A DNA stretch of 64,000 nucleotides from Desulfarculus sp. GTDB taxonomy: Bacteria > Desulfobacterota > Desulfarculia > Desulfarculales > Desulfarculaceae. Position numbers and translations under genes: made by a program. The stretch covers positions 62,001-126,000 of the forward strand of contig QZKP01000072.1 in NCBI GenBank assembly GCA_003605055.1. Direction: 5' to 3'. The notes beneath the pieces were generated by a model. It was not told the DNA's origin, did not search any database, and was given only the letters and a program-made list of their open reading frames with translations. Below, in pieces: positions 1 to 64,000 of this stretch (the stretch's first letter is position 1; every line of letters starts with the position of its first letter).

Positions 1-1
1 C

Positions 2-523
2 ATCACCAAGGAGGCCCAGGCCGAACTCAAGGTGGCCCAGGGCAACGTGCTGGCCGACCCCGGCCAGGACGTGCTCAAGATGGCCCACGTGAACCGCCAC
101 AGCGCAGAGCTTAAGATGGCCCTGGGCTTTGCCAAGGGCTGGGGCCTGAGGCAGGGGGCCCTGGCCACCAACCTCATCTGGGACACCACCAACCTGTTCG
201 TGGCCGGCTGCAGCGAGGCGGAGATGTCCCTGGCCGCCGAGACGGTGCGGGCCATGGGCGGCGGCCTGGCCGTGGCCGCCGGCCAGCGGGTCCTGGCCCG
301 CCTGCCCCTGCCCATCGGGGGCATCATCTCGCCGGAGCCGGTGCCGGAGGTGCACCGTATGGCCGAGGATTGCCGCCGGGCCCTGGCCGGGCTGGGCTGC
401 CCCCTGCCCCGGCCCTTTTTGAGGGCCCAGACCTTCTGCTTCACCGGCCTGCCCTTCCTGCGCCTGACCGACAAGGGCCTGGTGGACGTGCGGGCGCGCA
501 AGTTCGTGGAGGTGCTGCTGTGA
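2..523 (+). CDS. ade: Adenine deaminase, C-terminal part (5' end outside window)
   Basis: The reading frame is open from the first bases of the window, so this is the last 173 residues of a longer protein. It matches the C-terminal region of adenine deaminase, the amidohydrolase-family enzyme that converts adenine to hypoxanthine in purine salvage. Recognisable family features are a glycine-rich GWGLRQGALA segment, a TTNLFVAG strand, the RLPLPIGGIIS motif and a final LTDKGLVDV stretch. The metal-binding TIM-barrel half is not in view, so activity cannot be judged. The TGA stop overlaps the GTG start of the next gene, which implies coupled translation. Confidence 0.85.
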   Translation: MTKEAQAELKVAQGNVLADPGQDVLKMAHVNRHSAELKMALGFAKGWGLRQGALATNLIWDTTNLFVAGCSEAEMSLAAETVRAMGGGLAVAAGQRVLARLPLPIGGIISPEPVPEVHRMAEDCRRALAGLGCPLPRPFLRAQTFCFTGLPFLRLTDKGLVDVRARKFVEVLL

Positions 524-1758
524 ACCGGCTGCGGAACCTGATCTGCTCCCTGGTGCTCTGTCTCCTCCTGGCCGCCCCGGCCGCGGCCCTGACCGTGGCC
601 GGCCGCGCCCTGGGGCCCGAGGGCCAGCCCCTGGCCGGCGTGCTGGTCAGCGACGGCGTGGGCGTCGTGGCCAGCGACCATGAAGGCCGCTACCGCCTGC
701 AGAGCGCGCCGGGGCGGGTGGTGGCCATCACCGCGCCGGCCGGCCTGCGGGTGAAGGGGCCCTGGTGGCTGCCGGCCGCGGCCGCGGCCGCGCAGCAGGT
801 CTTCCGCCTGGCCCCGGCCCGGCCCCTGGAGGCCCGGCTGCGCCTGGTCATCATCTCCGACCCGCACCTGTTCGACGCCTCCAGCCCGCAACAGGGCCGC
901 TACCGCGGCCAGGTGGACCCCGGCCTGCCCCTGCGGGCCTGGCAGGCGGCCCTGCCGGGCATCAAGGAATTCAATCCCCACCTGAGCCTCATGGCCGGCG
1001 ACCTGTGCATGGACGCGGACCGGGGCCCCCTGGCTCATGCCCGGGCTCAGTTTAGGGTGGCGGCCCGGGCCTGGGACCAGATGCCCGGTCCCAAGCGGGC
1101 GGTGCCCGGCAACCACGACCTGCGCTACGACGGCGGCCGGGTGGACCGGGCCCTGTGGCATGAGTTCCTGGGCCCGGCCCGGCACGTCTATATACTGGGG
1201 CCGCTGGCCGTGCTGCTGTTGGACAACCCCGGCCTGGGCCAGCGGCCCGACGGACGGCCCCGGTCCACGGGCCAGCTCCCGGCCGAGGCCCTGGCCTGGC
1301 TGGACCGGGCCCTGGCCCTGCTGCCGCCCCAGACGCCGCTGGTGGTGGTCAGCCACTACCCTTTGGCCTCGCCCCTGGCTGGGATCAATCCCCTGTACCG
1401 GGGAGCGGTGGTCAAGGCGCCCGGGCCGGCCGGCCTGGCCCTGCGCGACGTGGACCAGTCCGCGGCCTTGGTCATGGGCCTGCTCCTGCGCCGGCCCCTG
1501 GTGGGGCTGATCAGCGGGCACCAGCACGCCCTATACCAGGCCCGGTTGCGGTCCCTGCCCCAGGCCGTGCATCTGCTGGGCGCGCCGGCCCTCTGCGGCC
1601 GCTGGTGGCAGGGGGACATGGCTTACGGCCCCCTCAGGTTCCCGCCGGGCTATCTGCAGGCCTGGCTGAGCCAGGATCAGGAGGGCTGGCACCTGGCCAC
1701 CCAACTGGTGCGCGGAAAATGGGCCCCGCCGGGCGGGGCCCGGAAGAATCAACCCTAG
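520..1758 (+). CDS. Secreted calcineurin-like metallophosphoesterase
   Basis: A 412-residue protein starting at a GTG that overlaps the upstream stop (GTGA). Residues 1-24 form a signal peptide (hydrophobic core, AAPAAA cleavage region). Residues 25-100 resemble the carboxypeptidase-regulatory-like beta domain seen in front of exported phosphoesterases. The catalytic domain follows with the dimetal motifs SDPHLF (113-118), AGDLC (159-163), PGNHD (196-200), SHYP (278-281) and GHQH (333-336). All expected metal ligands are present, so it should be an active periplasmic or secreted phosphohydrolase; the substrate cannot be told. A longer in-frame reading starting inside the deaminase gene is rejected because it would run over that gene. 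Confidence 0.85.
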   Translation: MNRLRNLICSLVLCLLLAAPAAALTVAGRALGPEGQPLAGVLVSDGVGVVASDHEGRYRLQSAPGRVVAITAPAGLRVKGPWWLPAAAAAAQQVFRLAPARPLEARLRLVIISDPHLFDASSPQQGRYRGQVDPGLPLRAWQAALPGIKEFNPHLSLMAGDLCMDADRGPLAHARAQFRVAARAWDQMPGPKRAVPGNHDLRYDGGRVDRALWHEFLGPARHVYILGPLAVLLLDNPGLGQRPDGRPRSTGQLPAEALAWLDRALALLPPQTPLVVVSHYPLASPLAGINPLYRGAVVKAPGPAGLALRDVDQSAALVMGLLLRRPLVGLISGHQHALYQARLRSLPQAVHLLGAPALCGRWWQGDMAYGPLRFPPGYLQAWLSQDQEGWHLATQLVRGKWAPPGGARKNQP

Positions 1759-1803
1759 CCTGCCTCCAAGACATCTTGCTAGACTGAGCCCCATGGAGGG
1801 ACC

Positions 1804-2451
1804 GTGAGCGGAACCAACGACTACGCGGTGCGGCGGCGGCGCATGGTGCAGGAGCAGATCGCCGCCCGGGGCATCCGCGACCAGCGCCTGCTGGCGGCCA
1901 TGAGCGACATCCCGCGCCACCTGTTCATGGACCAGGCCCTGTGGCCCCGGGCCTACGAGGACCACCCCCTGCCCATCGGCAGCGGCCAGACCATCAGCCA
2001 GCCCTACATGGTGGCGGTCATGACCGACGCCCTGGGCCTCAGCGGCGGCGAGCGGGTGCTGGAGATCGGCACCGGCAGCGGCTACCAGACCGCCATCCTG
2101 GCCCGGCTGGCCGACTGGGTGTACTCCATCGAGTACATCGCGGCCCTGTCCCGCCGGGCCCAAACGGTGTTGGAGCAGCTCAAGATCTTCAACGTGAATC
2201 TCATGGTGGGCGACGGCTCCAAGGGCTGGCCGGAGCAGGCGCCCTTTGACGCCATCATCGTCACCGCCGGCGCGCCGGTGGTGCCCCAGCCGCTGGTGGG
2301 GCAGTTGGCCGACGGCGGGCGGCTGGTGGTGCCGGTGGGCGACCGCGGCGTGCAGACCCTGTTCAGAATAACCAGGCGGGGCGAGGAGCTGGTCCGGGAG
2401 GACCTGGGCGGCTGCCGCTTCGTGGACCTGGTGGGGGAATACGGATGGTAG
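1804..2451 (+). CDS. pcm: Protein-L-isoaspartate O-methyltransferase
   Basis: A 215-residue SAM-dependent methyltransferase that repairs isoaspartyl residues in aged proteins. The GTG start is preceded by GGAGGG at good spacing. Diagnostic motifs are SGQTISQP (60-67), which lies at the substrate site of the family, and VLEIGTGSGYQ (85-95), the SAM-binding motif I. Length is normal. It overlaps the next gene by 7 nt, so the two are probably co-translated. Confidence 0.93.
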   Translation: MSGTNDYAVRRRRMVQEQIAARGIRDQRLLAAMSDIPRHLFMDQALWPRAYEDHPLPIGSGQTISQPYMVAVMTDALGLSGGERVLEIGTGSGYQTAILARLADWVYSIEYIAALSRRAQTVLEQLKIFNVNLMVGDGSKGWPEQAPFDAIIVTAGAPVVPQPLVGQLADGGRLVVPVGDRGVQTLFRITRRGEELVREDLGGCRFVDLVGEYGW

Positions 2452-2936
2452 AGACGGCCAGGTTTATAAGCGTGATCGGGGCCGGCATGGCCAGCGACGA
2501 GCAACTGGAGCAGGCCCGCCAGGTGGGGATGCTCCTGGCCCAGGCCGGATTCGCCGTGGTCACCGGCGGCCTGGGCGGGGTCATGGCCGCGGCCTGCCAG
2601 GGCGCGGCCGAGGCCGGCGGCCTGACCATGGGCATCCTGCCCGGCTCCAGTCGGCGGGAGGCCAACCCCTGGTGCCAGGTGGTGCTGCCCACCGGCCTGG
2701 GCCAGGCGCGCAACGTGCTGGTGGTGCAGACCGGCCTGGGGGTCATCGCCGTGGGCGGCGGGCCGGGCACCCTCAGCGAGATCGGCCACGCCCTCAAGAT
2801 CGAGCGGCCGGTGGTGAGCCTGGGCTCCTGGGAGGTGGCCGGCGCGGGGCAGGCCAAGAACCCGCAGCAGGCCGTGGACATGCTCCTGGAGCGGGTGGGC
2901 GACTGGCAGCCCAACGGCTCGCTGTTCGCGGACTAG
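2445..2936 (+). CDS. TIGR00725-family nucleotide-binding (LOG-like) protein
   Basis: A 163-residue Rossmann-like protein. It carries a GGLGGVM loop (41-47) and GGGPGTLSE (104-112), the family version of the PGGxGTxxE motif found in lysine-decarboxylase-like/LOG proteins. LOG enzymes cleave nucleotide monophosphates to release a base, but members of this TIGR00725 branch have no firmly assigned substrate. The ATG lies inside the end of pcm (7 nt overlap). Confidence 0.8.
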   Translation: MVETARFISVIGAGMASDEQLEQARQVGMLLAQAGFAVVTGGLGGVMAAACQGAAEAGGLTMGILPGSSRREANPWCQVVLPTGLGQARNVLVVQTGLGVIAVGGGPGTLSEIGHALKIERPVVSLGSWEVAGAGQAKNPQQAVDMLLERVGDWQPNGSLFAD

Positions 2937-2997
2937 AGGGAGGCGCCGGTTCAGGGGGTCCGGGGCAGCCGGGGCAGTCTTATCCCAGGGCGCCGGC

Positions 2998-3021
2998 GGG
3001 CCGGCCCAGGGCGGCCGGCCC
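2998..3021. terminator. Stable hairpin between convergent genes
   Basis: A 9-bp perfect inverted repeat (GGGCCGGCC, 6-nt loop, GGCCGGCCC) lies where two genes converge and reaches the stop codon of the methyltransferase gene. There is no T-run on either strand, so a terminator role is only inferred from position. Confidence 0.35.
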
Positions 3022-3761
3022 TACTCCCGTTCCTGGAGCCGGCCGGCCAGCCAGAGCATCTGCCGGGCGATGCCTCGCAGGGCCCGCGCCTCCCGGCTGC
3101 TCAGGCGGGCCCGCTCCAAGCCGGCCTTTAAGGGCCGGAAGAAGTGCTCGGGGTTGTCCGCGGGCAGAGTGCCGATGGCCACCAGGGCCTGCAGCAGGTG
3201 CTCCTTGAGGCCGTTGATCTCCTGCAGGCTGGCCGGCGGCGGTCCCGGGCGGCGGGGGGCCTGGCCCTCCAGGGCGGCCATCCTCAGCTCGTAGGCCAGC
3301 ACCACCACCGCCTGGGCCAGGTTCAGGCTGGAGGCCTCAGTGGTGGGGATGCACACGCCCATCTGGCAGCGGTCCAGCTCGGCGGTGGTCAGGCCGCGGT
3401 CTTCGGGCCCGAACACCAGCCCCACCCGGCCCTGGCCGGCCCAGGTGAGTAGCTCCGGGGCGGCCTGGCGGGGGAAGAGCAGACGGCCGCGCTGGTAGCC
3501 ACTACGGGCGGTGGTGGCCGCCGCGCCCACGGCGTCGGCCAGGGCCTGCTCCAAGGTGCCGTGCACCTGCATGGCCTCCAGCAGGGGCCGGCCCTGGCTG
3601 CCGGCCAGCCGCTGCATGGCCTCGGGCCATGGGCGCTCGGGATCCACCACCCGCAGGCCGCCCAGGCCCAGGTTGGCCGCGGCCCGGGCCGCGGCGCCGA
3701 TGTTCTCCGGGAAGCGCGGCCGCACCAGCACGATAAACAAGTTGGTCAGATCAGGCTGCAT
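3021..3761 (-). CDS. trmJ: TrmJ-type RNA 2'-O-methyltransferase (SPOUT family)
   Basis: A 246-residue SpoU/TrmH-class methyltransferase, subgroup 1, most like TrmJ, which methylates the ribose of nucleotide 32 in tRNA. The trefoil-knot motifs are all visible: NIGAAARA (20-27), VFGPEDRGL (116-124) and IPTTEASSLNLAQAV (138-152). I chose the ATG at 3761 because the family begins just before the FIVLVRPRFPENIG strand; an ATG 12 nt further upstream is also possible. The 28 residues of the longer open frame look non-coding. The tRNA target is inferred from family, not shown. Confidence 0.85.
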   Translation of the reverse strand: MQPDLTNLFIVLVRPRFPENIGAAARAAANLGLGGLRVVDPERPWPEAMQRLAGSQGRPLLEAMQVHGTLEQALADAVGAAATTARSGYQRGRLLFPRQAAPELLTWAGQGRVGLVFGPEDRGLTTAELDRCQMGVCIPTTEASSLNLAQAVVVLAYELRMAALEGQAPRRPGPPPASLQEINGLKEHLLQALVAIGTLPADNPEHFFRPLKAGLERARLSSREARALRGIARQMLWLAGRLQERE

Positions 3762-3886
3762 GGACCCCAGCATAGCAGAGACCGGGACCGGGCCCAACCC
3801 GCCTCCCCTGGCGCCGGGCCGGCGCTGGTGGCACAATAAATACAAGCAGCGAATTTTATTCGCCCGGCCCAGCCTAGGAGGTGATC

Positions 3887-4294
3887 ATGGCGCGCTTTGA
3901 CGAAAAGTTTGTGGAGTCCATCAATAGGCCAGGCCGGGTGGGGGTGTTGGCCACCGCCGACGCCCAGGGCCGGCCCAATGCGGCCTACTTCGGCAGCCCC
4001 CGCCTGAGCCTGGAGGGCGAGTTGGTCATGGGCCTGGGCGCCAATCGCAGCCTGGCCAACCTGGAGGCCAACCCCGCGGCCGTGTTCTTCGTGGTGGAGG
4101 AGGCGCCGGTGGGCTTCACCACCCCGGGCTGGCGGCTGTATTTGCAGGCCAAGGAGATAGACCGGCAGGGACCGCTCCTGGAGCAGGTGCGCGCGGCTAT
4201 AAGCGCCGCGGCCGGCGAGCAGGCCGGGCGCATGATCAAGGCCGGGGTGCGCTTCGAGGTTACCCAGGTGCGGCCCCTGGTGGACCGGGGCTAG
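3887..4294 (+). CDS. Pyridoxamine 5'-phosphate oxidase-like FMN-binding protein
   Basis: A 135-residue split-barrel flavin-type protein. The N-terminal strand RVGVLATADAQGRPNAAYFG is typical of the PNPOx-like family, and so is the later strand around ELVMGLGANRSLANLEANP. The family binds FMN, F420 or haem, and small stand-alone members are often of unknown substrate. The ATG at 3887 sits 5 nt after a perfect AGGAGG; the GTG 6 nt upstream overlaps the ribosome-binding site and is unlikely to be used. It has its own short intergenic region and appears monocistronic. Confidence 0.8.
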   Translation: MARFDEKFVESINRPGRVGVLATADAQGRPNAAYFGSPRLSLEGELVMGLGANRSLANLEANPAAVFFVVEEAPVGFTTPGWRLYLQAKEIDRQGPLLEQVRAAISAAAGEQAGRMIKAGVRFEVTQVRPLVDRG

Positions 4295-4680
4295 TTGATG
4301 GGGCCGATGCCCGGCAGGGTGGGCCGGTAGTCGCGGTCAAACCCGCCTTTTTCCGCCACCTCCAGCACGAAGTCCACCCGCAGGCGCTGGCCGCGGCCCA
4401 GGGTCACGTTTTGCTTGGAGGTCCCGTGGCCGGGCAGGCTGGCGGTCACCTGATAGCGGCCGGCGGGCAGTTCGCTCAGCAGATACAGCCCCCTGCCGTC
4501 GCAGAGGGACTCCACGCTCAGGCTGCCGTCCACCTGCCGGGCCTGCACCACCGCCCCCCTCATGGGGTCGCCGTTCTTATCCACCACGCTGCCCAACAGG
4601 GCCGAGTCGCCGAACTGGGCCGCGGCCGTCCCGGCCAGGGCCAGCCAGCCCAGCAGGGTTAGAACTAGCAACCGTCTCAT
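4291..4680 (-). CDS. Small secreted carboxypeptidase-regulatory-like domain protein
   Basis: A 129-residue exported protein. Residues 1-21 are a signal peptide ending AGTAAA. The rest is one CarboxypepD_reg-like beta-sandwich (GSVVDKNGDPMRGAVVQARQ ... GLYLLSELPAGRYQVTASLPG ... VTLGRGQRLRVDFVLE). Such domains are non-catalytic and act in adhesion or protein contacts. It overlaps the end of the convergent flavin-protein gene by 4 nt. The sequence gives no specific role. Confidence 0.7.
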   Translation of the reverse strand: MRRLLVLTLLGWLALAGTAAAQFGDSALLGSVVDKNGDPMRGAVVQARQVDGSLSVESLCDGRGLYLLSELPAGRYQVTASLPGHGTSKQNVTLGRGQRLRVDFVLEVAEKGGFDRDYRPTLPGIGPIN

Positions 4681-4993
4681 GTCGCCGACCCCCTTTTAGT
4701 TAAAGATGCAGCCAACCAAATAACACAGCCCTTGCCCCGGCACCAGTCTCCTCTGCCGCGGGCGGGCGGGGCGGGTGCGCAAAAAACCTGCTGCCGCCCC
4801 TTGCCATTTGCCCCCGCCGGCCCGATAATCCGGCCAAAGGCCGCCCGCGGCGCCCTGAGGACGGGCCGCGGGCGGCCGCGACCCTACGCCGGTGGGCCAA
4901 AGCGGACGGCCTGCGACCAAGGGCCGTCGGAGACTAGGATGGCTTTGGGGCCCCGCGGCCGCAAGGCCTTTTTTTGCAAGAGTGGAGGTGCCT
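4681..4993. other. Divergent intergenic region with large inverted repeat
   Basis: This 313-nt gap separates the minus-strand secreted protein from htpX. It holds a 12-bp perfect inverted repeat, GGCCGCCCGCGG (4839-4850) and CCGCGGGCGGCC (4866-4877), with a 15-nt loop. A T7 run follows a short GGCC-GCAA-GGCC hairpin just before htpX (4959-4977). No convincing -35/-10 pair and no gene was seen; open frames here lack protein-like composition. Confidence 0.5.
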
Positions 4994-5887
4994 GTGTTTA
5001 AGCGGGTTTTTCTGCTGGTGCTGGTCAACTTCCTGGTCCTGATGACCCTCTTGTTCATCACCCGGATGCTGGGCGTGGACCGCTTCTTCGCCCAGACCGG
5101 CCTGAACTACCAGGCCCTGCTCATATTCGCCGTGGTGATCGGATTCGGCGGGGCCTTCATCTCCCTAGCCCTGAGCCGGGTCATGGCCCGCTGGACCATG
5201 GGGGTGCAGATCATAGACTCCAGCGCGGCCAGCGGCGACGAGGCCTGGCTGGTGAACACGGTGCACAACCTGGCCCGGGGGGCCGGGCTGAACGCCGTGC
5301 CCCAGGTGGGCGTCTATCCCTCGGAGGAGGTCAACGCCTTTGCCACCGGCCCCACCCGCAGCCGCTCCCTGGTGGCGGTCTCTTCGGGGCTCTTAGAGCG
5401 CCTGGACCGCGAGGCGGTGGCCGGGGTGCTGGCCCATGAATTAAGCCACGTGAACAACGGGGACATGGTGACCATGACCCTCCTGCAGGGGGTGATCAAT
5501 ACCTTCGTGGTGTTCCTCTCGCGGGCGGCGGCCTTTGCCGTGGCCCAGGCCTCCCGCAGCGACGAGGATGACTCGGCCTTCCCCACCATGACCTACTTCC
5601 TGGTCTCCATCGTCCTGGAGATCTGCCTGGCCATCCTGGGCTCGCTGGTGGTGATGGGCTACTCCCGCTGGCGGGAGTACGGGGCCGACGCCGGCGGCGC
5701 CTCCCTGGCCGGCCGGGGGGCCATGATCCACGCCCTGGAGTCGCTGCTGCAGACCAAGGAGCTGGTGGACACCAGCCAGAAGACCCTGAACACCCTCAAG
5801 ATCGCCGGCGGCGGCTCATGGATGCGCCTGTTCGCCTCCCACCCGCCCCTGGAGGAGCGCATAGCCCGGCTGCGCCAGGGGGCCTGA
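4994..5887 (+). CDS. htpX: HtpX-family membrane zinc metalloprotease
   Basis: A 297-residue M48B peptidase of the inner membrane that degrades damaged or misfolded membrane proteins with FtsH. Two N-terminal membrane helices are followed by the zinc motif in VLAHELSHVNNGDM (HExxH), two further hydrophobic segments and the downstream glutamate ligand region YSRWREYGADAGGA. The C-terminal SHPPLEERIARL is a family hallmark. I chose the GTG at 4994, after GGAGGTG, because it gives the usual N-terminus (VFKRVFLLVLVNFLVL) and usual length. The longer frame adds 34 residues without family support. Confidence 0.92.
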   Translation: MFKRVFLLVLVNFLVLMTLLFITRMLGVDRFFAQTGLNYQALLIFAVVIGFGGAFISLALSRVMARWTMGVQIIDSSAASGDEAWLVNTVHNLARGAGLNAVPQVGVYPSEEVNAFATGPTRSRSLVAVSSGLLERLDREAVAGVLAHELSHVNNGDMVTMTLLQGVINTFVVFLSRAAAFAVAQASRSDEDDSAFPTMTYFLVSIVLEICLAILGSLVVMGYSRWREYGADAGGASLAGRGAMIHALESLLQTKELVDTSQKTLNTLKIAGGGSWMRLFASHPPLEERIARLRQGA

Positions 5888-5903
5888 TGACGGACCGCCC
5901 CGC

Positions 5904-5930
5904 CCGCCCGCCGCGCCCCGCGGCGGGCGG
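5904..5930 (+). terminator. Probable terminator after htpX
   Basis: A 12-bp GC-only stem (CCGCCCGCCGCG, loop CCC, CGCGGCGGGCGG) begins 16 nt after the htpX stop and is followed by a weak CCTTTT tract. A strong hairpin with a poor U-tract; likely but not certain. Confidence 0.5.
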
Positions 5931-5985
5931 CATGGCCTTTTGCCCGCCGAGGTAGCATAATAGGGGTGCCTTGGAGGAAACTAGG

Positions 5986-8244
5986 TTGAAGCGGGGCGTT
6001 CTGGGAGACTGGGTAGGCAAGCGGCCGCCGTCCGTGGGGCTGGGCTTCTGGCAGGGGCTGGCGGCGCTGGTCCTGTACGCGGCCCTGACCGTGCCCTGGC
6101 TCAGCCCCTTCAGCCTGCACATCAGGGACTACATCTGGGACCCGGGCGACAGCTTCCTTAACGCCTGGGCCCTGGCCTGGGACTGGCGGGCCCTGACCAG
6201 CGCCCCCCTAAGCCTGTTCGACGCCAACATCTTCTGGCCAGCCGCGCACAGCCTGGCCTTCAGCGAGCACCTGATCGTGCAGGCGCTCATGGCCGCGCCG
6301 GTGCTGGCCGTCACCGGCAACCCTCTGCTGGCCCACAACCTGCTTCTCTTGGCCAGCTTCCCCCTGGCCGGCCTGGGCACCTATCTGTTGGTCAAGCGGC
6401 TGACCGGCAGCTTCTGGGCCGGGCTGCTGGCCGGCTTTTTCTTCGCCTTCTGCCCCTACCGCATCCTGCAGGCCACCCGCCTGCAGGTCAGCACCATCCA
6501 GTGGCTGCCCTTCGCCTTTCTGTTCTTGCACCGCTGGCTGGAAAGCCGCCGCTGGCGCGACATCGTGGGCCTGAGCCTGTTCTACGTGCTGCAGGGCCTG
6601 TCCTGCGGCTACTGGGCCCTGTACCTGACCATATCCCTGGGCCTGGCCCTGTTCATCGTGCTCCCGGCCCATGGCCGCTGGCGGGAGCGGCTGACCTGGG
6701 AGCAGTTGGCCCTGTTCGCCGGACTGAGCACGGCGATGATGTTGCCCTTTTTCATGCCCTACTTGGACGCGCGCGCGGACATGGGCTTTGCGCGGGACCT
6801 GGAGGAGGTGCGCTTTTACTCGGCCTCTCTGGAGCACTATCTATCCGCGCCGGCCAGCAACGCCCTGTGGGGGCCGCTGCTCTACCCCCTGGGCCGGGCC
6901 GAGGGCCACCTCTGGGCGGGAGCGACCGCGCCGCTGCTGGCCCTGCTGGGCCTCTTCTGGCCGGGCCCGGCCGACCGCCGGCCCCAGACCCGCTGGCTGT
7001 ACCTGAGCCTGGCCCTGGCGGCCTTTGTCCTGTCCCTGGGCCCGGAGGTGACCGCCGGCGGCCGGGAACTCTTCCACGGCCCCTACCGCCTGCTCTACGA
7101 GCACTTCCCCGGCTTTGGCGGCCTGCGCACCGCCGCCCGCTGGGGCCTGTTTTTCTGGTTCTTCGCCGCGGTGCTGGCCGGACTGGGCCTGTCCGGGCTG
7201 CTGGCCCGGCTCTCCTCCGGCAAGCTCCGGGCCCTGGCAATCCTGGTGTTGGCCGCGGCCCTGGCCGTGGAGCTGTGGCCCACCGCCATCCGGGGCCAGG
7301 GCCCCCAGCCGATACCCGGCCGCCTGCCGCCCTTCGTGGCCTGGCTCAAGGCGCAGCCGGGCCAGGGAGCCGTGCTGCACCTGCCCCTGGACAGCCCCCG
7401 CAAGAACTCTTTTTTCACCTATATCTCGGCCTATCACTTCCGGCCCCTGCTCAACGGCTACAGCGGCTACTTCCCCCGCGGCCACCAGGCCCTGGGCTCC
7501 CTGCTGACGGTCCCGCCCAGCCGGGAGCTGATCGCGGACCTAGCCCGGGCCGGGGTGCGCTGGGTGCTGGTGCACCGGGGGCACCTGAGCGACCCCGCCC
7601 AGGGCCCCAACATCATCGGGGCCCTGGAGGCCAACCGGGACCTGGCCCGCAAGCTCACCTCCTGGTCCTGGGGCACCACCGAGGCTTTTGAGCTGACCCC
7701 GCCTGAGGCCCCGCCCTGGAAGCCGCCGCAGTCCGTGGCCGCGCCAGCGGCCTCGCTGCGGGTCAGCCCCCTGCCCCAGGACGCGCAGCGGGCCCTGGAC
7801 GGCGACCCCCGGACCTACTGGGGCACCGGCCGGCCCCAGGGCAAGGGGGACAGCTTCGCCGTGGAGTTCAAGCGGCCCTCACGCATCAGCGGGGTGGAGC
7901 TGGACCTGGACCACCACCCGGAGTACTACCCCCGCCAGTTGCGCCTGGAGCTGCAAGACGCCCAGGGCCAGTGGGCGCGGGCCCCTTACCGGGCCCGGCT
8001 TCATCCCCTGGCCCCGCTGCTGGCCCAGCCGGCCCAGGTGCGCGCCAGCTACTATCTGCTCCTGCCCCAGCCCCGGGAGGCGAGCGGCCTGCGCCTGTCC
8101 CTGGACGGGCCGGCCCAGGGCCAGCCCTGGGTGATCTACGACCTGCGGCTCCTGCCCGCGCCGCCGGAGCCGCCCGCCCCCCAAACCCAACCCAGGACCG
8201 CGCCTGGCGCGCCCCCCGGCACTGCCCAGGAAGGAAAACCATGA
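5986..8244 (+). CDS. Polytopic GT-C/YfhO-like membrane protein with C-terminal discoidin domain
   Basis: A 752-residue protein. About the first 450 residues contain many hydrophobic helices, and an early loop reads IRDYIWDPGDSFLNAWALAW, the position where GT-C glycosyltransferases carry an acidic motif. A soluble domain of about 120 residues follows. The last 170 residues look like an F5/8 type C (discoidin) carbohydrate-binding fold: RALDGDPRTYWGTG, then SFAVEFKRPSRISGVELDLD. It may transfer lipid-linked sugars on the periplasmic face, but the donor and acceptor are unknown. I prefer the TTG at 5986, 7 nt after GGAGGA, over a TTG 15 nt upstream. The stop overlaps the next start (ATGA). Confidence 0.65.
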   Translation: MKRGVLGDWVGKRPPSVGLGFWQGLAALVLYAALTVPWLSPFSLHIRDYIWDPGDSFLNAWALAWDWRALTSAPLSLFDANIFWPAAHSLAFSEHLIVQALMAAPVLAVTGNPLLAHNLLLLASFPLAGLGTYLLVKRLTGSFWAGLLAGFFFAFCPYRILQATRLQVSTIQWLPFAFLFLHRWLESRRWRDIVGLSLFYVLQGLSCGYWALYLTISLGLALFIVLPAHGRWRERLTWEQLALFAGLSTAMMLPFFMPYLDARADMGFARDLEEVRFYSASLEHYLSAPASNALWGPLLYPLGRAEGHLWAGATAPLLALLGLFWPGPADRRPQTRWLYLSLALAAFVLSLGPEVTAGGRELFHGPYRLLYEHFPGFGGLRTAARWGLFFWFFAAVLAGLGLSGLLARLSSGKLRALAILVLAAALAVELWPTAIRGQGPQPIPGRLPPFVAWLKAQPGQGAVLHLPLDSPRKNSFFTYISAYHFRPLLNGYSGYFPRGHQALGSLLTVPPSRELIADLARAGVRWVLVHRGHLSDPAQGPNIIGALEANRDLARKLTSWSWGTTEAFELTPPEAPPWKPPQSVAAPAASLRVSPLPQDAQRALDGDPRTYWGTGRPQGKGDSFAVEFKRPSRISGVELDLDHHPEYYPRQLRLELQDAQGQWARAPYRARLHPLAPLLAQPAQVRASYYLLLPQPREASGLRLSLDGPAQGQPWVIYDLRLLPAPPEPPAPQTQPRTAPGAPPGTAQEGKP

Positions 8245-8726
8245 AAGCCCTGCTTATCGCCCTGTGCCTGCTCGCCGCCGCCCCCCTGGCCTGGGCCAAG
8301 GCCCCGGCGGCCTGCGATATGCTCACCCAGGCCGACGCCCAGAAGGCCCTGGGCCAGGCCGTGAAGCCGGCCAAATCCCGGGGGCCCAACACCATCGGCC
8401 AGAGCATCTGCTTTTACGAGGGGGCCACGGACAAGGCGGTGCGCTACGTGCAGCTCTCCCTGACCCTGCCCCCGCCGGCCATACGCAAGAACATGAACTC
8501 GGCCCAGCTCTTTGCGCAGACCAGGGCCTCGCTGCAGGGCGCCCAGCCCGTCAAGGGCGTGGGCGACAAGGCCTTCTGGGGCGGCAGCGGCCTCAAGCCC
8601 GGGGCCGGGCTGCACGTGCTCAAGGGGGACTATTACCTGACCGTGGACGTGGCCAGCGGCGACCCGGTGCGCAACCTGGCCCAGGCCAAGGGGCTGGCCG
8701 GCGAGGTGCTCAAGCGGCTGAAGTAG
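8241..8726 (+). CDS. Exported protein of unknown function
   Basis: A 161-residue protein with a clear signal peptide (MKALLIALCLLAAAPLAWA). The mature part has two cysteines, one in PAACDMLTQADAQKALGQ and one in GQSICFYEG. This layout (a DMLT-type helix, a Cys pair, then a beta region VRYVQLSLTL) resembles small periplasmic DUF3558-like or lipoprotein-type folds, but I cannot name a family. AAGGAAAACC precedes the ATG, which overlaps the stop of the membrane protein upstream, so the two are probably made together. It converges with the next gene with only 9 nt between. Confidence 0.6.
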   Translation: MKALLIALCLLAAAPLAWAKAPAACDMLTQADAQKALGQAVKPAKSRGPNTIGQSICFYEGATDKAVRYVQLSLTLPPPAIRKNMNSAQLFAQTRASLQGAQPVKGVGDKAFWGGSGLKPGAGLHVLKGDYYLTVDVASGDPVRNLAQAKGLAGEVLKRLK

Positions 8727-8735
8727 GGCCGCGCC

Positions 8736-10127
8736 TCACTCTCCGGCCAGGTTCACCACCTGCCTGATCTTGCGGGTCTGGGCGTCGCGGGCGATCTCCT
8801 GCACGTGGCAGACCTGCACCTGCACGCCCCGGCTCACCCCCTGGCGCTCCAAATAGCGGGACAGCAGGCGCACCAACTCGGCGGCCGTGGAGCCGGGCTC
8901 GGCGCCCGGGGCGATGACGAAGCGCAGCAGCAGCCGGTCATCGGCCTCCTGCACCACCTGCAACTGGGCCGCGCCCGGGCAGTCCTCCAGGGCGGTGAGC
9001 AGGGGAATGGGCAGCAGCGCCACCCGCCCGCCGCCGGCGCCGGGCAGGGACAAGTCGTCCTCGGCCCGGCCGCCCAGCTCCAGCCGGGGCAGGGGCGAGC
9101 CGCAGGCGCACTCGCCGGGCAGCAGCCGCACCTGATCCTGAATCCGGTAGCGCAGCAGGGGCTGCACCTGGTTGAACAAGTGGGTCAGGTATAGCGCGCG
9201 GCCCATGACCCCGGGCTCCACCGTCCTTCCCGCCTCGTCCACCGGCTCGATTATCAGCCAGTCCGCGTTGTAGTGCAGCCCGCCGGCCGGGCACTGCCAG
9301 GCGATGGGCGTGGCCTCGCTGGCCGCGTACACGTCCACCAGCCGCGCCTGGGGCCAGGCCCGGGCCAGGGCTCCTCGCGCCCCGGCGGTGAAGGGCTCGC
9401 TGCTGGCGGTGATCAGCAGGGGCCTGATCCTGAGCGCGCCGGCCAGGGCGGCCCGGGCCAGGCGGGCCAGCAGAGTGGGATAGGAGTGGATCATGATCGG
9501 CCGCAGGCGGTTGAGGCCCGCCACGATGCGGCCCAGGGGGTCCAGGATGTCCATGATCTGCACCCGGGAGGCCAGGCCCCAGATGGGCGGGGTGTGCAGG
9601 GCCACCAGCAGGGAGGCGAAGTGCCGCCGGGCCGGGGCGATCAGGGCCAGGCGCCAGGGCGGCCACAGCCGGTCCAGGGGCAGGCCCTTGAGCGCGGCCA
9701 GCAGGTGCAGGGTGTTCAGGGCCTGGCCGATGTGCCAGCCCCAGCGATCCTGCACGAAAAAGGCCCGGCTGCCGCTGCTGCCCGAGGTGTGGGCCACGAT
9801 GTAGCGGCCGTCCAGCAGCCGCCCGATGTTCTCCGGCTGCTCGCAAAAGGCCCGCACCGCCTCGCCGGTCAGCCCCGGCGCGGCCAGGCCGTCGCTGAGC
9901 CCCTCCTGCACCTGGGCCTTGGTTAGCGGCGGCAGGTCGCTCAGATCCACGGCCTCCGGGTCCAGGCCCGTCCAGTGGCGCTGGTACAGGGGCAGGCCGG
10001 CCGCGTGGCGGATGAGGGCGCGCAGGCGCTCCTTGGCCAGCTCGGTCAGGTGCACAGGGCCCTCCCGGCGCTGGCGCCGGATGGCCAGGATGCGTTTGAG
10101 CAGGGGCAGGCCGTCCACCGTGGACAT
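8736..10127 (-). CDS. PaaK-like adenylate-forming ligase (phenylacetate-CoA ligase family)
   Basis: A 463-residue ANL-superfamily protein resembling the PaaK/CapK group. The motif IVAHTSGSSGSRAFFV is the nucleotide-binding P-loop. It is followed by VDVYAASEATPIAWQC (adenine-binding/A5 region), LLRYRIQDQVRL and the LELGGRAEDDLSL hinge. Substrates of CapK-like members are usually aryl or acyl acids in surface-polymer or secondary metabolism; no partner genes define it here. I chose the ATG at 10127 with GGAGG 10 nt upstream; the longer frame adds 37 residues unlike the family. Confidence 0.8.
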   Translation of the reverse strand: MSTVDGLPLLKRILAIRRQRREGPVHLTELAKERLRALIRHAAGLPLYQRHWTGLDPEAVDLSDLPPLTKAQVQEGLSDGLAAPGLTGEAVRAFCEQPENIGRLLDGRYIVAHTSGSSGSRAFFVQDRWGWHIGQALNTLHLLAALKGLPLDRLWPPWRLALIAPARRHFASLLVALHTPPIWGLASRVQIMDILDPLGRIVAGLNRLRPIMIHSYPTLLARLARAALAGALRIRPLLITASSEPFTAGARGALARAWPQARLVDVYAASEATPIAWQCPAGGLHYNADWLIIEPVDEAGRTVEPGVMGRALYLTHLFNQVQPLLRYRIQDQVRLLPGECACGSPLPRLELGGRAEDDLSLPGAGGGRVALLPIPLLTALEDCPGAAQLQVVQEADDRLLLRFVIAPGAEPGSTAAELVRLLSRYLERQGVSRGVQVQVCHVQEIARDAQTRKIRQVVNLAGE

Positions 10128-10321
10128 GGCCCTGGGCCCTCCTTGCGTGGGGCGGCGCCTACAGCATGCCCCAAGCGCATTGCCCTGGTCGAGCATTGTT
10201 TTGGAGGCCCCTGTCCGGATCTGCATGGCCATGGTCAAACCACTTCCCTTGTGCTTGAATGGGGGTGGGCCGACCCCCTGGGTCGGGCGTTGCGCAATCC
10301 CTCATGTCGGAGGCCCCTGCC

Positions 10322-10768
10322 ATGTCCAGCCCGTCGCGGCCCCAGTACCTGGTCCTGGTCCTGCTGGCGGCCCTGATCATGCTGCTCAGCACCGCGGCCG
10401 TCGCCCAGGCCGGCAGCCTGATCAAGGCGGCCTGCCCCTGCGGCTTTCACACCGAGGTGATGGCCATCTTCGGCGGTTTCGTGAACTTCAAGACCTACTG
10501 CGGCTTTCCGGTCTATTGCCCGGACTGCGCCACCCTGGCCGTGGCCAACCTTTACGCCGAGGAGGTGAGCTGCGCCGGGTGCCCGGGTTCGGCCGCGGTT
10601 CCCTACGACCACCCCAGCCTCATCGGCCGGCCGGGCGACAAGGTGGTGGCCAGTTGGAACACCGCGGCCCGCCTGGGCCGCGCCCTCAAACTCACCGACG
10701 GCGAGTACCTCTGCCCGGTCTGCAAGAAGTTCACTCTGCGCTTTACGCATGTGGGGTTTTGGGATTGA
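10322..10768 (+). CDS. Exported or membrane-anchored cysteine-rich protein
   Basis: A 148-residue protein of no recognised family. Residues 1-32 form a signal peptide or single membrane anchor (LVLVLLAALIMLLSTAAVA). The rest has cysteine pairs typical of metal-binding ribbons: ACPCGF, YCGFPVYCPDC, CAGCPG and LCPVCKKF. A zinc-binding pair of ribbons is the simplest reading. GGAGG lies 8 nt before the chosen ATG; an ATG 18 nt upstream is the alternative. The gene ends exactly where base composition falls into the AT-rich island. Confidence 0.55.
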   Translation: MSSPSRPQYLVLVLLAALIMLLSTAAVAQAGSLIKAACPCGFHTEVMAIFGGFVNFKTYCGFPVYCPDCATLAVANLYAEEVSCAGCPGSAAVPYDHPSLIGRPGDKVVASWNTAARLGRALKLTDGEYLCPVCKKFTLRFTHVGFWD

Positions 10769-10774
10769 GGCGAC

Positions 10775-10909
10775 GACTGGCGATGGTACCCCATAACCTA
10801 GGGAAATTTCAAGATTAGTATCTTCCTCACAAAACCCAGATGCACGGTTAAGAAAATTATTGGAATTAGCAGCAGCCCCAACAAATATAATGCCGTCCTT
10901 TATAACCAT
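10775..10909 (-). pseudogene. Possible remnant of an AT-rich gene at the island edge
   Basis: The minus strand from an ATG at 10909 reads MVIKDGIIFVGAAANSNN and on through SGFCEEDTNLEISLGYG. This is protein-like, matches the AT-rich codon use of the neighbouring island, and then runs into the opposite strand of the GC-rich upstream gene, where it loses protein character. It could be the severed N-terminus of a gene cut when the island was acquired, or chance. No good ribosome-binding site precedes it. Confidence 0.25.
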
Positions 10910-10944
10910 TGGTAGTCACTAGGAGTTTGCGGTAGGAGTTAATC

Positions 10945-11916
10945 ATGGAAATACAAAAAACATGGGAAAAAGTAAAGCAGCCTCGCGATGAAGCCACCGC
11001 TGGCAGTCCCTGGTTTTGGTTAGAAACCTACAAAGAATTCCAAGAGGGCCTAATATGTCTGCTCAAAGAACTCGAAAAATACACAGCATTGGCAGCGTCC
11101 CTTGAACTAGAATCTTCACCATATGAGAAAGAAATTGGGCGGCTAAAAAGAATGATAGATTGGGGTGAAAAGGAAATTGCTGCCAGGGAAAGAGATTCCT
11201 CAGGAGAAATTACTATAATCGGAGTCTCCTATGGCTCCCTCCGCTATTTGAAAGCTGGATTACTTTTTCGGGTTTCACAATTATTACAAAAAAGATCAAT
11301 GGTACTTAGAGAACATAAAACAGTTCCTGGGAGCCTTTTGGAAACTTTCAACCAAAAAATTCAACAGATTATTAATCTTGGCGAGACGGGAGTGTTGAAT
11401 AGTCTAAAGCCGGCTGACGTTTTTTTCGAAATAGCGCCAACGCAAGAGCAGTCAGCAACCGAAATTCAAGTATTGCCACAAATATCTTCGTATACTACCG
11501 GCCAAAGTAGTTCCTTTGAAGTACCTATTATCGACCCTACTCTTAGAACACGCTGCTTGAGCATTTTAAACGCAATTGATAACGACAAAGCAGCCGATCA
11601 GTACGATATCTTGATCCGGGAGATTAGCGTAATCCTTGAGGATAGAGTCAGGCAATTAAGTGGATATACAGGCAAGCTTTCTGGAGTACAGCTTTTTGGA
11701 GAAATAATGGGAAAGGTCCCTCCAAAAATAAAATTTAGTAATGATAAAGACTTACAAGAAAGTGCGCATTTGCTGTTTCGCGGCTATTCAGGATTTGTGA
11801 GGAATGAGGTTATGCATGGCCTTGTTCCATCCTATACTCGTGAGAGAGTTTTGCAGTTGATAGGAACGGTTGATTATCTCCTATTCCTCCTTTCACAAGC
11901 TGAAATTAAAAGGTAG
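10945..11916 (+). CDS. Ymh-type (TIGR02391-like) C-terminal domain protein in AT-rich island
   Basis: A 323-residue protein with AT-rich codons, unlike the genes around it. The ATG is preceded by GGTAGGAG at good spacing; a TATAAT sits at 10886-10891 but without a well-placed -35. The C-terminal ~130 residues (ILNAIDNDKAADQYDILIREISVILEDRVR then LFRGYSGFVRNEVMHG) resemble the Hypoth_ymh/TIGR02391 domain, which has a conserved LFxGxxGxxRNxxxH signature and is often found in mobile or defence regions. Residues 1-110 are helical and charged, possibly coiled coil. The function is unknown; transfer from elsewhere is likely from composition. Confidence 0.6.
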   Translation: MEIQKTWEKVKQPRDEATAGSPWFWLETYKEFQEGLICLLKELEKYTALAASLELESSPYEKEIGRLKRMIDWGEKEIAARERDSSGEITIIGVSYGSLRYLKAGLLFRVSQLLQKRSMVLREHKTVPGSLLETFNQKIQQIINLGETGVLNSLKPADVFFEIAPTQEQSATEIQVLPQISSYTTGQSSSFEVPIIDPTLRTRCLSILNAIDNDKAADQYDILIREISVILEDRVRQLSGYTGKLSGVQLFGEIMGKVPPKIKFSNDKDLQESAHLLFRGYSGFVRNEVMHGLVPSYTRERVLQLIGTVDYLLFLLSQAEIKR

Positions 11917-11989
11917 AAATATTATATAACAGTAAGCAGTGCCTCGCATACGATTAGATTGAAAACCTATTCTGTGACCCAATCATCCC

Positions 11990-12550
11990 CTATTCCTTGC
12001 ACTTCCCCAACCCCGCGATCCACTTCGCGGTGCTCATCACCTTGGCGAAGCGCATGGCCTGGGTGACCAGCACCGCCCGGTGCAGCTCCTCGGCCGTGAC
12101 CGCGCCGGCGTAGTTCTTCAGGTCCAGGGTGCCGGTGGCGTCAGAGAGGAACTCCACGCCCAGGCCGCGGTGAAAGGCCTGGCGGGAGGTGGTGTCGCAG
12201 CACATCTGGCTCATGTACCCGCAGATGGCCACCGTGTCCGCGCCCTTGCCCTCCAGCCAGGCGGCCAGGGGCGTGCCGGTGAAGGAGCCGGGCAGGCGTT
12301 TCTGTATCAGCACGTCCCGCGGCCGGGCCGCGACCTCGGGGTGCAGCTCCCAGGCCGGGCTGCCCAGGCGGAACAGCGGCGAATCCGGGGCCGTGGCCGC
12401 GTGCTGGACAACGGCGATGGGCAGGCCCCGGGCCTGGGCCGCGTCCATGGCCCGCAGCACGTTGTCCAGGCTGCCCGGCGGGTGGCTGACCGGCAGGGCG
12501 CCGGTGAAGTACTCGTTCTGCACGTCAATGACCAGCAGGGCGCGGGACAT
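11990..12550 (-). CDS. Isochorismatase-family cysteine hydrolase
   Basis: A 186-residue protein of the isochorismatase/nicotinamidase-like fold. The catalytic triad is visible: Asp in [11 protein letters not shown] (residue 9), Lys in [10 protein letters not shown] and Cys in [17 protein letters not shown]. The preceding cis-peptide region is also normal. The family hydrolyses amides or enol ethers; this substrate cannot be told. Base composition is back to the high-GC norm, so this gene lies outside the AT-rich island. Confidence 0.85.
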
Positions 12551-12603
12551 AGCTGGCTCCTGGTTAAGGGTTGCTCAGGCGGATTCGCTCGGCGGGCCCG
12601 GCC

Positions 12604-13449
12604 TCACTCGAAGCGGACCTTGCTCCATTCCAGGCGCAGGCACACGAACTCCTCGCCCTCCAGGACCCAGGCCACCTCGGCCTGGTGGGGCACCAGGAAG
12701 CCGCGGGCCTTGCGCCAGTCGCGGTAGCGCACCACCCAGGGGAAGGGCTCGAAGGAGCCGTCGGGCATCTGGCGCTGGCGGCCGGGGGTCTCGAAGCGCT
12801 GGGGCAGGCCGTCCGGGCCGAAGATGAACACCCCGCCCAGCTCCAGCCCCGGGCCGGTGAGCACGGCCCAGGCGCTGTTGTCGCCGGCCGCCTCCCACTT
12901 CAGGTGCGGCCCGGGCAAGAGCGCCGGCGGAAAGATCACCGCCTCGGCCAGCCAGCGCTGCAGGGCACCCAGGCCCAGCTCGGGCGGGCCGTCGGCGCCG
13001 GCCAGGGGCAGCCAGCCCCAGAGCATGGCCGCCAGGCTGCCCCGGCGGTTGCGCAGCAGGTCCCTCACCTCCAGCCAGACCAGGGGGAACAGGCGGACTC
13101 GGGCGCTCCAGACAAAGCCCGGCGGGCTCAAGGACCACACCTGCTGGGCCGTGAACTTGCGCCAGGCCTGGCCGGGCCGGCCGCGCAACGAGCCGCGCAT
13201 CTCCACCCGGGCCAGGCGCAGCGGCGGCAGGGGATAAGGCAGGGCCCGCTCCAGATAGCGCCGCACCATTGGCGGCAGGCGGGCCAGGCGCGAGGCGTCG
13301 GCCTGGGGCGGCGCGGCCAGCTGGATCAGCCGCTCCTGGGCCTGCCGGGTCTCGGCCCCGAAGCGCCAGAGGCCCAGACCCGCGGCCAGGGCCCAGGCCG
13401 CCACCAGGCCTCCGAGGACGATCAGCAGCCACTTCACGGTGTTAGACAA
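12604..13449 (-). CDS. DUF6544/DUF6920-type membrane-anchored protein
   Basis: A 281-residue protein starting at a TTG with GGAGGAG upstream. One N-terminal membrane helix (WLLIVLGGLVAAWALAAGLGLW) anchors it. The soluble part begins with LPPMVRRYLERALP and contains MRGSLRGRPGQAWRKFTAQQV and the C-terminal RYRDWRKARGFLVPHQAEVAW. These features match a domain of unknown function found in many bacteria (DUF6544/6920). It lies 53 nt upstream of the hydrolase gene on the same strand and may be co-transcribed with it. Confidence 0.65.
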   Translation of the reverse strand: MSNTVKWLLIVLGGLVAAWALAAGLGLWRFGAETRQAQERLIQLAAPPQADASRLARLPPMVRRYLERALPYPLPPLRLARVEMRGSLRGRPGQAWRKFTAQQVWSLSPPGFVWSARVRLFPLVWLEVRDLLRNRRGSLAAMLWGWLPLAGADGPPELGLGALQRWLAEAVIFPPALLPGPHLKWEAAGDNSAWAVLTGPGLELGGVFIFGPDGLPQRFETPGRQRQMPDGSFEPFPWVVRYRDWRKARGFLVPHQAEVAWVLEGEEFVCLRLEWSKVRFE

Positions 13450-13534
13450 GATGGGCTCCTCCGGCGGCCGGCGCGGACGGCGATATTACGACTCTACCTA
13501 TTTCAAGATACACATCTCAAAAAAATTTTTACAC

Positions 13535-13564
13535 TTGACAATTTTAAACGGACGCTGGTATACG
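13535..13564 (+). promoter_or_regulatory. Promoter of the trp leader-trpB2 unit, with palindromic operator-like site
   Basis: A consensus -35 TTGACA (13535-13540) is separated by 18 nt from TATACG (13559-13564). The -10 lies within GTATAC-G-GTATAC (13558-13570), an operator-like near-palindrome that could bind a repressor. The region is strikingly AT-rich for this genome. It drives the leader peptide and trpB2 downstream. Confidence 0.7.
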
Positions 13565-13590
13565 GTATACAATTTACGGAGCAAAAAGTC

Positions 13591-13671
13591 ATGATTTTAC
13601 GGCAGCAGGGCATGGTCGTTCGCTGGTGGTGGCGCTGGCAGCCGCCGGGCCGGGGTCCGTCTGTGCTCTGA
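13591..13671 (+). CDS. trpL: Tryptophan attenuator leader peptide
   Basis: A 26-codon frame, too short for routine gene finders, preceded by GGAG 9 nt before the ATG. It encodes the run VVRWWWRWQPPG: codons 12, 13, 14 and 16 are TGG (13624-13632 and 13636-13638). It lies between a consensus promoter and an intrinsic terminator, directly ahead of a tryptophan synthase gene. This is the architecture of ribosome-mediated attenuation: a ribosome stalled on scarce Trp-tRNA leaves the downstream antiterminator free to form. The run of Trp codons is very unlikely by chance. The role in control is inference, but a strong one. Confidence 0.85.
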   Translation: MILRQQGMVVRWWWRWQPPGRGPSVL

Positions 13672-13725
13672 GCATCCTCCTCGCAAACCTTGAGCAACGG
13701 GCCCCAGCGGGGCCCGCGGCTTTTT
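13652..13725 (+). terminator. trp attenuator: antiterminator arm and intrinsic terminator
   Basis: The terminator is an 8-bp stem CGGGCCCC (13698-13705), loop AGC, GGGGCCCG (13709-13716), followed by CGGC and TTTTT (13721-13725). Segment GGGGTCCG (13652-13659) can pair with the terminator's 5' arm over 8 bp with one G-U pair, giving the alternative antiterminator. A further 6-bp stem (13628-13633 with 13641-13646) covers the Trp codons. These mutually exclusive pairings are what an attenuator needs. Confidence 0.75.
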
Positions 13726-13774
13726 GAGGGTCACGGGTTTACGCCGCAATCAGGATTGACAAAGGAGTTAATTC

Positions 13775-15142
<1,368 letters not shown>

Positions 15143-15155
15143 CTTATGCCCCTAG

Positions 15156-15232
15156 AAGAAACCCTGACGCGGTTTCTTGGCTAACCCCCACGCTAGGCCC
15201 GGCCCCCGCGCAAGCGGGGGCCGGGGATTTTT
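15156..15232 (+). terminator. Tandem hairpins terminating trpB2
   Basis: A first 8-bp hairpin, AAGAAACC (15156-15163) and GGTTTCTT (15171-15178), is followed by a 12-bp GC stem, CCCGGCCCCCGC (15198-15209), loop GCAA, GCGGGGGCCGGG (15214-15225), and then GATTTTT. The second is a classic intrinsic terminator. Confidence 0.85.
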
Positions 15233-15267
15233 AGGAGGAGAGATCTAACAGTGTCTGATATGGAAGT

Positions 15268-16212
15268 TTAATCATATGGGCCTAAAAACCGCATCCCGTT
15301 GAAATGGATCAGATGCGAAGGCGCATCTGCGACCCAAACTTCTGACTCCCAAGCGATTTCAGACAAATATTTGGCCATGCTTGCACGATTCGGAAAGGCG
15401 GTCACATATACCAACCCAGGAGACGCTTTAGCGAATAGCCGCGCCAGTTCCTCGTGCCGCTTCCCATCGACCGGGCCATGGCTAGTTACAGCCTCCACCA
15501 GAAGCAGCCAGTCCTTATCCGGATAATAAAGTACGACATCGGGCATCTTGCCATGGGAATCCAAAGTCACACCCAACTTAGACAGCATCGCCTCATCAAA
15601 ATAGCCCCACTTATCACCAGTGTCTCCAGCGTAGATCAGGACACCACCGGGGACATACCGCGAAGCAAAATCCTTGATTATGGCCTTGATTAGCTCGCTG
15701 TGTTCACCGGGGGACAGTTGAAACTCCTTGCCAGGGGCGACGAGGACGGGGATTTGGTTTAAGTCTCGCTCGCGTGCGTAGCGTTCGACAATCGTCTGGC
15801 GCTCGGCTAAGTAAGTCAATAAATTTTCCCCCCACGATGAGTTGCCGTATGTACGTAGCAGATTCAACGTGGCCGGCTCAATCTGATAAACGGCTTTCGG
15901 GCTGTTCACAGGTCTAGCCGGGTCGTCCGGGTTGTAGAGGGCAATTCCAGCGGCAACGAACTGGTGCATTGTCTGCCGGCGCACGGTTTCGCGTGTATTT
16001 GGGGCATAGTTTTTTTGATAGTGCTCCCGCGCCCAGTCCATTATTGGTGTGATTCCCAATAGTGGATTCTCAGCCATCTCCCATTTTTTATCCGGTGTGA
16101 GATTCAAGATAGCCAGTAAACAAAGGGCGGAACGCTCATTCTGCTGAGCACGGGGAAGGCCCAGAGAAACGATAATTTCAAGTGCATTGTCGATGTGGCT
16201 ATGGTTGCTCAT
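15268..16212 (-). CDS. BsuBI/PstI-type type II restriction endonuclease
   Basis: A 314-residue protein matching the BsuBI/PstI restriction enzyme family, whose members recognise CTGCAG and cut DNA. The N-terminal part is a helical domain (SALCLLAILNLTPDKKWEMAEN). The C-terminal nuclease part has PDVVLYYPDKDWLLLVEAV (about 224-242) and SHGPVDGKRHEEL, the likely PD-(D/E)xK-like site, with D225, E240 and K251 as candidate residues. It starts inside the stop of the methyltransferase gene (4-nt overlap), so cutting is made only after methylation capacity. CTGCAG specificity is inferred from the family. AT-rich codons mark it as acquired. Confidence 0.88.
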   Translation of the reverse strand: MSNHSHIDNALEIIVSLGLPRAQQNERSALCLLAILNLTPDKKWEMAENPLLGITPIMDWAREHYQKNYAPNTRETVRRQTMHQFVAAGIALYNPDDPARPVNSPKAVYQIEPATLNLLRTYGNSSWGENLLTYLAERQTIVERYARERDLNQIPVLVAPGKEFQLSPGEHSELIKAIIKDFASRYVPGGVLIYAGDTGDKWGYFDEAMLSKLGVTLDSHGKMPDVVLYYPDKDWLLLVEAVTSHGPVDGKRHEELARLFAKASPGLVYVTAFPNRASMAKYLSEIAWESEVWVADAPSHLIHFNGMRFLGPYD

Positions 16213-17684
16213 AGGATATGGTTTTCAATTTTAGTGTCGATCATAGCCTGAGTCAGTTCTCCGCGCGATTTCGCCCAGCTTCCCAGGCTAGACAGGATTG
16301 CATGGCTGGGGTATTTCATCTGCCTCAAATCTGTTGCATTCACCTGGGTGTGCCCACTAAAAAGCCGAAAGTGATTATCAAAGACCCTGGAATTTAAAAA
16401 TACCGCCAAGCCGCGCACAAGGTCTTCTGGCAGCCCCTTCTTGCAGGCATGGAACACATTTAGATGGTTCTCAAACCCCAAGGCTAGAGCATCCGGGAAG
16501 GCTTCCGGGGCAACCACATTGGCCACGATACGGCGCTTTTCTTCCTTGGAGGAAAATCGGCGGGTCACGACATAGAATCCGGTCGGATAAAGCCATTTTT
16601 CCGTGTAAGCATTTCGCATGATGGCATTCGGCTTTTTGATACCCATTTTCGGCCACTCAATGCCCAGGCCAGCGAAGTGAACTGAGTATAGCAGGGGCAC
16701 GGTTCCCGGCTCCGGCATTTCGCGCAGATGCTCACGCATGCGGAAGTCAACCACCGGCCCGGTAGACACCTCAATTCCCAGGTCGGCCAATGAGTGACGG
16801 ATCACTGGGGAAAGTTCTATGGGGCTATCATTCAGAGACGTCGGAATGTGAACGAAGCGCTCCCTATCGTATGGCATTACGATCCGTTCGAACGGATGCG
16901 CATGAGCCTGATAGTCGGTGAAGGTGTCATCGGTCGAAGTGGAAATTGTCACTTTGCCCTGTTGGCCACCACATTCCAGCCGGATGATAATGTTCTCTTG
17001 CAGCACGCCGTCGTCCTTAAAGGCCTTATTGCGCGATTCGAAAAGGTGTATGTGGCGGATAGCCGCCCGCGCTAGAACAAATTCGCGGAAAGGTCGATAA
17101 TAGGGGCCGTTGCAGAAACTACGCGGAATAATGGCCACTATCTGGCCGCCGGTCTCCATCAGCTCAACCGCTAGCGCCACAAAAGCCGAATAGATATTGA
17201 CGGTCTCAATACCTACCTGGCTGAGCAACCGACGATGCCGTGAATTGCTGTGTATTTTCTTGTAGGGCGGGTTGAGAATGGCATGAGTAAAACGGGGTTC
17301 GGTGGGAAATTGGATTTTATTTAACGAATCTTCAATGAAATCATAGGACAAAACCTTAATCGTCAGAGCTAGCTGGGCAGCATATCCTTCCAGAGTTTTG
17401 GTTAGATACCCTCTCAGCGTATCATCGATCTCATAAGCGGTCGCCGTCACTTCCCTAAACTCGAATGCGCCTTCCGCCCACCGGTCAAGAAACGCCCCAG
17501 TTAGGGATCCAATGCCAGCACCAGCATCGAGCAAGCGCGCAGAAGGCAAGTTGCTGGCGGGAAACAAAGAAGCCATGAAGCGGGCGACCGTGGCGGGGGT
17601 GAGGAACTGGCCAAGCCTCGATCTTATTCCGAGGTCGATGCTGGTGGTTGCTTCTATACGGACTTGTTCAAGTTGCTCTAGCAT
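16209..17684 (-). CDS. BsuBI/PstI-type N6-adenine DNA methyltransferase
   Basis: A 491-residue modification enzyme protecting host DNA from the endonuclease downstream. It has the SAM-binding motif LLDAGAGIGSLTG (51-63) and the amino-methyltransferase motif NPPY (138-141). The N-terminus MLEQLEQVRIEATTSIDLGI and RLGQFLTPATVARFMASLF closely resembles the start of PstI-type methylases, so I chose the ATG at 17684. The frame is open further up to a TTG at 17765, with a GGGGAGG 24 nt before the chosen start, so a longer N-terminus remains possible. AT-rich composition sets the pair apart from the chromosome. Confidence 0.88.
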   Translation of the reverse strand: MLEQLEQVRIEATTSIDLGIRSRLGQFLTPATVARFMASLFPASNLPSARLLDAGAGIGSLTGAFLDRWAEGAFEFREVTATAYEIDDTLRGYLTKTLEGYAAQLALTIKVLSYDFIEDSLNKIQFPTEPRFTHAILNPPYKKIHSNSRHRRLLSQVGIETVNIYSAFVALAVELMETGGQIVAIIPRSFCNGPYYRPFREFVLARAAIRHIHLFESRNKAFKDDGVLQENIIIRLECGGQQGKVTISTSTDDTFTDYQAHAHPFERIVMPYDRERFVHIPTSLNDSPIELSPVIRHSLADLGIEVSTGPVVDFRMREHLREMPEPGTVPLLYSVHFAGLGIEWPKMGIKKPNAIMRNAYTEKWLYPTGFYVVTRRFSSKEEKRRIVANVVAPEAFPDALALGFENHLNVFHACKKGLPEDLVRGLAVFLNSRVFDNHFRLFSGHTQVNATDLRQMKYPSHAILSSLGSWAKSRGELTQAMIDTKIENHIL

Positions 17685-17765
17685 ATTGGCTTTTGGAAAA
17701 CTTGCGCGCCTCCCCTGATTTGTAATCCCGCCAGGACATGAGGAGATAGCTGCCATGGCAGACAA

Positions 17766-18032
17766 TTTTTATCCTGTGTATAACATATCAGATTGAAGCG
17801 CGTGGCAAAAGCTTAGGGCACCGAAGGCAGGTAGTGAAGTACAAAACATGCTGGTAAGTCCTAATCCGGCGATCTAAGTGGTTCGGCAGGGCGAAAATAG
17901 TTATGCTCGGATAACTGGCACTTAGCACTAATTTATCATAATTCTTAACTTAGCTTTCAGGCTGAATTATCAACCCTTTCCCCCTGCTCGCCTCCCCTCC
18001 TCCCCTGCGTCTCCCTCCACCCACTCCGCCCC
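17766..18032. other. AT-rich intergenic tail of the restriction-modification island
   Basis: No gene is seen in these 267 nt. On the minus strand, TTGCCA followed by 17 nt and TGTTAT (about 17779-17807) is a possible promoter for the methyltransferase gene. The AT-rich part ends near 17970, where a pyrimidine-rich tract (CCTCCCCTCCTCCCC) marks the return to the GC-rich chromosome. Confidence 0.45.
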
Positions 18033-18623
18033 CTACCTCCCCGCCGCCACGATGGCCTCGAATATGCCCCTGCGCACCAGCATGACCGCGATGGCGGCCA
18101 GGAACAGGCTGGCCACCTTGGAGATGGTCTTGGTGCCCGTGCGGCCCAGCAGCCTGGTGATGGGCCCGGCGAACCAGAACAGGACCCCGGCCAGGGCGAC
18201 GTTGATCACGGCGGCCCCGGCGGTGATCGTCTTGCCGTAGGTGTTGGCCAGCAGGATGCAAGTGGTCAGCACGGCCGGGCCGGTGATCAGCGGGATGCCG
18301 ATGGGCACCGCGCCCAGGCTTTCGGGGTCGGGCTCGCGCTGTTTTTTCTCGCCGGTCAAGAGGTCGCTGAGGGAGATGGCCAGCAGCAGCAGGCCGCCGG
18401 CGATCATGAAGTCCGGCACGGTGATGCCCAGGAAGGACAGCAGGGCCGGGCCGAAGGCCAGGAAGGCCACGGCCACCGAGGCCGCGGTTATGACCGACTG
18501 CACGATCACCGCGCGCACCCGCTGCGTCTCCAGGCCTTCGGTCAGGGACAGGAAGATCGGCACCACGCCGATGGCGTCCACGGCCACGAACAGGGGCACA
18601 AAGGCGAGCCAGAATTCATTCAT
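18033..18623 (-). CDS. MarC-family integral membrane protein
   Basis: A 196-residue protein with six predicted membrane helices. The conserved MarC features are visible: the N-terminal FVPLFVAVDAIGVVPIFLSLTEG, the loop after helix 3 and the PIGIPLITGPAVLTTCILLA repeat-like segment. The family was once linked to multiple antibiotic resistance, but its transport role is not established. The gene is monocistronic and divergent from the porin gene. Confidence 0.88.
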   Translation of the reverse strand: MNEFWLAFVPLFVAVDAIGVVPIFLSLTEGLETQRVRAVIVQSVITAASVAVAFLAFGPALLSFLGITVPDFMIAGGLLLLAISLSDLLTGEKKQREPDPESLGAVPIGIPLITGPAVLTTCILLANTYGKTITAGAAVINVALAGVLFWFAGPITRLLGRTGTKTISKVASLFLAAIAVMLVRRGIFEAIVAAGR

Positions 18624-18814
18624 ACGGCCTCACAGGCCCAAGGGGTGGCCCCGGTAGCGACTCGCCGGGGTAATTCATTGTGGAATATTGGGGCTGGGCC
18701 GCGCAAGCTCTGCGCCCCTGCTTGCCTACCCGCGGCGGGAGTTCCTTGCTTGCTACCAGGCCGGCCGGTGTGTGACACTGAGAAAAATCGCACAAAAATA
18801 GTGGAGACGGGATC

Positions 18815-20320
18815 ATGGGAAGCAAAGGCGTGTCGCGACATGCGGCGGCGGCCCTGCTGGGGCTGCTGTTGACCGCGGCCATGGTCCTCCCCGCCGCAGC
18901 GGTCGGGCCCACGCGAGAAGACCTGCTGAGGCGCATTGAACGCCTGGAGTCCCTGTTGCGGGACAACCAGAGGCGCATGAACGCTTATGATAAGGAATTG
19001 AGCGAGCTGCGCGGCCAGGTGGGCGCTCAGCAACAGCAGTTGCAGGACCAGGAAAGCCGGACCGCCCAAAAGATTGGCGAGGCCATAAAGGGCCAGGAGC
19101 ACGCGGAGGTTGTCAAGGATATCGTCAAGCGCGTGAGCCTGAGCGACGTTGAGCAGACCCCGGAGGAAAATCGGCTGAGAACCATCTACGACGACGGGTT
19201 CTACCTCAAGGGACCTGATGACCAACTGCGCATCGGAGGGTGGTTCCAGTTCGATTCCCGCTGGCATCTCAACGACCGGCATCCCGACAGCGATACCTTC
19301 CTTATTCGCCGCGCCCGATTGGATATTCGCGGGGTGTTGGAGAACGACTTTGCTTACCGGCTGTACGCCACCTTGATAGGGGAGCGCAACGGCATCCTGC
19401 AGGAGGGCTGGCTGGAGTACCGCAAATACCCCGAGTTCCGCGTTCGCTTGGGTCAGGTCTTTGAGCCTTTCAGCCTGGAGGCGGTGTACTCGGCCCGTTG
19501 GACCTGGTTCATGGAGCGGGCCATGATCGTCAACGCCATCTCGCCCCAGGAGGACATCGGGGTGATGCTGCTGGGCAAGCTTTGGGATGGGCGGCTGGAA
19601 TACGGCCTGGGCGTGTTCAACGGTCAGGGCCGCAACACCTCGGCCACCGTGGACGACAAGGACTTCACCGCCCGCGTGGCCTTGACCCCCTGGGCCCAGA
19701 CCCCCAAGGGCGACGCCCTGCGCGGGCTCAGCTTTGGCGGCTCCTTTGGCACGGGCAACAACGAAAAAAGCCTGGCCGGCAACAGCTTCCAGACCCAAGG
19801 CTTCACCTCCTGGTATGAGTTCGCCTCCGGAGTGAGCCAGGACGGCGGTCTGACCCGCTGGGGCCTGGAGGCCCAGTATCTTCTGGGGCCCTTCAGCGTG
19901 CAGGGCGAATACCTGCGAGCCCGTTATGACGACCTTAAACGAGCCGGCTCCTCGGCCGGGCTGGAGGTGGATGGCTATTACCTGAGCCTGGCCTGGGTGT
20001 TGACCGGTGAGGACGCCCCCGGCGACGCGGCCATCAAGCCCCGGCGCGACTTCAACCCCAGCACCGGCGGCTGGGGGGCCTGGCAGGCGGCCTTGCGCTA
20101 TCAGAGCATGTCCACCAACCAGGAGCTGTTGGATCGGGGCTGGGCCAGCGGCAGCGACGGCGCCCGCTCGGTCACCCTGGGTTTGAACTGGTTCCCCAAC
20201 CGCCACATCCGGCTGCAGTTCAACTATGATCATGCCTGGTTCAATCAAGAAGTCACGCGTAACGGGGTCACCTTGGATGAGGAGGACGTGTTCACCACCC
20301 GCGTTCTCTTCGACTTCTGA
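18815..20320 (+). CDS. OprO/OprP-type phosphate-selective porin-like outer-membrane protein
   Basis: A 501-residue outer-membrane protein. It has a signal peptide (to about residue 28), then a coiled-coil segment (IERLESLLRDNQRRMNAYDKE to EAIKG, about 34-95) and a beta-barrel starting near DDGFYLKGPDDQLRIGGWFQ. Strands such as SDTFLIRRARLDIRGVLENDF and the terminal aromatic residue (VLFDF) are typical of porin O/P family proteins, which pass anions or other small solutes. GGAG lies before the ATG. Codon use is slightly less GC-biased than in neighbours. Solute specificity is unknown. Confidence 0.85.
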   Translation: MGSKGVSRHAAAALLGLLLTAAMVLPAAAVGPTREDLLRRIERLESLLRDNQRRMNAYDKELSELRGQVGAQQQQLQDQESRTAQKIGEAIKGQEHAEVVKDIVKRVSLSDVEQTPEENRLRTIYDDGFYLKGPDDQLRIGGWFQFDSRWHLNDRHPDSDTFLIRRARLDIRGVLENDFAYRLYATLIGERNGILQEGWLEYRKYPEFRVRLGQVFEPFSLEAVYSARWTWFMERAMIVNAISPQEDIGVMLLGKLWDGRLEYGLGVFNGQGRNTSATVDDKDFTARVALTPWAQTPKGDALRGLSFGGSFGTGNNEKSLAGNSFQTQGFTSWYEFASGVSQDGGLTRWGLEAQYLLGPFSVQGEYLRARYDDLKRAGSSAGLEVDGYYLSLAWVLTGEDAPGDAAIKPRRDFNPSTGGWGAWQAALRYQSMSTNQELLDRGWASGSDGARSVTLGLNWFPNRHIRLQFNYDHAWFNQEVTRNGVTLDEEDVFTTRVLFDF

Positions 20321-20547
20321 CCTTTACCCGGCCGGGCGCGGCATGGGCGCCTTTACGGTGAAGCGGGCGCCTGCGCGGTCGCCCCGAGCCGGTCTCCCAG
20401 GTTGAGTTGAGCGCAGCGAAGCCCAGCCAAGAGTTGCCGGGTTCCAGGGCTCCGCCCTTTTGCTCGGCGCCCCTGCTTGCCTCCTTGCCGCCGGCCGTGC
20501 CAAACTCTATCTGCCTTGGTTCCACCCCTTTTTCGCGAGGTGCAGCC

Positions 20548-21570
20548 ATGCCTGAGCTTTCCTCGGCCCTGGTCACGGGCGCCACCGGCTTTCTGGGCGG
20601 GCATTTGTGCGGCCAACTCCTGGAGCGCGGCGTAGCCGTGCGGGCCGGCGTGCGGCGGGAGCGGCCCAGCACGGCCGCCCTGGCGCGGGCCGGCGCGGAG
20701 CTGGTGCCCGCGCCGCTGGACGACCTCCAGGCCCTGGCCCGGGCCGCGCACGGGGTGGAGGTGGTGTTCCACGTGGCGGCCCTGGCCTCCTACGTGGCGC
20801 CCTGGCCGCGCATAGAGGCGGCCAATGTGACCGGCACGCGCAACGTCTTGGCCGCGGCGCGGCGGGCCGGGGCCCGGCGGCTGGTGTTCGTCTCCAGCGA
20901 GTCGGTGACGCTGAGGAACGCGGACCGCGTGGAGGAGGACGAGGACGCGCCCTATCCCCGGCGCTTTTTGGATAACTACTCGCGCAGCAAGGCCCTAGCC
21001 GAGCAGGAGGTGCTGGCCGCCGGCGGCGCTGGCCTGGAGACGGTGGCCGTGCGTCCGCCCTGGATCTGGGGCGAGGGCGACACCAGCGTGCTCAAGGCCA
21101 TTGCCCTGGCCATCCTGGGCAACAGCTTTTTGTGGCTGGGCGACGGCAGCAACCGCATCACCACCTGCCACGCGGCCAACGTGGCCCGCGGCCTGGTCCT
21201 GGCCGCGCTCTCGCCCCGGGCCCCGGGCCGGGTGTACCACCTGGCCGACGCCGTGCGCCCCACCCTGCGCGATTTCATCGGCGGCCTGTGCGAAGCGGCG
21301 AGCCTGCCCCTGCCCCGGCGGCGGGTGCCCTATTCCCTGGCCTACGCCCTGGCCGCGGCCTGCGACCTGCTGCGCTCCCTGGGGGTCAAGGCGCCGCTGA
21401 TGATCTCCCGGCCCTACCTGATCCACCTGGGCCGCACCTGGACCTTCCGCGACCGGCGGGCCCGGCAGGAGCTGGGCTACGAACCTGTGGTGTCGCTGGA
21501 GGAGGGCTTCGGCCGCCTGGCGGCCTGGATAGAGCAGAGCGGCGGCCTGCGGCCCGCCCTGGGCCGCTAG
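20548..21570 (+). CDS. NAD-dependent epimerase/dehydratase (3-beta-HSD-like SDR)
   Basis: A 340-residue extended short-chain dehydrogenase/reductase. It has the cofactor motif TGATGFLGG (near residue 9), the V-F-H-V-A-A-L-A strand, a catalytic Ser in VFVSSESV and YSRSK as the YxxxK pair. The C-terminal half, WIWGEGDTSVLKAIALAI and a TCHAANVARGLVLAA segment, matches 3-beta-hydroxysteroid dehydrogenase/dihydroflavonol reductase-like members. The substrate could be a sugar nucleotide or a polycyclic alcohol. I chose the ATG at 20548 (GAGG 7 nt upstream); the longer frame upstream is not protein-like. Confidence 0.85.
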   Translation: MPELSSALVTGATGFLGGHLCGQLLERGVAVRAGVRRERPSTAALARAGAELVPAPLDDLQALARAAHGVEVVFHVAALASYVAPWPRIEAANVTGTRNVLAAARRAGARRLVFVSSESVTLRNADRVEEDEDAPYPRRFLDNYSRSKALAEQEVLAAGGAGLETVAVRPPWIWGEGDTSVLKAIALAILGNSFLWLGDGSNRITTCHAANVARGLVLAALSPRAPGRVYHLADAVRPTLRDFIGGLCEAASLPLPRRRVPYSLAYALAAACDLLRSLGVKAPLMISRPYLIHLGRTWTFRDRRARQELGYEPVVSLEEGFGRLAAWIEQSGGLRPALGR

Positions 21571-21600
21571 CCGCGCACCTTAGATTTAGAATCGCCGGCC

Positions 21601-22302
21601 CTACTCGTAGTGGATCACCCGCTGGCGCCGGTCGGCCTCCAGGCTCTTCTGCTTGAGCAGGTCATAGGCCTGCCGGGAGCCGCGGATGCTGGGCAGCATC
21701 AGGCTGGGGTGGGAGGCGTCCGAGGTCTGGATGGTCACGGTGCCCAGGCCCAGCATGCGGTCCAGCAGGGAGCGCTTCAGGGTCAGGTCCTTGATGCGGA
21801 ACAGGTCCAGGTTGTCGCTTTTCTTGTTCAACAGCCCCCGCTCGAACTCCAGGCGGTCCATGGTGATGCTGTAGCGGATGGCCTTGACCACCAGGCAGCG
21901 GATGATCAGCACGAGCAGCACCAGGGCTATCAGGATCAGGGCCCCCCACAGGCGAAAGGGCAGGAAGTAGGCCTTGACGAACTGGTTCTCGGCCAGGCTG
22001 CCCAGCCAGGCGGGCGGCAGGTAGGCCAGGAAGACGGCCGCGGCGATGATCAGGGCGCTCCAGAAGAACCAGCCGAAGATGGTGAACAGCGAGGGGCTGG
22101 CCTGGAAGAGCTTGCCCGTCTCGCCGGCTGGGGCCGAGGCCGGCTGGGCCGGGGCCGGGGCCGGGTCCGGCAGGCCCAACTCGGCCTGCTTGGCCCGCTG
22201 ATAGGCCGCGTCGTCCAATATCTCCCCGCAGAAGCGGCACTTGACGGCGTCGGCCCGGATGGCCTCCCCGCAAAAGGGGCAGGGCTTGGTCTCTGGCTCC
22301 AC
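21601..22302 (-). CDS. Zinc-ribbon plus bacterial PH-domain membrane protein
   Basis: A 233-residue protein. Residues 1-30 hold a double CxxC zinc ribbon (PCPFCGEAIRADAVKCRFCGE). A proline/alanine linker follows, then two membrane helices (FTIFGWFFWSALIIAAAVFL and ALILIALVLLVLIIRCLV) and a C-terminal bacterial PH (bPH2/YdbT-like) domain, IRYSITMDRLEFERGLLNKKSDNLDLFRIKD read in pieces. bPH2 proteins are associated with the membrane; their roles are poorly known. The GTG at 22302 lies 8 nt after AGGAGG; a GTG 9 nt upstream overlaps that site. Confidence 0.7.
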   Translation of the reverse strand: MEPETKPCPFCGEAIRADAVKCRFCGEILDDAAYQRAKQAELGLPDPAPAPAQPASAPAGETGKLFQASPSLFTIFGWFFWSALIIAAAVFLAYLPPAWLGSLAENQFVKAYFLPFRLWGALILIALVLLVLIIRCLVVKAIRYSITMDRLEFERGLLNKKSDNLDLFRIKDLTLKRSLLDRMLGLGTVTIQTSDASHPSLMLPSIRGSRQAYDLLKQKSLEADRRQRVIHYE

Positions 22303-22501
22303 GGTGGTCACCTCCTGCTCAGGGCCAAGGTCAAGGGCCCCGCCCAAAGGCCGGGCCGCCCCTTACAGTAGAAAGGAAGCGGCCGGTCCTTGTCAAACCC
22401 CGCCTGGGACCGCGGCGGCCGGTTTGACCTCGGAGACGCGCCTGCCTCATCATTGGATAGCAGGCAGATATTGTTTGTCCCCAGCCCCTGGAGGTAGGTT
22501 C

Positions 22502-22891
22502 ATGACCCTGGTCCGCTACGGTTGGTTGCTCCTGCTGCTGCCGCCGGCCTGGCTCCTGGCCTCAGCCGCCGGGGCCCATCAGGAGCCCGGCCAGGCCCCG
22601 GCCCAGGCCAGGCCCTATGTGGTCCAGACCACCCCGGAGCTGGTGCGGGAGGGCCGCGGCGTGTTCCGCCGCCTGTGCGCCACCTGCCACAGCGCCCAAA
22701 CCACCCGCAGCAAGGTGGGCCCGGGGCTCAAGGGCCTGTTCCAGCGCAAGCTGACGCCGGTGATGGGCCACCCGGTCAACGACGCCTCCATCCGGGACCA
22801 CATCCACCAGGGCGGCAAGAAGATGCCGGCATTCCCCGAGATAAAGGGCCGCCAGATGGACGCCCTGATCGCCTACCTCAAGAGCCTGTAA
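22502..22891 (+). CDS. Periplasmic mono-haem cytochrome c
   Basis: A 129-residue exported class I cytochrome. A signal peptide of about 24 residues is followed by a CxxCH haem site (C59-A-T-C62-H63) and a distal methionine candidate, M108 in KKMPAF. GGAGG precedes the ATG. It is 28 nt upstream of the multicopper oxidase gene and likely passes electrons to or from it in the periplasm; this partnership is inferred from gene order. Confidence 0.85.
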   Translation: MTLVRYGWLLLLLPPAWLLASAAGAHQEPGQAPAQARPYVVQTTPELVREGRGVFRRLCATCHSAQTTRSKVGPGLKGLFQRKLTPVMGHPVNDASIRDHIHQGGKKMPAFPEIKGRQMDALIAYLKSL

Positions 22892-22919
22892 CCAGGCTCA
22901 ACATGGAGGGCCATCGCAC

Positions 22920-24152
22920 ATGAAAGGCAACACCACCCGCCGCCGTTTTCTGGCCGTGCTGGGCGGGCTTTTGGCCGCGGCTCCCGGCCTGGCCCGGGCC
23001 GCCCAGGAGGGCCACGGCCACGCGCCGGCCGCGGCTGCCCCGCCCATGGCCCACGGAGCCGCCCCGGTCGCTCCCCCGGCGGGCATGGCCGGCATGGAGG
23101 CCGTGGGCCCCCGCCACGCCTGGCGCGACCCAGCCCGCCCCCTGAGCCCGCCGCCGCCCCTCATGGGCCGGCAGATGGGCCGGGTGCAGACCCTGAACGT
23201 GCCGCCCCTGGGCTACGAGATGGACGGCCAGGTCAAGGTCTTCCGCATCCTGGCCCAGCCGGTGGAGCGCTGGCTCACCGACGGCAAGCACCAGGAGGCC
23301 TGGGAGATCATCAAGAAAAACATCCGGTTCACCGGTGGCATGAGCCACGCCTTTGCCCAGCGGGCCCTGCTCTGGGGCTACAACGGCCAGATGCCCGGCC
23401 CCACCATCGAGTGCGTGCAGGGCGACCGCATCCGGGTGATCCTGACCAACGAGCTGCCCGAGCCCACCTCCATCCACTGGCACGGCCTAGAGGTGCCCAA
23501 CGACATGGACGGGGCCGGCGGCACCACCGAGCCCGTCACCCCGCCCGGCGGCACCCGGGTCTATGAGTTCAAGCTGCACCAGACCGGCACCTTCCTGTAC
23601 CACACCGGCTTCAACATGATGAAGCAGGACGGACTGGGGCTGGGCGGCTTCGTGGTGATCCACCCCCGGGCCTATGCCCGGCTCATAGACCATGATGTGG
23701 CCATCATGTTGCAGTCCTTTGCCCTGGCGCCGGGCAACGACTTCCCCAACCTGGCCACCATGGACTTCAACTGGTTCACCATGGGCGGCAAGGCGGCCCC
23801 GGACGTGGAGTTCATCCGGGTGCGCCAGGGCCAGCGGGTGCGCCTGCGCTTCGGCAACCTGGCCATGTCCAGCCACCCCATCCACGTGCACGGCCACACC
23901 TGGAAGGTGGTGGGCACCGAGGGCGGGCCCATCCCCGAGGCCGCCCAGTGGCCGGGCAACACCATCAACGTGCCGCCGGGCACCATCCGCGACGTGGAGT
24001 TCGTGGCCGACAACCCCGGCCTGTGGCGGCTGCACTGCCACAAGCTGCACCACGTGATGAACGCCCACGCCCATGTGCCCCTGGGGGTCATGCCCGAGGG
24101 CGGCATGTTCACCCTGCTCTACGTGGAGCCCAAAGGAGGCCGCCATGGCTAG
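22920..24152 (+). CDS. Tat-exported multicopper oxidase
   Basis: A 410-residue copper enzyme. The N-terminus has a twin-arginine signal (TRRRFLAVLGG). Copper motifs are HWHG (186-189), YHTG (227-230), HPIHVHGH (319-326) and LHCHKLHHVMNAH (372-383). The second motif is normally an H-x-H site, but here reads YHTG. Related bacterial oxidases carry YHPHADEM at this place, so one type-3 ligand seems missing or displaced. Copper or metal oxidation in the periplasm is the likely role. It sits between a cytochrome c and an outer-membrane efflux protein whose start overlaps its end by 8 nt, suggesting one metal-handling operon. Confidence 0.85.
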   Translation: MKGNTTRRRFLAVLGGLLAAAPGLARAAQEGHGHAPAAAAPPMAHGAAPVAPPAGMAGMEAVGPRHAWRDPARPLSPPPPLMGRQMGRVQTLNVPPLGYEMDGQVKVFRILAQPVERWLTDGKHQEAWEIIKKNIRFTGGMSHAFAQRALLWGYNGQMPGPTIECVQGDRIRVILTNELPEPTSIHWHGLEVPNDMDGAGGTTEPVTPPGGTRVYEFKLHQTGTFLYHTGFNMMKQDGLGLGGFVVIHPRAYARLIDHDVAIMLQSFALAPGNDFPNLATMDFNWFTMGGKAAPDVEFIRVRQGQRVRLRFGNLAMSSHPIHVHGHTWKVVGTEGGPIPEAAQWPGNTINVPPGTIRDVEFVADNPGLWRLHCHKLHHVMNAHAHVPLGVMPEGGMFTLLYVEPKGGRHG

Positions 24153-25503
24153 GCATTGTTTGGGCGCCGCGGCCCTGGCCGGCCTGCTCCTGGCCGCCGG
24201 CTGCGCCACGGTGGAGACCGGGCCTGATTTCAAGGCCGTGCAGGGGAGCCTGCCCGCGCGGCCCGGGCCGGAGCTGATCTGGCGCCAGAGCCAGGCCGAC
24301 GAGGCCCGGGCCCGGCAACTGGTGGAGCGGGCCCTGGCCGGCGGGCTGGGGCCCTCCGAGGCGGCGGCCGTGGCCCTGCTCAACAACCGGGCCCTGCAGG
24401 CCGCCTTCGAGGAGATCGGCGTCTCCAAGGCCCAGCAGGTGCAGGCCGGCCTGTTCAGCAACCCCACCCTGGCGGCCCTGATCCGCTTCCCGGTGGCCGG
24501 GCAGGAGAGCGCCACCAACCTCGAGCTGGCCGCCAGCTTCAAGGCCTCGGAGTTGTGGCTGGTGCCCCTGCGCCGGGGCATGGCCGAGGCCGGCCTGCAA
24601 CGGGCCACCCTGGAGGTGGCCCAGCAGGTGCTCCTGACCCGGCACGCGGCCCTGGCCGCCTGGCTGCGGGCCTATTACGCCGGGCAGATCCAGGAGCGGC
24701 TGCAGGGCACGGTCGCCACCTACCAGGAACTGGCGGCGGCCAGCCAGCGGCGCCGGGAGTTCGGCTATATGACCGAGCTGGACGTGTACCTGGCCCGCGA
24801 CGCCCTGGCCCGCGCCCGCCTGCGCCTGGCCGAGGCCAGGATGGAGCAGGCCCTGGCCCGGGCCCACCTGGCCCGGGTGCTGGGCCTGGGCGAGCGCGCG
24901 GCCGAGATCAAGCTGGCCGGCCGGCCGCCGGCCCCGCCGCAGGGCCTGCCGGCCCTGGAGCGGGCCGTGACCCTGGCCCGGGCCGGCCGCCTGGACCTGC
25001 GTCTGGCCCGGGCGCGCATCGCCGAGGCCCAGCGCGGGCTGAGCCTGCAACGGGCCAGCGTGGTCAAAGACCTGCGTCTGGGCCTGAACTGGGAGCGGGA
25101 GACCAGCGGCAGCGAGGTGCTGGGCCCGTTGATCGAGACCGAACTGCCGGTATTCGACCAGAACCAGGCCGGCATCGCCCAGGCCCAATATTTGCTGCGC
25201 AGGGCCCAGAAGCGCCTGCTGGCCAAGGAGGGGGAGATACGCGAGCAGGTGGCCGTTGACCTGGAGCGCCTGCGCTTTGCCCAGCACCGGCAGCGGGTGC
25301 TGGAGGAGCAGGTCATCCCCCTGCGCAGCCAGGCTCTGGCTTTCGGCCAGAAGTGGGCCCAACTGATGCAGATGGACCGGGTTATACTATTAGTAACGCG
25401 CCGGCAGTTGGAGGAGGCGCGCCTGGAGCAGGTGCAGGCCGGCCTGGCCGCGGGCCAGGCCCTCAACGACCTGGAGCTGCACCTGGGCGGCCGGCTGCCC
25501 TAA
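24145..25503 (+). CDS. TolC/CusC-like outer-membrane efflux lipoprotein
   Basis: A 452-residue outer-membrane factor. The start has a lipoprotein signal with lipobox LAAGC (Cys near residue 20). Two long helical repeats follow, typical of OEP family proteins: an N-terminal AAAVALLNNRALQAAFEEIGVSKAQQ and a coiled-coil KRLLAKEGEIREQVAVDLERLRFAQ. These trimeric channels export metals or drugs with inner-membrane partners, none of which is encoded here. GGAGGCCGCC precedes the ATG, which lies inside the oxidase gene. Copper detoxification is inferred from context. Confidence 0.85.
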   Translation: MARHCLGAAALAGLLLAAGCATVETGPDFKAVQGSLPARPGPELIWRQSQADEARARQLVERALAGGLGPSEAAAVALLNNRALQAAFEEIGVSKAQQVQAGLFSNPTLAALIRFPVAGQESATNLELAASFKASELWLVPLRRGMAEAGLQRATLEVAQQVLLTRHAALAAWLRAYYAGQIQERLQGTVATYQELAAASQRRREFGYMTELDVYLARDALARARLRLAEARMEQALARAHLARVLGLGERAAEIKLAGRPPAPPQGLPALERAVTLARAGRLDLRLARARIAEAQRGLSLQRASVVKDLRLGLNWERETSGSEVLGPLIETELPVFDQNQAGIAQAQYLLRRAQKRLLAKEGEIREQVAVDLERLRFAQHRQRVLEEQVIPLRSQALAFGQKWAQLMQMDRVILLVTRRQLEEARLEQVQAGLAAGQALNDLELHLGGRLP

Positions 25504-25541
25504 GCGCGCGGCGGAGAAAACCAAACCACGGGAGTAAGCAG

Positions 25542-25982
25542 ATGCGCAATATAGTCCTAGCTCTGAGCACAGCCCTGGCCCTGAGCCTCGTGCCCCTGGC
25601 CTGCAGCGACAGCGGCCAGGAGAAAAAGCCCACCCTCCAGGAGACCAAACAAAAGGCCAAGGAGGCCGTGGACAGCGCGGTGGCCTACAGCAAGGAGCAG
25701 AAGGACAAGCTGGTGGCCAAATTCAAGGAAGGCCTGGACCAAATCCAGAAGGACGGCGACAAGCTCCTGGTCGCCGCCAAGGAAAAGGCGGCCCAGGGCC
25801 AGGAGAAGTACAAGCAACTGGCCGCCCAGATCGAGCAGAAGCGCCAGGCCGCGGCCGCCAAGCTCAAGGCGGTCCAGGAGGCCAGCAAGGACAACCTGGA
25901 AAAGGCCAAGCAGGACGCGGCCCAGGCCCTGGAGGAGCTGAAGAAGGCCTACCGGGACGCCAAGGAGGCCCTCAAGAAGTAA
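25542..25982 (+). CDS. Alanine/lysine-rich helical lipoprotein
   Basis: A 146-residue lipoprotein with lipobox LVPLAC (Cys near residue 21). The mature chain is almost wholly helical, rich in Ala, Lys, Glu and Gln, with heptad-like spacing (KQKAKEAVDSAVAYSKEQKD). It resembles apolipoprotein- or YtxH-like stress lipoproteins by composition only. GGGAG lies 7 nt upstream. Thirty-eight nt separate it from the efflux gene, so it may be the last gene of the copper-type operon. Confidence 0.7.
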   Translation: MRNIVLALSTALALSLVPLACSDSGQEKKPTLQETKQKAKEAVDSAVAYSKEQKDKLVAKFKEGLDQIQKDGDKLLVAAKEKAAQGQEKYKQLAAQIEQKRQAAAAKLKAVQEASKDNLEKAKQDAAQALEELKKAYRDAKEALKK

Positions 25983-26013
25983 CCCGGGGGAGGAGGCGGC
26001 CGGCTCCCGGCGG

Positions 26014-26613
26014 CTACACCACCAGCACCAGCCCGATGAGGCTGGCGCAGGGGATTTTTTCGGCCTGGGAGCGGTGGCCGATGGGCACCAGGGGCCAGCC
26101 CAGCTTGGCCGCGATGGCGAAGACGTCGAAGCCGCAGGCCTCCATGGCCGGCCGGGCCCGCAGGGGGTGGCGGCACTCGCCGCCCTCCAGCACGCTGCAC
26201 TCCTGCCGGGGCACGCACAGGGAGCACTCGCCGGCGGCGAATCCCAGGGCCCGGGCGAAGCCCAGGTGAAAGGCCCGGCCTTCCAGGTCGGCCACCATCT
26301 CCTTGTGCTTAAGCTCGGTGGGCACATGACGGGTGCGCCACTCGGGCCCCACGAAGTCGCCCACTTCAGCCATTAGCTGGAAGATGAGCCCCCACTCGTA
26401 TTCGGACACGATCTCGCGGGTCACCTCCGGGGTCAGGGGGTTGTGCGGCGGGCACATGATGGAGGAGCCGTAGAACTTGCAGGCCGGGATGAAGCAGCGG
26501 GCCCAGGCGCTGGTCTTCACTTCCAAAATGCCGTTGGGCACCACCTCGGCCCGGGCCGCACCCAGGGACAGGGCCAGTTCGCGCAGTTGGTTCAGCTCTG
26601 GCGGGTAGTTCAT
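26014..26613 (-). CDS. DUF2284 cysteine-rich metal-binding protein
   Basis: A 199-residue protein of the DUF2284 family, described as predicted metal binding and common in anaerobes. Cysteines are grouped in ARCFIPACKFYGSSIMCPPH, ECSLCVPRQECSVLEGGECRHP and EACGF, enough for one or more iron-sulfur or zinc sites. GGAG precedes the ATG at 26613; the longer frame runs into non-coding sequence. No substrate or partner is known. Confidence 0.8.
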   Translation of the reverse strand: MNYPPELNQLRELALSLGAARAEVVPNGILEVKTSAWARCFIPACKFYGSSIMCPPHNPLTPEVTREIVSEYEWGLIFQLMAEVGDFVGPEWRTRHVPTELKHKEMVADLEGRAFHLGFARALGFAAGECSLCVPRQECSVLEGGECRHPLRARPAMEACGFDVFAIAAKLGWPLVPIGHRSQAEKIPCASLIGLVLVV

Positions 26614-26749
26614 GGCCGGCTCCTCGGGGTTGACGTGAGGGATTGCGACAATCCTAGCTCCCCCGGCCCGGCCTGGCAAATACCCGCGGTTGGGCTGGCC
26701 CCGGCCGCGGACCGGCTGCTAAAATTAATAACAGCCCCAGGAGGACGCC

Positions 26750-27418
26750 GTGCAGGAATCCGGCCCCTATTACCGCGACCGCGCCGAGGCCGGCCAGGCG
26801 CTGGCCGAGCTGCTCCTTGGCCGCGCGGGCCGGGACAACCTGGTGCTGGCGGTGCCCAACGGCGGGGTGGCCGTGGCCGCGCCCATCGCCCAGGCCCTGG
26901 CCGCGCCGCTCAGGCTGCTGGTGGTGCGCAAGATTCAGTTCCCGCACAACACCGAGGCCGGCTTCGGGGCCGTGGCCGCCGACGGCAGCGCGGTGGTGGA
27001 CCGCGCCCTGACCCAGCACCTGGGCCTGAGCCCGGCCGTGGTCCAGGCCCAGACCCAGGCCGCCCTGGCCAGCGTGCAGGCCCGCCTGGCCGTGTACGGC
27101 CCCTGGGCCCGGCTGCCCCGCCTGGCCGGCCGGGAGCTGATCCTGGTGGACGACGGCCTGGCCAGCGGCTCCACCATGGAGGCGGCCATCGCCATCGTGC
27201 GCGCCCAGGGGCCGGCCCGGGTCACGGTGGCCGCGCCCACGGCCTCGGCCCGGGCCGCGGCCCGCCTGAGCCCCCTGGCCGACGAGTTGGTGGTGCCGCA
27301 CGTGGGCCGGGGCCCGGTGTTCGCCGTGGCCAGCGCCTACGCCCGCTGGTACGACGTGGGCGACGCCGAGGTGCTGGCAATGCTGGAGCGCCTCAACCCT
27401 GACGGCGCCGCTAGCTAA
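26750..27418 (+). CDS. Phosphoribosyltransferase-domain protein
   Basis: A 222-residue type I PRTase-like protein. The PRPP-binding loop reads LILVDDGLASGSTMEAA, with acidic pair DD and the following GSTM. An N-terminal PNGGVAVAAPIAQAL loop and RKIQFPHNTEAGFGAV fit the stand-alone ComF/erythromycin-esterase-linked type seen in many bacteria. The GTG start has GGAGG at good spacing. The acceptor base is unknown. Confidence 0.8.
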   Translation: MQESGPYYRDRAEAGQALAELLLGRAGRDNLVLAVPNGGVAVAAPIAQALAAPLRLLVVRKIQFPHNTEAGFGAVAADGSAVVDRALTQHLGLSPAVVQAQTQAALASVQARLAVYGPWARLPRLAGRELILVDDGLASGSTMEAAIAIVRAQGPARVTVAAPTASARAAARLSPLADELVVPHVGRGPVFAVASAYARWYDVGDAEVLAMLERLNPDGAAS

Positions 27419-27510
27419 TCGTTGCCATTTCCCCTGCTTTCTGCAAGGATGGTGCCGCTGGGGCCCGGCCCCGGCGCCCGCCGGCTCTCACCCAGCCAAA
27501 GGAGACAGCC

Positions 27511-28599
27511 ATGCTAGAAGTATACCGCGAGATGCTGCCGGTGATGCAGGCGCGCGGCGGCGCCTACGCCGGGACGGACATACCCGAGTTCTACGCCCTG
27601 GTGCAGGAGCTGTTCACGCCGGAGCAGGCGGAGCTGAACAACCGCCTGCCCAAGGGCCCCTTCATGGCCGAGGCCCTGGCCCAGGAGCTGGGCCGCGACC
27701 CAGAGGAGGTGCGCGGCATCCTGGAAGCGATGGCCGACCGCGGCCTGTGCACCACCTTTATGGTCAAGGGCCAGCGCCATTACATGGCCGCCCGCTTCAT
27801 GCCCGGCATCTTCGAGTTCCAGTTCATGCCCGGCCGGGTGGGTGAGCGGGACAAGAAGATCGCCCGCCTGATCTGGGACTACAAGCAGGCCTGCCGGGCC
27901 CTGGCCGCCCCGGCCCCCCTGACCTTCCCGGTGACCCGGGTGATCACCGTGGACCGCTACGTCCCGGCCGGCAACGTGATCCACACCTATGACCAGATGG
28001 CCTCCTACATCGAAAAGTACGACACCATCGGCGTGGGCACCTGCTACTGCCGCCACGCTGCGGCCCTGCGCGGGGAGGACACCCACGGCATGCCCATGCA
28101 GGTGTGCATGTGGTTCGGCCCCACCGCCGAGTTCGCCATCGAGCGCCTGGGCGGCCGCCACCTGACCAAGGCCGAGGCCCGGGCGGTGCTGGACCAGGCC
28201 GAGGAGGCCGGGCTGGTGCATATGAGCCGCAACACCAGCCAGGACATTGACTTTGTGTGCAACTGCGACCGCTGGCACTGCGAGGTGATCACCGGCGTGC
28301 TCAAGCACCCCCAGCCGGCCCGGCTGTTCAACTCCGGCTTTATGCCCGTCTTCGACGCCGAGGCCTGCCTGGCCTGCGGCACCTGCGTGGACCGCTGCCC
28401 GCCCCAGGCCCTGAGCCTGGGGGAGGAGGGCCCGCCGGCCCTGGACCTGGAGCGCTGCTTCGGCTGCGCGGCCTGCGCCACCGGCTGCCCGGAGGAGGCC
28501 ATCCGCATGCAGGCCAAGGAAGGCTACCCGGCCCCGCCCAAGGACTCCAGGGAGCTGGGCGCGGCGCTCAAGGCCAGCCGGCAGCAGGCCGCGGGCTAG
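27511..28599 (+). CDS. 4Fe-4S ferredoxin-domain protein with winged-helix-like N-terminus
   Basis: A 362-residue protein. The N-terminal part (FMAEALAQELGRDPEEVRGILEAMADRGLC) looks like a winged helix. A middle Cys group reads VGTCYCRHAA and FVCNCDRWHC. The C-terminus is a 2x[4Fe-4S] ferredoxin: CLACGTCVDRCPP and CFGCAACATGCPEEA. Such proteins are frequent in anaerobic respirers, probably as electron carriers or redox-linked regulators. GGAGACAGCC precedes the ATG. No substrate can be named. Confidence 0.8.
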   Translation: MLEVYREMLPVMQARGGAYAGTDIPEFYALVQELFTPEQAELNNRLPKGPFMAEALAQELGRDPEEVRGILEAMADRGLCTTFMVKGQRHYMAARFMPGIFEFQFMPGRVGERDKKIARLIWDYKQACRALAAPAPLTFPVTRVITVDRYVPAGNVIHTYDQMASYIEKYDTIGVGTCYCRHAAALRGEDTHGMPMQVCMWFGPTAEFAIERLGGRHLTKAEARAVLDQAEEAGLVHMSRNTSQDIDFVCNCDRWHCEVITGVLKHPQPARLFNSGFMPVFDAEACLACGTCVDRCPPQALSLGEEGPPALDLERCFGCAACATGCPEEAIRMQAKEGYPAPPKDSRELGAALKASRQQAAG

Positions 28600-28603
28600 A
28601 GGG

Positions 28604-29449
28604 GTGGCAACGGAGGCGCCGGGCCAGGAGCAGGCCATCGCCGGGGCCGGCGGGACGCGGCTTTACACCTGGCGGCTGCCCGCGCCGCAGCCCAAGGCCG
28701 CGGCCGTGATCCTGCACGGCTATGGCGAGCACAGCGGCCGCCACGCGGAGCTGGCCCGGGCGCTGGCCGGCCTGGGCCTGTCCTGTTATCTGCTGGACCT
28801 GCGCGGCCACGGCCGCTCCGGCGGACCGCGGGGGGCCATCCTCTCCTGGGAGGAGTACCTCAGGGACCTGGACCTGTTCCTGGCCCAGGTGGCGGCCTGG
28901 CAGGGCGGGCCGCCCGCCCTGCTCCTGGGCCACAGCCTGGGCGGGCTGCTGGCCGCCTCCTACGTCCTGGAACGGCCCCACCCCTTCCGGCTGCTGGCGC
29001 TCTCCTCGCCCCTGTTCGCCGTGGGCCAGGACGTGAGCGGCCTCAAGCAGATGGCGGGCAGGCTCCTGTCGCGCTGGCTGCCGCGGGTCAGCCTGCCCAC
29101 CGAGATACAGCCGGAGATGCTCAGCCACGACCCGGAGGTGGGCCGGGCCTATATGGCCGACCCCCTGGTGCACCGGGTGGGCAACGTGCGCTGGTTCAGC
29201 GAGACCCTGGCCGCCCGCGACCGCTGCCTGGCCCGGGCCCACGAGCTGACCGTGCAGGGCCTGCTGGTGCTCTACGGCCAGGACGACGCCCTGGTGGACC
29301 CCGCCGGCACGCGGGACTTCTGCGGCCGGGTGAGGCTGGCCGACCTCACCTGCCGGGGCTACCCAGGCATGTACCACGAGGTGTTCAATGAGCTGGGCCG
29401 GGAGCAGGTCCTAGCCGAGCTCTCTGCCTGGCTGGGTGAGCGGCTGTAG
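28604..29449 (+). CDS. Alpha/beta hydrolase (monoacylglycerol lipase-like)
   Basis: A 281-residue alpha/beta hydrolase. The oxyanion region ILHGYGEHSGRH, the nucleophile elbow GHSLGG, an acid in VLYGQDDALVDP and a histidine in YPGMYHEVFNE form the expected catalytic set of the serine aminopeptidase S33/Hydrolase_4 group, which includes monoacylglycerol lipases. The GTG start is 4 nt after the stop of the ferredoxin gene, so they are probably one transcript. It converges with glpK 4 nt downstream. It could release glycerol for that kinase, but this is only a guess from adjacency. Confidence 0.82.
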   Translation: MATEAPGQEQAIAGAGGTRLYTWRLPAPQPKAAAVILHGYGEHSGRHAELARALAGLGLSCYLLDLRGHGRSGGPRGAILSWEEYLRDLDLFLAQVAAWQGGPPALLLGHSLGGLLAASYVLERPHPFRLLALSSPLFAVGQDVSGLKQMAGRLLSRWLPRVSLPTEIQPEMLSHDPEVGRAYMADPLVHRVGNVRWFSETLAARDRCLARAHELTVQGLLVLYGQDDALVDPAGTRDFCGRVRLADLTCRGYPGMYHEVFNELGREQVLAELSAWLGERL

Positions 29450-29453
29450 GGCT

Positions 29454-30947
<1,494 letters not shown>

Positions 30948-31094
30948 GCGCGCCTCCCGTCTGGCCGGAACTAAGCCCCGGCCCGTACATGAAAGCACAA
31001 CCCGGCCCGCGCGGGCAATCGGTCAGGGGGCTTTGCCCGGCCGGCCGGGTTTGATTAATATGGAGGCAGGCCTTGTCTCAGCCGGAGCGGAATC

Positions 31095-31484
31095 ATGCAC
31101 AGCCTGAAGGTAAAGACCAGCGCCCGCAGCCAGGCCCTGGACATCACCCGCCAGGTGGCCGAGGTGGTGGCCGCGGCCGGGGTGAACAGCGGCTGGTGCG
31201 AGGTGTTCGTGCCCCACACCACCGCCGCCGTGGCCGTGAACGAGGCCGCGGACCCGGCGGTGATGGCCGACCTCTTGGCCGCCCTGGAGCGGCTGGTGCC
31301 CTGGCAAGGCGATTACCGCCACACAGAGGGCAACGCCGCCGCGCACGTCAAGAGCGTGCTGGTGGGCGGCACCGTGCGCCTGCCGGTGAGCGGCGGCCGC
31401 CTGAGCCTGGGCACCTGGCAGGGCGTGTTCTTTCTGGAGTTCGACGGCCCGCGCAACCGCCAGGCCTGGGTGGAGGTGCTCTGA
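31095..31484 (+). CDS. YjbQ/UPF0047 family protein (copy 1)
   Basis: A 129-residue protein of the YjbQ family, in which some members show thiamine-phosphate synthase side activity. Conserved features are PHTTAAVAVNEAADPAVMADL, YRHTEGNAAAHVKSVLVGG, and LSLGTWQGVFFLEFDGPRNR. The His and Glu positions form the presumed active site. GGAG precedes the ATG. A second, diverged member occurs at 49109-49528. Confidence 0.85.
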   Translation: MHSLKVKTSARSQALDITRQVAEVVAAAGVNSGWCEVFVPHTTAAVAVNEAADPAVMADLLAALERLVPWQGDYRHTEGNAAAHVKSVLVGGTVRLPVSGGRLSLGTWQGVFFLEFDGPRNRQAWVEVL

Positions 31485-31521
31485 CCGGCCGGCCCAGGCC
31501 CCTGCGCCGGACGGGTGCTCG

Positions 31522-31550
31522 TTGACATGGGCAAGGATGCTATGTATCTA
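31522..31550 (+). promoter_or_regulatory. Promoter for a small lipoprotein gene
   Basis: Consensus -35 TTGACA (31522-31527), 17-nt spacer, -10 TATCTA (31545-31550). The expected start is about 50 nt before the lipoprotein ATG. Confidence 0.65.
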
Positions 31551-31605
31551 TAAAAAGCAGCCGGCCGGCGAATGCCGGCGATGCAACCCGAGGAGGGGGA
31601 GCCCC

Positions 31606-31863
31606 ATGAAAGCCCGCGGACTGATCACCGCCCTGTTCTTGGCCGGCCTGCTGCTGGCCGCGGGCTGCGCCACGGAGTGGTGCAACCTCTACGGTCCCTC
31701 CACCGACGCCGAGCTCGGCAAGGCCCGCCAGATCTGCCAAAAACAGATAGAAAAGCGCAACCAGTATCTGCTGGAGCAGGGGCAGGAGGCCAATCCCGCG
31801 GTCACGGGCTGGGACATGCCCACCTGCCTGAAGGTCTGGGGCTGGTACCGCTGCGAACGCTGA
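31606..31863 (+). CDS. Small lipoprotein
   Basis: An 85-residue lipoprotein with lipobox LAAGC (Cys near residue 22). The mature part is short, with a helical middle (AELGKARQICQKQIEKRNQYL) and five cysteines in all, one in the lipobox. GGAGGGGGAGCCCC precedes the ATG, a strong ribosome-binding site. No family recognised. Confidence 0.7.
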   Translation: MKARGLITALFLAGLLLAAGCATEWCNLYGPSTDAELGKARQICQKQIEKRNQYLLEQGQEANPAVTGWDMPTCLKVWGWYRCER

Positions 31864-31898
31864 GCCGGAATCCGGCCGCCCCCCCACGATCCCCTTGA

Positions 31899-32801
31899 CT
31901 AACCCTGGGCCAGGATGGCCCCCACCGCCGAGGCATAGCCCTGGCTGGCCGGGTCCGCGGCCTTGAGCTCCATCTCCGTTGGTCCGGCCGGCCCCAGGCC
32001 CAGCTCCACGGCCCGGGCGATCTGCTCCTGGGCGAAGATGGGCCGGCCCATGATGGCCGCGTTGCTGCCCAGATGCTTGAGGCAGGCCACGCCCGCCGCG
32101 TCCACGGCCACCGGGTTGAAGCCGGCCAGCATCACCTCCCCGGCCGCCCGCGAGCCCGTGGCCGGCCCGCCGTCCACAAAGGCCTCCACCCCGTCCAAGA
32201 GGATCAGCCTGGGCGCGAAGGCGGTGTTGATCTCGGCGATCATCCGGCGCTGGTGGGGCGAAGAGTGCAGGGCCTCCATGTAGGCCGGCATCTGCCCCCG
32301 GCCGGGCACCACCCCCACGGCCAGCTTCAGCGACATGGTGAACACCCCGCCGTACTGGTGGGTCTTCAGGCAGCAGGTCTCCACCAGGCAGGGGGACTCC
32401 AGCACCGGCCGGGCCACGCGGAAACCCTGGGGCCAGTGATGGTCGGGCCGCTTGACCTCCACCCAGTCCGCTTGGGGCAGGTCGTCGAAGACGATGACCT
32501 TGACCCCCAGGCGCTCCAGGATCGGCCCCACGCCCTTTTGGGCCATGGTGCGGGCCGTGGGCTGCCAGGAGCGCTCGCCCAGGGTGATGGAGGCCGCGCC
32601 CCAGTTCCAGAGCTGCTCTATGAAGGCGGCCAGGGTGTCGTTGTGCGTGGAGCCCGGGGCCGGGTCGGCGGTGTTGAAGTTGGGCTTGAGCAGCACCTCC
32701 TGGCCCTTTACGGCTTGGGAGGCCCGGGGGCCCAGGGCGGCCAGGGCGGCGCGCACGCCGGTCGGGCGCTCAAGGTTGTGGCAGAGGCTTACCGTGTGCA
32801 T
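31899..32801 (-). CDS. DUF362-domain protein (copy 1, no ferredoxin motif)
   Basis: A 300-residue protein of the DUF362 family. Hallmarks are the VLLKPNFNTADPAPGSTHND strand-loop, SITLGERSWQP, a CCLKTHQYGGVFTMSLKLAVG segment and DGVEAFVDGGPATG. Unlike the copy at 42473-43798 it lacks a CxxCxxC ferredoxin insert. DUF362 proteins are abundant in anaerobes but no reaction is established. GGAGCGACCC precedes the ATG. Confidence 0.82.
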   Translation of the reverse strand: MHTVSLCHNLERPTGVRAALAALGPRASQAVKGQEVLLKPNFNTADPAPGSTHNDTLAAFIEQLWNWGAASITLGERSWQPTARTMAQKGVGPILERLGVKVIVFDDLPQADWVEVKRPDHHWPQGFRVARPVLESPCLVETCCLKTHQYGGVFTMSLKLAVGVVPGRGQMPAYMEALHSSPHQRRMIAEINTAFAPRLILLDGVEAFVDGGPATGSRAAGEVMLAGFNPVAVDAAGVACLKHLGSNAAIMGRPIFAQEQIARAVELGLGPAGPTEMELKAADPASQGYASAVGAILAQG

Positions 32802-32838
32802 GGGTCGCTCCTTGGCGCCACGGGCCGCTTGGGCGGCC

Positions 32839-37158
<4,320 letters not shown>

Positions 37159-37185
37159 GCGATTATTTTAATTATCCCTGAACTC

Positions 37186-37215
37186 ATAATATTAACTATT
37201 AAAAGCTAATAGCAA
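37186..37215 (-). promoter_or_regulatory. Probable promoter of the hybrid kinase gene
   Basis: On the minus strand TTGCTA (37215-37210), an 18-nt AT-rich spacer and TATTAT (37191-37186) lie about 30-55 nt before the kinase start codon. Confidence 0.5.
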
Positions 37216-37325
37216 CCTAATCGCGAGTTGCGGACCCGCTCGCGCAGGATCGTGCTATGCTGTCCGCTGGCCGGCGGGACGGCTCCACAACGGTGGACAA
37301 AGCGCCCCTGGGAATAGGAAAATAA

Positions 37326-38084
37326 ATGGCAATCCCCGGGAGCGGAGAGATTCGCGTGAAGGTGGACCTGGAAGAGGCCTTGGACCAGTTGCAGGAGGCC
37401 CGCGCCGCGGGCCGGGAAGATGGCGTGGCCAACGCCCTGTTCGTGGCCGCGGTGGGCTACATGCAAAGGGACCGCCGGGAGGCGGCGGCCGCCGCCCTGG
37501 CCGAGGCCCGGGAGCTCTGCCAGCGGCTGCACAACCCGGCCGGCGAGGGGCAGGTGTGCCTGCGCCAGGCGGCGCTGGCCCAGCAAGAGGGGCAGCCGGA
37601 GCAGGCCCAGGATCGCCTGGCCGCGGCCCTGGCCTGTTTCCAGGCCGCCGCCGACCCGGCGGGCCAGGCCAGCGCCCTGGAGCGCCGCAGCCGCCTGCGC
37701 GAGCAGACCGGCGACCTGGCCGGGGCGGCCGCGGACCTGGAGCAGGCCCTGAGCCTGACCGCGGCGGCCGGCGACGAGGTGGGCCAGGCCTTGCTCAGTC
37801 AGTATCTGGCGCCGCTCTACCGCCGCTTGGGGAGCCCGGACCAGGCCCTGGCCGCCTACCGCCGCCTGGGCCACTTCAGCCAGCGCCTGAGCGACCCCCA
37901 GCGGGAGGCCTTGGCCCTGGTGGGGGTGGGCGCCCTGGAGGCCCAGGCCGGCCGCCGGCCCCAGGGCCTGGAGGCCCTGGCGCGGGCCCGCGAGTTGTAT
38001 CAAAGTCTGGGCCAGCCCAAGCTGGCGGCCCAGGTGCAACGGGAGATGGACCGCCTGGCCCCCGGCGGCCGGGTGGACGGTTAG
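37326..38084 (+). CDS. TPR-repeat protein
   Basis: A 252-residue, all-helical, alanine-rich protein with about five tetratricopeptide-like repeats (QAQDRLAAALACFQAAADPAG, AADLEQALSLTAAAGDEVGQ, QALAAYRRLGHFSQRLSD). TPR repeats serve as protein-binding scaffolds. No signal peptide is seen, so it is probably cytoplasmic. It is divergent from the kinase gene and could belong with it, but nothing in the sequence proves this. Confidence 0.7.
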   Translation: MAIPGSGEIRVKVDLEEALDQLQEARAAGREDGVANALFVAAVGYMQRDRREAAAAALAEARELCQRLHNPAGEGQVCLRQAALAQQEGQPEQAQDRLAAALACFQAAADPAGQASALERRSRLREQTGDLAGAAADLEQALSLTAAAGDEVGQALLSQYLAPLYRRLGSPDQALAAYRRLGHFSQRLSDPQREALALVGVGALEAQAGRRPQGLEALARARELYQSLGQPKLAAQVQREMDRLAPGGRVDG

Positions 38085-38117
38085 TTTGCTAGAGAAAGCT
38101 AAGCGGGAGGGAAGATC

Positions 38118-38810
38118 ATGAAGTTGATGAAAAAGGCCCTGGTTCTCTTGGCGGTCCTGGCCCTGGCCGCGGCGGCCCTGCCGGCCCTGGCCATGGACAA
38201 GTTCGAGGCTGACCTCAAGGTGGAGGAGGCCCGCATCTCATTCTTGCAGTTCATGCAGTCCCCGGACGCCAACACGGCCAAGTGGCTGCTCAAGCGCTGC
38301 CAGGCCGTGGCCCTGTTCCCGGGCATGGTCAAGGCCGGCTTCGTCATCGGGGGCAAGTACGGCACCGGCGTGATCCTCAAGCGCCAGGCCAATGGCTCCT
38401 GGTCGCCGCCGGCCTTCTTCATCATCGGCGGCGCCTCCGTGGGCTTCCAGATCGGGGCCGAGTCCATGGACCTGTTCATGGTGATCATGACCGACAAGGG
38501 CCTGCACGCGGTGCTCAAGAACCAGGCCAAGTTCGGGGTGGACGCCTCCATCGCCGCCGGTCCGGTGGGCCGCAACGCCGAGGCCTCCATCGCCGGCCTG
38601 AGCACCAAGGCCGACCTGTACTCCTATTCCCGGGCCAAGGGGGCCTTTGCCGGGGCCACCTTGTCCGGGGCGGGCATCGAGTTCGACAAGGCCACGGCCC
38701 AGGCCTATTACGGCAAGCCCGTGACCGTGCAGGCCGTCTTCGGGGCCAAGGTCACGGCGCCGGCCGGCGCCCAGAAGCTGATGAAGGAACTGGAAAAGTA
38801 CGGGAAATAG
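38118..38810 (+). CDS. Exported SYLF (Ysc84-like) lipid-binding domain protein
   Basis: A 230-residue protein with a signal peptide (to about residue 25, ALPALA). The mature part is a single SYLF domain: ALFPGMVKAGFVIGGKYGTGVIL, FFIIGGASVGFQIGAESMDLFMVI and ADLYSYSRAKGAFAGATLSG. The domain binds phosphoinositide-like or other lipids in eukaryotes; bacterial exported members are uncharacterised. GGGAGGGAAGATC gives a strong ribosome-binding site. Confidence 0.88.
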   Translation: MKLMKKALVLLAVLALAAAALPALAMDKFEADLKVEEARISFLQFMQSPDANTAKWLLKRCQAVALFPGMVKAGFVIGGKYGTGVILKRQANGSWSPPAFFIIGGASVGFQIGAESMDLFMVIMTDKGLHAVLKNQAKFGVDASIAAGPVGRNAEASIAGLSTKADLYSYSRAKGAFAGATLSGAGIEFDKATAQAYYGKPVTVQAVFGAKVTAPAGAQKLMKELEKYGK

Positions 38811-38833
38811 CCGCCGTCCGGGGGCCGCGGCGC

Positions 38834-39103
38834 CTAGCAGGTGCCGCAGCCCCTGGCCCGGTGATCGTCATACCAGCCCTTGACCAGGGCCTTGAGTTCG
38901 TTCCGCGGAATCTTGAGCGCGGCGGCGATCTGGGCCTTGGTCAGCAGGCCGGTGAAGAAGCCGAACTTGCACAGGTACACCAGCCCCTCCACGCTGGGGG
39001 CGGAGCCCTTTTCCTGGAGCCACTGCTCCACCCCCTGCTGGGCGATGAGGCCGCGCAGCCGCCAAAAACAGGCGGCCAGGTCCGGGTCGTGGGGCTGTAT
39101 CAT
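38834..39103 (-). CDS. Small cytosolic protein with C-terminal CGTC, next to dsrAB
   Basis: An 89-residue protein of no recognised family. It is mostly helical, with a helix-turn-helix-like middle (GLLTKAQIAAALKIPRNELKALVKGW) and cysteines at ACFW, YLCKFG and the extreme C-terminus GCGTC, which looks like a redox or metal pair. It is not DsrC: it lacks the DsrC CPxxxxCV-type tail. AGGAG lies 5 nt before the ATG. The gene is divergent from dsrA and shares its regulatory region. Confidence 0.55.
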   Translation of the reverse strand: MIQPHDPDLAACFWRLRGLIAQQGVEQWLQEKGSAPSVEGLVYLCKFGFFTGLLTKAQIAAALKIPRNELKALVKGWYDDHRARGCGTC

Positions 39104-39182
39104 GCACACTCCTGGCTGAGGGGGGCTGCCGGGCCAGATTCTATCCGCCGGCCCCCGGGGCTCAAGGTTACATGTTTTTTGG

Positions 39183-39211
39183 TTGACATGCTCCTGGTTG
39201 CTTCCTATAAT
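39183..39211 (+). promoter_or_regulatory. Consensus promoter of dsrAB
   Basis: A perfect -35 TTGACA (39183-39188), a 17-nt spacer and a perfect -10 TATAAT (39206-39211). Transcription should begin near 39218, leaving a leader of about 240 nt before dsrA. Fits constitutive, very strong expression of the main respiratory reductase. Confidence 0.85.
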
Positions 39212-39455
39212 CGCTGGCATTGTGAAGATAGGGACTTTCTGTTCCCTGTTGAAAAAACGGCAAGTTAGACTGACTGCACCAGGTTGCTGTCAGCCCGCGC
39301 CCTCCGGGTGCAGGGCGGTGGTTTCCCCGGCGCGAGTCGCTTTTTTACTCGGTTCCTTTTACCCGGCTCCCAGGGTCTTAAAACGTCCTGGCAGCCGCTT
39401 TAGATAAGACTAAGGCACTACCACTCTCAGCTAAAGATCACGGAGGTTAATTTCC
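39212..39455 (+). promoter_or_regulatory. Long structured 5' leader of dsrAB
   Basis: No gene is seen in this untranslated stretch. It can fold into several hairpins: CTGAC...GTCAG and CGCCCT...AGGGCG in the first half, a CGAGT...ACTCG stem enclosing a T6 run, and a 10-bp stem with one mismatch (39365-39374 with 39387-39396). GGAGG lies 9 nt before the dsrA ATG. Leader-based control or mRNA stabilisation is inference. Confidence 0.5.
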
Positions 39456-40727
39456 ATGGCTAAACTGCATGACACTCCGATGCTCGACGAGCTGGAAAAG
39501 GGGCCTTGGCCAAGCTTCGTTACCGACATCAAGAACATGGCGAAAGACGGTAAGGATGCTTGCGCCGACCTCTTGGGCCAGCTGGAGCTCTCCTACAATG
39601 ACAAGGAGGGCCACTGGAAGCACGGCGGCATCGTGGGCGTGCTGGGCTACGGCGGCGGCGTAATCGGCCGTTACTCGGACGTGCCCGACCTGTTCCCGGG
39701 CGTGGAGCACTTCCACACCCTGCGCGTGAACCAGCCCGCATCCAAGTTCTACAAGACCGAGCGCCTGCGCGAGATCATGGACATCTGGAACCGCCGCGGC
39801 TCGGGCATGCTGAACATGCACGGCTCCACCGGCGACATCATCCTGCTGGGCGCCTTCACCGAGCAGTTGGAGACCATCTTCGCCGAGCTGACCCAGAAGG
39901 GCTGGGACCTGGGCGGCTCCGGCTCGGCCCTGCGCACCCCCTCCTGCTGCGTGGGCAAGGCCCGCTGCGAGTTCGCCTGCATCGACACCCAGGACATCTG
40001 CTACTCCCTGACCATGGAGTATCAGGACGAGCTGCACCGCCCGGCCTGGCCCTACAAGTTCAAGTTCAAGGTGGACGGCTGCCCCAACTGCTGCGTGGCC
40101 TCCATCGCCCGCTCCGATTGCTCCATCATCGGCACCTGGCGCGACGACATCCGCATCGACCAGAAGGCGGTAGCCGCCTACGTGGCCGGCGAGCTGGCGG
40201 CCAATGGCGGCGGCCACGGTTCCAAGGCCAAGCTGGACGTGCAGGCCGACGTGGTGGACCGCTGCCCCACCCAGTGCATGGCCCTGGAGGGCAACAAGCT
40301 GTCCATCAACAACGCCGAGTGCACCCGTTGCATGCACTGCATCAACATGATGCCCCGCGCCCTGCGCCCGGGCACCGACACCGGCGCCACCATCCTGGTG
40401 GGCGCCAAGGCCCCCATCCTGGAAGGCGCCCAGATGGCCTCGGTGATCATCCCCTTCATCAAGATGGAAGAGCCCTACGAGGAGTTCAAGGAGTTCGTCG
40501 GCAAGATGTGGGACTGGTGGGACGAGAACGGCAAGAACCGCGAGCGCATCGGCGAGTGCATCCAGCGCCTGGGTCTGAGCGCCTTCCTGCAGGCGGTGGA
40601 AATCGAACCCGATCCGCGTCACGTCAAGGAGCCCCGCTCCAACCCCTACATCTTCTACAAGGAAGACGAGGTTTCGGGCGGCTTCGAACGTAACATCGAG
40701 GATTACCGCAAGAAGCACGCCCGCTAG
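39456..40727 (+). CDS. dsrA: Dissimilatory sulfite reductase, alpha subunit
   Basis: A 423-residue cytoplasmic subunit of the sirohaem enzyme that reduces sulfite in dissimilatory sulfate respiration, working as alpha2beta2 with DsrC. The sirohaem/[4Fe-4S] motif is complete: C165-x5-C171 and C209-x3-C213. The inserted ferredoxin domain has C289, C292 and C295 (CTRCMHC) with further cysteines in CPTQC (270-274). The N-terminus ([22 protein letters not shown]) and length match reductive bacterial DsrA. Twenty-six nt separate it from dsrB. Codon choice is very uniform, as expected for a highly expressed gene. Confidence 0.98.
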
Positions 40728-40753
40728 GCGGCCCAAAGAGGAGGTTACCTGTC

Positions 40754-41839
40754 ATGGCAGAGTTTCAAGCCAATAAACTGACTGACATCGGGCCACCTAA
40801 GTACGACGAGATGTGGCCCCAGGTCATCAAGGACAACTACGGCAAGTGGCTCTATCACGAAATCTTGGAGCCGGGCGTGCTGGTGCACGTTTCCGAAACC
40901 GGCGCCAAGGTGTGGAGCGTGCGCTGCGGCGCCACCCGCCTGATGACCATCAATTTCCTGGAAGATATCTGCAAGATCGCCGACGAGTTCTGCGGCGGCT
41001 ACTTCCGCTTCACCACCCGCAACAACGTCGAGTTCATCGTCAGCGACCAGGCCAAGCTGGAGCCCCTGAAGGCCAAGCTCAAGGCCGACGGCCGCTTCCC
41101 GGTGGGCGGCACCGGCGCCTCCATCACCAACATCGTGCACACCCAGGGTTGGGTGCACTGCCACACCCCGGCCATTGACGCCAGCGGCGTGGTCAAGGCG
41201 GTGATGGACGAGCTGTTCGAGTACTTCGGCTCCCACAAGCTGCCGGCCCAGGTGCGCATCTCCCTGGCCTGCTGCCTGAACATGTGCGGCGCCGTGCACT
41301 GCAGCGACATCTCCATCCTGGGCGTGCACCGCAAGCCCCCGGTGATCGAGCACAGCCACCTGGACAAGATGTGCGAGATCCCCACCACCATCGCGGCCTG
41401 CCCCACCGCGGCCATCAAGCCGGCCAAGGTGGATGAGTTCAAGTCCGTGTCGGTGAACGTGGACCGCTGCATGTTCTGCGGCAACTGCTACACTATGTGC
41501 CCGGCCATGCCTCTGGCCGACGCCGCCGGCGACGGCATCGCCCTGTGGGTGGGCGGCAAGGTGTCCAACTCCAAGTCCATGCCCATGTTCTCCAAGCTGG
41601 CCGTGCCCTACATCCCCAACGAGCCGCCCCGCTGGCCCACCACGGTCAAGACCGTCAAGAAGATCGTGGAGGTCTACGAGGCCAACGCCATGAAGTACGA
41701 GCGCATCGGCGAGTGGGCCCAGCGCATCGGCTGGGAGAAGTTCTTCGAGAAGACTGGGCTGGAGTTCAGCCACCACCACATTGACGACTACCGCTTCGCC
41801 GCCACCACCTGGCGGACCTCGACCCAGTTCAAGTGGTAG
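40754..41839 (+). CDS. dsrB: Dissimilatory sulfite reductase, beta subunit
   Basis: A 361-residue partner of DsrA. Sirohaem/iron-sulfur cysteines are in [13 protein letters not shown] (C173, C174, C178, C183). The ferredoxin domain has [13 protein letters not shown] (C239, C242, C245, C249) plus C216. GGAGG precedes the ATG. The gene ends 33 nt before a strong intrinsic terminator, so dsrAB form a two-gene transcript and dsrD is not part of it, unlike the common dsrABD order. Confidence 0.98.
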
Positions 41840-41872
41840 TCCGCTAGCGCATTAGCGCATCGCTGCATAGCG

Positions 41873-41905
41873 AGCCGCCCGGGGAAATCCCCGGGCGGCT
41901 TTTTT
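41873..41905 (+). terminator. Intrinsic terminator of dsrAB
   Basis: A 12-bp perfect stem, AGCCGCCCGGGG (41873-41884), loop AAAT, CCCCGGGCGGCT (41889-41900), followed by TTTTT. Confidence 0.95.
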
Positions 41906-41950
41906 GTGCGGGGCGGCAAACCTATGTACCCAACTCTCAGCAATCGTGCC

Positions 41951-42106
41951 GGTTGGGTTAGGGGCGCAAGCCCCGATACCCAACAATCCTTTATCCTTTC
42001 TGCACCAGCCACCAGGAAATGGAAGATTGCCACGGCGCGGCGGGAGGGGTCCCTTTGCCGCCCCACGCCACCAGGGCCGCCGCGCCTCGCAAAGACGCTA
42101 TGCCTG
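41951..42106. repeat. Intergenic hairpin repeat A, copy 1
   Basis: About 155 nt, similar throughout to copy 2 at 42291. It starts with an inverted repeat (GTTGGGT, 41952, and ACCCAAC, ending 41984) and contains a second stem, GGCGCGGCGG (42034-42043) with CCGCCGCGCC (42077-42086), then ends TCGCAAAGACGCTATGC. Both motifs recall short palindromic repeats widespread in proteobacterial intergenic DNA. No coding potential. Confidence 0.75.
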
Positions 42107-42140
42107 ATTGACTTCAGGCGGGGCGCTGGGAGGTCTGGGG

Positions 42141-42181
42141 GTGGCGCGGACAACTCGTTGTCCGGGCGCCGCAGGCGCAAG
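42141..42181. repeat. Intergenic two-hairpin repeat C, copy 1
   Basis: Two adjacent hairpins: CGGACAA-CTCG-TTGTCCG and GCGCC-GCA-GGCGC. The element recurs with changed but still paired stems at 42210-42251. Confidence 0.7.
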
Positions 42182-42209
42182 TGGTTCTAGGAGGTAATCT
42201 CCAACGAGG

Positions 42210-42251
42210 GTGGCCCAGACAGCTCGTCTGTCTGGGTGCCGCAGGCACAAG
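42210..42251. repeat. Intergenic two-hairpin repeat C, copy 2
   Basis: Stems CCCAGACAG-CTCGT-CTGTCTGGG and GTGCC-GCA-GGCAC, same loops as copy 1 but compensatory changes in both stems. Confidence 0.7.
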
Positions 42252-42290
42252 AGGTCTGGTAGAACGTCAGCAAAAAACAAATTTCGCGTA

Positions 42291-42444
42291 GGTTTGGGTT
42301 GAGGGCCTTGCCCCGAAACCCAACAATCATTTTTCCCCCTTCAACAACCCACCGGGAACTGGAAGTTTGCCACGCCGGGCCAGGAGATCGGCCTGCTGCG
42401 GCCGGGCCCTGTGGCCGGCCCGGCTCGCAAAGACACTATGCTGG
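42291..42444. repeat. Intergenic hairpin repeat A, copy 2
   Basis: Begins with an inverted repeat (TTGGGTT near 42294; AACCCAA near 42317), then has a second stem, GCCGGGCC (42374-42381) with GGCCCGGC (42417-42424), at exactly the same offset (83 nt) as in copy 1 but with a different, still complementary sequence. Ends TCGCAAAGACACTATGC. No gene lies in the whole 41906-42472 gap. Confidence 0.75.
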
Positions 42445-42472
42445 ATAAAAAACCGGTTTACGTAGCTCCCCC

Positions 42473-43798
42473 TCACTTCTTCGGCGGTATGGGGTTCGCC
42501 ATCGCCTCGGTGGCGCGGCCGAAGGATGCCGCGTCCAGCCCGGCCAATGGGTGCTGGCGGGCGTACATGGCCTTGAGCTTGCGGGCCCGCACCTCGGGGT
42601 AGAAGGTGGCGATGGCCCCCTGGCCCCGGTCCTGGGCCACCGGGATCAACTCGTACTGGTCCGTGCCCAGGCCGTTGGCCGCGCCGCCCTGCATCTGGGG
42701 CTCGGTGTCCTTGCCCTTGATGATGTTGAGCTTGTGCGCGCCCGGGGCCAGGGCTCCGTGGTCCTCGGCCTCGGAGTTGGTCAGGCCCGGGGCCTGGTTC
42801 ACCAGGTCCATGCAGGCCTTGTCCACGGCCACCGGGTCCGCGGAGGCCAGCACGCCGACGCCGTTGACGATGGGGGTGTCGGACCAGCCGTAGCAGTCGC
42901 AGGAGGGGGTCACGTCAATGGCGTAGTTCAGGCAGAACACCTTGCCCGGCCCCTTGGTGCGGCACACGGCCAGGGCCGAGTCCGCGATGCGCCGGCCCAG
43001 GGCGGGCAGGTGGTCGAAGCGCTGGATGGCCCCCACCCCGGCCATGTTCACGCACAGGTTGGCGCAGGCGAAGCAGTACACGCAGGCCGCTAGGTCCACC
43101 TTCAGCTCGCTCTCGCTCACCTCGATGGCCCCCTCGGGGCAGCAGTCCTGGCAGGTCTGCCACCACTCGCACTGGCGCTTGAGGCACTTGTCCGGGGCGA
43201 TCACCGGCTTGTCGCCGGCCAGGGCGCCGTGCAGGTTCATCTTGCCCCGCTTGGAGGCGCAGCCCACGCCCAGGTTCTTGATGGCCCCGCCGTAGCCGCC
43301 GGCCGGGTGGCCCTTGAAGTGGGCCACCGAGAGCACGGCGTCGGCGTCGGCGATGGCCCGGGCCACGAACTGCTTGTGCAGGTAGCTGCCCCGGCCCCCC
43401 AGCTCCACGGTCAGGTCGTCGGTGCCCAGCCAGCCGTCGGCGATGACCACCGGGCAGCCCATGCTGGCCTGGTTGAAGCCGTTGAAGTTGGCCGTCTCCA
43501 GGTGGTCCAGGGCCAGGGTGCGGCTGATCCAGGGGTGGTAGGGCATGGTGGTGGTGTCGGTGACAAAGGGCCGGCAGCCCCGGGCCTTGAGCGCCTCCAC
43601 CAGGGTGCGCACGATCACCGGCCGCAAATAGCCCACGTTGTAGGCCTCGCCCATGTGGGTCTTGACGGCCACGATGTCCCCGGGCGCCAGGCCCTCCAGC
43701 CAACCGGAGTGCTCCAGGAGCTGGCGGCCCTTGATGGCCGTGGACTCCAGAAAGCGGCTGGCCCGCGCGTTCATGAACCATACCTTGGCCTTGTCCAT
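42473..43798 (-). CDS. DUF362 protein with 4Fe-4S ferredoxin insert (copy 2)
   Basis: A 441-residue DUF362-family protein. The N-terminal part has VAVKTHMGEAYNVGYLRPVIVR and AHFKGHPAGGYGGAIKNLGVGCASKRGK. A ferredoxin-like insert follows (CQDCCPEGAIEV and CVYCFACANLCVNMAG), consistent with one or two [4Fe-4S] clusters, then DCYGWSDTPIVNGVGVLASADPVAVDKAC. The family is rich in anaerobes and its reaction is not known. It lies on the opposite strand between dsrAB and dsrN, behind the repeat cluster, so any link with sulfite reduction is only by position. Confidence 0.85.
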   Translation of the reverse strand: MDKAKVWFMNARASRFLESTAIKGRQLLEHSGWLEGLAPGDIVAVKTHMGEAYNVGYLRPVIVRTLVEALKARGCRPFVTDTTTMPYHPWISRTLALDHLETANFNGFNQASMGCPVVIADGWLGTDDLTVELGGRGSYLHKQFVARAIADADAVLSVAHFKGHPAGGYGGAIKNLGVGCASKRGKMNLHGALAGDKPVIAPDKCLKRQCEWWQTCQDCCPEGAIEVSESELKVDLAACVYCFACANLCVNMAGVGAIQRFDHLPALGRRIADSALAVCRTKGPGKVFCLNYAIDVTPSCDCYGWSDTPIVNGVGVLASADPVAVDKACMDLVNQAPGLTNSEAEDHGALAPGAHKLNIIKGKDTEPQMQGGAANGLGTDQYELIPVAQDRGQGAIATFYPEVRARKLKAMYARQHPLAGLDAASFGRATEAMANPIPPKK

Positions 43799-43960
43799 GG
43801 GTTCCTCCGGGGTGTGGGTGGGGGCGTGAGCGCCCGCCCCAGCATATTAATCCAGGCCGCGGGCCGGGCACAACCGGACCCGGCTTGCCAGAAGGGCGCT
43901 TAGTCCCTACACTAGGAGCCTGCGAGCGATATCATGCACACCAAGTCGAAAGCATAGGCC

Positions 43961-45343
43961 GTGTCCAGCGCGCCCCCCCGAGTGGTGGTGGCCGGCCTGC
44001 GGGGCGGCAGCGGCAAGACCACCCTGACCCTGGGCCTGATCCGGGCCCTGGCCGACCGCGGTCTGTCCGTGGCCCCCTTCAAGAAGGGCCCGGACTACAT
44101 AGACCCCTTCTGGCTCACCGAGGCCGCCGGCCGGCCCTGCCGCAACCTGGACCCCTTCCTCATGGGCCGTGAGCAGGTGGAGCGATCCTTCATCCACCAC
44201 ACCGCCGAGCTGCCGGTGGCGGTGATCGAGGGCAACCGCGGTCTCTTCGACGGCCTGGACAGCCAGGGCTCCTCCTCCACGGCCGAGCTGGCCAAGATGC
44301 TCAGGGCCCCGGTGCTGTTGGTGCTGGACTGCACCATGACCAGCCGCACCATGGCCGCCCTGGCCCTGGGCTGCCAGCGCTTCGACCCGGAGTTGGACCT
44401 GGCCGGGGTGATACTCAATCCGGTGGGCAACGCCCGCCAGGAGTCCCTGGTGCGCCGCTGCATAGAAGAGGCCACCGGCCTGCCGGTGCTGGGCGCGGTG
44501 CCCCGCCTGAGCCTGGACCTGCCCGAGCGGCACATGGGCCTGGTGCCGCCCCAGGAGCACGCCCGGGTGGCCCAGGCCCTGCAGCAGGCCGCCCGCTCGG
44601 TGGCCGCCCACGTGGAAGTGGAGCGGGTGCTGGCGCTGATGCGGGCCGCCCCGGCCTGGGCCGCGGCGGGCCCGCCGGCGGGCCTGTTCCCGGAGACCCC
44701 GCCCCAGGGCCCGGGCCCGGTCATCGGCGTGGTGCGCGACGCGGCCTTTGGCTTCTATTACCCCGAGAACCTGGAGGCCCTGGCCAACCACGGGGCGCGG
44801 CTGGTGTTCTGCTCGGCCCTCAGCGACCCGGAGCCGCCGGCCGTGGACGCCCTGTACATCGGCGGCGGCTTCCCCGAGACCCACGCCGCAGCCCTGGCCG
44901 CCAACGCCTCCTTCCGGGCCGGCCTGCGCCGGGCGGCCGAGGCGGGCCTGCCCATCTACGCCGAGTGCGGCGGCCTGATGTACCTGGGCCGGCACCTGAT
45001 CGTGGAGGGCGTTTCCTACCCCATGGCCGGGGTTTTCCCCCTGGACTTCGCCATGCAGCCCCGGCCCCAGGGCCACGGCTACAGCATCTGCCGGGTCAGC
45101 GCGGACAACCCCTTCTGGCCCCGGGGCTATGAGTTCAAGGCCCACGAGTTCCACTACTCAAAGCCCCAGCCCCTGGCCGGCGCCCACCTGAGCTTCGCCT
45201 ACCAGGTGCTCCGGGGCCAGGGGGTACTCCCGGGGCAGGGCGGCTTGTTAAAGCACCGGGTTTTGGGCACTTACCACCACGTGCACTCCTTAGGCTCCCC
45301 AGGCTGGGCCCCGGGCCTGGTGGCCGCGGCCAAGGGCCAGTAA
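43961..45343 (+). CDS. dsrN: Cobyrinate a,c-diamide synthase-like amidase DsrN
   Basis: A 460-residue protein of the CobB/CbiA family. The N-terminal P-loop reads VVVAGLRGGSGKTTLTLGLI, then APFKKGPDYIDPFW. The C-terminal glutamine amidotransferase domain has the nucleophile in YAECGGLMYLG. CbiA amidates cobyrinate; DsrN, encoded in dsr loci, is thought to amidate sirohaem to the form used by DsrAB. Position between dsrAB and dsrD supports DsrN; without other cobalamin genes in view, a cobalamin role cannot be excluded. Start is GTG. Confidence 0.88.
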   Translation: MSSAPPRVVVAGLRGGSGKTTLTLGLIRALADRGLSVAPFKKGPDYIDPFWLTEAAGRPCRNLDPFLMGREQVERSFIHHTAELPVAVIEGNRGLFDGLDSQGSSSTAELAKMLRAPVLLVLDCTMTSRTMAALALGCQRFDPELDLAGVILNPVGNARQESLVRRCIEEATGLPVLGAVPRLSLDLPERHMGLVPPQEHARVAQALQQAARSVAAHVEVERVLALMRAAPAWAAAGPPAGLFPETPPQGPGPVIGVVRDAAFGFYYPENLEALANHGARLVFCSALSDPEPPAVDALYIGGGFPETHAAALAANASFRAGLRRAAEAGLPIYAECGGLMYLGRHLIVEGVSYPMAGVFPLDFAMQPRPQGHGYSICRVSADNPFWPRGYEFKAHEFHYSKPQPLAGAHLSFAYQVLRGQGVLPGQGGLLKHRVLGTYHHVHSLGSPGWAPGLVAAAKGQ

Positions 45344-45347
45344 TTCC

Positions 45348-45376
45348 TTGACAGAACGGCAAGCGGCGGATATGTT
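45348..45376 (+). promoter_or_regulatory. Promoter of dsrD
   Basis: TTGACA (45348-45353), 17-nt spacer, TATGTT (45371-45376), starting only 5 nt after the dsrN stop. dsrD can therefore be expressed on its own at high level. Confidence 0.75.
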
Positions 45377-45423
45377 GGGCCTTGTTGTGAAATATTGCTC
45401 CAAGCACCAGGAGGGAGAAACCG

Positions 45424-45666
45424 ATGGCCGACGCCACTGAGATCAGAAATCTGGTTATGCAGGTCATGGAGAAAAAGCAGAAGCGCATGATGATGAATGA
45501 CCTGTTCAAAGAGGTCCAGAAGCTGGACGAGAGCGTGGACAAGCGCAGCCTGAAGAAGGTGACCACTTCCATGATCCAGGACCAGAGCCTGGCCTACTGG
45601 TCCTCGGGCTCCACCACCTACTTCGCCCTACCCGGCGGCGGCAAGCACGCCGAGGGCGAGGACTAG
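45424..45666 (+). CDS. dsrD: DsrD, winged-helix activator of dissimilatory sulfite reductase
   Basis: An 80-residue protein of normal DsrD length. The sequence IRNLVMQVMEKKQKRMMMNDL, then KRSLKKVTTSMIQDQSLAYWSSGSTTYFAL, is the family's winged-helix fold. DsrD is found almost only in reductive sulfate/sulfite reducers and has been reported to speed sulfite reduction by DsrAB. This supports reductive rather than oxidative DsrAB here. GGAGGGAGAAACCG precedes the ATG, a strong ribosome-binding site. Confidence 0.95.
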   Translation: MADATEIRNLVMQVMEKKQKRMMMNDLFKEVQKLDESVDKRSLKKVTTSMIQDQSLAYWSSGSTTYFALPGGGKHAEGED

Positions 45667-45793
45667 GCAGCGCCTTTCGGCGCGCCCCGCGGGGCCGCCC
45701 TTCCCCTCCGCCACAGACCGGGCCGGTTCGGTTCGCTGCTGGGCGGAGGTTTATTTTGCCCCCGGCAGAGCGCAGAGGAAAAGCGACCGTCCC

Positions 45794-46444
45794 ATGAGCG
45801 AGAAGATAAAAACCACCAGCGGCGTGCCCGAGGACGAGTTCCTGCGCGAGGGGCTCATTGACCGCTTGCGCCAGTACCTGGCCGCCGAGCCCAAGGCCTG
45901 GCACGTGCGCTACAACCTGGGCGTGGCCTTGATGCAGGATGGCCGGCCCGAAGAGGCCCTGGCCGAGTTCCGGCAGGTGCTGGCCTTATCCCCCAAGCAC
46001 CTGGAGAGCATGATCAACATCGCCGGCATCCACCTGGGGGCTGGCCGCCCCGAGGAGGCCATGCGGGTGCTCCAGTCGGCCCTGGGGGTCTGGGACATCC
46101 CCTTGGTGCGCGCCAACCTGGGGGTGGCCTATCTGCAGATGGGCCGCCTGGAAGACGCGGCCCGGGAGCTGAAGCTGGCGGTGAACTCCGCGCCCAACAT
46201 GCCCGACGCCCTGACCAACCTCAGCAGCGTGTTCCTGCGCCTGGGCGCGCCGGACAAGGCCGAGCAGGCCGCCCGGGAGGCCCTGAAGCTGGGCGACGGC
46301 TTTGCCATGGCCCACAACAACCTGGCCGTGGTGCTGGCCGAGAAAGGCCAGCTTGAGCAGGCCCGCACGCACGCGGCCCGGGCCCAGGAGTTGGGCTATC
46401 CGGTGCCGGATGGTCTCTTACAGCAGTTGGGCCTGACCCGGTAA
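45794..46444 (+). CDS. TPR-repeat protein in the dsr locus
   Basis: A 216-residue protein with four or five TPR units: YNLGVALMQDGRPEEALAEFRQVL, SMINIAGIHLGAGRPEEAMRV, ANLGVAYLQMGRLEDAARELK and AHNNLAVVLAEKGQLEQA. There is no signal peptide. A cytoplasmic scaffold is likely. It lies between dsrD and a ferredoxin gene, so it may help assemble or regulate the reductase, but this is inference from position only. AGGAAAAGCG precedes the ATG. Confidence 0.78.
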   Translation: MSEKIKTTSGVPEDEFLREGLIDRLRQYLAAEPKAWHVRYNLGVALMQDGRPEEALAEFRQVLALSPKHLESMINIAGIHLGAGRPEEAMRVLQSALGVWDIPLVRANLGVAYLQMGRLEDAARELKLAVNSAPNMPDALTNLSSVFLRLGAPDKAEQAAREALKLGDGFAMAHNNLAVVLAEKGQLEQARTHAARAQELGYPVPDGLLQQLGLTR

Positions 46445-46533
46445 AACAATCCCGCTTTCAAGACAATGATTCACTTGACCTGGGGGCGCTGGCCCGCTAT
46501 GTAGGGGCCTGCAGCGCCCCACGCAGGAAAAAC

Positions 46534-46562
46534 TTGACAACGGCCCCCAAAGCGGGGATAGA
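46534..46562 (+). promoter_or_regulatory. Promoter of the ferredoxin gene
   Basis: TTGACA (46534-46539), 17-nt spacer, GATAGA (46557-46562). A 9-bp hairpin (46483-46491 with 46512-46520) lies just upstream and may end the TPR transcript. The leader to the ferredoxin ATG is about 135 nt and holds no gene. Confidence 0.6.
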
Positions 46563-46701
46563 ACGTGGAGCAGTTAACGCCGGACGGCCGCCCCAGGGGG
46601 CGCTCCGGCAGCAGAAACAACAAGCCCGCCGTCGCGGGTGGGACGACTCGAAGCATATTCGGGCTGGTCCCGAAGGACTTTGGCACGAAGGAGGTTAGGA
46701 T

Positions 46702-46887
46702 ATGTTTCAGGTTGTGGTTGATCCCGAAAAGTGCATTGGCGACGAGGAATGCGTGGAGGTCTGCCCGGTGGACGTCTATGAGATGCAGGACGGCAAGGCG
46801 GTGCCCGTGAACGCCGAGGAGTGCCTGGGCTGCGAGAGCTGCATCGAGGTCTGCGAGCAGGACGCCATCACCGTTACCGAGGTCTAA
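46702..46887 (+). CDS. Small 2x[4Fe-4S]-type ferredoxin
   Basis: A 61-residue cytoplasmic electron carrier. First cluster motif is CIGDEECVEVCPVD, with x4 rather than x2 between the first two cysteines, as in Desulfovibrio-type ferredoxins that hold a [3Fe-4S] or modified cluster. The second is CLGCESCIEVCEQDA, ending C-E rather than C-P. It could donate electrons in sulfite or pyruvate metabolism. AAGGAGG precedes the ATG. It has its own promoter and terminator, so it is monocistronic. Confidence 0.92.
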   Translation: MFQVVVDPEKCIGDEECVEVCPVDVYEMQDGKAVPVNAEECLGCESCIEVCEQDAITVTEV

Positions 46888-46915
46888 TACCGGTCTGAAC
46901 GGAGCCAGATATACG

Positions 46916-46954
46916 GCCCGGCCCGGAGCCCCTGCTCCGGGCCGGGCATTTTTT
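46916..46954 (+). terminator. Intrinsic terminator of the ferredoxin gene
   Basis: A 14-bp perfect stem, GCCCGGCCCGGAGC (46916-46929), loop CCCT, GCTCCGGGCCGGGC (46934-46947), followed by ATTTTTT. Confidence 0.95.
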
Positions 46955-46982
46955 GGGCCCGCCGCCGGGCCACCCCAAAGCA

Positions 46983-47013
46983 AAGGGCCGGCCCCTGACG
47001 GGAGCCGGCCCTT
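46983..47013 (-). terminator. Probable terminator of the cytochrome c3 gene
   Basis: A hairpin of at least 10 bp (AAGGGCCGGC with GCCGGCCCTT) with a TTTGCTTT tail on the minus strand, 18 nt after the cytochrome stop. Confidence 0.6.
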
Positions 47014-47030
47014 GGGCCACGCGGTGGGCG

Positions 47031-47447
47031 TTACTTCTTCTTAGGATGGCACTCGTTGCACTTGGTGGGGCCCTTCTTGGCCTCCTTGTGGCAGCTCTGG
47101 CAGTTCTTGTGGAAGGCGTTGCGCAGGCTCAGCACCTTGCCATCGTTCTTCTTGGGGTCCTTGTGGCAGGAGGCGCACTTGGCGACCTTGTCGCCTTCCT
47201 TCCACACGTTCTTGCCGTTCTTGTAGTCGTGGTGGCACTCCGTGCACTTGACCTTGTGGTCCACGCTGTGCTTCTTGTGGGTGAACTCCACCGCCACCTT
47301 GGTGTGCTTGCCGAACAGCGGCTCGTAGATCTTGATTACGTCGCTCACTTTGCCGGATTTGGTGTCCTGGGCAATGGCCATGGTGCCCAACAACGCCGCC
47401 AGGGCAAAGGCCATCACCATCAAGATAACCACGCTAGCTTTCCTCAT
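47031..47447 (-). CDS. Tetrahaem cytochrome c3 (class III)
   Basis: A 138-residue periplasmic cytochrome. A signal peptide of about 26 residues is followed by four CxxCH haem sites: CTECHH, CASCHK, CQSCHK and CNECHP. N-terminal histidines (VEFTHKKHSVDHKVKC) supply sixth ligands in the c3 fold. Spacing and lysine-rich surface match the type I/II cytochromes c3 that shuttle electrons between periplasmic hydrogenases or formate dehydrogenases and membrane complexes. GGAGGAAAACGGGG precedes the ATG. Confidence 0.93.
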   Translation of the reverse strand: MRKASVVILMVMAFALAALLGTMAIAQDTKSGKVSDVIKIYEPLFGKHTKVAVEFTHKKHSVDHKVKCTECHHDYKNGKNVWKEGDKVAKCASCHKDPKKNDGKVLSLRNAFHKNCQSCHKEAKKGPTKCNECHPKKK

Positions 47448-47513
47448 GTCCCCGTTTTCCTCCCTACGCTTGAAGCCTATAACAAGCGAAATGCTTCACG
47501 AGCTTTCGGCCCG

Positions 47514-47543
47514 TTTATATGAGATGCGACCCCTTGCTGTCAA
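47514..47543 (-). promoter_or_regulatory. Promoter of the cytochrome c3 gene
   Basis: On the minus strand TTGACA (47543-47538), an 18-nt spacer and TATAAA (47519-47514), leaving a leader of about 60 nt. Confidence 0.75.
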
Positions 47544-47595
47544 GAAAATTCAATGCCCGCCGGCCTTTTTGGCCTGACAAACCCGGCCCCTAGGC

Positions 47596-48393
47596 CTAGG
47601 ACCCCGGCTCGGCGGCCTTGACCGTCTGCCACAGATCCTCCCGCTCCTGGGGGCTCATATCGGCCAGGGAGCGCCCCTGTCCGGCGGCCAGGGCCTCCAT
47701 GGCCGCGAAACGCTGCTCAAAGCGGCGGTTGGCCGCGCGCAGGGCCGCCTCGGCCTTGAGCCCCCCATGGCGGGCCCATTGGGCCCAGGTGAACAGCACG
47801 TCCCCCAACTCCCGGTGGGCCTGCTCCTGGCCGGCGGCCTGGACCAGTTCTTGGGTCTCCTCGCCTATCTTATCCCAGACCCCGGCCGCGTCGGGCCAGT
47901 CAAAGCCCACCTGGGCCGCCCGCTGGCCCAGGCGCTGGGCGCACACCAGGGCCGGCGCGGCCCGGGGCACGCTGTCCAGCAGGCCCTGGGGCTGGCCGGC
48001 CCGCTCCTGGCGCTTGATCTGGTCCCAGCGCAGCTTCACCGCCGCCGCGTCCGCGGCCTGGGCCGCGCCGAAGACGTGCGGGTGGCGGCGGATCATTTTG
48101 GCCTCCACCTCGGCGATGACCTGGCTCAGGTCGAAGTGGCCGGCCTCGGCGAAGAGCTGGGCCTGGAACACCACCTGGAACAGGAGGTCGCCCAGCTCGC
48201 CGCGCACCGCCTGGGGGTCGCCGGACTCGACGGCCTCCAGGGCCTCATAGGCCTCCTCCAAGAGGTAGCCGGCCGCCGAGGCCGGGGTCTGCTCCCGGTC
48301 CCAGGGGCAGCCGTCGGGCGCGCGCAGGCGGGCGGCCAAGGCGGCCAGGCGGGCCAGGGCGCGGCCCGCTTGATCCCCGCCGGATGGCCTCAT
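47596..48393 (-). CDS. mazG: Nucleoside triphosphate pyrophosphohydrolase MazG
   Basis: A 265-residue all-alpha NTP pyrophosphatase that clears abnormal or excess nucleotides. The N-terminal domain shows RLRAPDGCPWDREQTPAS, then the metal-binding EEAYEALEAVESGD and ELGDLLFQVVFQA; the second MazG domain repeats the pattern (EETQELVQAAGQ and ELGDVLFTWAQWARH). Both domains keep their EExxE...D residues. The ATG overlaps the stop of cvpA (ATGA), so the two are coupled. Confidence 0.93.
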   Translation of the reverse strand: MRPSGGDQAGRALARLAALAARLRAPDGCPWDREQTPASAAGYLLEEAYEALEAVESGDPQAVRGELGDLLFQVVFQAQLFAEAGHFDLSQVIAEVEAKMIRRHPHVFGAAQAADAAAVKLRWDQIKRQERAGQPQGLLDSVPRAAPALVCAQRLGQRAAQVGFDWPDAAGVWDKIGEETQELVQAAGQEQAHRELGDVLFTWAQWARHGGLKAEAALRAANRRFEQRFAAMEALAAGQGRSLADMSPQEREDLWQTVKAAEPGS

Positions 48394-48935
48394 TTTTTGC
48401 CCTTGCCGGCCGGCGGGATCAGCCCGGCCCGCTCCTGCAGGCGGCGGGTGAGGTCGTCGGGGAACAGGTCTAGGATGTAGCGGCCCCCGCGCACCACGTA
48501 AGGCGCCAGCAGGGACTCCTTAAGCGGGGTGACCGTGGAGAAGGGGTTCATCAACAGGAGCAGGTTGATGAGCAGGTAGGCGATCAGCAGGCCCTTGGCC
48601 AGGCCCACCACCCCGCCCAGGGCCCGGTCCAGGCCCGACAGGGAGCCGGCCATGACCACCCGGTGCATCACCCCGCCCAGGTAGATGAAGAATACGAAGA
48701 TCAGAAACAGGATCAGGCCAAAGGAAACCGCCCCCCACCAACTGGCGCCGTAGCCGGTGACGCGGGCCAGCAGGCCGGCCAGGTCCTGGTAGAACATGGC
48801 GCTGACCACCACCGCCACCACCGCGCCCACCAGGCCCATGGTCTCGCGCACGAAGCCACGCACCAGGGCCCGCACAAAGAAAAAGACCAGCAGGATCAGC
48901 AGACCCAGGTCCAGCAGGTTGGGGGACGACTCCAT
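48390..48935 (-). CDS. cvpA: CvpA-family membrane protein
   Basis: A 181-residue protein with four hydrophobic segments, typical of CvpA (LGLLILLVFFFVRALVRGFVRETMG at the start, then SFGLILFLIFVFFIYLG). CvpA was linked to colicin V production in E. coli and to envelope stress elsewhere; its biochemical role is unclear. First gene of a two-gene unit with mazG. Confidence 0.85.
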   Translation of the reverse strand: MESSPNLLDLGLLILLVFFFVRALVRGFVRETMGLVGAVVAVVVSAMFYQDLAGLLARVTGYGASWWGAVSFGLILFLIFVFFIYLGGVMHRVVMAGSLSGLDRALGGVVGLAKGLLIAYLLINLLLLMNPFSTVTPLKESLLAPYVVRGGRYILDLFPDDLTRRLQERAGLIPPAGKGKK

Positions 48936-48945
48936 AGTGACTTAT

Positions 48946-48974
48946 CAGTAACACGGCGGGGACGGGATTGTCAA
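48946..48974 (-). promoter_or_regulatory. Probable promoter of cvpA-mazG
   Basis: On the minus strand TTGACA (48974-48969), 17 nt, TTACTG (48951-48946), about 10 nt before the cvpA start codon; this would give a very short leader. The rest of the gap to the divergent gene includes an AT-rich tract (near 49000-49025). Confidence 0.45.
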
Positions 48975-49108
48975 GCGGCCCGGAGCAGAGCATCCCAGTT
49001 AATTAATAATAATATTAGTAGGTTATCTCGGAAAGCCCCTGCCGGCCTTGCCAGGGGGCCTTGCCTGCCCCGGGGGGCGTATGGTAAAGGTTGGCCTGAG
49101 AGGGCCTG

Positions 49109-49528
49109 ATGACAATCTACAACCAAACTGTGCAGTTGCAGGGCTCGGCTCGCACCGACATCCATGACCTGACCCCTGCCCTGGCCCAGGCCGTGGCCCA
49201 GAGCGGGGTGCAGGCCGGCAGCGTGTTGGTGTTCACGCCCGGCTCCACCGCGGCGGTGACCACCATCGAGTACGAGTCCGGGGTCCTCAAGGACCTTGAG
49301 CGGCTGCTGGAAAGGCTGGCCCCGGCCCGGGGCGACTACGAGCACAACGCGCGTTGGGGCGACGGCAACGGCTACAGCCATTTGCGGGCGGCGCTCTTGG
49401 GGCCCTCGCTCACGGTGCCGGTGGCCCAGGGCCGCCCGCTGCTGGGCGCCTGGCAGCAGGTGGTGGTGCTGGACTTTGACAACCGCGCCCGTGGGCGGCA
49501 GGTGCACATCCAGGTGCAGGGGGAGTAG
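49109..49528 (+). CDS. YjbQ/UPF0047 family protein (copy 2)
   Basis: A 139-residue relative of the protein at 31095-31484, but of a second subtype. Motifs are FTPGSTAAVTTIEYESGVLKDL, YEHNARWGDGNGYSHLRAALLG and LGAWQQVVVLDFDNRARGRQ. It keeps the conserved His of the presumed active site. The next gene starts 3 nt after its stop, so it leads a long run of closely packed genes. Confidence 0.85.
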   Translation: MTIYNQTVQLQGSARTDIHDLTPALAQAVAQSGVQAGSVLVFTPGSTAAVTTIEYESGVLKDLERLLERLAPARGDYEHNARWGDGNGYSHLRAALLGPSLTVPVAQGRPLLGAWQQVVVLDFDNRARGRQVHIQVQGE

Positions 49529-49531
49529 GTC

Positions 49532-50494
<963 letters not shown>

Positions 50495-50503
50495 GGCCGA
50501 CCC

Positions 50504-50941
50504 ATGCCCGTGATGGTGGAAAACCGCGCCGCCGGCCAGGTGGACCTGGCCGAACTCTTGCTGCGTGTGACGCGGGTGCTGTCGGCCCTGGGGGTGGGGC
50601 CGGCCGAGGAGCTGTCGCTGTTGATCGTGGACGATGAGGAGATGGCCGAGTTGAACCGGCGGTGGCTGGGCCGCCAGGGCCCCACCAATGTGCTGGCCTT
50701 CAGCCAGCGCGAGGGCCCGGCCGGGCCGCACTCAGAGCTGCTGGGCGACGTGGTGGTGAGCCAGGAGACCTGCGCCCGCGAGGTGGTGGAGCACGACCTG
50801 GAGCCGGACCAGCACCTGCTGCGCCTGATCATCCACGGCGTCCTGCACCTGCTGGGATATGAGCACGAACAGGGAGGACCGGCGGCCCGGCGAATGGAGG
50901 AGCTCACCGAGCAGCTCCTGGCCGCGGCCTGGGCGGAGTAG
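50504..50941 (+). CDS. ybeY: Endoribonuclease YbeY
   Basis: A 145-residue zinc-dependent RNase that acts in rRNA maturation and quality control. The metal motif is complete: H111-GVL-H115 and H121 in HGVLHLLGYEHE, and the conserved GDVVVS strand precedes it. Length is normal. It follows phoH by 9 nt. Confidence 0.95.
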   Translation: MPVMVENRAAGQVDLAELLLRVTRVLSALGVGPAEELSLLIVDDEEMAELNRRWLGRQGPTNVLAFSQREGPAGPHSELLGDVVVSQETCAREVVEHDLEPDQHLLRLIIHGVLHLLGYEHEQGGPAARRMEELTEQLLAAAWAE

Positions 50942-50959
50942 CGGAAAGGAGGGCGTCCA

Positions 50960-51718
50960 GTGGCCCTTTTGAGCGTCAACGTGGATCACGTGGCCACTCT
51001 GCGCCAGGCGCGGGGCATAGACGAGCCGGACCCGGTCTGGGCCGCGGTGCTGGCCGAGAAGGCGGGGGCCGACGGCATCATCGTGCACCTGCGCGAGGAC
51101 CGCCGGCACATACAGGACCGGGACCTCCAGGTGCTGCGGCAGGTGGTCAAGGGCCGGCTCAACATGGAGCTGGCCGCCACCGAGGAGATGGTGGGCATCG
51201 CGGCGCAGGTGCGGCCGGACCGCTGCACCCTGGTGCCCGAGAAGCGCCAGGAGCTGACCACCGAGGGCGGCCTGGACGTGGCCGGCAGCCTGGAGCGCAT
51301 CAAGGACACGGTGGAGCGCCTGCGCGAGGCGGACATAGAGGTGAGCCTGTTCATCGACCCGGCCAGCGAGCAGATCAAGGCGGCGCACAACTGCAAGGCC
51401 CAGGTGGTGGAGCTGCACACCGGGGCCTACTGCGACGCCCGCGAGGGAAAAGAGCGCCGGCGCCTGCTCAGCGCCCTGGAGGACAGCGCCCGCCTGGCCC
51501 GCCGCCTGGGCCTGACCGTGGCCGCCGGCCACGGCCTGAACCTGCGCAACATCGGCCCGCTGCTGGGCTTCCCGGAGATAGTGGAGTACTCCATCGGCCA
51601 CTCCATCGTCTCCCGGGCGCTGTTCGTGGGCTTTGAGCAGGCGGTGGCCGAGATGCTGGCCCTGGTGCGGGGCGCGGCCACCCAGCGGCCCTCCGAGGCC
51701 CCCCAGCGGCGGCTATGA
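50960..51718 (+). CDS. pdxJ: Pyridoxine 5'-phosphate synthase
   Basis: A 252-residue TIM-barrel enzyme that joins deoxyxylulose 5-phosphate with 3-amino-2-oxopropyl phosphate, the last step of DXP-dependent vitamin B6 synthesis. Signatures are LSVNVDHVATLRQARG, HLREDRRHIQDRDL, LNMELAATEEM and AGHGLNLRN. The start is GTG with AAGGAGG upstream. The stop overlaps acpS by 4 nt. Confidence 0.95.
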   Translation: MALLSVNVDHVATLRQARGIDEPDPVWAAVLAEKAGADGIIVHLREDRRHIQDRDLQVLRQVVKGRLNMELAATEEMVGIAAQVRPDRCTLVPEKRQELTTEGGLDVAGSLERIKDTVERLREADIEVSLFIDPASEQIKAAHNCKAQVVELHTGAYCDAREGKERRRLLSALEDSARLARRLGLTVAAGHGLNLRNIGPLLGFPEIVEYSIGHSIVSRALFVGFEQAVAEMLALVRGAATQRPSEAPQRRL

Positions 51719-52092
51719 TCGCCGGCCTGGGGCTGGACCTGGCCAAGGTGGCGCGCATAGAGGCGGCCTGGCGGCGCTTCGGGGAGCGCTTCCTGCGGCG
51801 TTGCTTCACCCCGGCCGAGGCGGGCTTGTGCCTGTCGCGGCCGCGGCCGGCGGCGGCGTTGGCCCTGCGCTTCGCGGCCAAGGAGGCCTTTGCCAAGGCG
51901 GCCGGGCTGGGCATGCGCGGCCTGGCCTGGCGGGAGATAGAGGTGGTGCACGACCCCCGGGGCAAGCCGGGGCTGGTGCTGCACGGCCGGGCCCGGGCCT
52001 GGGCCCGGGAGCAGGGCGTGGGAGCCGTGTTCCTGAGCCTGAGCGACGAGGGGGAATACGCCGCCGCGGTGGTGGTGCTGGAGAGAGCATGA
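51715..52092 (+). CDS. acpS: Holo-[acyl-carrier-protein] synthase
   Basis: A 125-residue phosphopantetheinyl transferase that loads the CoA-derived arm onto ACP. The Mg-binding motifs IAGLGLDLAKVARIEAAW (Asp) and LRFAAKEAFAKAAG (Glu and Lys) are present. Overlaps of 4 nt on both sides (pdxJ and nnr) show tight translational coupling. Confidence 0.93.
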   Translation: MIAGLGLDLAKVARIEAAWRRFGERFLRRCFTPAEAGLCLSRPRPAAALALRFAAKEAFAKAAGLGMRGLAWREIEVVHDPRGKPGLVLHGRARAWAREQGVGAVFLSLSDEGEYAAAVVVLERA

Positions 52093-53669
52093 TTCTGGTG
52101 ACAGCCGAGCAGATGCGCCATTGCGACCGGCGGACCATAGAGGACGTGGGTCTGCCGGGCATGGTGCTCATGGAGAACGCGGCCCAGGGCGCGGTGCGGG
52201 TCTTGATCAAGGCCCTGGGCGACCCGGACGGCCTGCGCGTGGCCGCCCTCTGCGGCCGGGGCAACAACGGCGGCGACGGCCTGGCCATGGCCCGCATCCT
52301 GGCCAACCGGGGCGCGGAGTGCACCGCCTATCTGCTGGCCCCGGCGGAGTCCTACCGCGGCGACGCGGCGGCCAACCTGGCCGTGGCCCGGGCCTGCGGG
52401 GTGGAGGTGGTGGAGGCGCCGGACGAAGAGGTCCTGGCCGCCCTGGCCCCGGAGATCGCCGGCCACGACGTGTACCTGGACGCCCTGCTGGGCACCGGCC
52501 TGAACCAGGAGGTGGGCGGCCACTTTCGCCTGGCCATCGAGATGCTCAACCAGCTCTCGTCGCCGGTGCTGGCCGTGGACATACCCTCGGGCCTCTGCGC
52601 GGACACCGGCGCCCCCCTGGGGGCGGCGGTGCACGCGGACCTGACCGCCACCTTCGGCCTGGTCAAGCAGGGCTTGGTGATAGACCCGGCCGGCCACGTG
52701 GGCCAGCTCCACCTGGTGGACATCTCCATTCCGCCGGCGGTGACCGCCGAGCTAGACGTCACCTGCCGCCTGCTGGAGGCCTCCCTGGCGGCCGAGCTCT
52801 TGCCGCCGCGGCCGCCCGAAGGCCACAAGGGCAGCTTCGGCCATTTGCTGGTGGTGGGCGGCTCCATGGGCAAGGCCGGCGCCGCCTGCCTGGCGGCCAT
52901 GGGGGGCCTGCGCGCCGGGGCCGGCCTGGTCACCCTGGGCCTGCCCGCGGAGCTGCTGCCCCTGGCCCAGACCAAGCTCACGGCGGTGATGGCCGCGCCC
53001 CTGGCCCAGACCCCGGCCGGCGGCCTGGCCGCCGAGGCGGGCTACACCGTCTTGGAGATGCTGGCCGAGCGCTCGGCCCTGGTGCTGGGGCCTGGCCTGG
53101 GCCGCGAGGAGCAGACCGTGGAGATGGCCCGGGCCGTGGCCCGCGCCTGCCGCCGGCCCCTGGTCATGGACGCCGACGGGCTCTACGCCCTGGCCGAGGT
53201 GTGGGGGCAGGTGCGCTTCCAGGCCCAGACCACGGTGCTCACCCCCCACCCCGGCGAGGCCGCCCGCCTGCTGGGCGTCGACGCGGCCGCGGTGCAGGCC
53301 GACCGCCTGGGCGCGGCCCGGGCCCTGGCCGCCGGCAGCGGGGCGGTGGTGGTGCTCAAGGGCGCCCAGAGCATCATCGCCGAGCCCGAGGGGTTGGCCT
53401 GGGTTAACCCCACCGGCAACACGCTCCTGGCCAGCGGGGGCAGCGGCGACGTGCTGGCCGGGCTCATCGGCGGGCTCATGGCCCAGGGCGCCGGGGCCCT
53501 GGCCGCGGCCCTGGCCGGGACCTTCGTGCACGGCCTGGCCGGCCAGCAGGCCGAGGAGGACTTTGGCCAGCGCGGCCTGGCCGCCGAGGAGCTCTTGGAC
53601 TACCTGCCCGCGGCCTTCGCGGCCCTGGAAACCGAGCCCGACGACGAGGCCGAAGGGGAGGAGGCCTGA
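52089..53669 (+). CDS. nnr: Bifunctional NAD(P)H-hydrate epimerase/dehydratase
   Basis: A 526-residue fusion that repairs damaged NAD(P)H. The N-terminal NnrE (YjeF) domain, residues 1-215, has AEQMRHCDRRTIEDVGLPG and CGRGNNGGDGLAMARIL. The C-terminal NnrD dehydratase, residues 220-510, has the GSFGHLLVVGGSMGKAGAA loop, LTPHPGEAARLLG and NPTGNTLLASGGSGDVLAG. I start at the ATG at 52089 overlapping the acpS stop; a longer open frame runs through acpS in another frame and is rejected. Confidence 0.93.
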   Translation: MILVTAEQMRHCDRRTIEDVGLPGMVLMENAAQGAVRVLIKALGDPDGLRVAALCGRGNNGGDGLAMARILANRGAECTAYLLAPAESYRGDAAANLAVARACGVEVVEAPDEEVLAALAPEIAGHDVYLDALLGTGLNQEVGGHFRLAIEMLNQLSSPVLAVDIPSGLCADTGAPLGAAVHADLTATFGLVKQGLVIDPAGHVGQLHLVDISIPPAVTAELDVTCRLLEASLAAELLPPRPPEGHKGSFGHLLVVGGSMGKAGAACLAAMGGLRAGAGLVTLGLPAELLPLAQTKLTAVMAAPLAQTPAGGLAAEAGYTVLEMLAERSALVLGPGLGREEQTVEMARAVARACRRPLVMDADGLYALAEVWGQVRFQAQTTVLTPHPGEAARLLGVDAAAVQADRLGAARALAAGSGAVVVLKGAQSIIAEPEGLAWVNPTGNTLLASGGSGDVLAGLIGGLMAQGAGALAAALAGTFVHGLAGQQAEEDFGQRGLAAEELLDYLPAAFAALETEPDDEAEGEEA

Positions 53670-53714
53670 GCCCTTGTCAGGCGCCAGGCCCCGTGGTAAA
53701 GGCATAAATCGCCC

Positions 53715-54215
53715 GTGAACAAAGGCCGGCAAGAGATCAAGCGCCCTTGCCTGGAGCTGGCCCTGGCCGATGAGGCGGCCACTCTGGCCCTGGGCGCGGC
53801 CCTGGGCCGCCGCCTGCGGGCCGGGGCGGTGGTGCTGCTGGTGGGCGAGCTGGGCGCGGGCAAGACCGTGGTGGCCCGGGGCCTGGCCCAGGGGCTGGGG
53901 GTGGAGGCGGCCTACGACATAGTCAGCCCCACCTTCACCCTGCTCAACGTCTACCCCGGCTGCCTGGCCCTGTACCACGCCGACCTCTACCGCCTGGAGG
54001 CGGCCCAGGCCGCGGAGCTGGAGCTGGTGGAGGAGGCCGCGGGCGGGGTGCTGGCCGTGGAGTGGGCCGAGCGGGCCCCGGCCCTGTGGCCGGCCTCGGC
54101 CGTGCTGGTGCGGCTGGCGGTCAGCGGCGAGCACAGCCGGCGGGCGCTGATCAGCGGGCCGGCGGAAACGCTGGAGGCCCTGCAGGCAATGTATAAGGAA
54201 GTGGGCAGATGCTGA
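53715..54215 (+). CDS. tsaE: tRNA t6A37 biosynthesis ATPase TsaE
   Basis: A 166-residue P-loop protein that acts with TsaB and TsaD to form N6-threonylcarbamoyladenosine at tRNA position 37. Walker A is [23 protein letters not shown] and [13 protein letters not shown] are the family signatures, and the VEWAER segment follows. Its start is GTG with only a weak ribosome-binding site. tsaD, a partner, lies 4 kb downstream. It overlaps lysC by 7 nt. Confidence 0.93.
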
Positions 54216-55453
54216 TTGTGCAGAAATACGGCGGCACCTCGGTGGGCACCCTGGAGCGCATCAAGAACGTGGCCGCCAAGGTCAAGGCCCGGTCCCAGGA
54301 GGGCCACCAGATGGTGGTGGTGCTCTCGGCCATGAGCGGGGTCACCGACGGGCTGATCAAGCTGGCCAAGGAGATCAGCCGGAAGCCGGACCCGCGGGAG
54401 ATGGACGTGTTGATGGCCACTGGCGAGCAGCAGTCGGTGGCCCTGTTTTGCATGGCGGCCAAGGACATCGGCCTGCCGGCTGGCTCCCTGCTGGGCTTCC
54501 AGGCGGCCATCCTGACCGACCGCATGTTCGGCAAGGCCCGCATAACCGACGTGGAGACCGCCCGCATCCAGGAGTACCTGCGCCGGGGCAAGGTGGTGGT
54601 GGTGGCCGGCTTCCAGGGCCTGGACTGGGACAGCGGCGACGTGACCACCCTGGGCCGCGGGGGCAGCGACACCACGGCCGTGGCCTTGGCCGCGGCCCTC
54701 AAGGCCGACGTCTGCGAGATATACACCGACGTGGAGGGGGTCTTCACGGCCGACCCCAACCTGGTCCCCAACGCACGCAAGCTGGAGGCCGTTTCCTACG
54801 AGGAGATGCTGGAGATGGCCTCCCTGGGGGCCAAGGTGCTCGACATCCGCTCGGTGGAGTTCGCCACCAAGTTCGGGGTCAAGATCCACGTCCGTTCCAC
54901 CTTTAGCGACCGGGAGGGCACCATGGTGGTACCCGAGGACCAGATCACGGAAAGGCTCATGATCAGCGGGGTGGCCCACAACAAGAACGAGGCGCGCCTG
55001 ACCATCAAGGGCGTGCCCGACACCCCCGGCATCGCCAGCAAGATATTCACGCCCATCAGCGCGGCGGGCATCGTGGTGGATGTGATCATCCAGAACACCA
55101 GCGCCGAGGGCAAGACCGATCTGACCTTCACCGTGCCCAAGACCGATTACGACCAGGCCAAGCGCATCCTGAAGCGAACCGCCAAGGAGATCGGCGCGGC
55201 CGAGGTGCTGGGCGACACCCGCATCGCCAAGGTCAGCGTCATCGGCATCGGCATGCGCAACCACGCCGGGGTGGCCACCAAGATGTTCGCCGCCCTGGCC
55301 AGCGAGAACATCAACATCAAGACCATTAACACCTCCGAGATCAAGATCTCCTGCGTCATCGACGAGCGCTACACCGAGCTGGCCGTGCGCGTGCTGCACG
55401 AGGCCTTCGGCCTGGGCCAGGAGAAGCCGCCGGTGGCCGAGGACGTGGTCTAG
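54209..55453 (+). CDS. lysC: Aspartate kinase
   Basis: A 414-residue monofunctional aspartokinase, first step of the lysine, threonine and methionine pathways. It has the kinase signature [11 protein letters not shown], the catalytic [16 protein letters not shown] region, and two C-terminal ACT domains for feedback control (about residues 260-400: [17 protein letters not shown] and [19 protein letters not shown] read in parts). Length is that of lysine/threonine-sensitive bacterial enzymes. cimA starts 4 nt after its stop. Confidence 0.96.
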
Positions 55454-55457
55454 GGCG

Positions 55458-57047
55458 GTGGGCGAGCGTCCACCGGTCCTGGAGATATACGACACCACCC
55501 TGCGCGACGGCACCCAGGCCGAGGGGTTCGTGCTCAGCGCCCAGGACAAGCTCAAGGTGGCCCGCCGCCTGGACCGCCTGGGTCTGCACTACATCGAGGG
55601 GGGCTGGCCCGGCGCCAGCCCTCGCGACCAGGAGTTCTTCGCCCTGGCCGCGGAGCTGAGCCTGGCCACCGCTCGCCTGGTGGCCTTCGGCTCCACCCAC
55701 CACCCGGACCGCCGGCCCCAGAACGACGCCAACCTGGCCGCCCTTCTGGCCGCCGGCGCCCAGACTACGGCTCTGGTGGGTAAGGCCTGGGACCGCCACG
55801 TCCGCGCCCTGTTGGGCATCACCCTGGAGCAAAACCTGGACATCATCCGGGGCAGCGTGGCCTTCCTGGCCGCGGCCGGCCGCCGGGTGTTCTTTGACGC
55901 CGAGCACTTCTTCGACGGCCTGGCCGCCGACCGGGACTACGCCCTGGCCGTGCTGGCCGCCGCGGCCCAGGCCGGGGCCGCGGCCCTGGTGCTGTGCGAC
56001 ACCAACGGCGGCTCCCTGCCCGAGCAAATCAAAGAGGGCACGTCCCTGGTGGCGGCGCGCTTCCCGGGGCTGACCGTGGGCATCCACTGCCACAACGACG
56101 GCGGCCTGGCCACGGCCAACACCCTGGCCGCGGTGGCCGGCGGCGCCCGCCAGGTGCAGGGCACCATGGGCGGCATGGGCGAACGCTGCGGCAACGCGGA
56201 CCTGACCGCCATCATCCCCGGCCTGCAACTCAAGATGGGCCGCCCCTGCCTGCCGCCGGAGCGGCTGGCCCTCATTAGCGAGACCGCCCGCTACGTGCGC
56301 GAGCAGGCCAACCTGCCGCCGGAGCGCTTCGCGCCCTACGTGGGCACCAGCGCCTTCTCCCACAAGGGCGGGATGCACATCAGCGGGGTGGAAAAAGACC
56401 CGGCCCTGTACGAGCACGTGCCGCCCGAGGCGGTGGGCAACGCCCGGCGCTACCTGGTCTCGGACCTGGCGGGCAAGGCGGCGCTGCTGAACAAGCTGGG
56501 CCAGTGGGGCTTCGACCTGGACGGCGACGACCCCCAGCTGGCCGAGCTGTTGGGCGAACTGAAGCAGCGGGAGAACGAAGGCTACCTCTATGAAGCGGCC
56601 GAGGCCTCCCTGGAGCTGTTGGTCAACCGCCGCCTGGGCGGGCGGCCGGCCCAGTTCTTTGACCTGCTGGGCTTCCGCGTGGCCGACTACAAAGCCGCCG
56701 AGCGCAGCGACCCCCAGGCCGAGGCCACGGTGCGGGTGCGCGTGGAGGGCCAAGAGGAGCACACCGCGGCCCTGGGCCACGGACCGGTCAACGCCCTGGA
56801 CCGGGCCATCAGGAAGGCCCTGGAGCGCTTCTACCCCCGCCTGGCCGAGATGCGCCTGGTGGACTACAAGGTGCGGGTGCTGGCCGGCAGCGATGGTACC
56901 GAGGCCCGGGTGCGGGTGCTGGTGGAGTCCGGGGACGGGGTCAACCGCTGGGGAACCGTGGGGGTGAGCTTCGACGTGCTGGAGGCCTCCTGGCAGGCCC
57001 TGGGCGACTCCATCCGCTACAAGCTGTTCAAGGACAGCGCCGGCTAG
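55458..57047 (+). CDS. cimA: (R)-citramalate synthase
   Basis: A 529-residue enzyme of the isopropylmalate/homocitrate synthase family that condenses pyruvate with acetyl-CoA, opening a threonine-independent route to isoleucine. N-terminal EIYDTTLRDGTQAEGF binds substrate and metal; GIHCHNDGGLATANTLAA is the second signature. The C-terminal LeuA-type allosteric domain has VNALDRAIRKALERFYP. The start is GTG. Coupling with lysC places two steps of branched and aspartate-family amino-acid synthesis in one transcript. Confidence 0.93.
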   Translation: MGERPPVLEIYDTTLRDGTQAEGFVLSAQDKLKVARRLDRLGLHYIEGGWPGASPRDQEFFALAAELSLATARLVAFGSTHHPDRRPQNDANLAALLAAGAQTTALVGKAWDRHVRALLGITLEQNLDIIRGSVAFLAAAGRRVFFDAEHFFDGLAADRDYALAVLAAAAQAGAAALVLCDTNGGSLPEQIKEGTSLVAARFPGLTVGIHCHNDGGLATANTLAAVAGGARQVQGTMGGMGERCGNADLTAIIPGLQLKMGRPCLPPERLALISETARYVREQANLPPERFAPYVGTSAFSHKGGMHISGVEKDPALYEHVPPEAVGNARRYLVSDLAGKAALLNKLGQWGFDLDGDDPQLAELLGELKQRENEGYLYEAAEASLELLVNRRLGGRPAQFFDLLGFRVADYKAAERSDPQAEATVRVRVEGQEEHTAALGHGPVNALDRAIRKALERFYPRLAEMRLVDYKVRVLAGSDGTEARVRVLVESGDGVNRWGTVGVSFDVLEASWQALGDSIRYKLFKDSAG

Positions 57048-57069
57048 GCCCCCGACCTCCGGCGGCCCC

Positions 57070-57116
57070 GGCTCGCCAGTATCCGGCGGCTCCTGCCCGC
57101 CCTTGCCCGGCGAGCC
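57070..57116. terminator. Possible terminator-like inverted repeat after cimA
   Basis: GGCTCGCC (57070-57077) and GGCGAGCC (57109-57116) are perfectly complementary but 31 nt apart and followed only by TTTG. A TTGCCC-17-CAATAT pair (57103-57131) just beyond may be the fbp promoter. Weak evidence for either. Confidence 0.3.
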
Positions 57117-57172
57117 TTTGCCTGGCAATATGTTGCTATAAGCATGTCTGGCAGCTAATAAGGAGGAGGACC

Positions 57173-58192
57173 ATGACCGACCAGCTCGGAATCACGGTCA
57201 CCAATCACATACTCAGCCAGCAGGACCGCCACGCCGGGGCCACCGGCGCCTTCACCCGCCTGCTCAGCGAGATCATCATGGCCGCCAAGATCATCTCCAG
57301 CGAGGTCAACAAGGCCGGCCTGGTGGACATCCTGGGCAGCACCGGACGGCGCAACGTGCAGGGCGAGACGGTCAAGAAGCTGGACGAGTTCGCCCACGGC
57401 CTGATGGTGGACCGCCTGTACCGCAGCGGCCACGTGGCCATCCTGGGCAGCGAGGAGGACGCCGACCCCATCGAGCCGCCCCGGGGCGTGGAGACCGGGG
57501 AGTACGTGGTGATGTTCGACCCCCTGGACGGCAGCTCCAACATAGACGCCAACGTCTCCATCGGCACCATCTTCTCCATCCTGCGCAAGCGCTCCAGCGG
57601 GCCGGAGTGCGACATGAGCGACATGCTGCAGCCGGGCACCCGGCAGGTGGCCGCGGGATACGTGCTCTACGGCTCCTCCACCATGATGGTCTACAGCACC
57701 GGCAACGGCGTCAGCGGCTTCACCCTGGACCCGTCGGTGGGCGAGTTCCTGCTCAGCCATCCGGAGATCAGTATCCCGGCCCGGGGCAAGATCGTCTCGG
57801 CCAACATGGGCTACTGGCACTACTGGGACGAGAACCTCAAGAACTACCTGCGCTATTTGCGCCAGCCCGGCCCGGAGCGGCCGGTGTACTCCCTGCGCTA
57901 CATCGGCTCCCTGGTGGCCGACTTCCACCGCACCCTGCTCTACGGCGGCGTGTTCCTCTACCCGGCCGACCGCAAGGACCCCAAGAAGCCCTACGGCAAG
58001 TTGCGCCTCTTATACGAGTGCAACCCCATGAGCATGCTCTGCGAGCAGGCCGGCGGCAAGGCCAGCACCGGCGACTGCCGGGTGCTGGAGGTGGAGCCCA
58101 CGGAGCTGCACCAGCGGGTGCCCCTGATCATCGGCAGCCCCGAGGACGTGGACGAGGCGGTGGCTTTCATCAGTGGCCAGCGCAACCAATAA
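57173..58192 (+). CDS. fbp: Fructose-1,6-bisphosphatase class I
   Basis: A 339-residue sugar phosphatase of gluconeogenesis. Metal-binding motifs are GSEEDADPIE and DPLDGSSNIDANVSIGT; the fructose phosphate-binding YSLRYIGSLVADFHRTL and the family segment LRLLYECNPMSMLCEQAGG are also present. AAGGAGGAGG gives a strong ribosome-binding site. Its 3' end overlaps tsaD by 20 nt. Class I enzymes are unusual neighbours of t6A genes, but motifs leave no doubt. Confidence 0.95.
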   Translation: MTDQLGITVTNHILSQQDRHAGATGAFTRLLSEIIMAAKIISSEVNKAGLVDILGSTGRRNVQGETVKKLDEFAHGLMVDRLYRSGHVAILGSEEDADPIEPPRGVETGEYVVMFDPLDGSSNIDANVSIGTIFSILRKRSSGPECDMSDMLQPGTRQVAAGYVLYGSSTMMVYSTGNGVSGFTLDPSVGEFLLSHPEISIPARGKIVSANMGYWHYWDENLKNYLRYLRQPGPERPVYSLRYIGSLVADFHRTLLYGGVFLYPADRKDPKKPYGKLRLLYECNPMSMLCEQAGGKASTGDCRVLEVEPTELHQRVPLIIGSPEDVDEAVAFISGQRNQ

Positions 58193-59231
58193 GGGCGACC
58201 CAGGCCGCCTGGTCCTGGGCCTGGAGAGCTCCTGCGACGAGACCGCGGCCGCGGTGGTGGCCGCGGGCCGGCGGGTGCTCAGCTCGGTGGTGGCCAGCCA
58301 GGTCAAGGACCACGCCCCTTTCGGCGGGGTGGTGCCCGAGCTGGCCAGCCGCCGGCACCTGGAGGCCGTGGCCCCGGTGACCCGGGCGGCGCTGGGCGAG
58401 GCCGGCGTGGGCCTGGACGACATCAGCGGCGTGGCCGTGACCCAGGGGCCGGGACTGATCGGGGCGCTTTTGATCGGCCTGAACTTCGCCAAGGCCCTGG
58501 CCTGGTGCCGCGGGCTGCCCGCGGTGGGGGTCAGCCATCTGGAGGGCCACCTGGCCGCCCTGTCCCTGGGCGATGAGCCCCCGCCCTACCCCTTCCTGGC
58601 TCTTCTGGTCAGCGGCGGGCACACCAGCATCTTCCTGGTGGAGGGCCCCGGCCGCCAGAGCGAGCTGGGCCTGACCGTGGACGACGCGGCCGGCGAGGCC
58701 TTTGACAAGGTGGCCAAGCTCTACGGCCTGGGCTACCCCGGCGGGGTGGTCATAGACCGCCTGGCCGCGGCCGGCGACCCGCAGGCCATCCGCCTGCCCC
58801 GGCCCCGCCTGCACGACGGCACCCTGGACTTCTCCTTCGCCGGCCTCAAGAGCGCGGTGGTGCGCTTCCGCGAGCAGCACCGGGGCCAGGACTACCGCAT
58901 CGAGGACCTCTGCGCCGGCTTCCAGGAGGCGGTGGTGGAGGTGCTGGTCAAGAAGACCCTGGCCGCGGCGGCCGCTCAGGGGGTGGGCCACCTGGCCCTG
59001 GCCGGGGGGGTGGCGGCCAACCGCCGCCTGCGCCAGTACCTGGCCCAGGAGGCGGCCGCGGCCGGCCTGGGGGTGACCCTGCCGCCCCTGGAGCTGTGCA
59101 CGGACAACGCGGCCATGATCGCCGCCGCCGGCTGCCAGCACCTGCGCGGCGGCCGCCGCCTGGCGCTCACCGCCGACGCGGTCAGCCGCCTGCCCCGGGG
59201 CGGGGCCCTGCCCGGGGAGGCGCGGCCGTGA
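58173..59231 (+). CDS. tsaD: tRNA N6-adenosine threonylcarbamoyltransferase TsaD
   Basis: A 352-residue ASKHA-fold enzyme that transfers threonylcarbamoyl to A37 of tRNA. The N-terminal GLESSCDETAAAVV, the metal ligands in GVSHLEGHLAA (HxxxH) and SGGHTSIF are standard. The GTG start lies inside fbp (20-nt overlap); a start nearer to LVLGLESS is not available as ATG/GTG within range. Its stop overlaps rsmA (GTGA). Confidence 0.95.
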   Translation: MASATNKGDPGRLVLGLESSCDETAAAVVAAGRRVLSSVVASQVKDHAPFGGVVPELASRRHLEAVAPVTRAALGEAGVGLDDISGVAVTQGPGLIGALLIGLNFAKALAWCRGLPAVGVSHLEGHLAALSLGDEPPPYPFLALLVSGGHTSIFLVEGPGRQSELGLTVDDAAGEAFDKVAKLYGLGYPGGVVIDRLAAAGDPQAIRLPRPRLHDGTLDFSFAGLKSAVVRFREQHRGQDYRIEDLCAGFQEAVVEVLVKKTLAAAAAQGVGHLALAGGVAANRRLRQYLAQEAAAAGLGVTLPPLELCTDNAAMIAAAGCQHLRGGRRLALTADAVSRLPRGGALPGEARP

Positions 59232-60097
59232 TCCACCCGCGCACCCTGCTGGGCGCCTACGGCCTGCGGGCCGGCAAGAAGCGCGGCCAGAACTTCCTCA
59301 CCCAGCCGGGCACGGCCCAGGCTATCGTGGACAGCGCGGGGGTGGGGCCCGGGGACACGGTGGTGGAGATCGGCGCCGGCCTGGGGGCCCTGACGCTGCT
59401 CCTGGCCGCCCGGGCCCGGCGGGTGCTGGCCGTGGAGGTGGACCGGGGCCTGCACCAGGCCCTGTTGCAGGTGCTGGCCGAGGGTCAGGGCGAACGGGTA
59501 CGCGCCATCTTGGCCGACGCCCTGCACCTGGACTGGCCGGCCCTGGCCGCGGAGGCCGGCGGGCCGCTGGTGGTGGTGGGCAACCTGCCCTACGCCATCT
59601 CCAGCCCGCTGTTGTTCTGCCTGGTCCAGAACCGGGCCCAGATCAAGGGCGCCACCCTGATGCTGCAACGGGAGCTGGCCCAGCGCCTGGGGGCCGGGCC
59701 GGGGGGCAAGGACTATGGCCGCCTGACCGTGTTGATGCAGACCTGGTTCACCGTGCGGCCCGGCCTGGAGGTGGGGCCGGAGCAGTTCTTCCCCCGGCCG
59801 GCGGTGTCCAGCCGGGTGGTGCACCTGACCCCGCGGCCGCGGCCCCTGGTGGAGTTCGCCGGGCCCGCGGCCGAGGCCTGGTTCAGCCGGGTGGTCAAGG
59901 CGGCCTTTGGCCAGCGGCGCAAGACCCTGGCCAACAGCCTGGCCAGCGGCCTGGGGCGGGAGCGGCCCGAGGTGGCCGCGGCCCTGGAGAGCGTGGGCAT
60001 AGACCCCATGCGCCGGGCCGAGACCTTATCCATCGCAGAATTCGCCGTGGCGGCGGCGGCGCTGGGCCCCGGAGGCCCGGCCAGCGGGAGCGCGTGA
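59228..60097 (+). CDS. rsmA: 16S rRNA (A1518/A1519)-dimethyltransferase
   Basis: A 289-residue SAM-dependent enzyme (KsgA) that dimethylates two adenines in the last 16S helix during small-subunit assembly. Motifs are KKRGQNFLTQPG, VVEIGAGLGALT and VVGNLPYAISSPLL (NLPY). The GTG start overlaps the tsaD stop; a longer open frame running back through tsaD is a shadow. Confidence 0.95.
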   Translation: MIHPRTLLGAYGLRAGKKRGQNFLTQPGTAQAIVDSAGVGPGDTVVEIGAGLGALTLLLAARARRVLAVEVDRGLHQALLQVLAEGQGERVRAILADALHLDWPALAAEAGGPLVVVGNLPYAISSPLLFCLVQNRAQIKGATLMLQRELAQRLGAGPGGKDYGRLTVLMQTWFTVRPGLEVGPEQFFPRPAVSSRVVHLTPRPRPLVEFAGPAAEAWFSRVVKAAFGQRRKTLANSLASGLGRERPEVAAALESVGIDPMRRAETLSIAEFAVAAAALGPGGPASGSA

Positions 60098-60098
60098 C

Positions 60099-61334
60099 AT
60101 GGCGGCCAAGATGGAGGTGCCCTTTTTCCGGGCCGAGCTGGGACAGGCCGAAAAGGACGAGGTGCTCAAGGTCATTGACTCGGGCTGGCTGACCAGCGGC
60201 CGCGCCTGCCAGGAGCTGGAGCGGGCGGCGGCGGCCTACCTGGGCCGGGCGCACGGCGTGGCCGTGAACAACGGCACCGCGGCCCTGCACCTGGCCCTGC
60301 TCACCAGCGGGGTGCAGCCCGGCCAGGGGGTGCTGGTGCCCACCCACACCTTTGCGGCCACGGCCGAGGCGGTGATCTACATCGGCGCGGTGCCCATCCT
60401 CTGCGAGGTGGACCCGGTGACGCTGAACCTGGACCTGGACTATGCGGCCCGGCTGCTGGCCGACCCCTCCAACCACCCCCTGGCTCGGCGAGGGCAGAAA
60501 CTGCCGCTCATCGCCGCCATCCTGCCGGTGCACTACGCGGGCCTGATGGTGGACATGGAGCGGGTGGCCGCGCTGGCCGCCGAGCACAACCTGCAGGTGG
60601 TGGAGGACGCGGCCCACACCTTCGGGGCCTATCGCCTGGGCGCCGGCGGCCGCAGGATCGGCGTGGGCGATCTCAGCGGCGCGGCGGCCCTGTCCTTCTA
60701 CGCCACCAAGAACGTCACCACCGGCGAGGGCGGCATGGTGCTCACCGACGACGCCAAGCGCGCCGAGCGCCTCTTGGTGCTGCGGCTGCACGGCCTGGAT
60801 AAGAGCGCCTATCGCCGCTTCGAGCGCGGGGCCTCCTGGCGGGTGGACATCCTGGAGCTGGGCTACAAGTACAACCTGGCCGATATCAACGCGGCCCTGG
60901 CCCTGCCCCAGGTGGCCCGGGCCGACGCGCTCTGGCAGCGCCGCCGGGAGGCGGCCGCGGCCTACTCCGGGCAGTTGGCCGGCATCCCCGGCCTGGGCCT
61001 GCCCAACGACGCCCTGGCCACGGCCGCCGCGGGCGGGCCGGGGCAGATGGCCGGCCACTCCTGGTGCCTGTACCCGGTGCGCCTGGGGCCCCTGGCCAAG
61101 GTGGGCCGCGACCAGTGCCTGACCGAGCTGGCCCAGCGGGGCGTCGCCAGCCTGGTGCACTGGCAGCCCCTGCACCTGCACCCCTTTTACGCGGCCCGGG
61201 GCTACCGGCCTGGCGACTTCCCGGCCGCGGAGCAGGCCTTCGCCGGTCTGATGAGCCTGCCCTTCTTCGCCGGCCTGCGGCCCGCGGAGATAGAGTACGT
61301 GGCCGCCTGCATGCGCGAGGTGTTGGCGCCATGA
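60099..61334 (+). CDS. DegT/DnrJ/EryC1/StrS-family PLP aminotransferase
   Basis: A 411-residue PLP enzyme of the sugar aminotransferase family. The N-terminus is FFRAELGQAEKDEVLKVIDSGWLTSG; the PLP phosphate-binding part is NNGTAALHLAL; D in VVEDAAHTFGA binds the pyridine nitrogen; and K in SFYATKNVTTGEGG is the Schiff-base lysine. Members aminate keto-sugar nucleotides for surface glycans. No nucleotide-sugar genes are adjacent, so the substrate is open. It starts 1 nt after rsmA and overlaps the next gene by 4 nt. Confidence 0.88.
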   Translation: MAAKMEVPFFRAELGQAEKDEVLKVIDSGWLTSGRACQELERAAAAYLGRAHGVAVNNGTAALHLALLTSGVQPGQGVLVPTHTFAATAEAVIYIGAVPILCEVDPVTLNLDLDYAARLLADPSNHPLARRGQKLPLIAAILPVHYAGLMVDMERVAALAAEHNLQVVEDAAHTFGAYRLGAGGRRIGVGDLSGAAALSFYATKNVTTGEGGMVLTDDAKRAERLLVLRLHGLDKSAYRRFERGASWRVDILELGYKYNLADINAALALPQVARADALWQRRREAAAAYSGQLAGIPGLGLPNDALATAAAGGPGQMAGHSWCLYPVRLGPLAKVGRDQCLTELAQRGVASLVHWQPLHLHPFYAARGYRPGDFPAAEQAFAGLMSLPFFAGLRPAEIEYVAACMREVLAP

Positions 61335-61912
61335 GCAACCGGGCCCTTCTCTGGACGGCGCTGTGCCTGGCCGCGCTGGCCGCCCTGGCCGGCGGCTGCG
61401 GGCCGCCGCCCATAGACCCCGGGCCCAACCCGGTCCGGGTGGTGCTGGTGATCAACCAAACCCTCAGCGGCCAGCAGGTGGGCCAGGCCCTGCAAGACAG
61501 TTGGGGGCCCTTTCCCGGCTCCTGGACGCGCTGGGACAGCTTCATGGGCCCCTTCTGGGAAGTGGAGGCCGAGCAGCGCCAGCCCGACGGCTCCTGGCGG
61601 CCCCTGCCCCTGGCCCCGGGCCAACCCGAAGACCTGGCCGGCTACCGCCTCAAGCTGCGGCGGGTTTTCCTGACCACGCCCGGCCCCCAGGAGCTGCGCT
61701 TTAAGCTGGTGGCCGGCATCCAGCGCTCCTGGCAGGAGCGGCTCTACGGGCCCCGCTACCTCCGGCGGGTCACCAAGGAGGGCACCTACCTGGAGGAGCT
61801 GCCGCCCCAGTGGTACACCCGGGTGGAGAACATCGAGCTTCTGCGGGTGGAGGCCAGCCAGAAGGTGGAGCCCAAGCACGGCCAGGAGCTGGTGCTGGAG
61901 CCGTTCAAGTAG
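61331..61912 (+). CDS. Lipoprotein of unknown function
   Basis: A 193-residue lipoprotein with lipobox LAGGC (Cys near residue 23). The mature chain is a beta-rich domain (PVRVVLVINQTLSGQQVGQAL, RLKLRRVFLTTPGPQELRFKLVAG). No family recognised. The ATG overlaps the aminotransferase stop (ATGA). It may belong with that gene in envelope polysaccharide work, but that is only position. Confidence 0.65.
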   Translation: MSNRALLWTALCLAALAALAGGCGPPPIDPGPNPVRVVLVINQTLSGQQVGQALQDSWGPFPGSWTRWDSFMGPFWEVEAEQRQPDGSWRPLPLAPGQPEDLAGYRLKLRRVFLTTPGPQELRFKLVAGIQRSWQERLYGPRYLRRVTKEGTYLEELPPQWYTRVENIELLRVEASQKVEPKHGQELVLEPFK

Positions 61913-61923
61913 GCAGGAGCCCC

Positions 61924-62952
61924 ATGACCAACAAGCAGATTGCCCTCATGGCCTTGGAGGGCCGCCGGCCGCCCCGCCTGCCGGTGACCCTGGTGGCCGG
62001 CGGCTCCTGGTACGTGCACCACGCCGGCCAGAGCTTCGCGGCCCTCAAGAACGACCCGGCCGCCCTGGCCGAGGTGTTCGTCCGGGCCTTCCGGGACCTC
62101 GGCCACGACATGCTCTGGACCGGCGCCGGCCTGCTCAACTACCCAGTGCACTGCCTGGGCGCGCCCATCCAAGACCAGGGCTCGGACTCCCCGGCTCTGC
62201 TGGGCGCGGCGATCAGCGACCTCGGCGAGCTGGGCTCCCTGGACCTGGAGGCGGCCCTGGCCCACCCGGTGCTGCGGAATATCATCCTCTCCCACCACCT
62301 GGTGGCCGACGCCATTGGCCAAGAGACCCTGATCCTGCCCACGGGCTGGGGCCCCCTGACCACCGCCGGCCGCATCCTGGGCCTGGAGGCCGTGCTGATG
62401 GCCATGGTGGAGGAGCCCCAGGCCCTGCACGGGCTGCTGGCCTTCAGCACCGAGCTGATCTGGGAGCTGAACCGCCGCATCCTGGCCCACCCGGACATTC
62501 CGGGCCTGAACCTCTCGGACCCGGCCGCCTCGGGAGACCTGATCTCGCCCGAGTCCTTCCGCGAGTTCGCGGCGCCCTACCTGGCCGAGCTGGTGGGCCG
62601 CGCCCGGGCCCTGGGCAAGCGCAGCATGATCCACATCTGCGGGGACGCCAGCCGGGTGCTGGAGGATATCCTGGCCCTGGGCCCGGACGGCTTCAGCCTG
62701 GAGGCCAAGGTGGAGCTGGGCCTGGCCCGGCGGGTGCTGGGCGGCCGGGTGTGCGTGGTGGGCAACCTCTCGCCCACTGGGGTCTTCCTCTCCGGCGGCC
62801 CGGAGGAGGTGCGCCGCGAGGCCCAGGCCTGCGTGCAGGCCTGGGGGGACGGCCCCGGCTTCATGCTCAGCGTGGGCTGCGACTTCCCCCGCGAGGTACC
62901 GCTGGAGAATATCCAGGCCCTCATGTCAATGAAGGATGGTGCCTATGCCTGA
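61924..62952 (+). CDS. UroD-family methyltransferase-like protein (MtaA/CmuA type)
   Basis: A 342-residue protein of the uroporphyrinogen decarboxylase superfamily. It starts NKQIALMALEGRRPPRLPVTLV and contains HICGDASRVLEDILALGPDGFSLEAKVELGLARRVLGGRVCVVGN and VSVGCDFPREVP in pieces, the pattern of corrinoid-dependent methyltransferases MtaA/MtbA/CmuA (His and Cys zinc ligands in HICG and SVGCDFP), not of true HemE. It may move methyl groups between a corrinoid and a thiol such as CoM or homocysteine; the partner corrinoid protein is not in view. Overlaps panC by 8 nt. Confidence 0.82.
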   Translation: MTNKQIALMALEGRRPPRLPVTLVAGGSWYVHHAGQSFAALKNDPAALAEVFVRAFRDLGHDMLWTGAGLLNYPVHCLGAPIQDQGSDSPALLGAAISDLGELGSLDLEAALAHPVLRNIILSHHLVADAIGQETLILPTGWGPLTTAGRILGLEAVLMAMVEEPQALHGLLAFSTELIWELNRRILAHPDIPGLNLSDPAASGDLISPESFREFAAPYLAELVGRARALGKRSMIHICGDASRVLEDILALGPDGFSLEAKVELGLARRVLGGRVCVVGNLSPTGVFLSGGPEEVRREAQACVQAWGDGPGFMLSVGCDFPREVPLENIQALMSMKDGAYA

Positions 62953-63796
62953 GCCGCGGGTGATCCGCACGCCCCAAGAGATGGCCGCCGCCAGCCAGGC
63001 GGCCCGGGCGAAGGGCCAGCGCGTCGGCCTGGTGCCCACCATGGGCGCCCTGCACGCCGGCCACCTTTCCCTGGTGGACTTTGCCCGGCCCCTCTGCGGC
63101 CTGCTGGTGGTGAGCATCTTCGTCAACCCCTTGCAGTTCGACCGGGCCGAGGACCTGGAGCACTACCCGGTCACCTGGGAGGCGGACCACGCCCTCTGCG
63201 CGGCCCACGGCGTGGACGCGATCTACGCGCCCACGGCCGCGGCCATGTACCCCCAGGGCTTCCAGAGCAAGGTGCGGGTGGAGGGGCTGACCCAGGAGCT
63301 GGAGGGCGCCTTCCGGCCCGGCCACTTCGACGGCGTCACCACCGTGGTGCTCAAGCTGTTCAACGCGGTGGGCCCGCACCTGGCCGTGTTCGGGGAAAAG
63401 GACTATCAGCAGCTCAGGGTGATACAGCGCATGGCCCAGGACCTGGACCTGGGCGTGGAGGTGATCGGCCGGCCCACGGTGCGCGAGCCCGACGGCCTAG
63501 CCCTGAGCAGCCGCAACGTGCACCTGAGCCCTGAGGAGCGAAAGCACGCCCTGTGCCTGCGCCGGGCCCTGGACCGGGCCCAGGAGCGGGTCCGGGCCGG
63601 CGAGCGCGGGGCCGCGGCGCTGCGGGCCGCGGCCCTGGCCGTGATCGAGGCCACCCCCGGCGCCCGGCTGGACTATCTGGAGGTGGTGGACGCCCAGGAG
63701 CTGACCCGCCTGACCCGCCTGGACCGGCCGGCGCGCATGGTCATGGCCGTGTGGATGGGCAAGACCAGGCTTATTGACAACGATGCGTTGAACTGA
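62945..63796 (+). CDS. panC: Pantothenate synthetase
   Basis: A 283-residue ATP-dependent ligase joining pantoate and beta-alanine, the last step of vitamin B5 synthesis. Signatures are VPTMGALHAGHLSLV (HIGH-like), VSIFVNPLQF, FGEKDYQQL and ALSSRNVHLSPEER (KMSKS-like). Two ATGs compete (62936 and 62945); I take the second because AAGGATGG lies at better spacing. The gene overlaps the UroD-like gene. No panB or panD in view. Confidence 0.93.
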   Translation: MPEPRVIRTPQEMAAASQAARAKGQRVGLVPTMGALHAGHLSLVDFARPLCGLLVVSIFVNPLQFDRAEDLEHYPVTWEADHALCAAHGVDAIYAPTAAAMYPQGFQSKVRVEGLTQELEGAFRPGHFDGVTTVVLKLFNAVGPHLAVFGEKDYQQLRVIQRMAQDLDLGVEVIGRPTVREPDGLALSSRNVHLSPEERKHALCLRRALDRAQERVRAGERGAAALRAAALAVIEATPGARLDYLEVVDAQELTRLTRLDRPARMVMAVWMGKTRLIDNDALN

Positions 63797-63853
63797 GGAG
63801 GCACGGAGGTTTTCCAGGGGCCGGCGCGTGGGCCATGGCCGCGGCTGGCCGCC

Positions 63854-63882
63854 TTGACACAGTTGGGACCTGATGGTTTAAT
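63854..63882 (+). promoter_or_regulatory. Promoter of metK
   Basis: TTGACA (63854-63859), 17-nt spacer, TTTAAT (63877-63882), then a leader of about 30 nt. Too short for a SAM riboswitch, so control would need to be by other means. Confidence 0.7.
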
Positions 63883-63922
63883 TCATTTCTTTGAAAATCA
63901 AGCTCATAAGGAGGCTTTAGGG

Positions 63923-64000
63923 ATGGGTGCCAACTACCTGTTCACCAGCGAATCGGTGACCGAGGGCCACCCGGACAAGGTGGCGGACCAGATCAGCGAC
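63923..64000 (+). CDS. metK: S-adenosylmethionine synthetase, N-terminal start (3' end outside window)
   Basis: Only the first 26 codons are in view. They read [20 protein letters not shown], the invariant N-terminus of MetK with the ATP-binding His and Asp. The enzyme makes SAM from methionine and ATP. AAGGAGG precedes the ATG by about 9 nt. It starts a new transcription unit after panC. Confidence 0.93.

Follow-up and report, generated by a model that had tools for sequence, protein, structure and literature searches.

The window analysed here, 64,000 nucleotides of Desulfarculus sp. contig QZKP01000072.1 (positions 62,001 to 126,000 of the forward strand), carries a trpB2 gene whose product scores 635.4 bits against TIGR01415 (cut-off 518.85). 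The upstream neighbour of trpB2 encodes a DUF6544/DUF6920 protein and is divergent, while the downstream neighbour, a BsuBI/PstI-type restriction enzyme gene, lies on the opposite strand and is convergent. An earlier note on this DNA had described the gene as a lone trpB2, and it is indeed a TrpB2 by TIGR01415 and solitary in the window, with the opposite-strand gene and a terminator-like hairpin with T-run downstream of it. Elsewhere in the genome to which the window belongs (G000), the trpB2 query finds a second match, more distant at 33% identity, in C1:33644-34732; it adjoins trpD and was taken for the canonical trpB. The reverse strand at 15268-17765 holds, beside the BsuBI/PstI-type restriction endonuclease, a long open reading frame (ORF) that by its look is a candidate DNA methylase.

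The interval upstream of trpB2 contains the elements listed in Table 1. The earlier note had read it as a promoter, a leader of 26 codons in which codons 12, 13, 14, and 16 are TGG, an antiterminator arm complementary to the 5' arm of a terminator, and a T-run just before trpB2; each of these was confirmed at its coordinates, and an extended -10 element was found to accompany the TTGACA hexamer. The leader is a short ORF with its own start, a Shine-Dalgarno-like sequence, and tandem Trp codons (TGG at 13624, 13627, 13630, and 13636), a cluster that is kept in relatives. Our promoter scan did not report the leader promoter because the -10 sequence TATACG breaks the scan's rule of a T at position 6. 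When ORFs of 10-60 codons were screened for at least four TGG codons in any five, the leader was the sole match on the forward strand of the window; there was one match on the reverse strand (48713-48877), a short W-rich ORF containing WWARWWRWW, and the 10 first-order Markov controls had none. These controls are lenient, for once three TGG in five codons suffice, the window yields 9 ORFs versus 0-3 in the controls.

Table 1. Positions of features at the trpB2 locus and at related loci; positions without a contig or locus prefix refer to the window.
Feature	Position	Strand	Remarks
-35 element TTGACA	13535-13540	+	sequence; also 5' of the palindrome in trpB2 regions of genus-mates
extended -10 TGG-TATACG	13556-13564	+	18-nt spacer from -35
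palindromic operator candidate TGGTATACGGTATACAA	13556-13572	+	overlaps extended -10; 1 mismatch to TTGTATACNGTATACAA
leader Shine-Dalgarno-like GGAG	13578-13581	+	sequence
leader peptide gene MILRQQGMVVRWWWRWQPPGRGPSVL	13591-13671	+	ATG 13591; stop TGA 13669-13671; 26 codons
candidate 1:2 helix	13623-13633 (over TGG codons) with 13641-13653	+	fold of leader lacking arm 3
antiterminator arm 2, GGGGTCCG	13652-13659	+	pairs with 13698-13705; duplex z -2.4, p 0.027
terminator arm 3, CGGGCCCC	13698-13705	+	both arm 2 partner and terminator 5' arm
terminator 3:4	13698-13716 (stem 13698-13705/13709-13716)	+	8 G-C pairs, loop of 3
terminator T-run	13721-13725	+	sequence
trpB2	13775-15142	+	ATG 13775; TIGR01415 and NF009057 above cut-off; own AAGGAG 13762-13767
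terminator-like hairpin and T-run 3' of trpB2	15201-15232	+	sequence only
GntR-family regulator, L266	G000:C7:31596-32258	-	candidate trp-gene repressor; preceded by 17-bp palindrome
tandem trpD leaders, L223	G000:C1, ATGs near 37617 and 37453	-	Trp clusters and hairpins
DAHP synthase gene with GTATAC site and leader	L245 about 810-1100; L252 about 600-900	+ (L245); - (L252)	PF00793 in L245

Alternative folds of the leader RNA

Arm 2 follows the Trp codons, close enough to the leader stop codon that a ribosome there would reach it, and is complementary to arm 3; the duplex of GGGGTCCG with CGGGCCCC comprises 8 pairs, one of them G-U. An intrinsic terminator lies between the leader and the gene. 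When placed singly on 13652-13724, the antiterminator and terminator helices have predicted energies of -14.5 and -18.0 kcal/mol, with 8 pairs each, and the terminator fold reaches -24.4 kcal/mol (z -3.4), a value equaled by 1 of 200 shuffles. A terminator scan of 13000-14500 returned the leader terminator as its single match; shuffled sequences give 0.6 matches on average, so the match by itself is weak evidence. The fold of the whole naked leader has a z of -1.1, which 25 of 200 shuffles equal. Since the hairpin alone could be due to chance and the naked leader fold is unremarkable, the case rests on the Trp codons and on comparison. The candidate 1:2 helix forms in the fold, and 67.6% of cells in a larger fold are paired in relatives (35-57% when slid); of the three predicted helices, the 1:2 stem is the least secure. 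If a ribosome is placed at codon 16 in a model of the complete RNA, the terminator remains the fold of lowest energy (-31.1 kcal/mol). The antiterminator wins in this model solely before arm 4 is made, and the outcome would therefore depend on timing. Rfam release 15 has no match in the window at the gathering score; two matches fall far below it, with E about 3.

Conservation of the leader and of arm complementarity

The order to which the organism belongs was sampled with 21 genomes. A search at E 1e-100 or better placed trpB2 in 19 of them, at 21 loci in all, and upstream sequence is present at 20 of these loci. Our detector called a leader where an ORF of 8-60 codons with two TGG within four codons was followed by a terminator. 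By this definition, the Trp codons and terminator that the earlier note had proposed to look for in related trpB2 5' regions are kept in 12 of the 20 and absent from 8 (G001, G002, G012, G013, G017, G019, the second copy of G010, and one G020 copy). The leader occurs at all 7 window-type trpB2 loci found in the genus (G000, G004, G005, G007, G008, G009, and G010) and outside it in G003, G011, G014, G015, and G016; one genus member, G006, has no trpB2 match. The leader peptides differ ahead of the Trp cluster, as illustrated by MSKQNPSREKHLWWRWQPPGRGPSAL and MHKTHPGLMNLAWWRWQPPGRGGSAL, and the TGG cluster remains linked to the leader stop and the terminator as the other leader codons change. 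The second trpB2 copy of G010 (L022, on G010:C468), which lacks a Trp leader by the detector, is more distant, at 61% identity.

A wider survey combined named genome records, for which the best 80 of 194 relatives were taken, with a draw of 395 genomes from the phylum, 277 of them with a match; from this draw, the analysis covered 22 loci and 40 stretches that ranked near the top. The 163 loci were reduced to 155 that have a match and at least 150 bases of upstream sequence, 8 being dropped. A leader and terminator were detected in 26 of the 155 upstream regions (25 of them distinct, as L024 repeats L009), compared with a mean of 0.5 per set in 10 rounds of dinucleotide shuffling; because the sample was ranked by likeness to the window's enzyme, this fraction is not a rate for all trpB2 genes. 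Among these leaders are AWWWRW in three Ignavibacteriae records (L040, L046, and L088), NWWWR in a soil record named Bacteroidetes (L050), and leaders in other families of the phylum, such as MWWWQAW in G177 and G201. One of the 26, L052, passed the detector with W residues that look like chance.

No same-strand gene follows trpB2 within 200 bases in G224, G177, G284, and G033; the next gene lies on the opposite strand in the three Ignavibacteriae, and a small ORF begins 80 bases past trpB2 in G219. Within the window's genus, the next same-strand ORF, if any, is 139-278 bases away. In G093 and G153 (L172, L177, and L295), a Trp-rich leader ORF and trpB2 are followed, about 100 bases on, by a TrpE-like gene, so called from the start of its protein; no terminator passing the detector was found in these trpB2 leaders. 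This adjacency could possibly reflect an older linkage.

The earlier note had also asked for covarying alternative stems. In a close alignment of nine sequences, pairing of the antiterminator stands at 84.7% (31-61% in slid registers), and none of its pairs has changed in both partners; pairing of the terminator stands at 87.4%, with two pairs changed on both sides. Column-based covariation was dropped for little variation among the nine and shifts of arm register in G004, G009, and G010; it proved uninformative in the close alignment, and duplex scores with a lineage-swap control took its place. For each leader, the stretch after the last TGG was hybridized in silico with the 5' half of the terminator, leaving out L052 and L024 and so covering 24 of the 26. 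The predicted duplex beats the shuffle mean in 24 of 24 rows and reaches p < 0.05 in 11, many rows being related; p is 0.05 or more in the other 13. The arm-2 region used here was widened after the result with a narrower one was known (p < 0.05 in 6 of 24 rows), the narrower region having missed the arms of L201, L203, L206, and L219, which lie past the leader stop. With one leader per lineage, matched arms average a z of -2.0 (n=12) versus -0.70 for arms swapped between lineages (n=132; Mann-Whitney p 2e-4), and part of the complementarity is explained by base make-up, because swapped pairs also fall below zero. The letters themselves differ among pairs: GGGGTCCG faces CGGGCCCC in the window, GGGAGGCC faces GGCCTCCC in G016, and AGGGGAGGT faces GCCTCCTTT in G011. 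Judged from the duplex scores, complementarity of the arms is kept with other letters across lineages, and in this sense the alternative stems persist.

Trp leaders and palindromes at other genes of the pathway

Trp leaders are not confined to trpB2. Sixteen genomes have a trpE match, and a Trp-cluster leader ORF precedes it in 15 (14 by script, plus G001, with W..W, by eye); the exception, G016, has no Trp leader there and a trpE match of a weaker type. The trpE leader of the window's genome (MFHGG...SYYWWSSPVTV...) is followed by a strong hairpin and a T-run. Sixteen genomes also match trpD, and at least one Trp-cluster ORF was found upstream in 15 of the 15 that could be evaluated, the upstream sequence of G010 being short. 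A second Trp-cluster ORF stands in tandem in 8 genomes (G000, G002, G004, G005, G006, G009, G017, and G019), a count read from the script's list with the upstream letters viewed for four of these genomes. In G000, a terminator-like hairpin follows each of the tandem trpD leaders (SWRWWR and AWRWWR). Judging by the starts of the proteins, the genes presumably run trpD-C-F-B-A, as seen in G007 and G013 only. Because trpE and trpD leaders occur in the same genomes, control of the lone trpB2 would follow the same logic as that of the other genes of the pathway. In G006 and G009, a leader of a DAHP synthase gene, FFYFYYYAPATETVS, carries FFYFYYY where the other leaders carry Trp codons, and its terminator resembles that of trpE; it is a candidate attenuator of the same build, with Phe and Tyr instead of Trp codons. 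Open-access literature, as far as its accessible text goes, describes tandem attenuators for mgtCBR (PMC3641672) and yielded no other paper on such an arrangement.

The extended -10 element of the trpB2 promoter is overlapped by a candidate operator palindrome. Across the 3.6-Mb G000 genome, TTGTATACNGTATACAA occurs with at most one mismatch at two places, one at trpB2 and the other at C7:32326-32342, just 5' of a GntR-family gene; about 0.04 such places would be expected by our own arithmetic, which assumes even base use. With up to three mismatches there are 4 places in G000 versus 1 for a reversed-pattern control, and in most genomes the pattern at this tolerance is little or no commoner than the control. 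The one-mismatch sites of G001 precede trpD and trpE. Upstream of trpE, weaker or half forms occur in G004-G009, G012, G013, and G015; in G010 such a form lies about 410 bases up, and in G017 one precedes a trpE-like start. No site was seen at trpE of the window's genome. At trpD, the script called a palindrome-like form upstream in 11 of the 15 genomes that could be evaluated, and a half-like form, GGTATACAA, was recognized by eye in G000. The palindrome also appears, in a weaker or half form, before the DAHP synthase gene in G006 and G009.

The regulator genes of the 8 genus members, G001, G012, G013, G016, and G017 group into a single 13-member clade (support 99/99). The G009 copy scores 110.6 bits for FCD and 58.7 bits for GntR, both above cut-off; the G000 copy, at 73% identity, is placed by the tree, with the domain scores taken from the G009 copy. 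Each of the 8 genus members, and G001 as well, has the palindrome ahead of its GntR gene, whereas the other 4 of the 13 clade members (G012, G013, G016, and G017) lack it there; the regulator is probably autoregulated in the genus. Among the 19 trpB2 genomes, 12 have both the clade and a palindrome at trpB2, none has the clade alone, 2 have the palindrome alone, and 5 (G002, G003, G011, G019, and G020) have neither, which gives a Fisher p of 0.0018 that ignores kinship and rests on palindrome calls made partly by eye, with up to three mismatches allowed in G001. The two with the palindrome alone, G014 and G015, are 70% and 54% complete and have no GntR match at E 1e-20. Searches for a TrpR homologue (PF01371) found 0 in 21 genomes, with the control giving a signal in 2 of 14; this agrees with the available text of PMC5343134, which has TrpR in gammaproteobacteria but in no other proteobacterial class.

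Like palindromes are found in other settings. Several genus members, including G000, carry them near a gene that we take, from the start of its protein, to be a livH-like permease gene (L110, L111, L112, L113, and L257); other genes beside such palindromes were named in the same way. In addition, GTATACNGTATNC occurs elsewhere in G002, G003, G011, and G019, all without the regulator's clade. The idea that GTATAC palindromes are operators for Trp genes only was set aside on account of such sites at other genes, also in genomes lacking the clade.

A model for control of trpB2 by tryptophan

By its anatomy and conservation, the trpB2 leader is a ribosome-mediated Trp attenuator, and we consider it very probable that a classical attenuator of this type and a repressor operator together lie upstream of trpB2. 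When charged tRNA-Trp is scarce, the ribosome would stall at the TGG codons 12-16 and cover arm 1, leaving 13652-13659 free to pair with 13698-13705; this pairing would block the terminator, and trpB2 would be transcribed. When Trp is ample, the ribosome would reach the stop at 13669 and cover arm 2, and the 3:4 hairpin would end the RNA near 13725. Given the established size of the ribosome footprint, the geometry suits both states: a ribosome on codons 12-16 would leave 13652-13659 free and one at 13669 would cover the arm. We infer the stalling, the termination, and the response to Trp from the known mechanism. The proposal in the earlier note that trpB2 is controlled by the supply of Trp gains support from the leaders kept in part of the relatives and from the alternative stems.

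The frequency of terminator-like matches in shuffled regions and the unremarkable fold of the whole leader would suit an incidental leader ORF, with the hairpin acting as an unconditional terminator or marking where another transcript ends. This explanation is very improbable, however, given that the TGG cluster, the leader stop, and the terminator are co-conserved amid changing leader codons, that leaders far outnumber those in shuffled upstream regions, and that matched arms are complementary. It is scarcely credible that the leader acts like TnaC, whose known features we used for comparison, with the peptide stalling on free Trp and inducing trpB2 at high Trp. A Trp-containing leader alone fits this model as well as attenuation, but clusters of 2-4 TGG codons by an antiterminator arm and an intrinsic terminator suit starvation control of a biosynthetic gene, and the peptides of the genus vary except at the Trp codons and in the stretch that encodes arm 2.

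Ribosome-mediated attenuation would be joined by a second tier, to which we give less weight, in which a GntR/FCD-type regulator would bind TTGTATACNGTATACAA-like sites: over the -10 element of trpB2, near trpE and trpD in many relatives, and at the DAHP synthase gene in two genomes. A substantial possibility, although one we lean against, is that the palindrome is a mere variant promoter, that the GntR/FCD protein acts elsewhere, and that trpB2 is under attenuation alone. The -10 element forms part of the palindrome, like sites precede livH-like and other genes and occur in four genomes without the regulator's clade, and the pattern at three mismatches hardly exceeds its control in most genomes. 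Arguing for an operator instead, both half-sites are kept, slightly altered, where the leader has been lost (L010, L012, and L013); the closest matches in the window's genome are those at trpB2 and gntR; and clade and palindrome co-occur, by calls made partly by eye and uncorrected for kinship. The palindrome at trpB2 and gntR, the clade match, and the lack of a TrpR homologue make two-tier control likely, as in the E. coli trp operon but with an unrelated repressor, the repressor part being what we infer from sequence. The earlier claim of an attenuator in front of a lone trpB2 thus holds as far as it went; it was incomplete in that trpE and trpD share Trp leaders and that an operator candidate overlaps the -10.

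In E. coli, the trp operon has a leader with tandem Trp codons, alternative helices, and a TrpR operator in addition to the attenuator. The locus described here likewise combines a short tandem-Trp leader, predicted 2:3 and 3:4 helices with a candidate 1:2 helix, and a candidate operator at the promoter; it differs in its solitary trpB2, in the lack of a TrpR homologue among 21 genomes, and in its GntR/FCD candidate repressor. Much comparative work on attenuators has been published in subscription journals. TrpR and attenuation are both mentioned in the accessible text of PMC5343134, and the open-access literature searched, which includes few such journals, yielded in its available text no GntR repressor of trp genes. 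It yielded one other trpB2 attenuator, the candidate Trp attenuator before the trpBA operon (trpB2A) of Corynebacterium diphtheriae, according to the accessible part of PMC1262725. Both cases place a candidate Trp attenuator ahead of a second-trpB unit; that of C. diphtheriae, an actinobacterium, is a trpB2A operon, whereas the gene studied here encodes a TIGR01415-type TrpB2 without trpA. TrpB2 is usually described as an indole-scavenging enzyme whose gene lies apart from the trp operon (PMC2700814 and PMC11535334, available passages). The present enzyme is of the same kind, its gene being likewise away from trpA-trpB1, and has a leader, whereas the available passages of these papers mention no Trp-responsive leader (the terms 'attenuat' and 'leader' are absent from PMC2700814).

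The attenuator itself is of a known kind; what is new is its association with a solitary TrpB2, with a Trp regulon of several units, and with a probable GntR/FCD operator. We give an even chance to the broadest reading, a two-tier Trp (perhaps wider aromatic) regulon in which an autoregulated GntR/FCD protein would replace TrpR at TTGTATACNGTATACAA, separate attenuators would govern the lone trpB2, trpE, and the trpD unit (there frequently as a tandem pair), and TrpB2 would be a Trp-supply enzyme and not a mere scavenger. A Trp-codon attenuator on a lone trpB2, with sequences that differ by lineage, suggests that cells treat TrpB2 as part of their Trp supply, and the operator points to a candidate repressor of the Trp pathway outside the TrpR family.
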